A stretch of DNA of 47,042 nt. Origin: Oscillospiraceae bacterium (GTDB lineage Bacteria > Bacillota > Clostridia > Oscillospirales > Acutalibacteraceae). Below, piece after piece: positions 1 to 47,042 of this stretch (the first letter of the stretch is position 1; every line of letters starts with the position of its first letter). Location of the stretch: the NCBI GenBank assembly GCA_902769255.1, contig CACXOM010000011.1, forward strand, positions 1 through 47,042, read 5' to 3'. A model generated the notes under the pieces. The model was given only the letters and a program-made list of their open reading frames with translations. It was not told where the DNA came from and made no database searches. Both the position numbers and the translations under genes were made by a program.

Positions 1-159
1 GCAAAGCCCCCGCCCTACAAAGTATTTATATATTTTTATCAAATTTACACCCCTGAGGCGACACAAAACGTTTATAAAAACCAGACTTTAATGCCGAAGA
101 CGAGGGTGTCGAGCCTCTCGACCGGCGGGAGCAAAGCCCCCGCCCTACAAAGTATTTAT
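1..159. repeat. Dispersed intergenic repeat, left copy
   Basis: No gene is present here. A 29-base unit beginning GCAAAGCCCCCGCCCTACAA occurs identically at 1-29 and 131-159. Between them, roughly 81-152 read on the minus strand aligns with 46926-46997 near the other end of the window: both contain TTGTAGGGCGG, a GCCGGTCGAG block, CTCGACAC and CTTCGGCAT. The block carries a small inverted repeat (GTCGAG / CTCGAC). A related TTGTAGGG motif is found near 28050. This looks like a non-coding, hairpin-forming dispersed element of the genome rather than an insertion sequence, since no transposase is present. Confidence 0.75.
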
Positions 160-174
160 GTATTTTCAGCAAGC

Positions 175-206
175 AAAAACCACCGCTGAAAATTTCAGCG
201 GTGGTT
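175..206 (-). terminator. tuf: Rho-independent terminator of tuf
   Basis: Perfect 12-bp stem (178-189 with 195-206, AACCACCGCTGA and its complement) around a 5-nt loop. On the minus strand it is followed by a run of T. It lies 22 bases past the tuf stop codon and closes the str operon, so rpsJ or other ribosomal genes do not follow tuf here. Confidence 0.9.
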
Positions 207-228
207 AAAAATGCAAATAATATTAAAA

Positions 229-1431
229 TTATTCGTTTACTGCAGTAACAACGCCTGAACCTACTGTTCTACCACCTTCACGGATAGCAAAACGAAGTCC
301 TTCTTCGATAGCGATAGGAGTGATGAGTTCAACGTCCATCTCTACATTATCGCCAGGCATGCACATTTCTGTACCTGCAGGAAGAGAAATAACGCCTGTA
401 ACGTCAGTAGTTCTGAAATAGAACTGTGGACGATAGTTGTTGAAGAACGGAGTATGACGGCCGCCTTCATCTTTGCTCAATACATAAACTTGACCATGGA
501 ATTTTGTATGAGGATTGATTGTACCTGGTTTAGCAAGTACTTGACCACGTTGTACTTCTTCACGAGCAACACCACGGAGAAGTGCACCAACGTTGTCACC
601 AGCCTCACAGTAGTCAAGAGTTTTACGGAACATTTCCATAGAAGTTACAACAACTTTTCTTCTCTCTTCTGTAAGACCGAGAATTTCAACTTCGTCACCA
701 GCGTTAAGAACACCACGTTCAACTCTACCTGTAACAACAGTACCACGACCAGAAATAGTCATAGTATCTTCGATAGGCATAAGGAACGGTTGATCTGATT
801 TACGGTCAGGTGTAGGAATATAAGTGTCAACAGCTTCCATGAGTTCGTTAATGCAAGCGTACTCAGGAGCGTTAGGGTCTGTTGATGAGCTTTCGAGAGC
901 AACTAAAGCAGAACCTTTGATGATAGGTGTGCCGTCGCCGTCGAATTCGTAACCGTCGAGAGTTTCTCTAACTTCCATTTCAACGAGGTCGAGAAGTTCT
1001 TCGTCGTCAACTTGGTCACATTTGTTCAAGAATACAACAATCTTTGGCACGCCAACCTGACGAGCAAGAAGAAGGTGTTCTTTTGTTTGAGCCATAGGAC
1101 CGTCAGAAGCAGCGATAACGAGGATAGCGCCGTCCATCTGAGCAGCACCTGTAATCATGTTTTTAACATAGTCAGCGTGGCCCGGGCAGTCAACGTGAGC
1201 ATAGTGACGGTTAGCTGTCTCATACTCTACGTGAGCTGTGTTGATTGTGATACCACGTTCTCTCTCTTCAGGAGCTTTATCGATATCAGCATAGTCTTCA
1301 AACTGTGCGCCGCCTTGCATAGCAAGAACTTTTGTAATAGCAGCAGTAAGAGTTGTTTTACCATGGTCAACGTGACCGATTGTACCGATGTTAACATGCG
1401 GTTTATTTCTTTCAAATTTTTCTTTAGCCAT
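229..1431 (-). CDS. tuf: Elongation factor Tu
   Basis: This 400-residue GTPase delivers aminoacyl-tRNA to the ribosomal A site. All G motifs are visible: GHVDHGKT (19-26), DCPGHADY (about 81-88), NKCD (about 136-139), and the three-domain length is normal for the family. The effector-region sequence [11 protein letters not shown] is intact. The start is supported by GGGAGGT seven bases upstream of the ATG. It is the last gene of an rpsL-rpsG-fusA-tuf operon, followed by a strong terminator. Between it and fusA lie about 100 AT-rich bases. No second tuf copy is seen in the window. Confidence 0.98.
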
Positions 1432-1531
1432 TTTTAATGACCTCCCTCAATTAAATTTTTAAGTTTTTACTTGTTGCTTTATTTATTCTAACAAAAGACT
1501 GAGAAAATATCAAGTCTTTTTTTGTAAAAAA

Positions 1532-3628
1532 TTAGTCCTGCTTATTTCTTGCAGTCATAATTTTTTCTGCAATTGATTTTGGAACCTCTTTATATCCGTC
1601 AGGCTCCATTACATATTGACCACGACCTTGTGTTTTTGAACGCAAGTCGGTAGCGTAACCGAACATATCACCGAGAGGTACTCTCGCATTGATTTGTTTA
1701 GCACCGCTTCTGTCTTCAAAGCCTTGAATTTCACCACGACGGCTGTTCAAGTCGCCGATAACATCGCCCATGTATTCTTCAGGAACGATAACGGTTACTT
1801 TCATAATAGGCTCTAAGAGTACAGGGTCACCCTTCTTACAAGCAGTTTTGAAAGCCATTGAACCGGCAATCTTAAATGCCATTTCAGAAGAGTCAACTTC
1901 ATGATAAGAACCGTCATAAAGAGTAACTTTTACATCGACAACATTGTAGCCCGCTAAAACGCCTGCTTGCATTGCGCCTTGAATACCTGCGTCAACAGCA
2001 GGAATGTACTCTTTCGGAATTGCACCGCCGACAATTTTATTGATAAATTCGTAGCCTTTGCCTGTTTCGTTAGGCTCAACTGTCATCTTAACATGACCGT
2101 ATTGACCTTTACCACCTGACTGACGAGCATATTTCTCATCAACATCAGCTGCTTTACGGATTGTTTCTTTATAAGCAACCTGAGGTTTACCTACATTTGC
2201 TTCAACTTTGAATTCTCTAAGCAATCTGTCAACGATAATTTCAAGGTGAAGTTCACCCATACCAGCAATAATTGTTTGACCTGTTTCTTCATCGGTGTAG
2301 CAACGGAAAGTCGGGTCTTCTTCTGCAAGTTTTGCAAGAGCGATACCCATTTTTTCCTGACCGGCCTTTGTTTTAGGCTCGATAGCAACACGGATAACAG
2401 GTTCTGGGAAGTTCATAGATTCGAGAATTACAGGGTTTTTCTCATCACAGAGTGTATCACCGGTTGTGGTGTTTTTAAGACCAACTGCTGCGGCGATGTC
2501 GCCTGCGTAGCAAGTTTCAAGGTCTTCTCTGTGGTTAGCGTGCATCTGTAAGATACGACCTATTCTTTCCTTTTTGTCTTTAACTGAATTGTAAACGCTT
2601 GAACCTGCGTCAACAGTACCCGAATATACACGGAAGTAGCAGATTTTACCTACGAACGGGTCGGTAGCAATCTTAAATGCGAGTGCTGAGAACGGCTCTT
2701 CGTCAGATGAGTGTCTGTCTTCCTCTTCTTCTGTATCAGGGTTTACACCTTTAATAGCTTCAATATCAGTTGGAGCCGGCATAAAGTCAACAATTGCATC
2801 GAGCAAAGGTTGAACGCCCATATTACGATAAGCAGTACCGCAAGTTACAGGAACCATAGTATTTGCGATTGTTGAAGAACGAATAACTTTCTTAATTTCT
2901 TCAACGCTGATAGCTTCTTCGCCACCTTCGAAGTATTTTTCCATCAATTCTTCGTCTTGCTCAACAACATGCTCGATAAGAGCAGTTCTGTATTCAGCAG
3001 CTTTATCTTTCAAATCGTCAGGAATTTCAACTACTTCGTATTTCATACCCTTTTCTTTGTCAGGGTTGATATATTTAATTGCGTTGTTATTAATTAAATC
3101 AACAATTCCTTCAAATGTATCTTCAAAACCGATAGGTAATTGAATCGGAACTGCGTTGCAATTAAATCTTTCTTTAATCATATCAAGAACATGGTAGAAA
3201 TCTGCACCCATAATATCCATTTTGTTAACGAATATCATTCTCGGTACATTATATTCATCAGCCTGACGCCAAACGGTTTCAGACTGTGGCTCAACGCCGC
3301 CTTTTGCACAAAGAACGGTAACAGAACCGTCAAGGACACGAAGTGAACGTTGAACTTCAACTGTAAAGTCAACGTGGCCCGGAGTGTCGATGATGTTAAT
3401 TCTGTGTTCTTTCCAGAAACAAGTAGTAGCAGCAGAAGTAATTGTAATACCTCTTTCCTGCTCCTGCTCCATCCAGTCCATTGTTGCAGCACCGTCGTGT
3501 GTTTCACCGATTTTGTGGTTTATACCGGTGTAAAACAAAATACGCTCGGTTGTGGTAGTTTTACCTGCATCAATGTGAGCCATAATACCAATATTTCTTG
3601 TTTTTTCAAGAGATACTTTTCTCGGCAT
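1532..3628 (-). CDS. fusA: Elongation factor G
   Basis: This ribosomal translocase GTPase has 698 residues, the usual EF-G length. The P-loop is AHIDAGKTT (17-25), followed by DTPGH and NKMD motifs and the domain IV/V region ending in a lysine-rich tail. Start supported by AGGAG eight bases before the ATG. It sits third in the str operon, 57 bases after rpsG and 100 bases before tuf. It moves tRNAs and mRNA after peptide-bond formation and helps ribosome recycling with RRF. No truncation or frameshift is visible. The residues around the GTPase and domain III look standard, so EF-G1 rather than a spare EF-G2 paralogue is the likely identity. Confidence 0.98.
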
Positions 3629-3685
3629 ACTTTTCTCCTTTTACTTAATTCTGATATTTTAAATATCTTTCGATTATTTAACAAA

Positions 3686-4156
3686 TTACCATCTGTAATG
3701 TGCAAACGCTTTGTTAGCCTCTGCCATTCTGTGTGTATCTTCACGTTTCTTAGCAGCGCCGCCGTTGCCGTTAAGCGCATCTAAGATTTCGTTTGCTAAA
3801 CGCTCTTTCATTGTTCTTTCGTTTCTTTGACGGCTGTACAATGTAATCCAACGAAGACCTAAAGTTTGTCTTCTTTCAGGTCTAACCTCCATAGGAACCT
3901 GATAAGTTGAACCACCAACACGACGAGCCTTAACCTCTAACTGCGGCATAACATTTTCCATTGCTTCTTCAAAAACTTCCAAAGCTTCACGGCCTGTTTT
4001 TTCGTTTACAATGTCAAAAGCGCCGTAAACAATTTTTTGAGCAACGCCTTTTTTACCATCAAGCATAATGTTGTTGATAAGGCGAGTTACCAATTTTGAA
4101 TTATAAAGCGGATCAGGTAATACATCACGCTTTGCGATCTGGCCTCTTCTTGGCAT
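3686..4156 (-). CDS. rpsG: 30S ribosomal protein S7
   Basis: The 156-residue protein begins [20 protein letters not shown], the classic S7 N-terminus, and ends in HYRW, the usual length for Firmicutes. A longer frame would start six codons earlier, but that upstream ATG lies 5' of and overlaps the region of the ribosome binding site; AAGGAGG sits correctly eight bases before the codon chosen here. S7 nucleates assembly of the 30S head by binding the 3' major domain of 16S rRNA. It is separated from rpsL by a 150-base spacer containing a hairpin and from fusA by 57 bases. Confidence 0.97.
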
Positions 4157-4219
4157 TTCGCTTCCCTCCTTCATAATAATGATATCTTAGGTACTCGAGT
4201 AAATTCCCGTATAACACCG

Positions 4220-4248
4220 AGGCAGATTACATTATATATAAACTGCCT
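4220..4248 (-). other. Hairpin in the rpsL-rpsG spacer
   Basis: AGGCAG (4220-4225) pairs with CTGCCT (4243-4248) around an AT-rich loop of 17 bases. In enterobacteria S7 represses its own operon by binding the rpsL-rpsG spacer; whether this hairpin plays that role is only a guess. No T-run follows, so it is not a terminator. Confidence 0.35.
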
Positions 4249-4306
4249 TTGCAAATTAATGCAATGCATATAGAATTTCATCAAGTTAAATTTTTGCGTT
4301 ACCTAA

Positions 4307-4720
4307 TTATTTTTTAGGACGCTTTGCACCGTATTTAGAACGGGCTTGCTTTCTGTCAGCAACACCTTGTGTATCAAGTGTACCACGGATAATGTGATAA
4401 CGAACACCAGGTAAGTCTTTTACTCTACCGCCACGGATAAGTACAACCGAGTGTTCCTGCAAGTTATGGCCGATACCCGGAATATAAGCAGAAACTTCGA
4501 TACCGTTTGAAAGACGAACACGGGCAACTTTACGAAGAGCCGAGTTAGGTTTCTTAGGTGTCATTGTTTTAACAGTTGTGCAAACGCCGCGTTTTTGCGG
4601 AGATGACTGGTCAGTAGCAATGCTTTTCTTTGAGTTAAATCCTTTGTTCAAAGCAGGAGCGGTTGATTTCTTTACAGAAACCTGTCTTCCTGTGCGGACT
4701 AACTGGTTAAAAGTAGGCAT
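4307..4720 (-). CDS. rpsL: 30S ribosomal protein S12
   Basis: This 137-residue protein has the typical Firmicutes N-terminal insertion compared with the 124-residue enterobacterial form. It shows the decoding-centre loop [12 protein letters not shown] (54-65) and the second loop [11 protein letters not shown]-like segment ([12 protein letters not shown]). The lysines at 56 and 57, where the classic streptomycin-resistance substitutions map, are unchanged, so no rpsL-type resistance is indicated. Start supported by AAAGGAG at good distance. It is the first gene of the str operon and has its own promoter at 4789-4817; rpoC is not upstream, so this operon is separated from rpoBC in this genome. 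Confidence 0.98.
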
Positions 4721-4788
4721 AAATTCTCTCCTTTCAAAAAGTCTTAACGATTTTCGGGCACAAAAACCGAAAATACATTAGCCTTATA

Positions 4789-4817
4789 ATTTTATATCAT
4801 AAAGTTTAATTTGTCAA
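4789..4817 (-). promoter_or_regulatory. Promoter of the str operon
   Basis: On the minus strand: TTGACA (4812-4817), a 17-base spacer, then TAAAAT (4789-4794). This is a strong vegetative sigma-A promoter about 70 bases upstream of rpsL. Confidence 0.85.
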
Positions 4818-4923
4818 GCGTTTTTTTGATTTTTTTGCTTATTTTAGGGCGTTTTCGGCTGTTTTTTAAGCAAAATGAGAAAATTTTTTATCTTAAACCC
4901 ACTTTTCACTAATAATCTGCGCA

Positions 4924-4958
4924 TAAAAAAACTCTCAAAGCCATTTGGCTTTGAGAGT
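4924..4958 (-). terminator. Terminator of the solute-binding lipoprotein gene
   Basis: Perfect 12-bp stem ACTCTCAAAGCC (4931-4942) with 4947-4958, 4-base loop, followed on the minus strand by seven T. It lies 29 bases past the stop of the upstream gene and insulates the str operon promoter from it. Confidence 0.92.
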
Positions 4959-4986
4959 AAAATAATTATTTTTTTAAGGGAGTTAA

Positions 4987-6156
4987 TTAGTCCATTGATA
5001 CATAAGCGCCGTCTTTAATTTCAACAGCTTTAGGGTCTTTATTAACTTCGCCTGAAGCTTTCCAAGTCATACCTGCACCTGTTAAGCCGTCATAAGAAAT
5101 TGAAGTAATTTGTTTTTTAAGAACTTCGCAAATTGCAGAAGTGTCCATATCAGCAGTAACTTGACCTGATTTAATGCATTGAGCGATTACGTTGATACCG
5201 TCATACATATCAGCAGCGAACTGGTTAGGAACTTCTTTGTAAGCAGCTTTGAAATCTTTAACAAATTTCTGTGTTGCTTCGTCGTTAGCGTCAGCAGCGA
5301 AAGGTGTTAAGAGCATAACGCCTTCAGCGAGTTTTTTATCAAAGTTGTCAATACCCAAAATACCGTCTAAACCGTCACAACCGAAGAATTTAGGTGTGAA
5401 ACCAGCGTCTTTAGACTGTTTAAGAATTTGAGCAGCCTCTGAATAGTAAATCGGCAAGAAAACGAGTTCAGCGCCGTTTGCTTTAGCATCGTTAATTTGA
5501 GCAGAGAAGTCTGTTTTGTTATCTTTTGTGAAAGATTTTTCAGAAACGAGTTTTAAGCCTTTTGTAGCACATTCAGCTTTAAATGTGTTAAAGATACCTG
5601 TTGAATAAGCATCTGAACTATCATAAATTACAGCAACTTTTTCTGCTAATTTTTTAGCTGAAATGTAGTCTGCAGATTTTTTACCTTGGTTAGGGTCGGT
5701 AAAGCAAACTTGGAAGCAGTTGTCGTTTTTAATAACGTCAGCGCCCGAAGCCGAAGGAGTAAGTTCAAAAATGTTATCTTGTTTGGTTGTTGCGGTTACT
5801 GCAAGGCAAGCGCCTGTTGTAACTGTACCAGCAAAGATTTTCATACCTTCGTCTTTAAGTTTGTTGTAAGCAGCAGGTGCTTTTTCAGGGTCAGCAACAT
5901 CGTCTTCCATTTTGAATTCGAGTTTAATATCGCCCAAAATACCTGAAGCATTTACGTCTTTTACTGCGAGTTCGGCAGCGTTTTTAACAGCAATACCATA
6001 AACGGCAGCGTCACCTGTAAGCGGACCTGTTGAACCGATTACGATTGTTTTGTCGCCATTAGCTTCCTCTTCTTTTTTGTCGCCGCAAGAAACGAGACAA
6101 GAAGCTGCCAATGCAACGCAAAGTGCAAGACATAAGAGTTTCATTACTTTTTTCAT
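4987..6156 (-). CDS. Branched-chain-amino-acid-type ABC substrate-binding lipoprotein
   Basis: 389 residues. The N-terminus is a lipoprotein signal (MKKVMKLLCLALCVALAASC) with lipobox LVSC and acylated Cys24, followed by a charged linker. The mature part is a type I periplasmic-binding fold of the LivJ/Leu-Ile-Val family: an opening IGSTGPLTGDAAVYG, the GCDGLDG segment and an FAADMYDG motif. It would sit on the outer face of the membrane and hand an amino acid to a LivHMGF importer. No such permeases or ATPases are next to it: it is a single-gene unit with its own consensus promoter and terminator, so its partner transporter must be elsewhere. The true ligand cannot be told from sequence. Confidence 0.9.
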   Translation of the reverse strand: MKKVMKLLCLALCVALAASCLVSCGDKKEEEANGDKTIVIGSTGPLTGDAAVYGIAVKNAAELAVKDVNASGILGDIKLEFKMEDDVADPEKAPAAYNKLKDEGMKIFAGTVTTGACLAVTATTKQDNIFELTPSASGADVIKNDNCFQVCFTDPNQGKKSADYISAKKLAEKVAVIYDSSDAYSTGIFNTFKAECATKGLKLVSEKSFTKDNKTDFSAQINDAKANGAELVFLPIYYSEAAQILKQSKDAGFTPKFFGCDGLDGILGIDNFDKKLAEGVMLLTPFAADANDEATQKFVKDFKAAYKEVPNQFAADMYDGINVIAQCIKSGQVTADMDTSAICEVLKKQITSISYDGLTGAGMTWKASGEVNKDPKAVEIKDGAYVSMD

Positions 6157-6227
6157 TGTTATTACCTCTTTTAAAATTTTATTTTCATTGTTTTACACAA
6201 ACAAATGAATTTCTACATCTAATACTA

Positions 6228-6273
6228 TATGTATTATTACATAAATTATAGCATTATTAGAAAAAGTTGTCAA
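6228..6273 (-). promoter_or_regulatory. Consensus promoter with operator-like palindrome
   Basis: Minus strand: TTGACA (6268-6273), 17 bases, TATAAT (6245-6250), an exact match to both consensus hexamers, with a TG one base upstream of the -10 (extended -10). Immediately downstream, over the expected transcription start, lies the inverted repeat TATGTA-N4-TACATA (6228-6243). A promoter this strong with a palindrome on the start site suggests repression of the solute-binding protein gene. Confidence 0.75.
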
Positions 6274-6308
6274 TTATTTTTTTGAAAAAATTCATATAAT
6301 TTAAGCAA

Positions 6309-6354
6309 AAATATCAAATATACGGTTGATATTTAATGTTATACAAAGTATAAT
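6309..6354 (+). promoter_or_regulatory. Promoter of murD with palindrome over the -35
   Basis: Plus strand: TTGATA (6326-6331), 17 bases, TATAAT (6349-6354). The -35 lies inside a perfect inverted repeat AAATATCAA (6309-6317), 8 bases, TTGATATTT (6326-6334). The position would suit a regulator acting at the -35, but no candidate regulator is adjacent. Confidence 0.65.
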
Positions 6355-6390
6355 AAGAAAAGATAAAAAATTTAAGGGGTAAAAATTTTT

Positions 6391-7785
6391 ATGGATTCGA
6401 GAGTTGAAAGATTTTTAAACAGTATGCGCGGTAAAAAAATCGCTTTTTGCGGTATCGGCAGGTCAAATTTGCCGTTGGTGACGCTTTTTGCAAAATATGG
6501 CGCCAAAATTACCGTTTGCGATAAAAAAGAGGAAAGCGCTTTTTCTAAAGAAACTTTAAATTCTGTAAGAGAAACAGGCGCCGCTTTAAAATTCGGTGAA
6601 GATTATCTTGAAAATCTTGATATTGATATACTTTTTAGAACGCCGGGAATGTATTTTAACCAGCCCGTTTTGCAACAATTTATCGAAAAAGGCGTTGTTG
6701 TTACTTCGGAAATGGAAGTATTTTTTGACATTTGCCCTTGCAAAATTTACGCAATAACAGGAACAGACGGCAAAACAACAACTACCACAATTATTGCAAA
6801 AACGCTTGAAAAAGCGGGCAAAAAAGTATTTTTAGGCGGAAATATCGGCACACCGCTTTTGCCGAGAATTGAGCAAATTTCAAAAAATGATGTTGCGGTT
6901 GTTGAACTTTCATCTTTTCAGCTTATTTCTATGCGAAAATCGCCTGATGTTGCGGCGGTTACAAACATTTTTGAAGACCATATGAATGTTCACAAAGATA
7001 TGGCGGAATATATCGGAGCAAAGGTAAATATTCTCGCTCATCAAAACGCTTTTTCAAAAGCGGTTTTGAATTTTGATAACGAAGAGGCAAAACGCCTTTC
7101 AAAATATGTTAGAGGAAAATTAGTTTATTTTTCTCGAAAAGAAAAGTTGAAAAGGGGCGCTTATCTTTCAGCTGACGGCTATTTGTGCTACTGCGAAAAC
7201 GGCAGAGAAGAAAAAATATTTCATAAAGACGAAATCAAAATCCCCGGACTTCACAATGTTGAAAACTATTTAACCGCAATTGCAGTTTTGCACGGTGATG
7301 TTGAAAACTCGGCATTAAAAAGTGTTGCAAACGAGTTTGGCGGAGTGGAGCACAGAATTGAGTTTGTGCGTGAGTTAGAGGGCGTTCGCTATTATAACGA
7401 CTCAATAGCAACCTCGCCTGCAAGCGTTACCGCAGGGCTTAAAGCCTTTGGCAAAAAGGTTATTATTATCGCCGGCGGTTCAGATAAACAACTTGATTAC
7501 ACCACCCTTTCGGGCGCTATTAATAAATATGTTAAAGTGTTGATTTTGTTGGGCGAAACCGCCGAAAAAATCAAAAAAGCGGTTGTTGAAGACAAAACTT
7601 ATAACCAAAACGAAATTAAAATTATTGATACCGATACTCTCGAAAACGCAGTTGCGCTCGCTCGTGAAAATGCAGTTTCGGGCGATGTTGTTTCGCTTTC
7701 GCCTGCTTCGGCAAGTTTTGATAAATATAAAGATTTTGAAGAGCGAGGCAGACATTTTAAACAGGTAGTAAAGGATTTAAAATAA
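6391..7785 (+). CDS. murD: UDP-N-acetylmuramoyl-L-alanine--D-glutamate ligase
   Basis: This cytoplasmic ATP-dependent ligase adds D-glutamate to UDP-MurNAc-L-Ala in peptidoglycan synthesis. 464 residues, typical of MurD. The N-terminal Rossmann-like domain starts near AFCGIGRSN (18-26); the ATP-binding loop is GTDGKTTTT (124-132); VVELSSFQL and the central-domain NIFEDHMNVH follow; the C-terminal domain has YNDSIATSP and SPASASFDKY. Start follows AAGGGG by a slightly long spacing. The gene is not in the usual dcw cluster: it leads an operon with an M42 peptidase (1-base overlap) and a hemolysin III-family protein. The other Mur ligases are not in the window. Confidence 0.95.
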   Translation: MDSRVERFLNSMRGKKIAFCGIGRSNLPLVTLFAKYGAKITVCDKKEESAFSKETLNSVRETGAALKFGEDYLENLDIDILFRTPGMYFNQPVLQQFIEKGVVVTSEMEVFFDICPCKIYAITGTDGKTTTTTIIAKTLEKAGKKVFLGGNIGTPLLPRIEQISKNDVAVVELSSFQLISMRKSPDVAAVTNIFEDHMNVHKDMAEYIGAKVNILAHQNAFSKAVLNFDNEEAKRLSKYVRGKLVYFSRKEKLKRGAYLSADGYLCYCENGREEKIFHKDEIKIPGLHNVENYLTAIAVLHGDVENSALKSVANEFGGVEHRIEFVRELEGVRYYNDSIATSPASVTAGLKAFGKKVIIIAGGSDKQLDYTTLSGAINKYVKVLILLGETAEKIKKAVVEDKTYNQNEIKIIDTDTLENAVALARENAVSGDVVSLSPASASFDKYKDFEERGRHFKQVVKDLK

Positions 7786-8777
7786 TGAAAGAAAATTTAG
7801 TAAAACTTTGCAATTCGCACTTTTTAGGCAGCGAAACTCAAGCGGCAAAATTAGCAGAACAAATGCTTGCCCCTTTTGTTGATGAAATTAAAACCGATAT
7901 TTCGGGTAGCGTTTTCGGCTATATTTATGGTGAAAACGATGAAAATATTTTACTCGAAGCGCATATTGATGAAATCGGCTTTTGCGTTACAAATGTTTTA
8001 GAGGGCGGATTTTTACGCCTTTCGTCAGTCGGCGGAATTGATGTTCGCACCCTGCCTGCTTGCTCGGTTGTAATTCACGGCAAAAAAGATATTAAAGGCG
8101 TTTTTACCTCGACACCGCCACATTTAGCAAAAGAAAAGCAAAAAGAATTTTCAAAATTAGATGAAATTGTGGTTGACACAGGGCTTGACAATTTAGAAGA
8201 AATTGTACAAGTAGGCGATTTTGCGACTTTTGATGTTGCACCGAAAGACTTGCAAAACGGCTATTTTACCGCAAAGTCGGTTGATGACCGAAGCGGTTGC
8301 GTGGCTTTAATTGAAGTTGCAAAAATGATAAAGCAAAACGGCAAGCCGAAAAACAATATTATAATTATGCTTTCATCGGGCGAAGAACTCGGCAACCGTG
8401 GCGCAAAAATCGGCGCTTTCGGCAAAAATATTCATAAAGCGATAGCGGTTGATGTTTCTTTCGGCTTTTCGCACGGGTGCAAAAAAGAAGACTGCGGCAA
8501 ATGTGAAAAGGGCGCAATGATAGGCATTTCGCCGATACTTGATAAGTCTATGCAAAAAGAACTTGTTGACGTAGCGGAGAAAAACGGTATTCTTTATCAG
8601 TTTGAAGCAATGAGCGGTCTTACCTCGACCGATGCCGATGTTATAAACACAACCGAAAACGGCGTAAAATGTGCTTTAATTTCAATTCCTATTAAATATA
8701 TGCACACGCCGATTGAAACGGTTTATTTAGACGATATTAAGGCGGTAGCCGACTTGATTTTTGAATATGTTAAGTAA
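7785..8777 (+). CDS. M42-family metal-dependent aminopeptidase
   Basis: 330 residues, normal for peptidase family M42 (glutamyl/deblocking aminopeptidase, FrvX/YsdC-like). Expected metal ligands and catalytic residues are visible: EAHIDEIG (His60, Asp62), SVDDRSG (Asp167/168), SSGEELGNRGA (Glu200 catalytic base, Glu201), AVDVSFG (Asp223) and YMHTPIETV near residue 307. Such enzymes form large tetrahedral dodecamers that trim peptides in the cytoplasm, often with two cobalt or zinc ions. A small Cys-rich insertion, CKKEDCGKC (232-240), is unusual for the family and may be a structural site. Its ATG overlaps the murD stop as TAATG, so the two are translationally coupled. Confidence 0.88.
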   Translation: MKENLVKLCNSHFLGSETQAAKLAEQMLAPFVDEIKTDISGSVFGYIYGENDENILLEAHIDEIGFCVTNVLEGGFLRLSSVGGIDVRTLPACSVVIHGKKDIKGVFTSTPPHLAKEKQKEFSKLDEIVVDTGLDNLEEIVQVGDFATFDVAPKDLQNGYFTAKSVDDRSGCVALIEVAKMIKQNGKPKNNIIIMLSSGEELGNRGAKIGAFGKNIHKAIAVDVSFGFSHGCKKEDCGKCEKGAMIGISPILDKSMQKELVDVAEKNGILYQFEAMSGLTSTDADVINTTENGVKCALISIPIKYMHTPIETVYLDDIKAVADLIFEYVK

Positions 8778-8792
8778 AAAGGAGAATGAAAA

Positions 8793-9446
8793 TTGTCTGA
8801 AACTAAAAAAAGAATTCAAACAATAGGCGAAGAAATCGCAAATGCGGTATCTCACGGCGTAGGCTCGCTTTTGGCAGTTGCAGGAACAGCGGTTTTAATA
8901 GTTTTTGCGGCGATTTATTCTGATGCTCTTGCGGTTGTAAGTTCGGCGCTTTACGGTGCAACGCTGATTATTTTATATACCAACTCAACGCTTTACCACT
9001 CAATCACCAACAAAACAGCGAAGCGTGTTTTCAGGGTTTTCGACCATTGCTCGATTTTTATGTTGATTTTGGGAACTTATATACCCGTATCGCTGTCGCT
9101 TTTGCGAAATTGGATTGGCTGGACTCTTTTCGGCGTAAATGTAACTTGCGCTGTTGTAGGCATTGTTTTAAACTCAATCGACCTTGAAAGGTTTGACAGA
9201 GTTTCGCAAGCGCTTTATATTACAATGGGTTGGCTGGTAATTATAACAATTTACCCCGTAATTAAAGCGGTTTATTTGCGTGGCGGAATTGTGGGGCTTG
9301 TTTTGTTAATTTTGGGCGGTGTTTTTTACACCGTAGGCGTAATTTTTTACCGCTCAAACAGAAAATATATGCACTTTATTTGGCACTTTTTTGTGCTTTT
9401 CGGAAGCATTGCTCACTATTTCTTTGTGCTCTTTTATTGTATTTAA
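8793..9446 (+). CDS. Hemolysin III / YqfA-family membrane protein (PAQR-like)
   Basis: 217 residues with about seven hydrophobic membrane segments. Family marks are SHGVGSLLAVAG near the N-terminus, STLYHS and FDHCSIFMLILGTYIPVSL, and a C-terminal HFIWHFFVLFGSIAHY. The His, Ser and Asp residues in these motifs correspond to the predicted metal site of the PAQR/CREST hydrolase superfamily. Members were named after a Bacillus cereus haemolysin, but most are not toxins and their role is uncertain. The start is TTG, chosen because AAAAGGAG sits eight bases upstream. It is third in the murD operon, 15 bases after the M42 gene, and ends in a shared terminator. Confidence 0.88.
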   Translation: MSETKKRIQTIGEEIANAVSHGVGSLLAVAGTAVLIVFAAIYSDALAVVSSALYGATLIILYTNSTLYHSITNKTAKRVFRVFDHCSIFMLILGTYIPVSLSLLRNWIGWTLFGVNVTCAVVGIVLNSIDLERFDRVSQALYITMGWLVIITIYPVIKAVYLRGGIVGLVLLILGGVFYTVGVIFYRSNRKYMHFIWHFFVLFGSIAHYFFVLFYCI

Positions 9447-9462
9447 GAAAAAAGAAAAAACC

Positions 9463-9496
9463 AAAAATTCCCTCGAAAAATCGAGGGAATTTTTTT
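9463..9496. terminator. Bidirectional terminator
   Basis: Perfect 14-bp stem AAAAATTCCCTCGA (9463-9476), loop AAAA, complement 9481-9494. T-runs exist on both strands, so it serves the convergent hemolysin III-family gene and the ABC permease gene. It abuts the permease stop codon. Confidence 0.9.
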
Positions 9497-11777
9497 AATA
9501 TATATTTTTAGGGGAAATATACTTTTGGAAAAGGTCTTTTGGAATATAAATATATTTATAAAGAGTTTCATTTGAATTAGCAGGGCAATATTTTATAAAT
9601 GTCGCCATTTCGTCTTTTGAATTTCTTTTTGAAATATCTAAACCGCGTTTTTCAATTTCTTTTAAGAAATCTTTTTGTGACGATTTTTTAATCATATATG
9701 CTCTTTCATCGTAAAAGGCTTCAAAAGGAACAAAATAGCACAAAGAATTATTTACGCTGTTTTCAAATTCTTCATCGTCCGAAAAAATAATGCTGTTTGC
9801 TTTTAACTCTTTAAAAAAGCGTTTAAAAAGTTGTTTGTCGTTATCATTTCTCCAGAATTTCTCGCTGTAATGAGCGATTGTATCAATTGTGTTTGTCATA
9901 AACGGGAAAATGTTATAAGCGTAATATTTTTTATCTTTTGTCATAAAGCCGATACCTGCGTTGACTTCATAGTCTAAATAATCACCGTCGGACCTTGAAG
10001 AATAAATATTACTGCTATTCATTATTCTTTCGTAATATATTGTCGAAAGCTCTTGGCTTGTCATATTTTTAAAATCTTTCACACTCGCCTTTAAAATGGC
10101 GTTTTTTGCCGAAGAATCAAATCCTGCATTATCTAAATAATTCCAAATGCGAATATTAGAAGCATTTTCAGTCAGTTTTTCAAAAGAGTTTACAAATTCT
10201 TTCGCATCAAATTCAATACTTTTTGCAAGTCGCTCTAATTGCTCTTGACTAAAAATAATATCACGATAATAAGTTCTGCTTTTCTCGTTGATTTTGCATT
10301 TAAGAATTCTGAATTTTGAGTAATTTTCGTTGTAAGCATTGCAAATAATACTTATTGCTTCTTTATCGGTAACAGGCTTTGTAAAAAGTCTGTTATATAA
10401 TTCTTCAACATTTTTTGAATCTATGAAAGAAGAATATTCAGATGTGTCTAAATCATCATAATTGTCATCTTCTTCATCATACCACTCTTCGTAGTAATCG
10501 CCGTAGTATGTGTTTGTTATAAAATCCATCACTCTGTCAAACGGATTAATACTAAAATCGTCAAAATAATAATTCCCATAATCGTCATATTCGCTTGAAA
10601 CATCATATTCGGTGCAAGAAAGAATATTAATGCTTTCAATGTTTTCAACTTTTGGCGTGTATGAGGTGAAAACAAAACTTGAACCCATAAGAATTGCGAA
10701 CATTAAAACATTTGCAATTACAAGAAAAACTAAATCTTTAACCGCTTTTAAAAGTCCTTTTGCGCTGCGGTTTGCAATAATATCGTATATAAAATAAGAA
10801 AGCAGAGCGATTAAGAATATTATTATAATGTTTGTATAAGAAAATACTTGGTCGTGATTCAGTTTTGAATAAAAATCGCCGAACATTTTGAAGTAAAAAA
10901 TTGCAACGCCGACAGCACAAAAAAGAAGTGAAAAACAAATTCTTATAATCGAATGCGCTTTTTTGCTTGAAGTAGGTTTTTCGGCAGTTTGCGATTTTTT
11001 TCTTTTAAAAAGAAACATACCGAAAACAAAATAAACGCTTGCCAAAATAAAAGTATAAATAAACGAATAAATACTGCATCTATAATTAAAAGCAGAGTTT
11101 AATTTTAACAGCGAATCAGGCAAAAAATGAGTGCCGTCGATAGCGGTAACGCTCGATACCATTACCGAAATATAAATAGAATAGAATATTCTCGGGTAAA
11201 ACAAAATCATACAAGACACTGTAAGAGCGCTAAAAAATCTGCCCGTTACGCCAATAGCAATTAGAATTGCCGAAGCGATTAAAAGGGAAGAGGCAATAAG
11301 ATTTGGAACGACTATCAAAATTGCGGCAAAATCAGTAGTTGCATATTTTGCCAAAGCGCAACCGCCTAATCCTATAAGCATACAAATAAAAATTTGAGCA
11401 ATAATATAAGTTAATGCGCTTAAAGTGAAACTGCAATAAATGCAACTGCGCTTTTGGGGGATTGAGTGGTAAAAGTCGCTTTTGTTCCTTTTAAACATAA
11501 ACCAGAAAATTTTGAACATCAAAATCGGTGTTGAAACAAAAGGTACTAAATATGCAAAAGGTACTATTTCGTAAAAAGATATTTGAGAACCCGCATAACT
11601 AAATAATGAATAACGGTATTGCATCATTCCCGACAGATAGGAATATTGGTCGCCAAACTCGGTTAACGGAACTATTAACGATAAAACCGCAAAAACGCAA
11701 GCGGTTACAATGCCGACCGTTTTTAACTGCGAAAGCCCCTCAACATATAAATCTTTGCTGAAAAATCTATTTTTCAT
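9495..11777 (-). CDS. ABC transporter permease with large acidic extracellular domain
   Basis: 760 residues. About nine hydrophobic membrane segments fill the first 380 residues, followed by a soluble C-terminal half beginning after FVFTSYTPKVENIES. The segment at about 390-446 is strikingly rich in Asp, Glu and Tyr. I see no named family domain beyond resemblance to ABC-2-type/YtrC-like permeases. Start chosen at MKNRFFSKD because GGGGGTG precedes it by six bases; this ATG lies inside the last codons of the ATPase gene (11-base overlap). With the GntR-type regulator and the ATPase it forms a three-gene export-type ABC system like ytrABC. Substrate unknown; cell-envelope-acting peptides or antibiotics are typical for the regulator family. 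Confidence 0.72.
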   Translation of the reverse strand: MKNRFFSKDLYVEGLSQLKTVGIVTACVFAVLSLIVPLTEFGDQYSYLSGMMQYRYSLFSYAGSQISFYEIVPFAYLVPFVSTPILMFKIFWFMFKRNKSDFYHSIPQKRSCIYCSFTLSALTYIIAQIFICMLIGLGGCALAKYATTDFAAILIVVPNLIASSLLIASAILIAIGVTGRFFSALTVSCMILFYPRIFYSIYISVMVSSVTAIDGTHFLPDSLLKLNSAFNYRCSIYSFIYTFILASVYFVFGMFLFKRKKSQTAEKPTSSKKAHSIIRICFSLLFCAVGVAIFYFKMFGDFYSKLNHDQVFSYTNIIIIFLIALLSYFIYDIIANRSAKGLLKAVKDLVFLVIANVLMFAILMGSSFVFTSYTPKVENIESINILSCTEYDVSSEYDDYGNYYFDDFSINPFDRVMDFITNTYYGDYYEEWYDEEDDNYDDLDTSEYSSFIDSKNVEELYNRLFTKPVTDKEAISIICNAYNENYSKFRILKCKINEKSRTYYRDIIFSQEQLERLAKSIEFDAKEFVNSFEKLTENASNIRIWNYLDNAGFDSSAKNAILKASVKDFKNMTSQELSTIYYERIMNSSNIYSSRSDGDYLDYEVNAGIGFMTKDKKYYAYNIFPFMTNTIDTIAHYSEKFWRNDNDKQLFKRFFKELKANSIIFSDDEEFENSVNNSLCYFVPFEAFYDERAYMIKKSSQKDFLKEIEKRGLDISKRNSKDEMATFIKYCPANSNETLYKYIYIPKDLFQKYISPKNIY

Positions 11778-12684
11778 TGTCTTCACCCCCGAAACATTCG
11801 TCAAAATCATAACCTAAATCTTTCATTTTAACAGTAAAAACTTCTTCAAGCGAAAGAGGTAAAATTTCAAACAAAACAGGATTTTTTTCACTAATAAAAT
11901 CTTTTATTTTTTGTTTGTCTTCGCAAACAATAAAATTACAAACCGAGCCTTGCTTTTGAAAACCGATTATTTTAAAATCTTTAAACAAAGTTTCATCGAA
12001 AGAATAATTAAAAGCGACCTGAATTTTATAATTATCTTGTTTTAGTCCGCCTAAATCGCTTTCAAGCACAACTTTGCCTTTGTGCAAAAGCAAAAGACTG
12101 TCGCACAACTCTTCAAGTTCTCGAAGCGAATGCGAGGTTACCACAGTTGTCATATTGCGCTCGGCAACATCGCTGTAAATAAGGCTTTTTATAAATTTTC
12201 TCGCAACAGGGTCAAGACCGTCAAAAGTTTCGTCTAAAAACAAATATTTCGGCTTGCAAGAAAGCGCCAAAATCATTGCAACCTGCCTTTTCATACCCTT
12301 TGAAAATGTGTTAATTAATTTGTTTTTATCAAGATTAAAATAGTTGAGCAGTTCATTAAATCTTTCAAAATCAAAATTCGGGTAAATTCTTTTATAAAGA
12401 CTTGCCATTCTTTTTGGAGTTGAAGAATTAAGAAAATATAAATCGTCTGAAACAAAAACTAAATCTTTTTTAACATCGGGGTTTTCAAAAACGCCCTTTT
12501 CATCAAACAAAACCTCGCCTTTGTCGGTTTGGTAAACACCGCAAACCGTGCGAAGAACGGTTGATTTGCCTGCGCCGTTTGAGCCGACCATTCCGTAAAT
12601 GCTACCGTCAGCAATTTCGCAACTGACATTATCAATAGCAACAAAATCTTCAAAAGTTTTTGTAACATTTTTGAGTTTAATCAT
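11767..12684 (-). CDS. ABC transporter ATP-binding protein
   Basis: 305 residues. Walker A GSNGAGKST (34-42), signature FSKGM (127-131, a variant of LSGGQ), Walker B LFLDE (148-152), D-loop GLDP and H-loop TSHSLREL are all in place, so it is an active ATPase. The signature and the DETFDGLDP motif resemble the YtrB/BcrA-like class that pairs with GntR/YtrA regulators. Start chosen at MIKLKNVTKT, which has GAGGTGAGG six bases upstream and overlaps the regulator's stop by eight bases (ATGATTAA). The C-terminal about 90 residues form a small accessory domain. It powers the permease encoded next. Confidence 0.9.
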   Translation of the reverse strand: MIKLKNVTKTFEDFVAIDNVSCEIADGSIYGMVGSNGAGKSTVLRTVCGVYQTDKGEVLFDEKGVFENPDVKKDLVFVSDDLYFLNSSTPKRMASLYKRIYPNFDFERFNELLNYFNLDKNKLINTFSKGMKRQVAMILALSCKPKYLFLDETFDGLDPVARKFIKSLIYSDVAERNMTTVVTSHSLRELEELCDSLLLLHKGKVVLESDLGGLKQDNYKIQVAFNYSFDETLFKDFKIIGFQKQGSVCNFIVCEDKQKIKDFISEKNPVLFEILPLSLEEVFTVKMKDLGYDFDECFGGEDNEK

Positions 12685-13057
12685 TTTCCTCACCTCGTAA
12701 ATAAATCTTTTCAACCTCTTTTAAAATTTCTTCTTTTTTTATGCCCGTTTTCTTCATTTTTTTCACAGTTTGTCTTAAACTGTCGAACAATTCGTAAGAG
12801 TTTTTCATAATAATTTCTTTTGCGTTTTCGCTTACAAAAAATCCTTTTCCTGCCATTGACACAATAATTCCCTTTAAACAAAGTTCGTTATAAGCCCTTG
12901 CAACAGTATTAGGATTTACCGAAATGCTTATAGAAAGCGAGCGTACCGAGCAAAGTTTTTCGCCTTTATTTAAAACACCGCTTAAAATAAAACTTTCGGT
13001 TTGTTCAATTATTTGTGAATAAATAGGTTTGCCTGAAGATAAATCAATTTGATACAT
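12677..13057 (-). CDS. GntR-family (YtrA-type) transcriptional regulator
   Basis: 126 residues: an N-terminal winged helix (IDLSSGKPIYSQIIEQTESFILSG onward, with the recognition stretch ISVNPNTVARAYNEL around 42-57) and a short C-terminal helical tail, which is the layout of the YtrA subfamily lacking a ligand-binding domain. Start set at MYQIDL, nine bases after AAGGAA; a longer frame upstream would run through the promoter operator. It begins the ABC operon and almost certainly binds the long palindrome at 13081-13115 covering its own promoter, acting as an autorepressor. The inducer is unknown but is often a cell-wall antibiotic in this subfamily. Confidence 0.88.
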   Translation of the reverse strand: MYQIDLSSGKPIYSQIIEQTESFILSGVLNKGEKLCSVRSLSISISVNPNTVARAYNELCLKGIIVSMAGKGFFVSENAKEIIMKNSYELFDSLRQTVKKMKKTGIKKEEILKEVEKIYLRGEEND

Positions 13058-13080
13058 AAAAATCAATTCCTTATAAAGCA

Positions 13081-13115
13081 ATCTAACTGTACTAATAAGA
13101 TTAGTACAGTTAGAT
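13081..13115. promoter_or_regulatory. Long perfect palindrome: GntR operator
   Basis: Two perfectly complementary 16-base arms (ATCTAACTGTACTAAT at 13081-13096 and its complement at 13100-13115) flank an AAG spacer. The site overlaps the last bases of the -10 at 13114-13119 and covers the transcription start. The core GTACTAAT...ATTAGTAC is the kind of symmetric site YtrA-type GntR proteins use. In RNA it would also make a strong 5' hairpin. Confidence 0.88.
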
Positions 13116-13142
13116 TTTATCACATATTTATTTTTTTGTCAA
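13114..13142 (-). promoter_or_regulatory. Promoter of the GntR-ABC operon
   Basis: Minus strand TTGACA (13137-13142), 17 bases, TAAAAT (13114-13119). Overlapped downstream by the GntR operator. Confidence 0.85.
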
Positions 13143-13150
13143 TAATTTTT

Positions 13151-13813
13151 TTATTCTTCTGATTTAAACATCATAAACAGCGGTATTGTAAGCAATGCAC
13201 ATACGAAAAACAGGCTGTAAGTTGAATAAATATTAGTCAGCAATGTGCCGAAAAGTGCGCCGAAAATAAAGAATAAAATTATTCCGTAATTGTTAAGACA
13301 TTTCAAAATTCGCGACTTATCTTTATTAATTATTCCAAGATACAAAGCCTCTGTTCCGCTGCGAAGATTTCCTGTGCACATTGTAGTTGCAACGGCGTGG
13401 CCGTTGACTTTTCTGAAAGATTCAACCTGCAACGAGCAAACCAGCGAAATTACCGTGTTTACAATGGTATCATTTTGTCCTTTTGGCACAAAAGTTACGC
13501 AAAACAGCATTATAATTTCAAAAAGCACAATAAGTTGTCGCCAATGAATTTTGGTGCTTTGTTTCAGTTTTGATTTTACAATTTCCGAAATAAAAATTCC
13601 GAAAGTAAACGCCAAAATAGGCAATAAGTAAAGCAAAACTTTTGAAAAATTGCCTTTTGCAAAGTTAATGCCGAGCAACACAATGTTGCCTGTTTGGGCG
13701 TTGGCAAAAACACCGCCCCTGATAATGTAGGTGTAAGCGTCTAAAAATCCGCCTGCGAGCGCAAGCATTATGCCAACGGCAAAATTTTCAGACATTTGAC
13801 CGCTTTTTTTCAT
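13151..13813 (-). CDS. DUF1275 (YoaK-family) membrane protein
   Basis: 220 residues with about six hydrophobic segments. The N-terminal LALAGGFLDAYTYIIRGGVFANAQTGNIV is the hallmark of the DUF1275 family, followed by the conserved VNGHAVATTMCTGNLRSGTEAL segment. No biochemical function is established for the family; a transporter-like role is commonly presumed. The start MKKSGQ has AGAGG seven bases upstream; the longer frame would start inside the upstream terminator. It follows the nucleoside importer genes but is separated from them by a terminator, so expression by read-through or from a promoter I could not identify is possible. Confidence 0.85.
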   Translation of the reverse strand: MKKSGQMSENFAVGIMLALAGGFLDAYTYIIRGGVFANAQTGNIVLLGINFAKGNFSKVLLYLLPILAFTFGIFISEIVKSKLKQSTKIHWRQLIVLFEIIMLFCVTFVPKGQNDTIVNTVISLVCSLQVESFRKVNGHAVATTMCTGNLRSGTEALYLGIINKDKSRILKCLNNYGIILFFIFGALFGTLLTNIYSTYSLFFVCALLTIPLFMMFKSEE

Positions 13814-13831
13814 ATAAAAACCTCTTTTTCC

Positions 13832-13857
13832 AAAAAAGGACGGCACAAAACCGTCCC
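13832..13857 (-). terminator. Terminator of the nucleoside-importer operon
   Basis: Stem GGACGG (13838-13843) with CCGTCC (13851-13856), 7-base loop, followed on the minus strand by six T. It lies just past the last permease gene and directly before the ribosome binding site of the DUF1275 gene. Confidence 0.8.
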
Positions 13858-13864
13858 TTAAAAA

Positions 13865-14851
13865 TTACCGTTCTTCTCTAAAATATGAAAGACCGAGCGA
13901 AGCCGGCGGTTGATGTTCACGCTTTTTACGCATACTTGTAAATACAAGAACAACAATCGTTACAACATAAGGAAGCATTTTTGCAAAAAAAGTATCAATT
14001 TTTACATTGAAAATGCTTGGAATAAAGTTGTATGCCCAATAAAAGAAACCAAAGAGATAAGAACCCCAAATAAGATTGATAGGTTTCCAAGTTGCAAATA
14101 TTACAAGCGCTACAGACAACCAAGCAAGTGCTTCAATTGCATCGCCGGCGGCAGTTGCCCAAGTTCCGTAGTTATAATCAAGAACATAATATAATCCGCC
14201 AAGTCCGGTTATGCCCGAGCCTATGCAAGTAGCGAGATATTTATATTTTGTTACATTAATGCCCGCTGCATCTGCGGTTGCGGGACTTTCGCCTACTGCT
14301 CGAAGATTAAGCCCTGCTCTTGTTTTTTTCAAGAAAAATGAGCAAACAATTGCAATAATAACTGCAAGGTACATCATAAAACCGTAAGAGAAAAAGATTT
14401 TGCCGACACCATGGCTTAAAAAGCCAAATATTTTATGAGAAAATACCGCTTTTGAAAATTCAACAGAAGTTGTTGTTGAGCCTGCCGGTACAACAAATTT
14501 ACCAAAAAATTTAGCAAGACCCACTCCAAAAATTGTAAGAGTAAGACCGGTTATGTTTTGGTTTGCTCTTAAAGAAGTGGTTAAAAAGCTGTAAAGAAGT
14601 CCTGCTAAAAATGAAGAAACAAAAGCACATAACAAGGCAATTATTATTACTAAAACAGCGCTCGGTGCCGAAACGCTTGTTTCATATATATAAGCGCTTG
14701 CAAATCCAAAAGCTGAACCGATACACATTATACCGGGTGTGCCAAGGTTAAGATTGCCTGCTTTTTCAGTTAGAGTTTCGCCCATGGCTCCATACATAAT
14801 TACCGAACCGAAAACAACGGCTCGCATAATCCAATCTAAAAATATATTCAT
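13865..14851 (-). CDS. BMP-type nucleoside ABC transporter permease (second)
   Basis: 328 residues, about eight to ten membrane segments. Family landmarks: YGAMGETLTEKAGNLNLGTPGIM near the N-terminus, the coupling-helix region TRAGLNLRAVGESPATADAAGINV (about 185-208), then SGITGLGGLYY. This matches the NupQ/YufQ permease of Gram-positive guanosine/purine-nucleoside importers. It pairs with the permease encoded just upstream (19-base gap) to form the membrane channel. The start is ATG with a reasonable leader after the preceding stop. It closes the four-gene transporter unit. Confidence 0.92.
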   Translation of the reverse strand: MNIFLDWIMRAVVFGSVIMYGAMGETLTEKAGNLNLGTPGIMCIGSAFGFASAYIYETSVSAPSAVLVIIIALLCAFVSSFLAGLLYSFLTTSLRANQNITGLTLTIFGVGLAKFFGKFVVPAGSTTTSVEFSKAVFSHKIFGFLSHGVGKIFFSYGFMMYLAVIIAIVCSFFLKKTRAGLNLRAVGESPATADAAGINVTKYKYLATCIGSGITGLGGLYYVLDYNYGTWATAAGDAIEALAWLSVALVIFATWKPINLIWGSYLFGFFYWAYNFIPSIFNVKIDTFFAKMLPYVVTIVVLVFTSMRKKREHQPPASLGLSYFREER

Positions 14852-14870
14852 ATGTCTAACCCCCTAACTT

Positions 14871-15965
14871 TTATGCTTCGTGTTTCTTGCGAAAATGAAC
14901 TTTATAGTTGATAAAGAATTCAGCACTTATTATGAAGAATAAAACTATACCTATAACTATTTTTGAAGCCGAAGCATCAAATGCATCGTTTGTATTTGAA
15001 ATTAATTCGGTTCCTTTTTCTAAAAACACAATAAACAACGAAATGAAAATCATTTGAATTGTATTAAATTTTGCAAGCCACGCTACTATAATTGCGGTAA
15101 AGCCGTAGCCACCGCCGGTGGTTAAAGAAGATATAGAGTGGTCTTGTCCCGAAACGGTAATAAAACCACAAATTCCGCAAATAGCACCTGAAATAATCAT
15201 TGTTCTAATAATAACTTTTTTAACATTTATACCTGCATATTTAGCGGTGTTTACCGATTCGCCGACAACAGCAACCTCATAGCCGTGTTTAGTCTTTTTA
15301 AGGTATAAAAACATTAAAATTGTAAGAATCAAAACTATTATCAAATTCAAAGCCCACTCGCTGTCAAAAATATTTGGTAAATAGCCGGCTCTTGTAGCCA
15401 TATTAAGTTCGCCGAGCGAAGAGGCTTTTCCTCTCCATTTGTTGCAATAAAAATCAACTAAATTTATAACAATATAGTTCATCATAAGAGTGAAAAGTGT
15501 TTCGTTTGTGTTAAATTTTGCTTTGAAAAATGCAGGAATAACACCGACAATGGCGCCTGCCAAAATAGAACAAACAAACATTACTGTAATAAGAAGCCAG
15601 TTAGGCAATGATGAACCGAGATAAATCATTACAATTGCGGTTGCAAGACCGCCTGCAAGAAGTTGTCCCTCTGCGCCGATGTTCCAAAACTTCATTTTAA
15701 AAGCAGGTGCAAGAGCGACCGATATGCAAAGAAGTTTAGTGGCGTAAACTATTGTTGAGGAAAGATAAATTGAGTTTCCGAAAGCGCCCTCAAACATAGT
15801 TTCAAAAAGTGTAACGGGTTCCATTCCTATTACAATATACATAAAAAGAGTTACGAATAAAAATCCAAAAATGACAGCAACCCCTCTGTAAGCCCAAGCT
15901 TTAACTTCTGAAACGCCATCTTTTTTTGAAAGTCGAATTAAAGGTTCTTTTGCAGTTTTTGCCAT
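14871..15965 (-). CDS. BMP-type nucleoside ABC transporter permease (first)
   Basis: 364 residues, polytopic membrane protein matching NupP/YufP. The motif FKMKFWNIGAEGQLLAGGLAT (about 83-103) and the coupling region HGYEVAVVGESVNTAKYAGINV (about 225-246) are characteristic of the BPD_transp_2 family. The N-terminal cytoplasmic tail before the first membrane segment is about 27 residues. Its ATG overlaps the ATPase stop by one base (TAATG), giving tight coupling. Together with the second permease it forms the heterodimeric pore for nucleosides delivered by the BMP lipoprotein. Confidence 0.92.
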   Translation of the reverse strand: MAKTAKEPLIRLSKKDGVSEVKAWAYRGVAVIFGFLFVTLFMYIVIGMEPVTLFETMFEGAFGNSIYLSSTIVYATKLLCISVALAPAFKMKFWNIGAEGQLLAGGLATAIVMIYLGSSLPNWLLITVMFVCSILAGAIVGVIPAFFKAKFNTNETLFTLMMNYIVINLVDFYCNKWRGKASSLGELNMATRAGYLPNIFDSEWALNLIIVLILTILMFLYLKKTKHGYEVAVVGESVNTAKYAGINVKKVIIRTMIISGAICGICGFITVSGQDHSISSLTTGGGYGFTAIIVAWLAKFNTIQMIFISLFIVFLEKGTELISNTNDAFDASASKIVIGIVLFFIISAEFFINYKVHFRKKHEA

Positions 15966-17512
15966 TATTCTTCGCCCCCTTGCGTATCGAGTGAATCGGT
16001 TTTGGTCATAAGCAAACCAATTTCCTCTTTTGTTGTATTTCTTGCGTCAACAATTCCGGTAATTTTACCCGAATTTATAACCATAATTCTGTCGCAAAGT
16101 TCAACCAAAACATCTAAATCTTCGCCGACAAAAATTACGGCAACGCCTCTTTCTTTTTGCTTGTTTAAAAGGTTGTAAATCATATAAGAAGAGTTAATGT
16201 CAAGTCCTCTTACAGGGTAAGCCGCCATAAGCACCGAAGGAGCGGAGGCGATTTCTCTGCCGACTAAAACTTTTTGAACATTACCGCCCGAAAGTCTGCG
16301 AACGGGAGTTTTAGCGTTAGGGGTTACAACCTCTAAATCTTCAATAATTTTTTCAGCAAGACCTTTCGGCTTTTTGCGGTTTACAAAAACCGATTTGCCT
16401 TTGCGATAAGAACGAAGCATCATATTATCAATAATGTCCATATTGCCGACCAAGCCCATACCGAGTCTGTCTTCCGGAACAAACGATAACCTTACACCAA
16501 GCTCTCTTATTTGAATAGGGGTTTTATCACGAAGGTTATCAACTTCGCCTGTTTTCGGGTTGTTATATAAAATTTCGCCTTCATTGAGTTTTTGAAGTCC
16601 TGCAATTGATTCGAGCAGTTCACGCTGACCCGAACCTGCAATGCCTGCAATACCCAAAATCTCGCCAGATTTTGCAGTAAACGAAATATTATCAAGCAGT
16701 TTTACGCCCTCATAATTGATACAGTTAATATTTTTAACTACCAGCCTGTCAGTCGTGTTTTTCGGCTCGGCTCTTTCAATATCAAGGCTTATTTTTTTAC
16801 CTACCATCATTTCGGTAAGTTCTTTTTCATTAGTATTTTTGGTTTCAACCGTTCCGACATATTCGCCTTTGCGAAGTACCGCAACTTTATCGGAAAGTGC
16901 CAAAACCTCGTGAAGTTTATGAGTAATAATTATAATAGATTTGCCGTGTTCACGCATTTTTCGCAAAACTTTAAAAAGTTTTTTGGTTTCCTGCGGTGTT
17001 AATACGGCGGTCGGCTCGTCAAGAATTAAAATATCAGCGCCTCTGTATAAAACTTTAACAATTTCAACAGTCTGCTTTTCCGAAACCGACATATCGTAAA
17101 TTTTCTTGTCAGGGTCAATTTCAAACCCGTATTTATCACATATTTCAATAATCTTATTCTTAATTGAGTTTTTATTGAATTTTTCGCTTTTACTAAGTCC
17201 AAGTGCAACATTTTCAGTTGCCGAAAATACATCAACAAGTTTAAAATGCTGATGAATCATACCTATGCCAAGTTCAAATGCGGTTTTCGGTGAATTGATT
17301 GATACTAAATTACCATTAACATATATTTCGCCGCTGTCTTGACAATAAATTCCCGAAAGCATATTCATTAAAGTGGTTTTTCCGCTTCCGTTTTCACCTA
17401 AAATCGATAAGATTTCACCTTTATTAATATCCAAATTTACATTTTTATTAGCAATTACATTTTTACCGAAACTTTTGGTAATGTTTTTCATTTGAACAGC
17501 CAATTCTGCCAA
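15965..17512 (-). CDS. BMP-type nucleoside ABC transporter, double ATPase
   Basis: 515 residues carrying two fused ABC domains, as in NupO/YufO. First domain: Walker A GENGSGKTT (39-47), signature region MSVSEKQ, Walker B ILILDEPTA. Second domain: degenerate P-loop GIAGSGQRE, signature RLSGGN, and AAYPVRGLD in place of a normal Walker B/Glu; this degeneracy is normal in the family and means one functional ATP site. Start assigned to a TTG giving MAELAVQMKN because AAGGGG lies eight bases upstream; a GTG three codons earlier touches the ribosome binding site. A hairpin at 17535-17564 separates it from the lipoprotein gene. Confidence 0.92.
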   Translation of the reverse strand: MAELAVQMKNITKSFGKNVIANKNVNLDINKGEILSILGENGSGKTTLMNMLSGIYCQDSGEIYVNGNLVSINSPKTAFELGIGMIHQHFKLVDVFSATENVALGLSKSEKFNKNSIKNKIIEICDKYGFEIDPDKKIYDMSVSEKQTVEIVKVLYRGADILILDEPTAVLTPQETKKLFKVLRKMREHGKSIIIITHKLHEVLALSDKVAVLRKGEYVGTVETKNTNEKELTEMMVGKKISLDIERAEPKNTTDRLVVKNINCINYEGVKLLDNISFTAKSGEILGIAGIAGSGQRELLESIAGLQKLNEGEILYNNPKTGEVDNLRDKTPIQIRELGVRLSFVPEDRLGMGLVGNMDIIDNMMLRSYRKGKSVFVNRKKPKGLAEKIIEDLEVVTPNAKTPVRRLSGGNVQKVLVGREIASAPSVLMAAYPVRGLDINSSYMIYNLLNKQKERGVAVIFVGEDLDVLVELCDRIMVINSGKITGIVDARNTTKEEIGLLMTKTDSLDTQGGEE

Positions 17513-17534
17513 GTTTTTCACCCCTTAAACCGAT

Positions 17535-17564
17535 AAAGGGAAGCAAAAACGCTTGCTTCCCTTT
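17535..17564 (-). other. Intra-operon hairpin after the BMP lipoprotein gene
   Basis: Perfect 12-bp stem AAAGGGAAGCAA (17535-17546) with 17553-17564, 6-base loop. No T-run follows on the minus strand, so it is better seen as a 3' stabilising or partial-termination structure that raises lipoprotein mRNA relative to the ATPase and permease mRNA. Confidence 0.7.
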
Positions 17565-17579
17565 AAACTTCAAGTTAAA

Positions 17580-18851
17580 TTAGTTTGCGTTAAGTTCTGT
17601 AATTCCGTCAATTCTAAGTGCAAAATAAGGTGCAGAACGGAATTTTGATTCATCAAAGTAAGTAGTATCGCCGTCTTTTACAATAGCGTCTTTTTTCTCG
17701 CCTTTGTAAATAAGCTCTGGAGGATTTTTTGAATAGTTGTAATATGATAAGTCAACTTCTGCAGTTTTAACTTCTTTGCCACCTACAGTAAAGTTAGCGG
17801 TGTCAAATACTTTGAGAGAACCGTCTTTAATTGCAGCAATTGCTTTATCAACAGCCTCTTGTGTACCTTTAGCGCATGATTTTCCGAGTTTGGTGATTGT
17901 AACACCGTCTTTTTCATAACCATAAGCTAAATCTTGAGGGATTTTTTTACCACTTTTAGCAGCTTCTAAAATTTCTTTGTAGCAAACAGACCAAGTGTTT
18001 GTAGGAGAAGTCAAAGCAGCTGTAGGAGCGTCTTTTGTCATATCCATATTGTAACCTACAGAATATACTTCTTTTCCGCTCTTGTTTGCTTTTTCAACTG
18101 CTTTAGGAGCACCTGTTGAGTCAGCGTGTTGACCAATAATTACGCAACCACGACCCATAAGAGCTTCAGCAGCTGCTGCTTCAGCTTCAATGCTGAACCA
18201 TGAAGATGTATATTGAACGTCCATTACAACGTTTTCAACAACTGATTTAATACCAAGATAAAAAGCGGTATAACCTGATACAACTTCAGCGTAAGGATAA
18301 GCACCTACATAACCGATTTTTACATTGCCTTTTTTGTCGAAGTTTTCATCTTTAAGCTTTTTAGCATCAACAAGTTCTTTAACTTTTAAACCTGCAACGA
18401 TACCAGAAACATATCTTGCTTCATAAACGCCTGTAAAAGCGTTGAACATATTATCAAGTCCGGAAATTGCTGCGAAGTCACCGGTCATTGAAACAAAGTT
18501 TACATCTTTAAACTCTTTAGCTGCACGAGCCATAGGGTCTTGATGTCCGTAACTGTTTGAAATAACTAATTTACAACCAGAAGCAACAAGTTGTTTTGCT
18601 GCATTATAGCAATCATCAGGGGTTTCGTCAGCAACTTTTGTTTTCCACTCAATGTCGCTTTCAGAAATGCCTAACTCTTTTGCGGCTTCTTTAATGCCGT
18701 CTGAATGAGCTTTTGTGTAAGTTTCAGAATCGTCACCAACTAAAATAACGCCGATTTTAAATTTGCTTGTCGAATCTTTTTTGTCGCCACAAGAAGCGAG
18801 GCAAAATGTTGCCATAACTACTGCGAGTACAAGTGCAAGAATCTTTTTCAT
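17580..18851 (-). CDS. BMP-family nucleoside-binding lipoprotein
   Basis: 423 residues. Lipoprotein signal MKKILALVLAVVMATFCLAS with lipobox LASC and acylated Cys21. The mature protein is of the BMP/Med/TmpC/PnrA type I binding fold: FKIGVILVGD, SNSYGHQDPMARAAKEF, KIGYVGAYPYAEVVSGYTAF and IIGQHADSTG are all characteristic. It captures purine nucleosides outside the cell for the ATPase and permeases encoded behind it. The start is preceded by AGGAGG nine bases upstream; a frame 18 codons longer lacks such a site and would spoil the signal peptide. It is the promoter-proximal gene of the importer operon. Confidence 0.95.
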   Translation of the reverse strand: MKKILALVLAVVMATFCLASCGDKKDSTSKFKIGVILVGDDSETYTKAHSDGIKEAAKELGISESDIEWKTKVADETPDDCYNAAKQLVASGCKLVISNSYGHQDPMARAAKEFKDVNFVSMTGDFAAISGLDNMFNAFTGVYEARYVSGIVAGLKVKELVDAKKLKDENFDKKGNVKIGYVGAYPYAEVVSGYTAFYLGIKSVVENVVMDVQYTSSWFSIEAEAAAAEALMGRGCVIIGQHADSTGAPKAVEKANKSGKEVYSVGYNMDMTKDAPTAALTSPTNTWSVCYKEILEAAKSGKKIPQDLAYGYEKDGVTITKLGKSCAKGTQEAVDKAIAAIKDGSLKVFDTANFTVGGKEVKTAEVDLSYYNYSKNPPELIYKGEKKDAIVKDGDTTYFDESKFRSAPYFALRIDGITELNAN

Positions 18852-18917
18852 TTGAATTTTCCTCCTGTAAATAAATAAAAATAATTTTTTAGGTGAAAAA
18901 AGCACCTAACTAATATA

Positions 18918-18946
18918 ATTATAAGAAATAACTCGAAATAAGTCAA
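18918..18946 (-). promoter_or_regulatory. Promoter of the nucleoside-importer operon
   Basis: Minus strand TTGACT (18941-18946), 17 bases, TATAAT (18918-18923). The short leader carries a small hairpin (TTAGGTG / CACCTAA, about 18891-18909). I see no purine riboswitch in the leader, which is too short for one. Confidence 0.8.
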
Positions 18947-19069
18947 TTATTAATTTCAAAAATGTTGTATAAATTTTAAAAAATATTTTGTTTATAATTA
19001 ACAATTACTTGTTTTAGATTAAAAAATTCCTTTTTGTCAATAATATTTTTAAGAAACGGAGGAATTTTT

Positions 19070-19846
19070 TTGGGTTACAACAGCAAAGTGGAAATTTGCG
19101 GGGTAAACACCGCAAATTTGCCGGTTTTGAAAGAGGAAAAAAAGAAAGAACTTTTAAAAGCGACTCGAAACGGCGACAAAGCCGCTCGAGAACAGTTAAT
19201 TAACGGGAATTTAAAGTTGATTTTATCGGTGATAAGGCGTTTTTCGGGGCGAAGCGAAAATCCCGACGACCTTTTTCAAGTCGGGTGCATAGGGCTAATA
19301 AAAGCGATTGATAATTTTGATATTTCGCTTGATGTAAGGTTTTCAACCTATGCCGTGCCGATGATAATAGGCGAAATTCGCCGATTTTTGCGTGATAACA
19401 ATGCCGTTCGGGTAAGCCGTTCGCTTAAAGATATTGCCTATAAAGCAATGCAGGTTAAAGAGGAGCTTACAAACAAATACAACAAAGAACCGAAAATTGA
19501 AGAAATTGCTAAAAGTTTGGGGCTGAAAAAAGAAGAAGTGGTTGTGGCACTTGAAGCGATTGTCGAGCCGGTAAGCCTTTATGAGCCGGTTTATTCTGAC
19601 GGGGGCGACACGCTTTATGTGCTTGACCAAGTCGGCGATAAAAATGACGATAAAAACTGGATTGATGAAATTTTGTTTAAGCAAGCGTTAAAAACTTTGC
19701 CCAAAAGGGAGCAAAAAATTGTTGATTTGCGTTTTTTTAAAGGTATGACGCAAATGGAAGTTGCCGAAGAAATAGGCATTTCGCAAGCGCAGGTGTCCCG
19801 CCTTGAAAAAGGCGCCCTCGACAGAATAAAATCCCACTCGTTTTAG
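19070..19846 (+). CDS. sigG: RNA polymerase sporulation sigma factor SigG
   Basis: 258 residues from a TTG start with GGAGG seven bases upstream. The N-terminal KVEICGVNTANLPVL is the signature that distinguishes SigG from SigF. Sigma-70 region 2 (NPDDLFQVGCIGLIKAIDNFD, RFSTYAVPMIIGEIRRFLRDN), region 3 (SRSLKDIAYKA) and region 4 with helix-turn-helix (GMTQMEVAEEIGISQAQVSRLEK) are complete. SigG drives late forespore genes after engulfment, so the organism is, or descends from, an endospore former. In many Clostridia sigG follows spoIIGA-sigE; here it stands alone between unrelated genes. I could not recognise a SigF/SigG-type promoter upstream. Confidence 0.95.
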   Translation: MGYNSKVEICGVNTANLPVLKEEKKKELLKATRNGDKAAREQLINGNLKLILSVIRRFSGRSENPDDLFQVGCIGLIKAIDNFDISLDVRFSTYAVPMIIGEIRRFLRDNNAVRVSRSLKDIAYKAMQVKEELTNKYNKEPKIEEIAKSLGLKKEEVVVALEAIVEPVSLYEPVYSDGGDTLYVLDQVGDKNDDKNWIDEILFKQALKTLPKREQKIVDLRFFKGMTQMEVAEEIGISQAQVSRLEKGALDRIKSHSF

Positions 19847-19868
19847 CACTTTTTATCTCTCGCTTAAA

Positions 19869-19896
19869 AAAACCGACTGTTTTAACAGTCGGTTTT
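19869..19896. terminator. Bidirectional terminator after sigG
   Basis: 11-bp stem AAAACCGACTG (19869-19879) with CAGTCGGTTTT (19886-19896), 6-base loop, in the gap between convergent sigG and the secreted-protein gene. Confidence 0.85.
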
Positions 19897-19909
19897 AAAT
19901 GTTTAAAGA

Positions 19910-21673
19910 TTATTTTTCGGCGGCGACCCATTTGTCAACCTGTTCTTTATAAGCGTTATAAAGCGGAATTTGGTCTTCATCAATTTGCAACGCTTGCGAA
20001 ACGGTTTTTAAAGAACGTGAACATTCAAACATACTTTCGTTTGGATAATCGGCTAAAAATACGTGTTTTTCATCGCCTTTTTCGGCTATTGCATAACCTC
20101 TGCCGATAAAGTTTCTTGTAATGTTGCCGGTTGATGCGCTGTAGGCGGTGTTTTTTTCTTTAATTTTTGCAATTGAGCCCGCAATGCAATCGCTATCGTT
20201 ATAAAATCCGTGAGTGACAACATCAACCGCTCTGCCGTTTTCAACGTCTTCAAAATCGAGCGTGTCGCCGACTAAATCTTCAGGACCTATTAGCGTACCC
20301 ATTGTAACTGTGTAGCCGTAAGACTCAACATAGCTTACTTTTTCAGGGCTGATATATGTAACAAACCTGATACCGTTTGCTCCGCCGAGCCTTATAGAAG
20401 CACCCTCTGCCATATAGGTGTTAATATATAACGAATCTAAATATTCGCTACTTACACGTGCACCGCAATAAGTGCAATATTTTTCTCTGTAACCGCTTTG
20501 CGTGAAGTCAGGCTCTTCAACTGTAACCCAATCGCCTGCGGTGTGGCTTTTAGCGGCGTTCCACGTTGTATAACCCGAGTTTTTGGTTAAATAAGCGGAA
20601 ACGTGCGCTTTTACCTGATATTTGTAAGACACACAACTTATAGCAGAATTATCAACATAATAATCGTCAGTAACACCCGAAGCGATAAGGCTGAAACTTG
20701 AGTTTGTTCCGCCTGCGTTTCTGTAAATTGAATAAGATGTAGCGTTTGTGCCTGAGTTCCAAGTAAGTCTTGGTTTATAATTTTCGGTACCTACCAGCAA
20801 ATAAGGCGAAACTGTTACCGAAACCGATTTTGAATAAGTATACTTATCGCCCATAATCGCTTTAATCATATAGTTATAAGTATTATATTCGGGAACATCG
20901 TTATCATAATAAACTAATGTTGAACTGTTTAAAGTTGCAATTTTTTCATAAGATGAATAATTGCTTTTAACTTTGTAAACTTCATAAGAAAGAGCGTTTT
21001 CGGCAGCTGTTATAGCAAGTTTTACGCTACCTTGACCTGCAATGGTTGCCTTTACTGAAGGCGTGCCTAAAACAGCCTCTTCTTGCGCATCTTCGCTTAC
21101 CGTAATAGTTGTGCCGTAATAATCAAATCCATCTTCAAGTACCGTTGCATTATTACCGCTTGCCAAACTGCCTACAACATTACATTTTTTAAAATCTATC
21201 GAATACTCGCCTTCGGTAGCGTCATCATCAACTTTAAAATAAATTGAAACAATAGTTCCGTTATAATAGTTTTTGTAATTGATATTGGAGTTTGAATAAA
21301 CAAAAGTAACGGTATTAGTATCATTAACAGGACTCACACAAATACGATTTGAGAAAGATTTACCGGTATCATATTTTGTAATATTTTCTCCTGTTGAAGA
21401 ATCTGTTTTTCCGCTTGCAACCAACGAAAGGCCTTCGTCAAATTTATAAGAAAGCATTGCACCCCAAAATCCTGAATTGTTGTCAACGCAAAAATTCACC
21501 TTAACTGTATCGCCGGGTTTAACAGTCGATTGCTCGGGAATAGGTGCAATATGAGGTTTATCAGTGTCGATTTCGGTGCTTTCTGCACTTACGGAATTAT
21601 TTACAACAGGAATAGTTGTAAGTAATGCAAGAGCGGTTAATAAACAAAATAATTTCTTAATAGTTTTCATCAT
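19910..21673 (-). CDS. Secreted cohesin-like domain protein
   Basis: 587 residues. Residues 1-30 form a signal peptide (MMKTIKKLFCLLTALALLTT, ending NSVSA). Residues about 40-192 resemble a cohesin-type beta domain: VKPGDTVKVNFCVDNNSGFWGA, then GTIVSIYFKVDDDATEGEYSI and a closing beta strand. Two fibronectin III-like domains follow (about 205-290 and 298-362). A C-terminal region has a CTYC pair (Cys400, Cys403) in a HTAGDWVTVEEPDFTQSGYRE context often seen in clostridial surface proteins, then an unassigned domain. No dockerin, SLH, LPXTG or transmembrane anchor is visible. It lies 42 bases behind guaB and has AAAGGAG before the start. Role unknown; surface binding or scaffold work is a guess. 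Confidence 0.7.
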   Translation of the reverse strand: MMKTIKKLFCLLTALALLTTIPVVNNSVSAESTEIDTDKPHIAPIPEQSTVKPGDTVKVNFCVDNNSGFWGAMLSYKFDEGLSLVASGKTDSSTGENITKYDTGKSFSNRICVSPVNDTNTVTFVYSNSNINYKNYYNGTIVSIYFKVDDDATEGEYSIDFKKCNVVGSLASGNNATVLEDGFDYYGTTITVSEDAQEEAVLGTPSVKATIAGQGSVKLAITAAENALSYEVYKVKSNYSSYEKIATLNSSTLVYYDNDVPEYNTYNYMIKAIMGDKYTYSKSVSVTVSPYLLVGTENYKPRLTWNSGTNATSYSIYRNAGGTNSSFSLIASGVTDDYYVDNSAISCVSYKYQVKAHVSAYLTKNSGYTTWNAAKSHTAGDWVTVEEPDFTQSGYREKYCTYCGARVSSEYLDSLYINTYMAEGASIRLGGANGIRFVTYISPEKVSYVESYGYTVTMGTLIGPEDLVGDTLDFEDVENGRAVDVVTHGFYNDSDCIAGSIAKIKEKNTAYSASTGNITRNFIGRGYAIAEKGDEKHVFLADYPNESMFECSRSLKTVSQALQIDEDQIPLYNAYKEQVDKWVAAEK

Positions 21674-21715
21674 TATATACTCCTTTTGTTTAATTATTTA
21701 AGCTTCTTGATAAAC

Positions 21716-23729
<2,014 letters not shown>

Positions 23730-24347
23730 TTAATCTTCATTAATTTCCTTTTTTAATTCTGTTACTGAATCAGCTAAAACATTAGCTCCGCTAAAAATTT
23801 GCGCAAGTGAGGTTAACGCTTCTTTAGCGTTTTGAGCAATGTTTTCATCAAGTTCGGGTAATTCTTTAATTTTTGCAACTAAATTTTGATAATCGCTTTG
23901 CATTTTTTTAATTTTAGAATCTTTAACAAGCATTTCAGATTCAATTTTAATAATTTTTCGTGATAATTCGTTGCAATGCGATTTATATTTATTTTCCTCA
24001 ACCAATTGAGAATTTACTTTAGAAAGTTCGGCGTTAAGCGAGGAATTTTCGCTTTCTAATTCAGCGATTTTAAGATTATCACGCTTAATTTGCTCAAAAT
24101 TTTCAATTAAACTTTTATTTTCTTTTTCTAAATCTTTTGAACTGTTTTGAAGTTTTTCAATTTGTTCTTCAAGATTTTTAATTTTTTCTTTATATTGTTC
24201 AATTTCTTCGGTTTGTTGACTGCTTTTTTCAATTAAATCAGAATTTTCATCTTGAATTTGAGATTTAAGCGAATCAAAATATTCAAAAACATCTTTTTTA
24301 TTAAAACCGCCGAAAAGTTTTGTGCGAAACATTCCGCTTTCTTTCAT
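23730..24347 (-). CDS. Coiled-coil protein with DivIVA-like N-terminus
   Basis: 205 residues. The N-terminus (MFRTKLFGGFNKKDVFEYFDSL region) resembles the FxGYxxxDVxxYI-type start of DivIVA/GpsB-like proteins. Residues about 25-150 are heptad-rich with many Glu, Lys, Gln and Leu, predicting a long coiled coil; the C-terminus (about 160-205) is a short helical tail. No enzyme motif is seen. It may be a structural or division-associated cytoplasmic protein, but that is inference from the N-terminus only. Start has AAGGGG seven bases upstream. It lies 17 bases after mnmE and abuts the fumarase gene. Confidence 0.65.
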   Translation of the reverse strand: MKESGMFRTKLFGGFNKKDVFEYFDSLKSQIQDENSDLIEKSSQQTEEIEQYKEKIKNLEEQIEKLQNSSKDLEKENKSLIENFEQIKRDNLKIAELESENSSLNAELSKVNSQLVEENKYKSHCNELSRKIIKIESEMLVKDSKIKKMQSDYQNLVAKIKELPELDENIAQNAKEALTSLAQIFSGANVLADSVTELKKEINED

Positions 24348-24364
24348 TTTACCGCCCCTTTTCT

Positions 24365-25729
24365 TTATTTGCCGACACAGAATTTTGAAAAAACTTCTGC
24401 TACTACCGCTTCGCTTGCGTTCTCACCCGTAAGGGTAAGCAAATTATCAATCGCCTCTTCAATTAAAACGCCTACCGCATCGAGCGTTTGGTTTTCTTTA
24501 ATATCTTTAAGCGCCTGATTTACGGCGTTGTAAGCGTTTTTCACGCAAGAAAGTTGTCTTTCGTTGGCAATAAAAGAATTGTTTTCATCTAAATTGTTAA
24601 GACCGATTTTGTTAAGAATTTCTTTTCGCAAAATTTCAACGCCCTCGCCTTGTTTTGCGCTACAAAAAATCGGTTCGCCAAATTTTTTAAGTTTTTCTAT
24701 ATCAGGATTTTCGTTTAAATCGGTTTTGTTTACAATAATTATAACAGGAATATCTTTTGCTCGGTTGAGCAGTTTAATATCTTCATTATCAATCTCATTT
24801 TCGGCAGAAACAACCGCCAAAATTAAATCAGCCGTGTCAATTCGCTGTTTGGCTTTTTCAATGCCGATTTTTTCAACCTCGTCAACGCCCTCGTGAATAC
24901 CTGCGGTATCGCAAAGTCGCAAAACGCAACCGCCGATGTCGACCGTTTCTTCGACCAAATCTCTTGTGGTGCCTGCAACGGCGGTAACAATTGAGCGGTC
25001 AAAACGAGAAAGCAAATTCATTATTGTGGATTTACCGACATTCGGCTTTCCTATAATGACGCATTCAATGCCGTTTTTAATAATTCTACCTTTATCGTAA
25101 TCGGTAATAAGTTTTTCAAGTAAATCTTTCGCATTTTGCAATTTTTCAAAAAACTTATCGCTTTCCATTTCCTCTTCGCCCTCATCTGGAAAATCGCAAA
25201 AAGCAGAAAGCATAGCTTCGGCATAAATTAAAATTTCTTTAATTTTTGTAATTGTTTTACCGCTTTCGCCTTTTAGCGCCGCCGCAGAAGAACGAGCCTG
25301 CGCAGAGCCTTCGGCGCTTACAATGTCCATAACCGCCTCAGCCTGATTGAGCGATAACTTGCCGTTTAAAAAAGCTCTTTTGGTAAATTCGCCGGCAACC
25401 GCTTGCCTTGCGCCTGCAGAAAAAACTGCACGAAGCACCTGTTTTAAAACCGCCGAGCCGCCGTGAACCGAGAGTTCAACGGTGTTTTCGCCTGTGTAGG
25501 AAAAAGGTGCGCAAAATTTCAGCGCAATACATTCGTCAATAACGCCTTTTTCATCTTCAACAAAGCCGAAAGCCGCCTGATAACCTTTTAAATTTTCAAT
25601 TTTGTTCTTCTCATTTTTAGGGCGAAAAACTTTGCTTGCGACAGCCGCCGCATTATCACCGGAAATTCTTACAATTCCAATTCCGCCAACGCCGTTTGCC
25701 GTGCAAATCGCCGCTATTGTATCAGACAA
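24365..25729 (-). CDS. mnmE: tRNA modification GTPase MnmE
   Basis: 454 residues. With MnmG it installs the carboxymethylaminomethyl group on wobble uridine 34 of certain tRNAs. The N-terminal tetrahydrofolate-binding domain (IAAICTANGVGGIGIVRISG), the helical domain, the inserted G domain with GKPNVGKST (227-235), DTAG, NKTD and SAK motifs, and the C-terminal CVGK with the catalytic Cys451 are all present. Start is TTG with AAAGGG about ten bases upstream. It is the first gene of its operon. MnmG and the usual rnpA-oxaA-jag neighbours are not in the window. Confidence 0.96.
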   Translation of the reverse strand: MSDTIAAICTANGVGGIGIVRISGDNAAAVASKVFRPKNEKNKIENLKGYQAAFGFVEDEKGVIDECIALKFCAPFSYTGENTVELSVHGGSAVLKQVLRAVFSAGARQAVAGEFTKRAFLNGKLSLNQAEAVMDIVSAEGSAQARSSAAALKGESGKTITKIKEILIYAEAMLSAFCDFPDEGEEEMESDKFFEKLQNAKDLLEKLITDYDKGRIIKNGIECVIIGKPNVGKSTIMNLLSRFDRSIVTAVAGTTRDLVEETVDIGGCVLRLCDTAGIHEGVDEVEKIGIEKAKQRIDTADLILAVVSAENEIDNEDIKLLNRAKDIPVIIIVNKTDLNENPDIEKLKKFGEPIFCSAKQGEGVEILRKEILNKIGLNNLDENNSFIANERQLSCVKNAYNAVNQALKDIKENQTLDAVGVLIEEAIDNLLTLTGENASEAVVAEVFSKFCVGK

Positions 25730-25768
25730 ACCGAAAAACCCTTTCTATATATGTGTATAGTTATAATT

Positions 25769-25797
25769 ATTATACTATATTTTTTTAAAAAACTCAA
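25769..25797 (-). promoter_or_regulatory. Promoter of the mnmE operon
   Basis: Minus strand TTGAGT (25792-25797), 17 bases, TATAAT (25769-25774). The mnmE leader is about 35 bases. Divergent from the EamA transporter promoter. Confidence 0.8.
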
Positions 25798-25827
25798 CCG
25801 ATAATTTTGGTTTTTTTAAATATTTAG

Positions 25828-25856
25828 TTGTAAAACCGACAAAAAAGTGCTATTAT
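25828..25856 (+). promoter_or_regulatory. Promoter of the EamA gene, leaderless arrangement
   Basis: Plus strand TTGTAA (25828-25833), 17 bases, TATTAT (25851-25856) with an upstream TG (extended -10). Only seven bases separate the -10 from the ATG at 25864, which puts the transcription start at or next to the start codon. No ribosome binding site is visible. Confidence 0.7.
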
Positions 25857-25863
25857 TTATAAT

Positions 25864-26718
25864 ATGAACAATAAACTAAAGGGAATTTTACTGATTTTAG
25901 GCGCTGCGGCAGGCTTCGCTTTTATGAATTTGTTTGTAAAACTTTCGGGCGATTTGCCGACTTTTCAAAAAGCGTTTTTCAGAAATTCGGTCGCTTGCCT
26001 AATTGCAAGTTTTGCAATAATTAAAAATCCACAGATTTTAAAAACCGCCAAAGGTAATTTCGGCGGTATTTTAGCGCGTTCAATTTTCGGGCTGGCGGGC
26101 GTAATTTTAAACTTTTACGCAATCGGCAGGCTTTATATTGGGGACGCAAGTTTGCTTAACAAGTTATCGCCCTTTTTTGCTATGATTTTTTCAATATTTT
26201 TGTTAAAAGAAAAGGCAAAAAGCGCTGAATGGGCGATTGTAGCATTAGCATTTTTTGGCGCGATTTTCGTTATCAAACCTTCGTTTTCTTACGAGGTGTT
26301 GCCGGCTTTGGCAGGCTTTTTCAGCGGAATGTTCGCAGGACTCGCCTACACATTTGTAAGAAAAGTTACTACAAACGGCGTTGCCGGCTCGGTTGTAGTT
26401 TTCGCTTTTTCGGCAATTTCAACGGTAATTTTGTTGCCTATAATGATTGTTCAATATAAATCTATGAGCGCCTTGCAGTTGTTTTATCTTATAATGGCGG
26501 GCGTTTCGGCGGCGGTAGGGCAATATTTTATAACATTCGCCTACAAATTTGCCCCTGCGAAAGAAATTTCGGTGTTCGACTATTCCCAAGTTGTTTTTGC
26601 AACACTTTTAGGCTTTGCTTTTTTGGGCGAGGCGGTAGATTATTTAAGCGTTATCGGTTATGTTATTATTTTTGGCGCGGCATTTCTTCGCTGGCGTTAT
26701 AATCTTAAAAAAGTTTAA
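25864..26718 (+). CDS. EamA/DMT-family transporter
   Basis: 284 residues with ten hydrophobic segments in two repeated EamA halves: the first includes ILGAAAGFAFMNLFVKL and ends with LSPFFAMIFSIFLLKEKAK; the second ends with YSQVVFATLLGFAFLGEAVDYLSVIGYVIIFGAAFL. Both halves show the Pro/Glu-containing ends typical of the drug/metabolite transporter superfamily. Substrates of relatives include amino acids and S-adenosylmethionine, but this one cannot be assigned. No ribosome binding site precedes the ATG, and the promoter spacing points to a leaderless mRNA. The malic enzyme gene follows with its own promoter, whose spacer overlaps this stop region. Confidence 0.88.
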   Translation: MNNKLKGILLILGAAAGFAFMNLFVKLSGDLPTFQKAFFRNSVACLIASFAIIKNPQILKTAKGNFGGILARSIFGLAGVILNFYAIGRLYIGDASLLNKLSPFFAMIFSIFLLKEKAKSAEWAIVALAFFGAIFVIKPSFSYEVLPALAGFFSGMFAGLAYTFVRKVTTNGVAGSVVVFAFSAISTVILLPIMIVQYKSMSALQLFYLIMAGVSAAVGQYFITFAYKFAPAKEISVFDYSQVVFATLLGFAFLGEAVDYLSVIGYVIIFGAAFLRWRYNLKKV

Positions 26719-26719
26719 G

Positions 26720-26748
26720 TTGTTTTTGAAATTTGTTTATGATATAAT
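26720..26748 (+). promoter_or_regulatory. Promoter of malic enzyme gene
   Basis: Plus strand TTGTTT (26720-26725), 17 bases, TATAAT (26743-26748) preceded by TG one base upstream. A GAAAGGA ribosome binding site stands before the ATG. Confidence 0.75.
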
Positions 26749-26778
26749 TTTTAATATATTTTGTGAAAGGAAAACATT

Positions 26779-27951
26779 ATGGATATAAAGGAAAAAGCGC
26801 TTGAAAAACATTACGAATGGAAAGGAAAAATTGAGGTAAACTCACGAGTAAAAGTTGAAAATTCCGAAGATTTATCTTTGGCTTATACTCCGGGCGTTGC
26901 CGAGCCTTGCCTTGTTATTAACAAAGATAAAACTAAATCTTACGAGCTTACAAGACGCAGTAATTTGGTTGCGGTTGTTACCGACGGAACGGCGGTTTTA
27001 GGTCTTGGCGATATAGGTCCGGAAGCCGGTATGCCCGTTATGGAGGGCAAATGCGTTTTGTTTAAAGAATTTGCCGATGTTGACGCATTTCCGCTTTGTG
27101 TAAAATCAAAAGATGTTGATGAAATTGTAAATACAGTTTACAACATTTCAGGCTCGTTCGGCGGAATAAATCTTGAAGATATTTCAGCGCCGAGATGTTT
27201 TGAAATTGAGAAAAAATTAAAAGAAAAATGCGATATTCCTGTTTTTCACGACGACCAGCACGGCACGGCGATTGTTGTTGCCGCCGCTTTAATTAACGCT
27301 TTAAAAGTTGTTAACAAGCAAATTGATAAAATCAAAGTTGTTATCAACGGCGCAGGTTCGGCAGGTACTGCAATAGGTTTGCACCTTATGAAAATGGGCG
27401 TTAAAAATCTTTTAATGGTTGATAAATTCGGCATTATTTGCGAGGGTGACGAAAGTTTGTCGCCCGCTCACAAAGAGCTTGCTAAAATCACCAACCCCGA
27501 AAAGCAAAAAGGCGTTTTAAAAGACGCTTTGTGCGGTGCAGATGTGTTTATCGGCGTTTCGGCACCTAACATTGTTACCCCCGAAATGATAAAATCAATG
27601 GCTAACGGTGCTATAACATTTCCTATGGCAAACCCCATTCCCGAAATTATGCCCGACCTTGCTGAAAAAGCAGGTGCTACGGTTGTTGGCACAGGCAGAA
27701 GCGATTTTAAAAATCAAATTAACAATGTGCTTGCATTCCCCGGCATTTTCAGGGGTGCGCTTGATGTAAGAGCGAGCGACATTAACGAGGAAATGAAAGT
27801 TGCCGCGTCAAAAGCAATTGCTTCGTTGATTAGTGATGACGAGTTATCGGCGGATTATATTATTCCGAAAGCGTTTGACAAGCGAGTAGGCAAAGCGGTT
27901 GCAAAAGCAGTTGCGCAAGCCGCCAAAGACACCGGCGTAGCAAGAATATAA
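26779..27951 (+). CDS. NAD(P)-dependent malic enzyme
   Basis: 390 residues, the short bacterial form without a phosphotransacetylase tail. It oxidatively decarboxylates malate to pyruvate and CO2. Visible motifs: AYTPGVAEP (about 35-43), [24 protein letters not shown] (about 73-96), [12 protein letters not shown] with the metal-binding acids (about 156-167), and the dinucleotide fold [14 protein letters not shown] (about 190-203). It can consume malate made by the fumarase whose beta subunit is encoded nearby. It has its own promoter and AAGGA site. Cofactor preference cannot be judged reliably by eye. Confidence 0.95.
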
Positions 27952-27958
27952 CCCAAAT

Positions 27959-28340
27959 AAAGTTTGATAAGACTAAAAATAACGGTGTAGGGGTCGGCTT
28001 CCCAGACGACCCGCCGAAATTTGCTGAAAACATATAAATATCTTGTAGGGTAGGGGCTTGCTCCTGCCGTTTTTATTTGCACAAACTTTACACCTCATCC
28101 GAGTTGCTACGCAACCCACCTTCTCCTCAAAGAGAAGGCTTTTGAAGATTGTACTTAAGATTAAAATTTTGATAAAACTTTTCGCTTTTTGCAACGGGAT
28201 GTCAAGGATGCCATCCCCTACATTGTAACTTAAATTTTCATCAAACTATGTAGGGGTCGGGTTCTTGACTCGCCCGAATGGCCGTCACTGTTAAGGGAAG
28301 GGGGACCGCTTGCGGTGGAAGGGTTGAAAGTTTGATACGG
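27959..28340. repeat. Cluster of dispersed intergenic repeats
   Basis: Non-coding stretch behind the malic enzyme gene, built of several modules. 27959-28012 matches 46989-47042 in 49 of 54 positions and ends in a GGGTCG-N10-CGACCC inverted repeat (27991-28012). A second module has TTGTAGGGTAGGGGC near 28049. A third (about 28090-28142) has CACCTCATCCGAGTTGCTAC and a CCTTCTC...GAGAAGG hairpin. A fourth contains GTAGGGGTCGGG near 28250 and ends with another AAAGTTTGATA near 28328. Short open frames across it lack ribosome binding sites and were not called as genes. Confidence 0.8.
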
Positions 28341-28356
28341 TTATTTTTTACACATA

Positions 28357-28386
28357 AAAAACCACGGCTTTTGTGCCGTGGTTTTT
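28357..28386. terminator. Bidirectional terminator
   Basis: 12-bp stem AAAAACCACGGC (28357-28368) with 28375-28386, 6-base loop, with T-runs on both strands. It serves nadE on the minus strand and any transcript running through the repeats on the plus strand. Confidence 0.9.
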
Positions 28387-28393
28387 CGTATTT

Positions 28394-29125
28394 TTAAAAA
28401 TTTGGTTTGAATGAGGGGATTAATTGAAGTTTAAAAAGGTTGATTTTATGGAGGTAATCAATTCGTTTTTTGGTTTCTTCATCATCAATTTTGCCCTCTC
28501 TTATGTACCTGTCTAAAACAGCATAAGTAAAGCCCAAATTATCTTCATCGGTTTTACCGCTGAGCCCGTCAATAGGCGGTTTTTCAACCAATTCTTCGGG
28601 AATTCCCAAGTATCTGCCGATTTGTTTTACCTCTGCCACAGTAAGATTTGCAAGCGGACTAAAATCGCCTGCGCCGTCACCGTAACGGGTTGCATAACCG
28701 ACATAATCTTCCGACAAATTGCAGGTGTTTGCCACTCTGCCGTTGTTGCTTTGCGCAACCGCATAAAGCGTTGCCATTCTTATTCTTGCAGGAAGATTTG
28801 TTAAAGTTTGTGCGGTAAGTTCAAAGTCTTTCGGCATAGAATTTTTAACGCCCTCAACCGCCTCTTTAATGTTGATTGTGTAATTTTTAATGCCCAAATG
28901 TTTTACAAGCAGTTGCGAGCAAGAAATGTCAGCCTGTTCGCCGCAAGGCATTAAAACGCCGATAACTCTTTCTTTTCCGAGTGCTTTTGCGCAAAGTGCC
29001 GCTGTTACCGAACTGTCTTTACCGCCCGAAATTCCGACAATTGCGTTGCAACCTTTGCCGTTTTCTTCGAAAAATTCTTTTATCCAATCAACACATTCAT
29101 TTGTTACTTTTTCAACATTAAACAT
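28394..29125 (-). CDS. nadE: NH3-dependent NAD+ synthetase
   Basis: 243 residues, the short ammonia-using form without a nitrilase/glutaminase domain. It converts deamido-NAD to NAD with ATP. The PP-loop ISGGKDSS lies at about 33-40; NLPARIRMATLYAVAQ and GYATRYGDGAGDFSPLANLTK-like (GDFSPLANLT) segments bind ATP and deamido-NAD. The start has AGGTGG at suitable distance. It is the last gene of an operon after htrA (24-base gap), an unexpected partner for an envelope-stress system. Confidence 0.95.
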   Translation of the reverse strand: MFNVEKVTNECVDWIKEFFEENGKGCNAIVGISGGKDSSVTAALCAKALGKERVIGVLMPCGEQADISCSQLLVKHLGIKNYTINIKEAVEGVKNSMPKDFELTAQTLTNLPARIRMATLYAVAQSNNGRVANTCNLSEDYVGYATRYGDGAGDFSPLANLTVAEVKQIGRYLGIPEELVEKPPIDGLSGKTDEDNLGFTYAVLDRYIREGKIDDEETKKRIDYLHKINLFKLQLIPSFKPNF

Positions 29126-29149
29126 TTTATTTTTCCACCTTTTTAAAAA

Positions 29150-30715
29150 TTAATCACCGAATGAAAACGGGTTTTGATTTTCGTCATCATCGCCACCGAA
29201 ATAGTAATAATTGTTCGGTGCGGTTGTTGAGCGAGGAATTTCGTTTGAATAGCTTGTGTTTGAAGTATCTTCAAGCAATTTTATTTTGTAAACGCTTGAT
29301 TTTTTAGTGCTTACAGAATAAATTTTAAGCGCAACTTCATCGCCCGCTGTGCTGTCATCGATTATATCGAGAGCAACCGCAGATGTGGTGATTTTTTTGC
29401 CGTTGATTTCGGTAATAATATCGCCGTTTTCGCCGACTGTTATGTTTTTGCCTGCAAGTTCGCTTGAACTGCTTATTTCCTGAATACGAAGTCCTGTAGG
29501 CAAGTCGTTTACAAGTGAGGCGGCAGAAGAAATTTCTTTATAGGTTATTCCGAGTTTTGCTCTGCCTGTGACTTTGCCGTTTTTAACAAGACTTTTTGCA
29601 TATTTAACAGCATCGTTTGAGGGAATTGCAAAACAAAGGCCCTCGTAACCGGTTGCGGAAATTTTTGAAGAAGAAATGCCTACAACCTGACCATACATAT
29701 TAACGAGCGCACCGCCCGAATTGCCTGGATTTAAAGCAACATCGGTTTGAATTACTCTCATTGAAAAAGCCGAAGTTGTGCCGTTTGAGTCAGAAGATGA
29801 AGAGGTAATTCTTCTTGAGGGGTAAGAAACAATACCTTTTGTAACTGTTCCCGAAAGTCCGCCCGGACTGCCGATTGCGATTACATCTTCACCGACATTA
29901 AGTTTAGAAGAATCTTTAATAAAGGTTGCGGGTTTTAAATTGTTCGGAGCTTTATCAAGCTTAATAACCGCAATATCGCTACGTTTGTCGCCTGCTACAT
30001 AAGAGGCTTTGTAGCTTTTTCCGTTTGTGAAATTAACAATAAATTTTGCGTTTTTAACTTCAGAATAAATGTGGTCGTTGGTAATAATATAACCTTTTTT
30101 ATTCAAAATTACACCCGAAGCGGTTGCGCCTGCGTTTTTATCGGTGTTTGAATAAACTTGAATATTTACCACCGATTCGCCTACTAATTTTGCAACCTGT
30201 TCAGCGGTGTATTTGCCGTTTTCATCTGGTTTAATATCGTTTGAGGCTTTTGTGTCGCCTTCGTTTACCTCAATATCTTCACCGTTATATTTCATTGAGC
30301 CTTCAGACTCGTCGCTTACGGTTAATTTTGAATCGGTGTTGTCGCCGAAAATTTTTCCGACTACCGTTCCTGCCGAAAAAACAATCGCTACCGCAAGAAT
30401 TATAGCAAAAATTTTCAACCCCGGTTTGCTGCCGTTTTGCGTTTTTCGCATAGAATTGGGGTAAAAACCGTTTGGCATGTAGTGTTTTTGCTCTTGCGGA
30501 TACTGATTATAACCGTTGAATTGTTCTTGTGGTTCACTCTCTTGAGTGTCTTGCGTTTCTTGCTCTGTTTCGACTTCTTGAGTGTCTTCAAGTTTTTGCG
30601 AAAGCTCAATTGGTTCTTGAGCATCTTGCGTTTCGTTTTCAACAGGTTCTTGAGTGTCTTCGACAGGCTCTTTTACCTCATCTTCATTTTGATTATTGTT
30701 AAATTCTTCGTTCAT
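29150..30715 (-). CDS. htrA: HtrA/DegP-like membrane-anchored serine protease
   Basis: 521 residues. An acidic, Gln/Thr-rich cytoplasmic tail (1-98, with degenerate TQE-containing repeats) is followed by one membrane helix (about 100-120), a trypsin-like domain with triad His215 (NDHIY), Asp247 (SDIAVIKLD) and Ser333 (GNSGGAL), and a C-terminal PDZ domain (about 400-485). It degrades or refolds damaged exported proteins on the outer face. Start chosen at MNEEFNN with AAGGAG nine bases upstream. It follows the kinase gene by 25 bases, so the protease is made with its likely stress sensor, as in CssRS-HtrA control in Bacillus. Confidence 0.93.
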   Translation of the reverse strand: MNEEFNNNQNEDEVKEPVEDTQEPVENETQDAQEPIELSQKLEDTQEVETEQETQDTQESEPQEQFNGYNQYPQEQKHYMPNGFYPNSMRKTQNGSKPGLKIFAIILAVAIVFSAGTVVGKIFGDNTDSKLTVSDESEGSMKYNGEDIEVNEGDTKASNDIKPDENGKYTAEQVAKLVGESVVNIQVYSNTDKNAGATASGVILNKKGYIITNDHIYSEVKNAKFIVNFTNGKSYKASYVAGDKRSDIAVIKLDKAPNNLKPATFIKDSSKLNVGEDVIAIGSPGGLSGTVTKGIVSYPSRRITSSSSDSNGTTSAFSMRVIQTDVALNPGNSGGALVNMYGQVVGISSSKISATGYEGLCFAIPSNDAVKYAKSLVKNGKVTGRAKLGITYKEISSAASLVNDLPTGLRIQEISSSSELAGKNITVGENGDIITEINGKKITTSAVALDIIDDSTAGDEVALKIYSVSTKKSSVYKIKLLEDTSNTSYSNEIPRSTTAPNNYYYFGGDDDENQNPFSFGD

Positions 30716-30740
30716 AAAAAAATTCTCCTTAAAACTGATT

Positions 30741-32159
30741 TTAACGGCGGTTTGCAATTTCCGCCACTATTTCTTTATCGGGCAAAATTACCTCAAATTG
30801 AGTGTATTCGTTCAAAACGCTGCCAACGCTGATTTTTCCGCCGTGAAGCGAAACAATTGTTTTGACAATGTAAAGACCGAATCCCATACCCGTTTTATCT
30901 TTACTTCTTGAGCGGTCGGTTTTATAAAACCGCTCGAAGATTTTAGACATTTCGTTTTGGGTAAGACCCTCGCCCGAATTTTTAATGGTGAATTTCACAG
31001 TTTGCTTTTCACATTCGCATTTTACCGAAATTTCACCGTTTTCAGGCGTAAATTTTATTGCATTTTCGGTTAGGTTATAAATTACCTGATAAATTAAATC
31101 ACGGTCGGCGGTAATGCTTATCGGTTTTAACATATCAAGCCCTAAAATGCTGATTTTTTTATCTTCAACCTGTTTTTCAAAAGAGAGAAAAACGCTAATA
31201 ACCATATCGGAAAAATTAAAGGTTGTTTTATTTAGTTTCATTTTATCGCTTTGCAAGCGTGAAAGTTGTAACATTGAATTTACAAGCCTTGCAAGGCGTT
31301 TTGTTTCTTCTGAAACAATTCTTAAATATTTTTCGGTATTTTCTTTTTCAATTGTGCCGTCTAAAATGCCGTCAACAAAGCCCGAAATGGTTTGCATTGG
31401 CGTTTTAAGTTCGTGCGAAACGCTTGAAATAAAACTGCTTCGCATTTCTTCAAGTGCGCCTACCGAAACAGTCATTTTGTTAATTGCTTCCGCTAAAAGC
31501 CCTATTTCATCACGAGTTTTTACCGGTACTTTTGCCGAAAAATCACCGCTTTCAATTTTTTTAACAACCTGCGCCATATTTCTAAGCGGTTTTGTCATTT
31601 GAGCCGAAGCAAAATATGTTGCAATAAACGCTATTATCATTACGACAACGGCGCAAAGAAGCACCGTTTTTAGCGTTGAAAGCGTATATAAATTCGCCTC
31701 TTTCATAGGAACAGTTGCAAAAACTGCGCCTTGCACCACGCCCGACTGCACAATCGGCACGCTGACAATAAAACATTTTCTTTTTAGCGAGGAGGCAAGC
31801 ATTCCGGTTTCGGTATATTTGCCGTTTAACGCTTTTTTCAAAACTGCAACATCAATAGTGCTGTCGTAATCGGGCGCATCTTCACCGCAAGAAAAATTGC
31901 AACGCCCGTTTTCATCAACAGTAAAAATAGTCGCATCGACAATTTGGCTTATTGCCTCCATAGAGCTTATGCTTTGAACTGTTGTGCTTTTTGAGATTAA
32001 TTCGGCGGCAATTTCGACATTTTTCGACAAAAGTTTATTTTTATCGTTTACCCATTGCCTTTGCGAATTTATTATAAGTATTCCCGAAAAAAAGGCAAAA
32101 CTCAAAAAAACTATTATCGCAACAGTTGTAAAATATCTTATAAATATGCTTTTTCGCAT
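30741..32159 (-). CDS. Two-component sensor histidine kinase
   Basis: 472 residues. Two membrane helices (about 8-30 and 162-184) flank an extracellular sensor of about 130 residues containing two Cys (87 and 91). HAMP domain about 185-237; phosphoacceptor box SSVSHELKTPM with His249; N box NLTENAIKF; G boxes FERFYKTDRSRSKDKTGMGFGLYI. All parts of an active kinase are present. The start has AAAGGG ahead. It lies 12 bases after the response regulator and 25 before htrA. The operon makes envelope stress the most likely signal, but the sensor domain is not a recognised type. Confidence 0.93.
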   Translation of the reverse strand: MRKSIFIRYFTTVAIIVFLSFAFFSGILIINSQRQWVNDKNKLLSKNVEIAAELISKSTTVQSISSMEAISQIVDATIFTVDENGRCNFSCGEDAPDYDSTIDVAVLKKALNGKYTETGMLASSLKRKCFIVSVPIVQSGVVQGAVFATVPMKEANLYTLSTLKTVLLCAVVVMIIAFIATYFASAQMTKPLRNMAQVVKKIESGDFSAKVPVKTRDEIGLLAEAINKMTVSVGALEEMRSSFISSVSHELKTPMQTISGFVDGILDGTIEKENTEKYLRIVSEETKRLARLVNSMLQLSRLQSDKMKLNKTTFNFSDMVISVFLSFEKQVEDKKISILGLDMLKPISITADRDLIYQVIYNLTENAIKFTPENGEISVKCECEKQTVKFTIKNSGEGLTQNEMSKIFERFYKTDRSRSKDKTGMGFGLYIVKTIVSLHGGKISVGSVLNEYTQFEVILPDKEIVAEIANRR

Positions 32160-32171
32160 TTTCTTTTCCCT

Positions 32172-32858
32172 TTATTTTGTTTCAAATTTATAGCCTACGC
32201 CCCAAACGGTTTTTAACGCCCATTTTTCAGAAATGCCTTCTAACTTTTCTCTTAACCTTTTAACGTGAACGTCAACCGTTCTTGAGTCGCCGTAATAATC
32301 AAAACCCCAAACCTCGTCAAGCAGTTGGTCACGGGTATAAACTTTGTTAGGATTTGACGCTAAATGATAAATAAGCTCTAACTCTTTCGGCGGTGTGTCA
32401 ACCGCTTTGCCGTCAACAATCATTTCATAGTTAGTAAGGTTAATAACCAACTTTTCAAACTCAACTTTTTTAACCGATTCGCTGTCAGAATAACCGCTGC
32501 GTCGAAGAATTGCTTTAATTCTCGCAATAACCTCTTTCGCTTCAAAAGGTTTTACAACATAATCGTCTGCGCCAAGTTCAAGCCCCAAAACCTTATCAAA
32601 AGTTTCGCCTTTTGCGGTCAGCATAATAATAGGCACTTGGCTTTGCTTTCTTATTTCACGGCAAACCTGCCAGCCGTCCATATTCGGCATCATAACATCA
32701 AGCAAAATTATAGCCGGGTCATATTTTGAAAAAGCATCAACAGCGCTTTTTCCGTCATGAAAAATCTCGACCGAGTAGCCCTCTTTTTCAAGATAAAGTC
32801 TTAAATATTCACAAATGTTATTGTCGTCGTCGACAACCATTACTCTCATGCTTGCCAT
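32172..32858 (-). CDS. OmpR/PhoB-family response regulator
   Basis: 228 residues. Receiver domain with acidic pocket VVDDD (8-12), phosphorylation site Asp54 (LLDVMMPNMDG), Thr and Lys at the expected later strands (MLTAKGE, YVVKPFE), then a linker and a winged-helix DNA-binding domain (about 130-228) with DVHVKRLREKL and the C-terminal TVWGVGYKFE. Start MASMRV is kept because GGAGG lies nine bases before it. It is first in the regulator-kinase-htrA-nadE operon and may bind the inverted repeat at 32896-32920 in its own promoter. Confidence 0.95.
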   Translation of the reverse strand: MASMRVMVVDDDNNICEYLRLYLEKEGYSVEIFHDGKSAVDAFSKYDPAIILLDVMMPNMDGWQVCREIRKQSQVPIIMLTAKGETFDKVLGLELGADDYVVKPFEAKEVIARIKAILRRSGYSDSESVKKVEFEKLVINLTNYEMIVDGKAVDTPPKELELIYHLASNPNKVYTRDQLLDEVWGFDYYGDSRTVDVHVKRLREKLEGISEKWALKTVWGVGYKFETK

Positions 32859-32888
32859 TTTTTTGTTCCTCCGTTATTTGATGTTTTT

Positions 32889-32920
32889 ATTATAATTCGC
32901 CAAAAGAAATATTTGGTGAA
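32889..32920 (-). promoter_or_regulatory. -10 with adjacent inverted repeat, regulator operon
   Basis: Minus strand TATAAT (32889-32894) has no good -35 at 17 bases. In its place sits an imperfect inverted repeat, TTCGCCAAA (32896-32904), 7 bases, TTTGGTGAA (32912-32920), with one mismatch. A missing -35 replaced by a symmetric site suggests an activated promoter, possibly autoregulation by the adjacent response regulator. Confidence 0.6.
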
Positions 32921-32956
32921 CATTTTTTAAACAACTATCCAATTCTTTGTTAAAAT

Positions 32957-32976
32957 GTTTACACTTTTTTGTAAAC
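32957..32976 (-). terminator. Weak terminator-like hairpin at the end of rlmA
   Basis: GTTTAC (32957-32962) pairs with GTAAAC (32971-32976), overlapping the rlmA stop codon and followed on the minus strand by ATTTT. Short stem, so termination may be partial. Confidence 0.4.
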
Positions 32977-33765
32977 AACTGTTTTAACGCTGACTGTTAT
33001 TTCAAGTTTTTCGATTTTTTCTAACTTTTGCTGGTCGGTTTTACTCGTTTTATAATAATAAGGCGTCATTAAAAACAGTTTTTTAATATCATCACCTAAA
33101 ACAGTTGTTTTGTAATCGGTTATTATTTCATCTAACTTTTCAAAACCTTCAATTTCGTCAGGCTCTTCATCGTTGTAATAAGGGTTGTCGTAAACCGCTT
33201 GTTTAAGTTCAATTAGGTGATTTTTCAACACCTTTGTTTTAATAAAATAACCGTCTTTTTTAATTACTCTTAAAAACTCATTATAAGCATCAGGTACAAA
33301 CATACTTAAAACAAAATCGGCGCCACTCTCTTCAAAAGGCATTTTAAAAATGCTTGAAACAATCGGCAAAGCGTTTTTAATTCGTTTTTTAAAATATCTT
33401 AACGCCTCTTTTGACAAGTCAACCCCGAAAACTTCCTCTAAAACAAGCGTTTTTACAACTTCGGCGGTATAATAACCCTCACCGCAACCCGCATCAATTA
33501 AATTTTTTGCCCCTTTGCAATATTTTTCACAAAGAGTTATTACTGCATCTTTTATAGGCCGATAGTAACCTTTGTCTAAAAACTCTGTTCTTGCAACGAC
33601 CATTGCCTTGTCGTCGCCGTGTCGTTTTTTTGAAGATTTATTGTTAAGTGATAAGTTTAAAACACCGAATTTTGATAAATCGAAACAATGATTATTTTTG
33701 CATTTGTAAGATTTTTCGTGTAACCCCAACTTTTCAGAGCAAACAGGGCAGATTAAAATGCTCAT
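32959..33765 (-). CDS. rlmA: 23S rRNA (guanine-N1)-methyltransferase, RlmA family
   Basis: 268 residues. An N-terminal zinc-ribbon (CPVC at 6-9 and CKNNHC at 22-27) followed by a SAM-binding Rossmann fold (LIDAGCGEGYYTAEV at about 90-104, GVDLSKEAL) and FVLSMFVPDAYNEF matches RlmA-type enzymes that methylate G745 or G748 in helix 35 of 23S rRNA. RlmA(II) members affect sensitivity to tylosin-type macrolides; which subtype this is cannot be decided. The ribosome binding site is weak (GAAGTGG). It is a single-gene unit with its own promoter, divergent from the purine operon. Confidence 0.9.
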   Translation of the reverse strand: MSILICPVCSEKLGLHEKSYKCKNNHCFDLSKFGVLNLSLNNKSSKKRHGDDKAMVVARTEFLDKGYYRPIKDAVITLCEKYCKGAKNLIDAGCGEGYYTAEVVKTLVLEEVFGVDLSKEALRYFKKRIKNALPIVSSIFKMPFEESGADFVLSMFVPDAYNEFLRVIKKDGYFIKTKVLKNHLIELKQAVYDNPYYNDEEPDEIEGFEKLDEIITDYKTTVLGDDIKKLFLMTPYYYKTSKTDQQKLEKIEKLEITVSVKTVVYKKV

Positions 33766-33808
33766 TACACCACTTCTTTTGCGCTTATTTTATGTATATT
33801 TACTAAAT

Positions 33809-33837
33809 ATTATATATTATTTTTTAAGTATTTACAA
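33809..33837 (-). promoter_or_regulatory. Promoter of rlmA
   Basis: Minus strand TTGTAA (33832-33837), 17 bases, TATAAT (33809-33814). Divergent from the purine promoter about 40 bases away. Confidence 0.7.
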
Positions 33838-33874
33838 GTATTATATCAAAATTAAAAATTTGAGTTGTAAACGA

Positions 33875-33902
33875 TTGACTTTTTTGCGATTTGTGATAAA
33901 AT
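33875..33902 (+). promoter_or_regulatory. Promoter of the purine operon
   Basis: Plus strand TTGACT (33875-33880), 16 bases, TAAAAT (33897-33902). Transcription would begin about 10 bases before the ZTP aptamer. Confidence 0.75.
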
Positions 33903-33919
33903 AATAGAGTAAAATATTT

Positions 33920-34005
33920 TTCTTATAACTGACGGATAAATGCGGAGTTCACCGCAAAGGAGTAAGAAAAATCATATTAGAAATTTTAAGCCGACCGTCT
34001 GGGCA
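33920..34005 (+). ncRNA. ZTP (pfl) riboswitch aptamer
   Basis: P1 is TTCTTA (33920-33925) with TAAGAA (33963-33968). Inside it are ACTGACGG (about 33928-33935), helix TGCGG (33941-33945) with CCGCA (33952-33956), and AAGGAG. After a linker comes the conserved GCCGACCGTCTGGGC (33990-34004). The pseudoknot ACGG with CCGT is kept by a paired change from the usual GCGG/CCGC, which supports the fold. The class senses ZTP/ZMP, which build up when 10-formyl-tetrahydrofolate is short. It stands directly before purE, a standard target. Its last GGGC is shared with the terminator that follows, so ligand binding should turn expression on. Confidence 0.93.
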
Positions 34006-34045
34006 CACTCAACTTTTAAAGATGACAGGTTGAGTGCGCCTTTTT
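34002..34045 (+). terminator. Riboswitch-controlled terminator
   Basis: CACTCAAC (34006-34013) pairs with GTTGAGTG (34029-34036); GGC (34002-34004) can extend the stem with GCC (34038-34040) across an A-C mismatch; five T follow (34041-34045). Because the GGC belongs to the aptamer's conserved 3' end, aptamer folding and the full terminator stem exclude each other. Confidence 0.88.
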
Positions 34046-34070
34046 CGGTTTTTAAGGAGGTTACAAAACT

Positions 34071-34559
34071 ATGAAAAAAGTCGGAATTATTATGGGCAGC
34101 GACAGCGATTTGCCTATTATTAAAAAAGCGACTGATACACTAAAAAGTTTAGGAATACTGTTTGAGGTGCATATTTATTCGGCTCACAGAACGCCCGTTC
34201 AAGCAGCAGAATTTTCTAAAAATGCAAGAGAAAACGGTTTTGGCGTTATTATTGCAGCCGCAGGAATGGCGGCTCATTTAGCAGGCGCTGTTGCGGCTAA
34301 TACCACTCTGCCTGTTATAGGTATACCCTGCAAATCTTCAAATTTAGACGGCATTGACGCATTACTTTCAACAGTTCAAATGCCTTCCGGAATACCGGTT
34401 GCAACTGTTGCGATTAATGGGGGAGTCAATGCCGCTTTATTATCTGCTCAAATTTTGGCGGTTGAAGATAAAGAAATTGCCGAAAAACTTAAAGCAAAAA
34501 GACAGGCAGACGCAGCAAAAGTTTTAGAGAAAGATAAAAATGTTTTGCAACAACTTTAA
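34071..34559 (+). CDS. purE: 5-(carboxyamino)imidazole ribonucleotide mutase / AIR carboxylase
   Basis: 162 residues. It forms CAIR in purine synthesis. GSDSDLP (9-15) and SAHRTP (37-42, catalytic His39) are the substrate loops. The stretch GMAAHLAGAVAANTTLPVIGIP differs from the GGAAHLPGM of Bacillus and E. coli class I enzymes and from the AGRSN of class II. No purK gene is present in this otherwise long operon. Together this hints that the enzyme may use AIR and CO2 directly, but that is inference. It is the first gene of the operon, with AAGGAGG before the ATG. Confidence 0.95.
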   Translation: MKKVGIIMGSDSDLPIIKKATDTLKSLGILFEVHIYSAHRTPVQAAEFSKNARENGFGVIIAAAGMAAHLAGAVAANTTLPVIGIPCKSSNLDGIDALLSTVQMPSGIPVATVAINGGVNAALLSAQILAVEDKEIAEKLKAKRQADAAKVLEKDKNVLQQL

Positions 34560-34594
34560 AATAAAAAACTAAAAACGAAAGGACTAATTTAACA

Positions 34595-35305
34595 ATGGAA
34601 AAAAGAGAACAACTTTACGAAGGCAAAGCAAAAAAAGTTTTTGCCACAGACGAGGAAAACGCAGTTATAGTTTCTTACAAAGACGACGCTACCGCATTTG
34701 ACGGCGCAAAAAAAGGCACAATCGTAGGCAAAGGCGTTGTAAACAACAAAATGTCTAACTTTCTTATGCAAATTCTTGAAAAACAAGGCGTTAAAACTCA
34801 CTATGTTCAAGAGTTAAACGACAGAGAAACAGTTGTTAAAAAAGTGGAAATTGTTCCGCTTGAAGTAATTATTAGAAATATTTCGGCAGGCTCTTTCGCA
34901 AGAAATTACGGCGTTGAAGAAGGTATTGTTTTTGACGAGCCCACTATTGAATTTTCTTATAAAAACGATGATTTGCACGACCCGCTTATAAATGCTTACC
35001 ACGCTGTTGCTTTAAAACTTGCAACTAAAGATGAGATTAACAAAATCAAAGAAATGGCGTTTAAAGTAAACGATGTTTTAAAAGAATATTTCTTGGGTCT
35101 TGGCGTAAAATTAGTTGACTTTAAATTGGAATTCGGCAAAACCGCTGACGGCGAAATTGTTTTGGCTGATGAAATTTCACCTGACACTTGTCGTTTTTGG
35201 GACAAAGATACAAACGAAAAATTAGATAAAGACCGTTTCCGCAGAGATATGGGCGGTGTTGAAGACGCTTACAAAGAAATGATGAAAAGAGTTTTCGGCG
35301 AATAA
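34595..35305 (+). CDS. purC: Phosphoribosylaminoimidazole-succinocarboxamide synthase
   Basis: 236 residues, usual for bacterial SAICAR synthetase. It joins CAIR with aspartate using ATP. Visible: [10 protein letters not shown] (7-16), [37 protein letters not shown], and [14 protein letters not shown] near the C-terminus. AAAGGA lies before the ATG. It follows purE by 35 bases. PurB, needed for the next step, is not in the window. Confidence 0.97.
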
Positions 35306-35324
35306 TTTTTAGTGAGGTTTTATT

Positions 35325-36755
35325 TTGAGTAATTTAAGAGAAGAATGTGGTGTTTTCGGCATTTTCGCAACACAAAAATGCGATGTTGCATTAAGCACCT
35401 ATTACGGATTATATGCTTTACAACACAGAGGACAGGAAAGTTGCGGTATTGTTGTAAACGATGACGGACTTTTCAACTACTACAAAGAAGTAGGTCTTGT
35501 AAATGATGTTTTCACACACGACAAATTAGAGGGCTTGGGACTCGGTAATATGGCGGTAGGCCATGTTAGATACGGCACAACCGGCACAAACGGCAGACTT
35601 AACGCACAGCCGATAGTTGTAAATCACAGCAAAGGCAGAATGGCACTTGCTCACAACGGAAATTTGATAAACTCTTTTGAACTTAGAGAACAACTTGAAA
35701 ACGAGGGCTCAATTTTCTATTCAACAAGCGATACCGAAGTTATTTCTTACATAGTTACCAAAGAAAGAATCGGCGTACCCTCTATAGAAGAGGCGGTAAA
35801 CAGAGCAATGAACAAAATCAAAGGCGCTTATTCTTTGGTTGTTATGTCGCCGTCAAAATTAATCGCCGTTCGTGATGAAAACGGTTTTAGACCGCTTATG
35901 TACGGTCAAACCGAAGAAGGCTCTTATGTTGTCGCTTCGGAAACCTGCGCACTTGATGCAGTAGGCGCAAAATACATTCGTGATGTTGAGCCGGGCGAAA
36001 TTGTTATTTTTGAAAAAAACGGCGTTCGCTCAATTACCGACCATTGCAACAAAGTTGACCCGACAATTTGTATTTTTGAATATCTTTATTTTGCACGCCC
36101 CGACTCAAAAATTCAAGGCGTTTCAATTCACGAAGCTCGAATTAAAGCAGGTAGTTGTTTGGCACTCGAACACCCTGTTCAAGCTGATGTTGTTGTCGGT
36201 GTTCCCGATTCGGGTATTGATGCTGCAATAGGCTATTCAAGACAGTCGGGTATTCCTTACGGAATAGGTTTTATTAAAAATAAATATATAGGCAGAACCT
36301 TTATCTCTCCCGGACAGAAATCAAGAGAAGATAAAGTAAGAATCAAACTCAACACCGTTGAAGAAACGGTAAAGGGCAAACGAGTTGTTTTGATTGACGA
36401 TTCAATTGTAAGAGGTACGACCTCGGCAAGAATTGTAAAACTGCTTCGTGATGCAGGCGCAAAAGAGGTTCATATGAGAGTTTCGGCTCCGCCGTTTACT
36501 AACCCTTGCTATTACGGAACTGATATTGATTCGAGAAAGAATTTAATTGCCTGCAACCACACAATTGAAGAAATCGAAAAAATAATCGGCGTTGACAGCC
36601 TCGGTTATTTAGATATCGACCATTTATCATTACTTATCGGAACAAAGAAAAAATGCGGTTATTGCGATGCTTGTTTTAGCAACTGCTACCCGACCCCTGT
36701 TCCGACTCAAACCAAAAAAAGCAGATTTGAAAGAAAAATTTCGGAGGAAAAATAA
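35325..36755 (+). CDS. purF: Amidophosphoribosyltransferase
   Basis: 476 residues. It catalyses the committed step, PRPP plus glutamine to phosphoribosylamine. The short leader peptide (MSNLREE) precedes Cys8, the glutaminase nucleophile exposed by processing. The PRPP loop [13 protein letters not shown] is at about 354-366. Cysteines in [11 protein letters not shown] near the C-terminus, with others upstream, match the oxygen-sensitive [4Fe-4S] form known from Bacillus. Start is TTG with GTGAGG seven bases upstream. Its stop overlaps the purM start by one base (TAATG). Confidence 0.97.
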
Positions 36756-37795
36756 TGCAAAGTTTCAGCGATAGTTACAAAAAAGCAGGCGTTGACATTA
36801 CCGCAGGTTACAAAGCGGTTGAACTTATGAAAAAACATATTGCTTCTACTATGACTTCGGGCGTATGTTCCGATGTTGGCGGTTTCGGCGGACTTTTTGA
36901 ACTTGATTTAACAGGCATTTCAAAACCTGTTTTAGTCAGCGGAACTGACGGTGTAGGCACAAAACTTAAAATGGCGTTTTTGATGGACAAGCACGACACA
37001 GTCGGAATTGACTGCGTTGCAATGTGCGTAAACGATATTATTTGTTGCGGCGCAAAACCTTTGTTTTTCCTTGACTATATTGCTTGTGGCAGAAACATTC
37101 CCGAAAGAATTGCTGACATTGTTAAAGGCGTTGCCGAAGGTTGCGTTCAGTCGGGCGCTGCCCTAATCGGCGGTGAAACCGCTGAAATGCCGGGATTTTA
37201 CCCTGTTGATGAATATGATTTGGCAGGTTATTCAACCGGCGTTGTCGATAAAGAAAAAATTGTTGACAACAGCACAATGCAAGAGGGCGATGTTATTATC
37301 GGTTTGCCGTCAAGCGGTGTTCACTCAAACGGTTTTTCACTTGTTAGAAAAGTTTTTGACGTTGAAAATAAAGATATTAAAGCACCTGTTGAAGAATTAG
37401 GCGGAAAATCTGTCGGCGAAACACTTTTAACCCCGACAAGAATTTATGTTAAACCTGTTTTGGCACTTTTAGATGAAGTTAAAGTAAAAGGTATTTCGCA
37501 CATAACAGGCGGCGGATTTTATGAGAATATTCCAAGAAGTATTCCAAGCGGTCTTTGCGCTAAAATTGAGAAGAAAAATATTAAAGTTTTACCTATTTTC
37601 GATTTAATTGCAAAGACAGGCTCAATTCCTGAAAGAGATATGTTCAACACCTTTAACATGGGCGTTGGTATGAGCATTACCGTTGCAAAAGAAGATGCCG
37701 AAAAATCGCTCGAAATTCTTAAAGCAAACGGCGAAGACGCTTACATTATCGGCGAAATCGTAAAAGATGAAGAAAACAAAATTGTACTTTTATAA
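36755..37795 (+). CDS. purM: Phosphoribosylformylglycinamidine cyclo-ligase
   Basis: 346 residues, standard length. It closes FGAM to AIR with ATP. Family motifs: [14 protein letters not shown] (about 67-80), [46 protein letters not shown], and [14 protein letters not shown]. It shares the PurM/PurL fold with the large PurL encoded later in the operon. Translation is coupled to purF by the overlapping TAATG. Confidence 0.97.
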
Positions 37796-37815
37796 ATTTA
37801 GAGGTAAACATTATT

Positions 37816-38439
37816 ATGCTTAATAAAAAAGCGAATATTGCGGTGTTGGTTTCGGGTGGCGGAACTAACTTGCAAGCGTTGATTGATGCACAAAATGACG
37901 GCACACTTAAAAACGGCGAAATAAAACTTGTTATTTCAAACAAGGCTGACGCTTATGCTCTAACTCGTGCAAAAAATGCTGACATCACAGCAAAATCACT
38001 TGTTAAAAAAGATTTTGAAACCGCTGAAAAGTGGGAAGAAGAATTAATTAAAACTTTAAAAGAAAACGATATTGATTTGATTGTTTTAGCCGGATTTTTG
38101 GCGATTTTAAGCGAAAAATTCACCAAAACTTTTGAAAAAAGAATAATTAATGTTCACCCCTCGCTTATTCCCTCGTTTTGCGGGCAGGGCTTTTACGGGC
38201 TTAAAGTTCACGAAGAGGCTTTGAAAAAAGGCGTTAAAGTTACCGGCGCTACGGTTCATTTTGTAAACGAAATTCCGGACGGCGGCGAAATAATTATGCA
38301 AAAAGCGGTTGAGGTTGAAGAAAACGATACGCCCGAAATTTTGCAAAAAAGGGTAATGCAACAGGCTGAATGGATTATTTTACCGCAATCGGTTGAAAAG
38401 ATAAGCGAAATTATTGTTAAGGAGAAAAATAATGATTAA
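37816..38439 (+). CDS. purN: Phosphoribosylglycinamide formyltransferase
   Basis: 207 residues. The folate-dependent enzyme formylates GAR using 10-formyl-tetrahydrofolate. LVSGGGTNLQALIDA (11-25) binds phosphate; INVHPSLIPSF holds the catalytic Asn and His; the closing Asp lies in FVNEIPDGG. There is no PurT. Shortage of its folate cofactor is what the ZTP riboswitch at the head of the operon would report. The last eight bases overlap the start of the next gene (ATGATTAA). Confidence 0.96.
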   Translation: MLNKKANIAVLVSGGGTNLQALIDAQNDGTLKNGEIKLVISNKADAYALTRAKNADITAKSLVKKDFETAEKWEEELIKTLKENDIDLIVLAGFLAILSEKFTKTFEKRIINVHPSLIPSFCGQGFYGLKVHEEALKKGVKVTGATVHFVNEIPDGGEIIMQKAVEVEENDTPEILQKRVMQQAEWIILPQSVEKISEIIVKEKNND

Positions 38440-39139
38440 TATTTATGATGAATTGAAAAACAACGCATACCCCGGCAGAGGTATTGTAATAGGTAAATCG
38501 GCTGATGGTAAATTCGGCGTTACCGCTTATTTTATTATGGGCAGAAGCGTAAATTCAAGAAACAGAATTTTTGCGCCTACCGCTGACGGTATTGAAACAA
38601 AAGCGTTTGACGAGTCAAAACTCACCGACCCGCATTTGATTATTTACAACCCTGTTAGAGTGCTTGGCAACAAAACTATTGTTACAAACGGCGACCAAAC
38701 CGATACAATTTATGAACTTATGGACAAACAGCAAACTTTCGAGCAGGCGCTTCGCACTCGTGAGTTTGAAGATGATGCACCAAACTATACCCCTCGAATT
38801 TCGGGTATTATGCATATTGACAACGGCACTTACAACTATGCTATGTCAATTTTAAAATCAAACGAGGGCGACCCTGATTCTTGCCAGCGTTTTACATTTT
38901 CTTATAACAACCCAAAATCAGGCGAGGGTCATTTTATTCACACTTATCAGGGTGACGGCAACCCGTTGCCATCGTTCTGCGGTGAGCCTAAAAAAGTAGC
39001 AATTCCAAACGATATTGACACTTTTGCAAACGACCTTTGGAACGCTTTAAACGAAGATAACAAAGTTTCGCTTTTTGTTAGATTTATTGACCTTGAAAAC
39101 GGCAAGGCAGAAGACAGAATTATTAACAAAAACAAATAA
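38432..39139 (+). CDS. purO: IMP cyclohydrolase, PurO type
   Basis: 235 residues. The N-terminal NAYPGRGIVIGKSADGKFGV and GRSVNSRNRIF, then NPVRVLGNKTIVTNGDQTDTIYE and APNYTPRISGI, match the PurO family first known from methanogenic archaea, which closes FAICAR to IMP using an Ntn-hydrolase-like fold. It replaces the N-terminal half of ordinary PurH. Start chosen at MINIYDEL, eight bases after AAGGAG, overlapping purN. Its place beside a stand-alone transformylase gene supports the function. Family assignment is by recognition of motifs, without an alignment. Confidence 0.88.
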   Translation: MINIYDELKNNAYPGRGIVIGKSADGKFGVTAYFIMGRSVNSRNRIFAPTADGIETKAFDESKLTDPHLIIYNPVRVLGNKTIVTNGDQTDTIYELMDKQQTFEQALRTREFEDDAPNYTPRISGIMHIDNGTYNYAMSILKSNEGDPDSCQRFTFSYNNPKSGEGHFIHTYQGDGNPLPSFCGEPKKVAIPNDIDTFANDLWNALNEDNKVSLFVRFIDLENGKAEDRIINKNK

Positions 39140-39153
39140 GGAGAATTTTCTTT

Positions 39154-40338
39154 ATGAAAGAATTTGAATTAAAATACGGTTGCAACCCCAACCAAAAACC
39201 TGCAAAAATTTTTATGGAAAACGGCGAAGATTTGCCGATTGAAATTTTAAACGGCAAACCCGGCTTTATTAATTTTCTTGACGCTTTTAACTCTTGGCAG
39301 TTGGTAAAAGAGTTAAAAGAGGCTTTATCGCTCCCTGCCGTAACTTCTTTTAAACATGTAAGCCCAACTTCTGCGGCAGTTGGTATTCCGCTTTCCGATA
39401 AACTTAAAAAAGCCTGCTTTGTTGACGATATTGAGGGGCTTGACGAGTCACCGCTCGCTTGCGCTTATGCGAGAGCAAGAGGTACTGACAGAATGTGCTC
39501 GTTTGGCGATTGGGTGGCTTTGTCTGATGTTTGCGATGCTACCACCGCTAAAATGATTAAGCGTGAAGTTTCTGACGGAATTATTGCACCGGGTTACACC
39601 GACGAGGCGCTCGAAATTTTAAAACAAAAAAGAAAAGGCGGTTACAATATAGTTAAAATTGATGAAAACTATGTTCCGCAAGTAAGAGAAAGAAAACAAG
39701 TTTTCGGCATTACTTTTGAGCAAGGCAGAAACAATTTTGAAATTAACAAAGAATTGCTTTCTAACATTGTTACCAAAAACAAAAATTACCCCGAAAGCGC
39801 AGTAAGAGATTTAATTATTTCGCTTATTACTTTGAAATATACTCAGTCAAACTCGGTTTGCTATGCGGTTGACGGTCAGGCTATCGGCGTTGGCGCAGGT
39901 CAACAATCGAGAATTCATTGCACCCGTCTTGCAGGCACAAAGGCTGACACTTGGTTTTTACGCCAATATGACAAAGTTTTAAATTTACCGTTTAAACAAG
40001 ATTTACCTCGTGCAGTAAGAGATAATGTTATTGACGGTTACATTAACAAAAATGAAGAAGATGTTTGTGCTGACGGCGTTTGGCAAAAATATTTTACTTC
40101 TCGCCCAGAACCGCTTTCCGATGAAGAAGCAAAAGCTTATCTTGCAACAATTGACGGCGTTGCACTCGGTTCAGACGCATTTTTCCCGTTTGACGACAAC
40201 ATTGAAAGAGCAAAAAGAAGCGGTGTAAAATATATTGCAGAACCGGGCGGTTCAATTCGTGACGATGCGGTAATTGATTGTTGCGATAAATATGATATGG
40301 TAATGTCGTTTACCAAAATGAGATTGTTCCATCATTAA
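39154..40338 (+). CDS. purV: AICAR formyltransferase, stand-alone (PurV type)
   Basis: 394 residues. It corresponds to the C-terminal transformylase half of PurH and transfers a formyl group from 10-formyl-tetrahydrofolate to AICAR. The catalytic Lys67-His68 lie in SFKHVSPTSAAVG; GVGAGQQSRIHC and AEPGGSIRDDAVIDCCDKY are family motifs. No MGS-like cyclohydrolase domain precedes it, so the IMP-closing step must come from the PurO-type protein encoded 14 bases upstream. AGGAG precedes the ATG. Confidence 0.93.
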   Translation: MKEFELKYGCNPNQKPAKIFMENGEDLPIEILNGKPGFINFLDAFNSWQLVKELKEALSLPAVTSFKHVSPTSAAVGIPLSDKLKKACFVDDIEGLDESPLACAYARARGTDRMCSFGDWVALSDVCDATTAKMIKREVSDGIIAPGYTDEALEILKQKRKGGYNIVKIDENYVPQVRERKQVFGITFEQGRNNFEINKELLSNIVTKNKNYPESAVRDLIISLITLKYTQSNSVCYAVDGQAIGVGAGQQSRIHCTRLAGTKADTWFLRQYDKVLNLPFKQDLPRAVRDNVIDGYINKNEEDVCADGVWQKYFTSRPEPLSDEEAKAYLATIDGVALGSDAFFPFDDNIERAKRSGVKYIAEPGGSIRDDAVIDCCDKYDMVMSFTKMRLFHH

Positions 40339-40357
40339 TTTTTAGGAGAAAATAAAA

Positions 40358-41620
40358 ATGAAAGTAATGGTAGTAGGCGGCGGCGGAAGAGAGCACGCTA
40401 TTATTAAAAAATTAAAAGAAAGCGATAAAATTACCGAAATTTACGCTTTGCCCGGCAACGGTGGTATTGCGAAAGATGCGACTTGCGTTGATATTAAAGC
40501 GACAGATTTAGAAAATCAGGTAAAATTCGCAGTTGAAAACGATATTGATTTTGCGGTTGTTGCTCCTGATGACCCTTTGGTTTTGGGACTTGTTGACTTA
40601 TTAGAAGAAAAGGGCATTAAATGTTTCGGACCGAACAAAAAAGCCGCAATAATTGAGGGAAGCAAAGTTTTTTCAAAAAATTTAATGAAAAAATATAACA
40701 TTCCTACAGCGCAATTTGAAGTTTTTGAATCGGCCGAAGATGCGCTCGAATATATCAAAAGTGCGCCTATTCCCACAGTAATTAAAGCCGACGGGCTTGC
40801 GCTCGGCAAAGGCGTTATTATTGCCGACACCCGTGAAAAAGCGGTTGAGGGCATTAAATCAATTATGCAAGATAAAGTTTTCGGCGAAAGCGGAAACAAA
40901 ATTGTAATTGAAGAATTTTTAGAGGGTCCCGAAGTTTCGGTGCTTTCGTTTACAGACGGCACAACGCTTGTTCCTATGATTTCATCAATGGACCACAAGC
41001 GTGCGCTCGATAACGACAAAGGTCTTAACACAGGCGGAATGGGCACAGTAGCTCCTAACCCTTATTACACAAAAGATGTTGCAAAAGAGTGTATGGAAAA
41101 AATCTTTTTGCCGACTGTTAAGGCTATGAACGCTGAAGGCAGAAGTTTTTCGGGTTGTCTTTATTTCGGGCTTATGATTACCAAAAACGGCGTTAAAGTT
41201 ATTGAATATAATTGTCGTTTCGGCGACCCTGAAACACAGGTTGTTTTACCACTTCTTGAAAGCGATTTGTTTGAAATTATGCTCAAAATCGCCGATAAAA
41301 AGTTAGATGAAGCCGATGTTCGTTTTAGCGACAAAAACGCTTGTTGCGTTGTTATGGCGTCAGACGGCTACCCTAAAAAATATGAAACCGGCAAGGAACT
41401 TACCATTCCCGAAAGCAAAAATATTTTTGTTGCCGGCGCAAAATTACAAGGCGACAAATTGCTTACCGCAGGCGGTAGAGTTTTAGGCGTTACCGAAATT
41501 GCAAACAGCCTTGAAGATGCAATTAAAAAGTCGTATGAAACAGTAAACAAGGTGCATTTTGACAATGCTTTTTACAGAAAAGACATTGGAAAAAGAGCGC
41601 TCGAATGCAAAGGAGAATAA
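40358..41620 (+). CDS. purD: Phosphoribosylamine--glycine ligase
   Basis: 420 residues with an ATP-grasp fold. It makes GAR from phosphoribosylamine and glycine. N-terminal VVGGGGREHAI (5-15), ATP-grasp region VIKADGLALGKGVI, GGMGTVAPNPYY, and the metal-binding EYNCRFGDPETQ are all seen. It lies 19 bases after the transformylase gene; its 3' end contains the AAGGAG that serves purL. Confidence 0.97.
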   Translation: MKVMVVGGGGREHAIIKKLKESDKITEIYALPGNGGIAKDATCVDIKATDLENQVKFAVENDIDFAVVAPDDPLVLGLVDLLEEKGIKCFGPNKKAAIIEGSKVFSKNLMKKYNIPTAQFEVFESAEDALEYIKSAPIPTVIKADGLALGKGVIIADTREKAVEGIKSIMQDKVFGESGNKIVIEEFLEGPEVSVLSFTDGTTLVPMISSMDHKRALDNDKGLNTGGMGTVAPNPYYTKDVAKECMEKIFLPTVKAMNAEGRSFSGCLYFGLMITKNGVKVIEYNCRFGDPETQVVLPLLESDLFEIMLKIADKKLDEADVRFSDKNACCVVMASDGYPKKYETGKELTIPESKNIFVAGAKLQGDKLLTAGGRVLGVTEIANSLEDAIKKSYETVNKVHFDNAFYRKDIGKRALECKGE

Positions 41621-41623
41621 AAA

Positions 41624-44600
41624 TTGGTATCAAGAGTTTTTGTTGAAAAAAAGGAAAATCTTGCTCACGAAGCGAAAGCGTTGCTTTCTCAGTTGCAGGA
41701 ATTGCTCGGAATTAAAAACCTTAAAAATATACGAATTTTAAACCGATATGACGCTGAAAATATTGATAAAGATTTGTTTGAATATGCAAAAACCACCGTA
41801 TTTTCAGAGCCTCAACTCGATAATATAAGCGAAACTTTAAACACCGATGGTTACACCGTTTTTGCGGTAGAATTTTTACCGGGTCAGTTCGACCAAAGGG
41901 CTGATTCTGCTTCGCAATGTATTCAAATTATCTCGCAGGGCGAGCGACCGGAAATAAAAACCGCCAAAGTTTATTTATTAGAGGGCGACTTAACAAGCGA
42001 TGAAATCCAAGCGGTTAAAAATTATGTTATTAACCCTGTTGAAGCGAGAGAGGCTTCGCTTGAATTGCCAAAAACTTTAAAGGCAAATTACGAAATTCCG
42101 ACAACAGTTAAAACTTTAACGGGATTTTGCGAGCTTGATAAAGCACAACTTGAACAGTTTATTAAAGATAATTCGCTTGCAATGGATTTAGACGATATTG
42201 AATTTTGCCAAAAATATTTTGTAAGCGAAAAGCGTGACCCGACTATTACCGAAATCAAAATGATTGACACTTATTGGTCGGACCATTGCCGTCATACCAC
42301 ATTTTTAACGGTTATTGACGATGTTAAATTTGAAGATGAGTTGTTGCAAAGCGCTTATGATGAATATATTGCAACTCGTAAAGATTTAGGCAGAACAAAG
42401 CCTATTTGCCTTATGGACCTTGCTACAATTGCGGTAAGAAGTCTTAAAAAACAAGGTAAACTTGAAAAACTTGACGAGTCGGAAGAGATTAACGCTTGCA
42501 CAGTTAAAATTCAAATTGATGTTGACGGCAAAGCGGAAGACTGGTTGTTGTTGTTTAAAAACGAAACTCACAACCACCCGACTGAAATTGAGCCTTTCGG
42601 TGGTGCGGCTACTTGTATCGGCGGTGCAATTCGTGACCCGCTTTCAGGCCGTTCTTATGTTTACGGCGCAATGCGTGTTACCGGTGCGGCTGACCCGACT
42701 GTTCCTGTTAGCGAAACAATTAAAGGCAAATTGCCACAAAGAAAAATTGTTACAACAGCGGCGCAAGGCTATTCTTCTTACGGTAACCAAATCGGTCTTG
42801 CAACCGGCATTGTTGATGAAATTTATCATAAAGGTTACGCTGCAAAGCGTATGGAAATCGGTGCGGTTATAGCAGCTGCTCCCGCTGAAAATGTAAGGCG
42901 TGAAAGACCTGCTGACGGCGATATTGTAATACTTCTCGGTGGAGCTACCGGTCGTGACGGTATCGGCGGTGCTACCGGCTCTTCTATGGCGCACGACTCA
43001 AAATCGGTTGAAACTTGCGGTGCGCAGGTGCAAAAAGGTAATGCGCCCGAAGAAAGAAAGTTGCAAAGACTTTTTAGAAATAAAACAGTTTGCCGAATGA
43101 TAAAACGCTGTAACGACTTTGGCGCAGGCGGTGTTTCGGTTGCTATTGGTGAATTGGCAGACGGACTCGAAATTAACCTTAACGCTGTTCCTAAAAAATA
43201 TGAAGGTCTTGACGGAACTGAACTCGCTATTTCTGAATCGCAAGAGAGAATGGCGGTTGTTGTTGAAAAAGAAAATGTCGACAAATTCTTGGAATATGCC
43301 GACAAAGAGAATTTAAACGCAGTTGCGGTTGCCGAAGTTAAAGAAAACCCACGACTTGTTATGAATTGGAACGGCCAAAAAATTGTTGATATCAGCCGTG
43401 AATTTTTAAATTCAAACGGTGCGGCTAAACATATTACAATTGCCCCCGAAAGCCCGAAATCTTTTGAAAAAGAAATAGGCGAAGACTTTATTGAAAACTA
43501 TAAAGAACTTGCAAAAGATTTGAATGTTTGCTCAAAACGCGGTCTTTCGGAAAGATTTGACTCAACTATCGGCGCAGGCACAGTTTTAATGCCTTTCGGC
43601 GGTAAAAAACAACTTACTCCTATTCAAGCGATGGTTCAAAAAATCTCGGTTGAGAAAAAGCATACTGATGACTGCTCGTTTATGGCTTGGGGTTACAACC
43701 CGTTTATCACCGAAAAAAGCCCTTATCACGGTGCTTACCTTGCGGTAGTTGAATCGGTTTGTAAACTTATCGCTTCGGGCGCAAAATTTGAAGATGTTTA
43801 TCTCACATTCCAAGAATATTTTGAATCGCCTCGAAAAGATGAAAAACGCTGGGGCAAACCGCTTGCAGCGTTGCTCGGCGCTTTTAAAGCACAAATGAAT
43901 CTTGGTATAGGCTCAATCGGCGGTAAAGACTCAATGAGCGGTAGTTTTGAAGATTTAGATGTTCCGCCGACACTTGTTTCTTTTGCAGTTACAACCGGCA
44001 AAACAAGCGATGTTGTTTCGCCTGAATTTAAAAAGGCAGGCAACAAAGTTATTCTTATTAAACCGCAAAATGATAAAAACGGCTTGCCTGAAACAGAATC
44101 TTTGTTAAAAGTTTTTGAAAAGGTAAATTCGCTTATAAAATCAGGCAAATGCGTTTCTTGCTACACTCCAACTTTAGGCGGTATTGCCGAAGCGGTTATG
44201 AAAATGGCTTTGGGTAACGGATTTGGTTTTGAATATAGCGAAAATCTTACAATTTCCGACATTTTCGGCTACAATTACGGCGCATTTCTTTTAGAAGTTT
44301 CGCCTGATGTAAACGAGGGTGTAACAGTCGGAAAAATTGTTGAAAACACAAAAGTTTCTTATAAAAATAACAGCGTTTGTCTTAAATGCTTAGAGCAATA
44401 TTATGAAGACAAATTAGAGAGCGTTTACGAATGTAATATCGATAAAGATATTAAGAAAATCGAAAATCTTTCTTATGTTGTAAACCGCAGTATCGCCCCT
44501 GCAATTAAAGTTGCAAAACCGAAAATTTTAATTCCGGCGTTCCCCGGCACTAACTGCGAATACGACAGCGCAAAAGCGGTTGAAGACGCAGGCGCAAACG

Positions 44601-45313
44601 CTGAAATTGTTGTTATTAACAATTTAAGTTCAGACGGAATTAAAAGAAGTATTAACGAATTTAGCAAAAAATTAAAACAATCGCAAATGATATTTATTCC
44701 GGGCGGTTTTTCGGGCGGTGACGAGCCTGACGGAAGCGGTAAATTTATAACCGCATTTTTCAGAAACGCCGCAATTAAAGAGGGCGTTAGCGACTTGCTT
44801 GATAACCGTGACGGACTTATGTGCGGTATTTGCAACGGTTTCCAAGCGCTTATAAAACTCGGTCTTGTGCCTTTTGGCAAAATTATTGATACCGATGAAA
44901 ACAGCCCGACTTTGACATTTAACACAATCGGCAGACACCAGTCGAAAATTGTTCGAACCCGCATTGCTTCAAACAAATCGCCTTGGCTTAAAAACACAAA
45001 CGTAGGCGACATTTACAATGTGCCGATTTCGCACGGTGAAGGCAGATTTTTGGCAAGCGATGAACTTATTAAAAAGTTGGCTGACAACGGTCAAATCGCA
45101 ACGCAATATGTTGACCTTGAGGGCAACGCTACAAATGCGGTTGCTTTCAACCCGAACGATTCTGTTATGGCGATTGAGGGCATTACCTCGCCGGACGGCA
45201 GAGTGTTCGGTAAAATGGGACATTCCGAGCGTATCGGAAGTGGTCTTTACAAAAATGTTCCCGGTGAATATGACATTAAAATGTTTAAATCCGCCGTTGA
45301 ATATTTTAAATAA
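41624..45313 (+). CDS. purL: Phosphoribosylformylglycinamidine synthase, large single-chain form
   Basis: 1229 residues. One chain carries the PurS-like N-terminal part, the FGAM synthetase core and a C-terminal class I glutamine amidotransferase, in contrast to the three-protein PurS-PurL-PurQ of Bacillus. The core shows TYWSDHCRHTTF, ETHNHPTEIEPFGGAATCIGG and GGKDSMSGSF; the amidotransferase domain starts near PAFPGTNCEYDS and has nucleophile Cys1070 in GICNGFQ and a later SHGEGRF. It turns FGAR to FGAM. Start is TTG, with AAGGAG nine bases upstream inside the end of purD. It is the last operon gene, with a terminator close behind. Confidence 0.97.
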   Translation: MVSRVFVEKKENLAHEAKALLSQLQELLGIKNLKNIRILNRYDAENIDKDLFEYAKTTVFSEPQLDNISETLNTDGYTVFAVEFLPGQFDQRADSASQCIQIISQGERPEIKTAKVYLLEGDLTSDEIQAVKNYVINPVEAREASLELPKTLKANYEIPTTVKTLTGFCELDKAQLEQFIKDNSLAMDLDDIEFCQKYFVSEKRDPTITEIKMIDTYWSDHCRHTTFLTVIDDVKFEDELLQSAYDEYIATRKDLGRTKPICLMDLATIAVRSLKKQGKLEKLDESEEINACTVKIQIDVDGKAEDWLLLFKNETHNHPTEIEPFGGAATCIGGAIRDPLSGRSYVYGAMRVTGAADPTVPVSETIKGKLPQRKIVTTAAQGYSSYGNQIGLATGIVDEIYHKGYAAKRMEIGAVIAAAPAENVRRERPADGDIVILLGGATGRDGIGGATGSSMAHDSKSVETCGAQVQKGNAPEERKLQRLFRNKTVCRMIKRCNDFGAGGVSVAIGELADGLEINLNAVPKKYEGLDGTELAISESQERMAVVVEKENVDKFLEYADKENLNAVAVAEVKENPRLVMNWNGQKIVDISREFLNSNGAAKHITIAPESPKSFEKEIGEDFIENYKELAKDLNVCSKRGLSERFDSTIGAGTVLMPFGGKKQLTPIQAMVQKISVEKKHTDDCSFMAWGYNPFITEKSPYHGAYLAVVESVCKLIASGAKFEDVYLTFQEYFESPRKDEKRWGKPLAALLGAFKAQMNLGIGSIGGKDSMSGSFEDLDVPPTLVSFAVTTGKTSDVVSPEFKKAGNKVILIKPQNDKNGLPETESLLKVFEKVNSLIKSGKCVSCYTPTLGGIAEAVMKMALGNGFGFEYSENLTISDIFGYNYGAFLLEVSPDVNEGVTVGKIVENTKVSYKNNSVCLKCLEQYYEDKLESVYECNIDKDIKKIENLSYVVNRSIAPAIKVAKPKILIPAFPGTNCEYDSAKAVEDAGANAEIVVINNLSSDGIKRSINEFSKKLKQSQMIFIPGGFSGGDEPDGSGKFITAFFRNAAIKEGVSDLLDNRDGLMCGICNGFQALIKLGLVPFGKIIDTDENSPTLTFNTIGRHQSKIVRTRIASNKSPWLKNTNVGDIYNVPISHGEGRFLASDELIKKLADNGQIATQYVDLEGNATNAVAFNPNDSVMAIEGITSPDGRVFGKMGHSERIGSGLYKNVPGEYDIKMFKSAVEYFK

Positions 45314-45321
45314 TGTAAAGC

Positions 45322-45349
45322 AAAAAAGCACCCTTTCGGGTGCTTTTTT
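45322..45349 (+). terminator. Terminator of the purine operon
   Basis: 12-bp stem AAAAAAGCACCC (45322-45333), loop TTTC, complement 45338-45349 ending in six T. It lies just past purL and may also help the convergent flavodoxin transcript. Confidence 0.92.
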
Positions 45350-45363
45350 AATATGTGTTTTTG

Positions 45364-45789
45364 TTATTTTGTTAAGCTTTCGCCTAAGGCTTTACACTTT
45401 TCAATCGCCTCGTCATCAGGAAATTCGTTGCAAATAACAAAATCGCTTGTAAAGCAAACGCCACATTCTTTACAACGCTCTTCCCAATTGCGCATCCATT
45501 CGCCGTCACCCCAGCCGTAAGAGCCGAAAAGCGCAATTTTTTTGCCTTTCAAATTCGGCTCGCACTCTTGGAACATAGGCTCAAACTCGGTCTCTTCCAA
45601 AACCTCTGCGCCCATTGCCGAGCAACCGAAAGCGATAGCGTCATAATTTTCGATTTTTAAAGCGTCAAACTCTGCCGAAGTAAGCAAATCTACATTTGCG
45701 CCTGCGCTTGTTACGCCGTCTGCTACTGCTTCCGCCATAGCCTTTGTGTTGCCTGTCGAACTGTAATAAACTACTGCTATTTTACTCAT
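45364..45789 (-). CDS. Flavodoxin
   Basis: 141 residues, short-chain flavodoxin. The FMN phosphate loop SSTGNT (10-15) and the later loop LFGSYGWGDGEW bind FMN; the middle GCSAMGAEVLEE forms the other flavin contact. As an electron carrier it replaces iron-sulfur ferredoxin in the cytoplasm, classically when iron is short. AAAGGTG stands before the ATG. It is the last of three genes after DUF2325 and DUF3793 proteins, and the shared upstream palindromes suggest metal-dependent control of the whole unit. No terminator other than the convergent purine one is evident. Confidence 0.95.
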   Translation of the reverse strand: MSKIAVVYYSSTGNTKAMAEAVADGVTSAGANVDLLTSAEFDALKIENYDAIAFGCSAMGAEVLEETEFEPMFQECEPNLKGKKIALFGSYGWGDGEWMRNWEERCKECGVCFTSDFVICNEFPDDEAIEKCKALGESLTK

Positions 45790-45810
45790 AAAAAATCACC
45801 TTTCTTGATT

Positions 45811-46362
45811 TCAAACGGCTACTGTAAGCCGTTCAATTGTTTTGCCTTTTGAATAAAGTTCTTTATAAATTTTTGTGCATTTTTTGTAATTTTCAAAACA
45901 CTTTTTCGCCCTATTCTCATCGCCGTAAACTTTCCAACAGCCTACGCATTTGGCGCACCGAGCGTTGTTTTCAATAAAGCCTTTAACATCTTCGGGCGGA
46001 TAGCCCAAAAACAGCCCGACCTCGTGCGGAAACTGCTCGTAATCCTTAAAACGATTGATAAGTCGGCAAATGCATTTGTTTGGGTTGCCATCAAAGTAGC
46101 CGTGCTCTTTTAACAAATTTAATGCGCATTTATCGGTCAAATCCTCTTTAAGTTTTTCGGGGCGATACAAATAAATTAACGCTTTGTCTTTGTAAAATTT
46201 TATCGGCAACATTAACAACCCTTTTTGCAAAAATCTTTTGTTAAACGCCCTTATTTCATCAAGCGTTTGGCTTTTGTTTTCGCAGTTGCAGGAAAACAAA
46301 CTCGCCGTTTTTATTCCTGCTAATGTGGGCGAACATTGCTCAATAATTATTTGCTCGCACAT
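45811..46362 (-). CDS. DUF3793 family protein, Cys-rich
   Basis: 183 residues and no signal peptide or membrane segment. It has twelve cysteines, including Cys25-X-Cys27, Cys97-X-Cys99 and the group Cys136, Cys139, Cys142 (RCAKCVGCW), which suggests binding of a metal or an iron-sulfur cluster. The segment HEVGLFLGYPPEDVKGF (113-129) is a conserved-looking family mark. The biochemical role of the family is not established to my knowledge. GGAGG precedes the ATG, and the start overlaps the end of the DUF2325 gene by 16 bases, so translation is coupled. Twenty-one bases separate it from flavodoxin. Confidence 0.8.
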   Translation of the reverse strand: MCEQIIIEQCSPTLAGIKTASLFSCNCENKSQTLDEIRAFNKRFLQKGLLMLPIKFYKDKALIYLYRPEKLKEDLTDKCALNLLKEHGYFDGNPNKCICRLINRFKDYEQFPHEVGLFLGYPPEDVKGFIENNARCAKCVGCWKVYGDENRAKKCFENYKKCTKIYKELYSKGKTIERLTVAV

Positions 46363-46649
46363 AATTTTCCTCCGATATGTTCATCTAAAACCCCTTTAAG
46401 AGCGGTCGCCGAACTCGAATGACATCTCGCAATTACAGCGTTTGTTCCGTTAGTTTCGTTTAAAACGCCTCTAAGCATTTTGTGCGAAACTGTGTTTGTA
46501 AAAAGCACCAACAAATCAGGACTGCCGATTTTGTTTTTTAAACTGCCGTTCTTTTTTGTAAAAACTTTCGCCCTGCAAGAATATTCTGAACAAATGTCTT
46601 TATATTTTCGCTCCATACGCTCGTTTCCGCCTACTATTACTACGCTCAT
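46347..46649 (-). CDS. DUF2325 family protein
   Basis: 100 residues. It starts MSVVIVGGNERMERKY, a small Rossmann-like opening, and has a DLLVLFTNTVSHKML strand followed by NAVIARCHSSSATALKGVL, matching the DUF2325 family of small cytoplasmic proteins with no proven function. Start assigned to the ATG eight bases after GGAG; a GTG three codons upstream is part of the ribosome binding site itself. It is the first gene of the flavodoxin unit. A GTTAGC-type palindrome lies directly before its ribosome binding site and two more lie upstream. Confidence 0.82.
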   Translation of the reverse strand: MSVVIVGGNERMERKYKDICSEYSCRAKVFTKKNGSLKNKIGSPDLLVLFTNTVSHKMLRGVLNETNGTNAVIARCHSSSATALKGVLDEHIGGKLCASK

Positions 46650-46667
46650 CTTTTTCACTCCTTTTTA

Positions 46668-46683
46668 GTTAGCGAAGGCTAAC
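46668..46683. promoter_or_regulatory. Palindromic operator, copy 1
   Basis: GTTAGCGAAGGCTAAC: arms GTTAGC and GCTAAC around four bases. It lies in the leader of the DUF2325 gene, just before its ribosome binding site, where it could act as DNA operator or RNA hairpin. Confidence 0.75.
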
Positions 46684-46699
46684 TTGTTTGTTAAATTAA

Positions 46700-46799
46700 T
46701 GCGCCCAAACTGGCGCAAAAAGTTTAAAACCGCTTTAAAATGCTGTTTTTAAGAGTTAAAAATCTGGTTTTTAGAAAGGAAATTTACTTTCTTTCTAAA
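46700..46799 (-). other. Structured leader of the DUF2325-flavodoxin operon
   Basis: Two hairpins: TGCGCC (46700-46705) with GGCGCA (46712-46717), and TTTAGAAAG (46770-46778) with CTTTCTAAA (46791-46799). Neither is followed by a T-run on the minus strand. The leader from the predicted start to the gene is about 145 bases, long for a simple operon, and I recognise no known riboswitch in it. Confidence 0.5.
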
Positions 46800-46802
46800 C
46801 AT

Positions 46803-46831
46803 ATGTTAGCATATGCTAACTGAAAAATCAA
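46803..46831 (-). promoter_or_regulatory. Promoter of the DUF2325-DUF3793-flavodoxin operon
   Basis: Minus strand TTGATT (46826-46831), 17 bases, TAACAT (46803-46808), each matching four of six consensus positions. The -10 and spacer are covered by operator copy 2, a layout typical of repression. Confidence 0.65.
46805..46820. promoter_or_regulatory. Palindromic operator, copy 2
   Basis: GTTAGCATATGCTAAC, a perfect 16-base palindrome overlapping the -10 and spacer of the predicted promoter. Its arms resemble the TTAGGTTAG-type half sites of DtxR/IdeR/MntR-class metal repressors more than Fur boxes. Regulator identity is inferred. Confidence 0.82.
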
Positions 46832-46877
46832 GCAAAAAATTGCCGATTTGAAAATTTTTGTAGATTTCGTCAATATA

Positions 46878-46893
46878 GTTAGCCTATGCTAAC
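46878..46893. promoter_or_regulatory. Palindromic operator, copy 3
   Basis: GTTAGCCTATGCTAAC, same arms as copies 1 and 2 with one central asymmetry. It lies about 60 bases upstream of the promoter. Copies 2 and 3 are 73 bases apart, about seven helical turns. Confidence 0.78.
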
Positions 46894-46925
46894 CGCATTG
46901 TGTGAAAAATAGATAAACGAAACCG

Positions 46926-47042
46926 CCTTGTAGGGCGGTGGCATAGCTTTCGCCGGTCGAGTGCCTCGACACGCAAGACTTCGGCATAAAAGTTTGATAA
47001 AACTAAAAATAACGTTGTAGGGGTCGGATTCCTATACGACCC
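46926..47042. repeat. Dispersed intergenic repeat, right copies
   Basis: 46926-46997 is the inverted counterpart of the element at about 81-152: TTGTAGGGCGG, GCCGGTCGAG, CTCGACAC and CTTCGGCAT occur in the same order. It runs straight into a second module, 46989-47042, which matches 27959-28012 at 49 of 54 bases and ends at the window edge in a GGGTCG...CGACCC inverted repeat. No coding region is seen in 46900-47042. Confidence 0.78.

Follow-up and report, generated by a model that had tools for sequence, protein, structure and literature searches.

DtxR/IdeR regulators have a third domain and bind operators of the form GTTAG-N1-CTAAC, and Met10 and Cys102 are metal-site residues of DtxR. Equibactin-type ECF/ABC systems import iron. 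An ECF importer adjoining an equibactin-like gene cluster is described in PMC12709192. Fur governs the feo genes and the flavodoxin gene fldX in C. difficile and C. acetobutylicum, and flavodoxin was proposed to replace ferredoxin (PMC6311696).

The window analyzed here is the whole stretch of 47,042 nucleotides of one contig from an Oscillospiraceae bacterium (genome G000). It carries, at the contig end, a minus-strand unit of three genes encoding a DUF2325 protein, a DUF3793 protein, and a short-chain flavodoxin, in that order. Based on the sequence comparisons below, this unit is quite probably an iron-starvation operon under a DtxR/MntR-type repressor that has DtxR-like ligands in relatives.

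The candidate regulator of the relatives, a short DtxR, is approximately 125 aa long compared to 226-230 aa in most solved DtxR/IdeR chains, a length that implies lack of the third domain, and the half-sites of the operator are spaced by six bases. The metal-site Cys, Glu, and His line up with those of DtxR/IdeR, as does Met in 24/66 sequences, and, again as in DtxR/IdeR, iron uptake genes are among the putative targets. By sequence, E. coli MntR is the closest solved relative, and the TAGC-N4-GCTA core of the mntH and mntS sites is shared. However, E. coli MntR has Asp at the first and Glu at the fourth ligand position, whereas the short DtxRs mostly have Met or Asn at the first (52/66) and Cys at the fourth (65/65); unlike in the MntR system, the operator turned up ahead of feo and flavodoxin genes and not ahead of Nramp genes. 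The ECF-S-like protein and the ABC pair behind shared operators in this genome may parallel equibactin-type import, with the S component scoring below the NCBIfam cut-off. As in the clostridial Fur regulons (PMC6311696), flavodoxin and feo genes would stand under one iron regulator. In contrast to the Fur and the different box described there, G000 has no detected Fur, its operator is GTTAGY-N4-RCTAAC, and DUF2325 and DUF3793 belong to the unit.

The sequence-only reading of this DNA had proposed three overlapping or closely spaced genes, and this was borne out by the ORF list and the family matches (PF00258, TIGR01753, PF12672, and PF10087). The flavodoxin matched PF00258 at 3.2e-20 and belongs to TIGR01753 with 142.8 bits at a cut-off of 123. 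The DUF2325 and DUF3793 frames share 16 nt, and 21 nt separate DUF3793 from the flavodoxin gene. The mechanical ORF list gives DUF2325 as 46347-46658 (minus strand) with a GTG start at 46658. The ATG at 46649 is the better start because the orthologues begin with MSVVIVGG and an AAGGAG, read by eye as the ribosome-binding site, precedes it. The convergent gene on the other side of the flavodoxin is purL-type (by eye), and the scan of the region scored 11 terminator-like sites compared to 2.5 in shuffles. The coordinates are collected in Table 1.

Table 1. Features of the DUF2325-DUF3793-flavodoxin unit (window positions).
Feature	Positions	Strand	Basis
Terminator-like hairpin, between flavodoxin and convergent gene 41624-45313	45321..45350	both strands score	scan
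Flavodoxin, short-chain (141 aa)	45364..45789	-	TIGR01753 above cut-off, PF00258
DUF3793 gene (183 aa)	45811..46362	-	PF12672 7.5e-58
DUF2325 gene (100 aa + stop)	46347..46649	-	PF10087 1.3e-30; ATG 46649 start by orthologues
Operator 1, GTTAGCGAAGGCTAAC, leader, 18 nt upstream of DUF2325 ATG	46668..46683		exact match
Operator 2, GTTAGCATATGCTAAC, possibly over -10 (by eye only)	46805..46820		exact match
Operator 3, GTTAGCCTATGCTAAC, upstream	46878..46893		exact match

Three perfect copies of GTTAGC-N4-GCTAAC, including one in the leader and one upstream, had been reported from the sequence, and all three are exact. With up to two mismatches the window count was 4, which is not unusual (reached in 8/100 shuffles). 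The same reading placed the -10 of a shared promoter beneath a palindrome, and here it failed: the scan of the region called no promoter with a -10 beneath any palindrome, and its one promoter-like site lies elsewhere (3.2 in shuffles). By eye, TTGCTT-16-TATGCT at the middle site is loosely promoter-like. Two of the three palindromes scored as terminator-like hairpins in the scan. The contig stops 149 nt past operator 3. Short repeats of the GTAGGGG type were seen at window positions 27987-28253 and 47017-47042, one copy being the contig end itself, and this repeat may have broken the assembly there.

The sites were counted across the assembly of this genome (1,791,303 bases, 35 contigs, 99.7% complete). 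The exact form GTTAGC-N4-GCTAAC occurred seven times, compared to none for the reversed control and 0.07-0.08 expected, and the wider form of the relatives, GTTAGY-N4-RCTAAC, occurred nine times (control 0, about 0.5 expected); the expectations were computed from the composition of 160,314 bases of the genome. A shorter core with one mismatch was uninformative (75 versus 94 in the control). All nine sites of the wider form were located. Three belong to the DUF2325-DUF3793-flavodoxin unit. Two precede an ABC pair (contig C12), and two precede a Trep_Strep/MptD-like (ECF-S-like) membrane protein (contig C25; PF09605 3.3e-29, TIGR02185 of NCBIfam below cut-off). One, a perfect palindrome, precedes two short ORFs of 92 and 134 aa (contig C19, L024 6271-7087), which had no Pfam or NCBIfam match and are possibly the remains of one gene. 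On contig C1, the ninth site and three relaxed ones surround feoA-feoB. The feoA promoter TTGACT-17-TATTAT (by eye) has a relaxed site directly downstream and makes a better case than the loose match at the unit itself. For a second FeoB gene, fused to FeoA (contig C14, L333 3417-5762), the 12 kb covered contained no site.

The conservation of the operator was analyzed in three sets of DUF3793 loci. DUF3793 was present in 29/120 genomes of a family sample and 89/295 of an order sample; the sets comprised 29 family loci, including this genome, 24 order loci, namely those new among the 30 listed, and the best 80 of 586 loci. The 80-locus set may share species with the two samples, and the sets are not independent. 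For the family and order loci, the upstream region was measured from DUF2325 wherever DUF2325 leads the unit. The motif could have been missing before orthologous units, yet GTTAG-N6-CTAAC was found upstream of DUF3793 at 25/29 family and 22/24 order loci (47/53, reversed pattern 0/53) and at 63/80 loci of the best 80 of 586 (stricter form 52, reversed 0/80). GTTAGY-N4-RCTAAC itself occurs in 95/120 genomes of the family sample. Ruminococcus bromii, a relative available in culture, carries both the unit and its sites (L230).

In the 80-locus set, the stricter form had 87 sites in 47,923 upstream bases compared to 35 in 810,756 other bases, and the 29 other base orders of the half-site together gave one site. 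An unbiased count of 5-base palindromes ranked GTTAG-N6-CTAAC first with 63 loci; the runner-up, with 36, falls within this palindrome. The half-sites keep a constant distance of six bases, since GTTAG/CTAAC at the other spacings from 0 to 10 gave at most two loci. Among the 17 site-less loci of the 80, seven have a site with one mismatch and one lies at a contig edge (L180). At L182 and L242, feoA-feoB directly precedes the DUF3793 unit, and it is feoA that has a site in front of it. L223 was scored site-less with a mechanical DUF2325 start that is too long, and its site sits just upstream of the likely ATG. Six loci (L181, L188, L205, L213, L221, and L246) had no near site even at up to two mismatches, including L188, despite feoA-feoB directly before its unit.

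The neighbors of DUF3793 recur as well. DUF2325 lies directly upstream at 28/80, 11/29, and 12/24 loci and flavodoxin directly downstream at 45/80, 23/29, and 21/24 loci of the 80-locus, family, and order sets, respectively; the 80-locus counts rest on mechanical starts and are low. The 80-locus set has FeoB in 14/80 and a DtxR-type gene in 14/80. Within 4.5 kb in that set, ABC genes related to the C12 pair were found at 22 loci, HMA-domain proteins at 17, an AraC-type regulator at 14, and a methyltransferase at 13, with the families of these neighbors assigned from single examples. A DtxR-type gene flanks DUF3793 at 4/29 family and 6/24 order loci. In one stretch of a relative (G051), the order is short DtxR, site, feoB, site, DUF3793, flavodoxin, and second DtxR.

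Among 75 listed sites of 22 genomes, at least 30 lie upstream of feoB, at least 11 of a DtxR gene, at least 8 of DUF3793, and at least 41 of any of these. Of 30 motif loci listed, a local HMM recognized FeoA or FeoB in 13, Pfam adds FeoA in L135, and others have ZIP, HMA, DtxR, or DUF3793. The idea that the sites mark metal genes thus stood in part: many precede such genes, but 34 of the 75 listed sites have no listed feoB, DtxR, or DUF3793 neighbor, and some sites stand ahead of genes with no known tie to metals, namely those for an alpha/beta hydrolase and for an NMT1-type protein. In L132 (1-1823), the sites separate feo genes from a divergent gene for a class-V aminotransferase (PF00266), NifS/IscS-like by eye, behind which lies a frame that is NifU/IscU-like by eye. 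Fe-S assembly may belong to the regulon in that locus.

A short DtxR was present in 27/29 DUF3793 genomes of the family sample, and both proteins tested (L094 and L092) passed the cut-offs of PF01325 and PF02742. It had been suggested that sites of this kind would precede feoAB or a DtxR/MntR gene. They precede feoA-feoB in this genome, and in relatives GTTAG-N6-CTAAC is found no more than 400 bp upstream of the regulator gene in 15/44 short-DtxR rows, compared to 0/16 lower-scoring classical MntR-type rows and none for the reversed control; the remaining 29/44 short-DtxR rows lack a site at this distance, and L088 and L149 represent a single gene. The motif was present in 93/111 genomes with a PF01325 match compared to 2/9 without (Fisher p 0.0002; 120 genomes), a coarse comparison in which PF01325 also matches a MarR protein of this genome. 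A short DtxR/MntR-type protein is likely the reader of the sites in relatives. The sites before feoAB and short-DtxR genes, together with the superfamily of this likely reader, support the proposal that the operator is a DtxR-class metal box.

The metal sensed is most likely iron. This is favored because the ligand positions differ from MntR, FeoB was found in 109/120 genomes and Nramp above cut-off in only 9/120, and the operator lies before Nramp genes at 0/12 loci that passed the cut-off (as much as 1.5 kb of flank scanned per locus, four weaker matches set aside). It is improbable that the regulon is instead a manganese regulon, in which MntR answering to Mn2+ would bind the operator and the feo genes would be bystanders. 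Such a reading draws on likeness to MntR: among solved structures, E. coli MntR comes closest to the short DtxR (2h09, 3.2e-25; the aligned part reads as K-12 MntR), followed by other MntR, DtxR, and IdeR chains, and the best NCBIfam match of the short DtxR is an MntR model, though below cut-off (100 versus 153 bits). In addition, the mntH upstream region of E. coli K-12 contains ACATAGC-CTTT-GCTATGT and that of mntS contains TATAGC-ACAG-GCTATA; both sequences share the TAGC-N4-GCTA core with the operator, and MntR binds there. However, the six aligned ligand positions, D,E,H,E,E,H in E. coli MntR and in 13/19 lower-scoring sequences, are changed in the short DtxRs. Cys replaces Glu at the fourth position in all 65 scorable sequences, one more being gapped there, and the first position has Met in 24, Asn in 28, Asp in 13, and Glu in 1 (n = 66). 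In DtxR, the residues aligned to the first and fourth positions are Met10 and Cys102, and with the rarity of Nramp this speaks against manganese. That the palindromes are due to chance, or are RNA hairpins without a regulatory role, is scarcely credible: the hairpin scores of two window palindromes and the unremarkable count of the shorter core point that way, but the excess of exact sites over expectation and, strongly, the conservation before orthologues at a fixed spacing, also before feo and DtxR genes, argue against it.

The regulator gene itself was not found in G000. The genome had no match to PF02742 (DtxR C-terminal domain) or to Fur (PF01475, E 0.001; 13/14 control genomes positive), and no short DtxR at 1e-5; the best match, at 1.1e-4, was a 153-aa frame on contig C2 that is MarR-like by eye. 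Within the genus, the three other genomes each have a short DtxR. G047 also had no full short DtxR, though a site precedes its DUF3793; it encodes a protein of 273 aa that matches DtxR in part (1.6e-11; L259 4132-4953) beside an ABC-type pair (by eye). In two congeners (L254 5858-7601 and L255 3279-5061), the short DtxR lies just downstream of citrate synthase (by eye) with overlapping frames, as if co-transcribed. In G000, the citrate synthase (L091, by eye) has a MarR-type gene directly upstream and an htpG-type gene (by eye) downstream. Either an assembly gap hides the regulator gene, or the sites are read by another protein. It is rather unlikely that another regulator, e.g., a MarR-type protein, replaced a lost DtxR and reads the sites in G000. 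The lack of a detected DtxR would fit this, as would the MarR-type gene beside the same citrate synthase gene that the short DtxR follows in the congeners. However, the sites of G000 keep the consensus of the relatives, and a gap is the simpler explanation in an assembly of 35 contigs with a contig end so close to the third site.

The iron-starvation reading of the unit can be set out from the observed gene order, the sites with their conservation and neighbors, and the regulator class and ligand residues in relatives. When Fe2+ is plentiful, the short DtxR/MntR-type repressor of the relatives would sit on GTTAGY-N4-RCTAAC at the promoters. When iron drops, the repressor would be released, and feoAB for Fe2+ import, ABC/ECF-type transporters, and DUF2325-DUF3793-flavodoxin would be expressed. 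Flavodoxin would then substitute for the iron-containing ferredoxin, and DUF3793 and DUF2325 would most likely aid the low-iron state, perhaps as flavodoxin partners. The same scheme may hold in G000, where the regulator gene was not found.

A broader account is tentative, and we hold it at somewhat less than even confidence. An MntR-type lineage may have swapped to the iron ligands of DtxR, kept the MntR-type operator core, and become the iron master regulator of gut Clostridia, where the absence of Fur was checked in G000 only. Its regulon would include a previously undescribed DUF2325-DUF3793-flavodoxin low-iron module, with DUF3793 working with flavodoxin, and some members would keep the regulon after loss of the regulator gene. 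With the iron-starvation reading, two widespread families of unknown function would gain a concrete physiological setting, low iron, with a switch, a motif, and a probable sensor named. The regulator would also offer a clear example, within the DtxR/MntR superfamily, of metal ligands that changed (Asp/Glu to Met/Asn and Cys) while the operator core was conserved. No paper on such a DtxR regulon in Clostridia, or on DUF3793 or DUF2325 in a low-iron role, was found in the open-access literature.

The proteins of the unit were compared in alignments of DUF3793 from 65 of the 80 loci plus the window and of DUF2325 from 25/29 ORFs plus the window. The DUF3793 protein of the window has the twelve Cys that had been counted in it, with the CxxCxxC group reading CAKCVGC. 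These cysteines are not conserved as a set, and so the idea that they form a metal or Fe-S set was not supported. The three Cys of CxxCxxC are kept in 16, 57, and 44 of 66 rows and in 2, 20, and 16 of 29 in a wider set; because this group is not conserved, a fixed Fe-S cluster in DUF3793 appears unlikely. The sole nearly invariant Cys is C162 (66/66, and 27/29 in the wider set). Thus, the initial proposal of an iron-sparing or metal-sensing module stands as a metal regulon, most likely for iron, by comparison of feoAB, flavodoxin, and the DUF3793 unit, but without the metal-binding cysteine set of DUF3793.

DUF3793 is conserved around FPHEIGxFLGYPxxDVxGF and WKVY. Its model was of high confidence (pLDDT 90.3), which dropped around the Cys-bearing loop of residues 131-150 (62 and 70), and fold searches gave no clear match among solved structures. 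The DUF2325 model (pLDDT 84.3) is a small domain with a predicted Rossmann/flavodoxin-like fold.

Elsewhere in the window, a ZMP/ZTP riboswitch (RF01750, 60 bits) was detected at 33915-34011 on the plus strand, just 5' of a purine-like gene cluster (gene names by eye) that extends to 45313.
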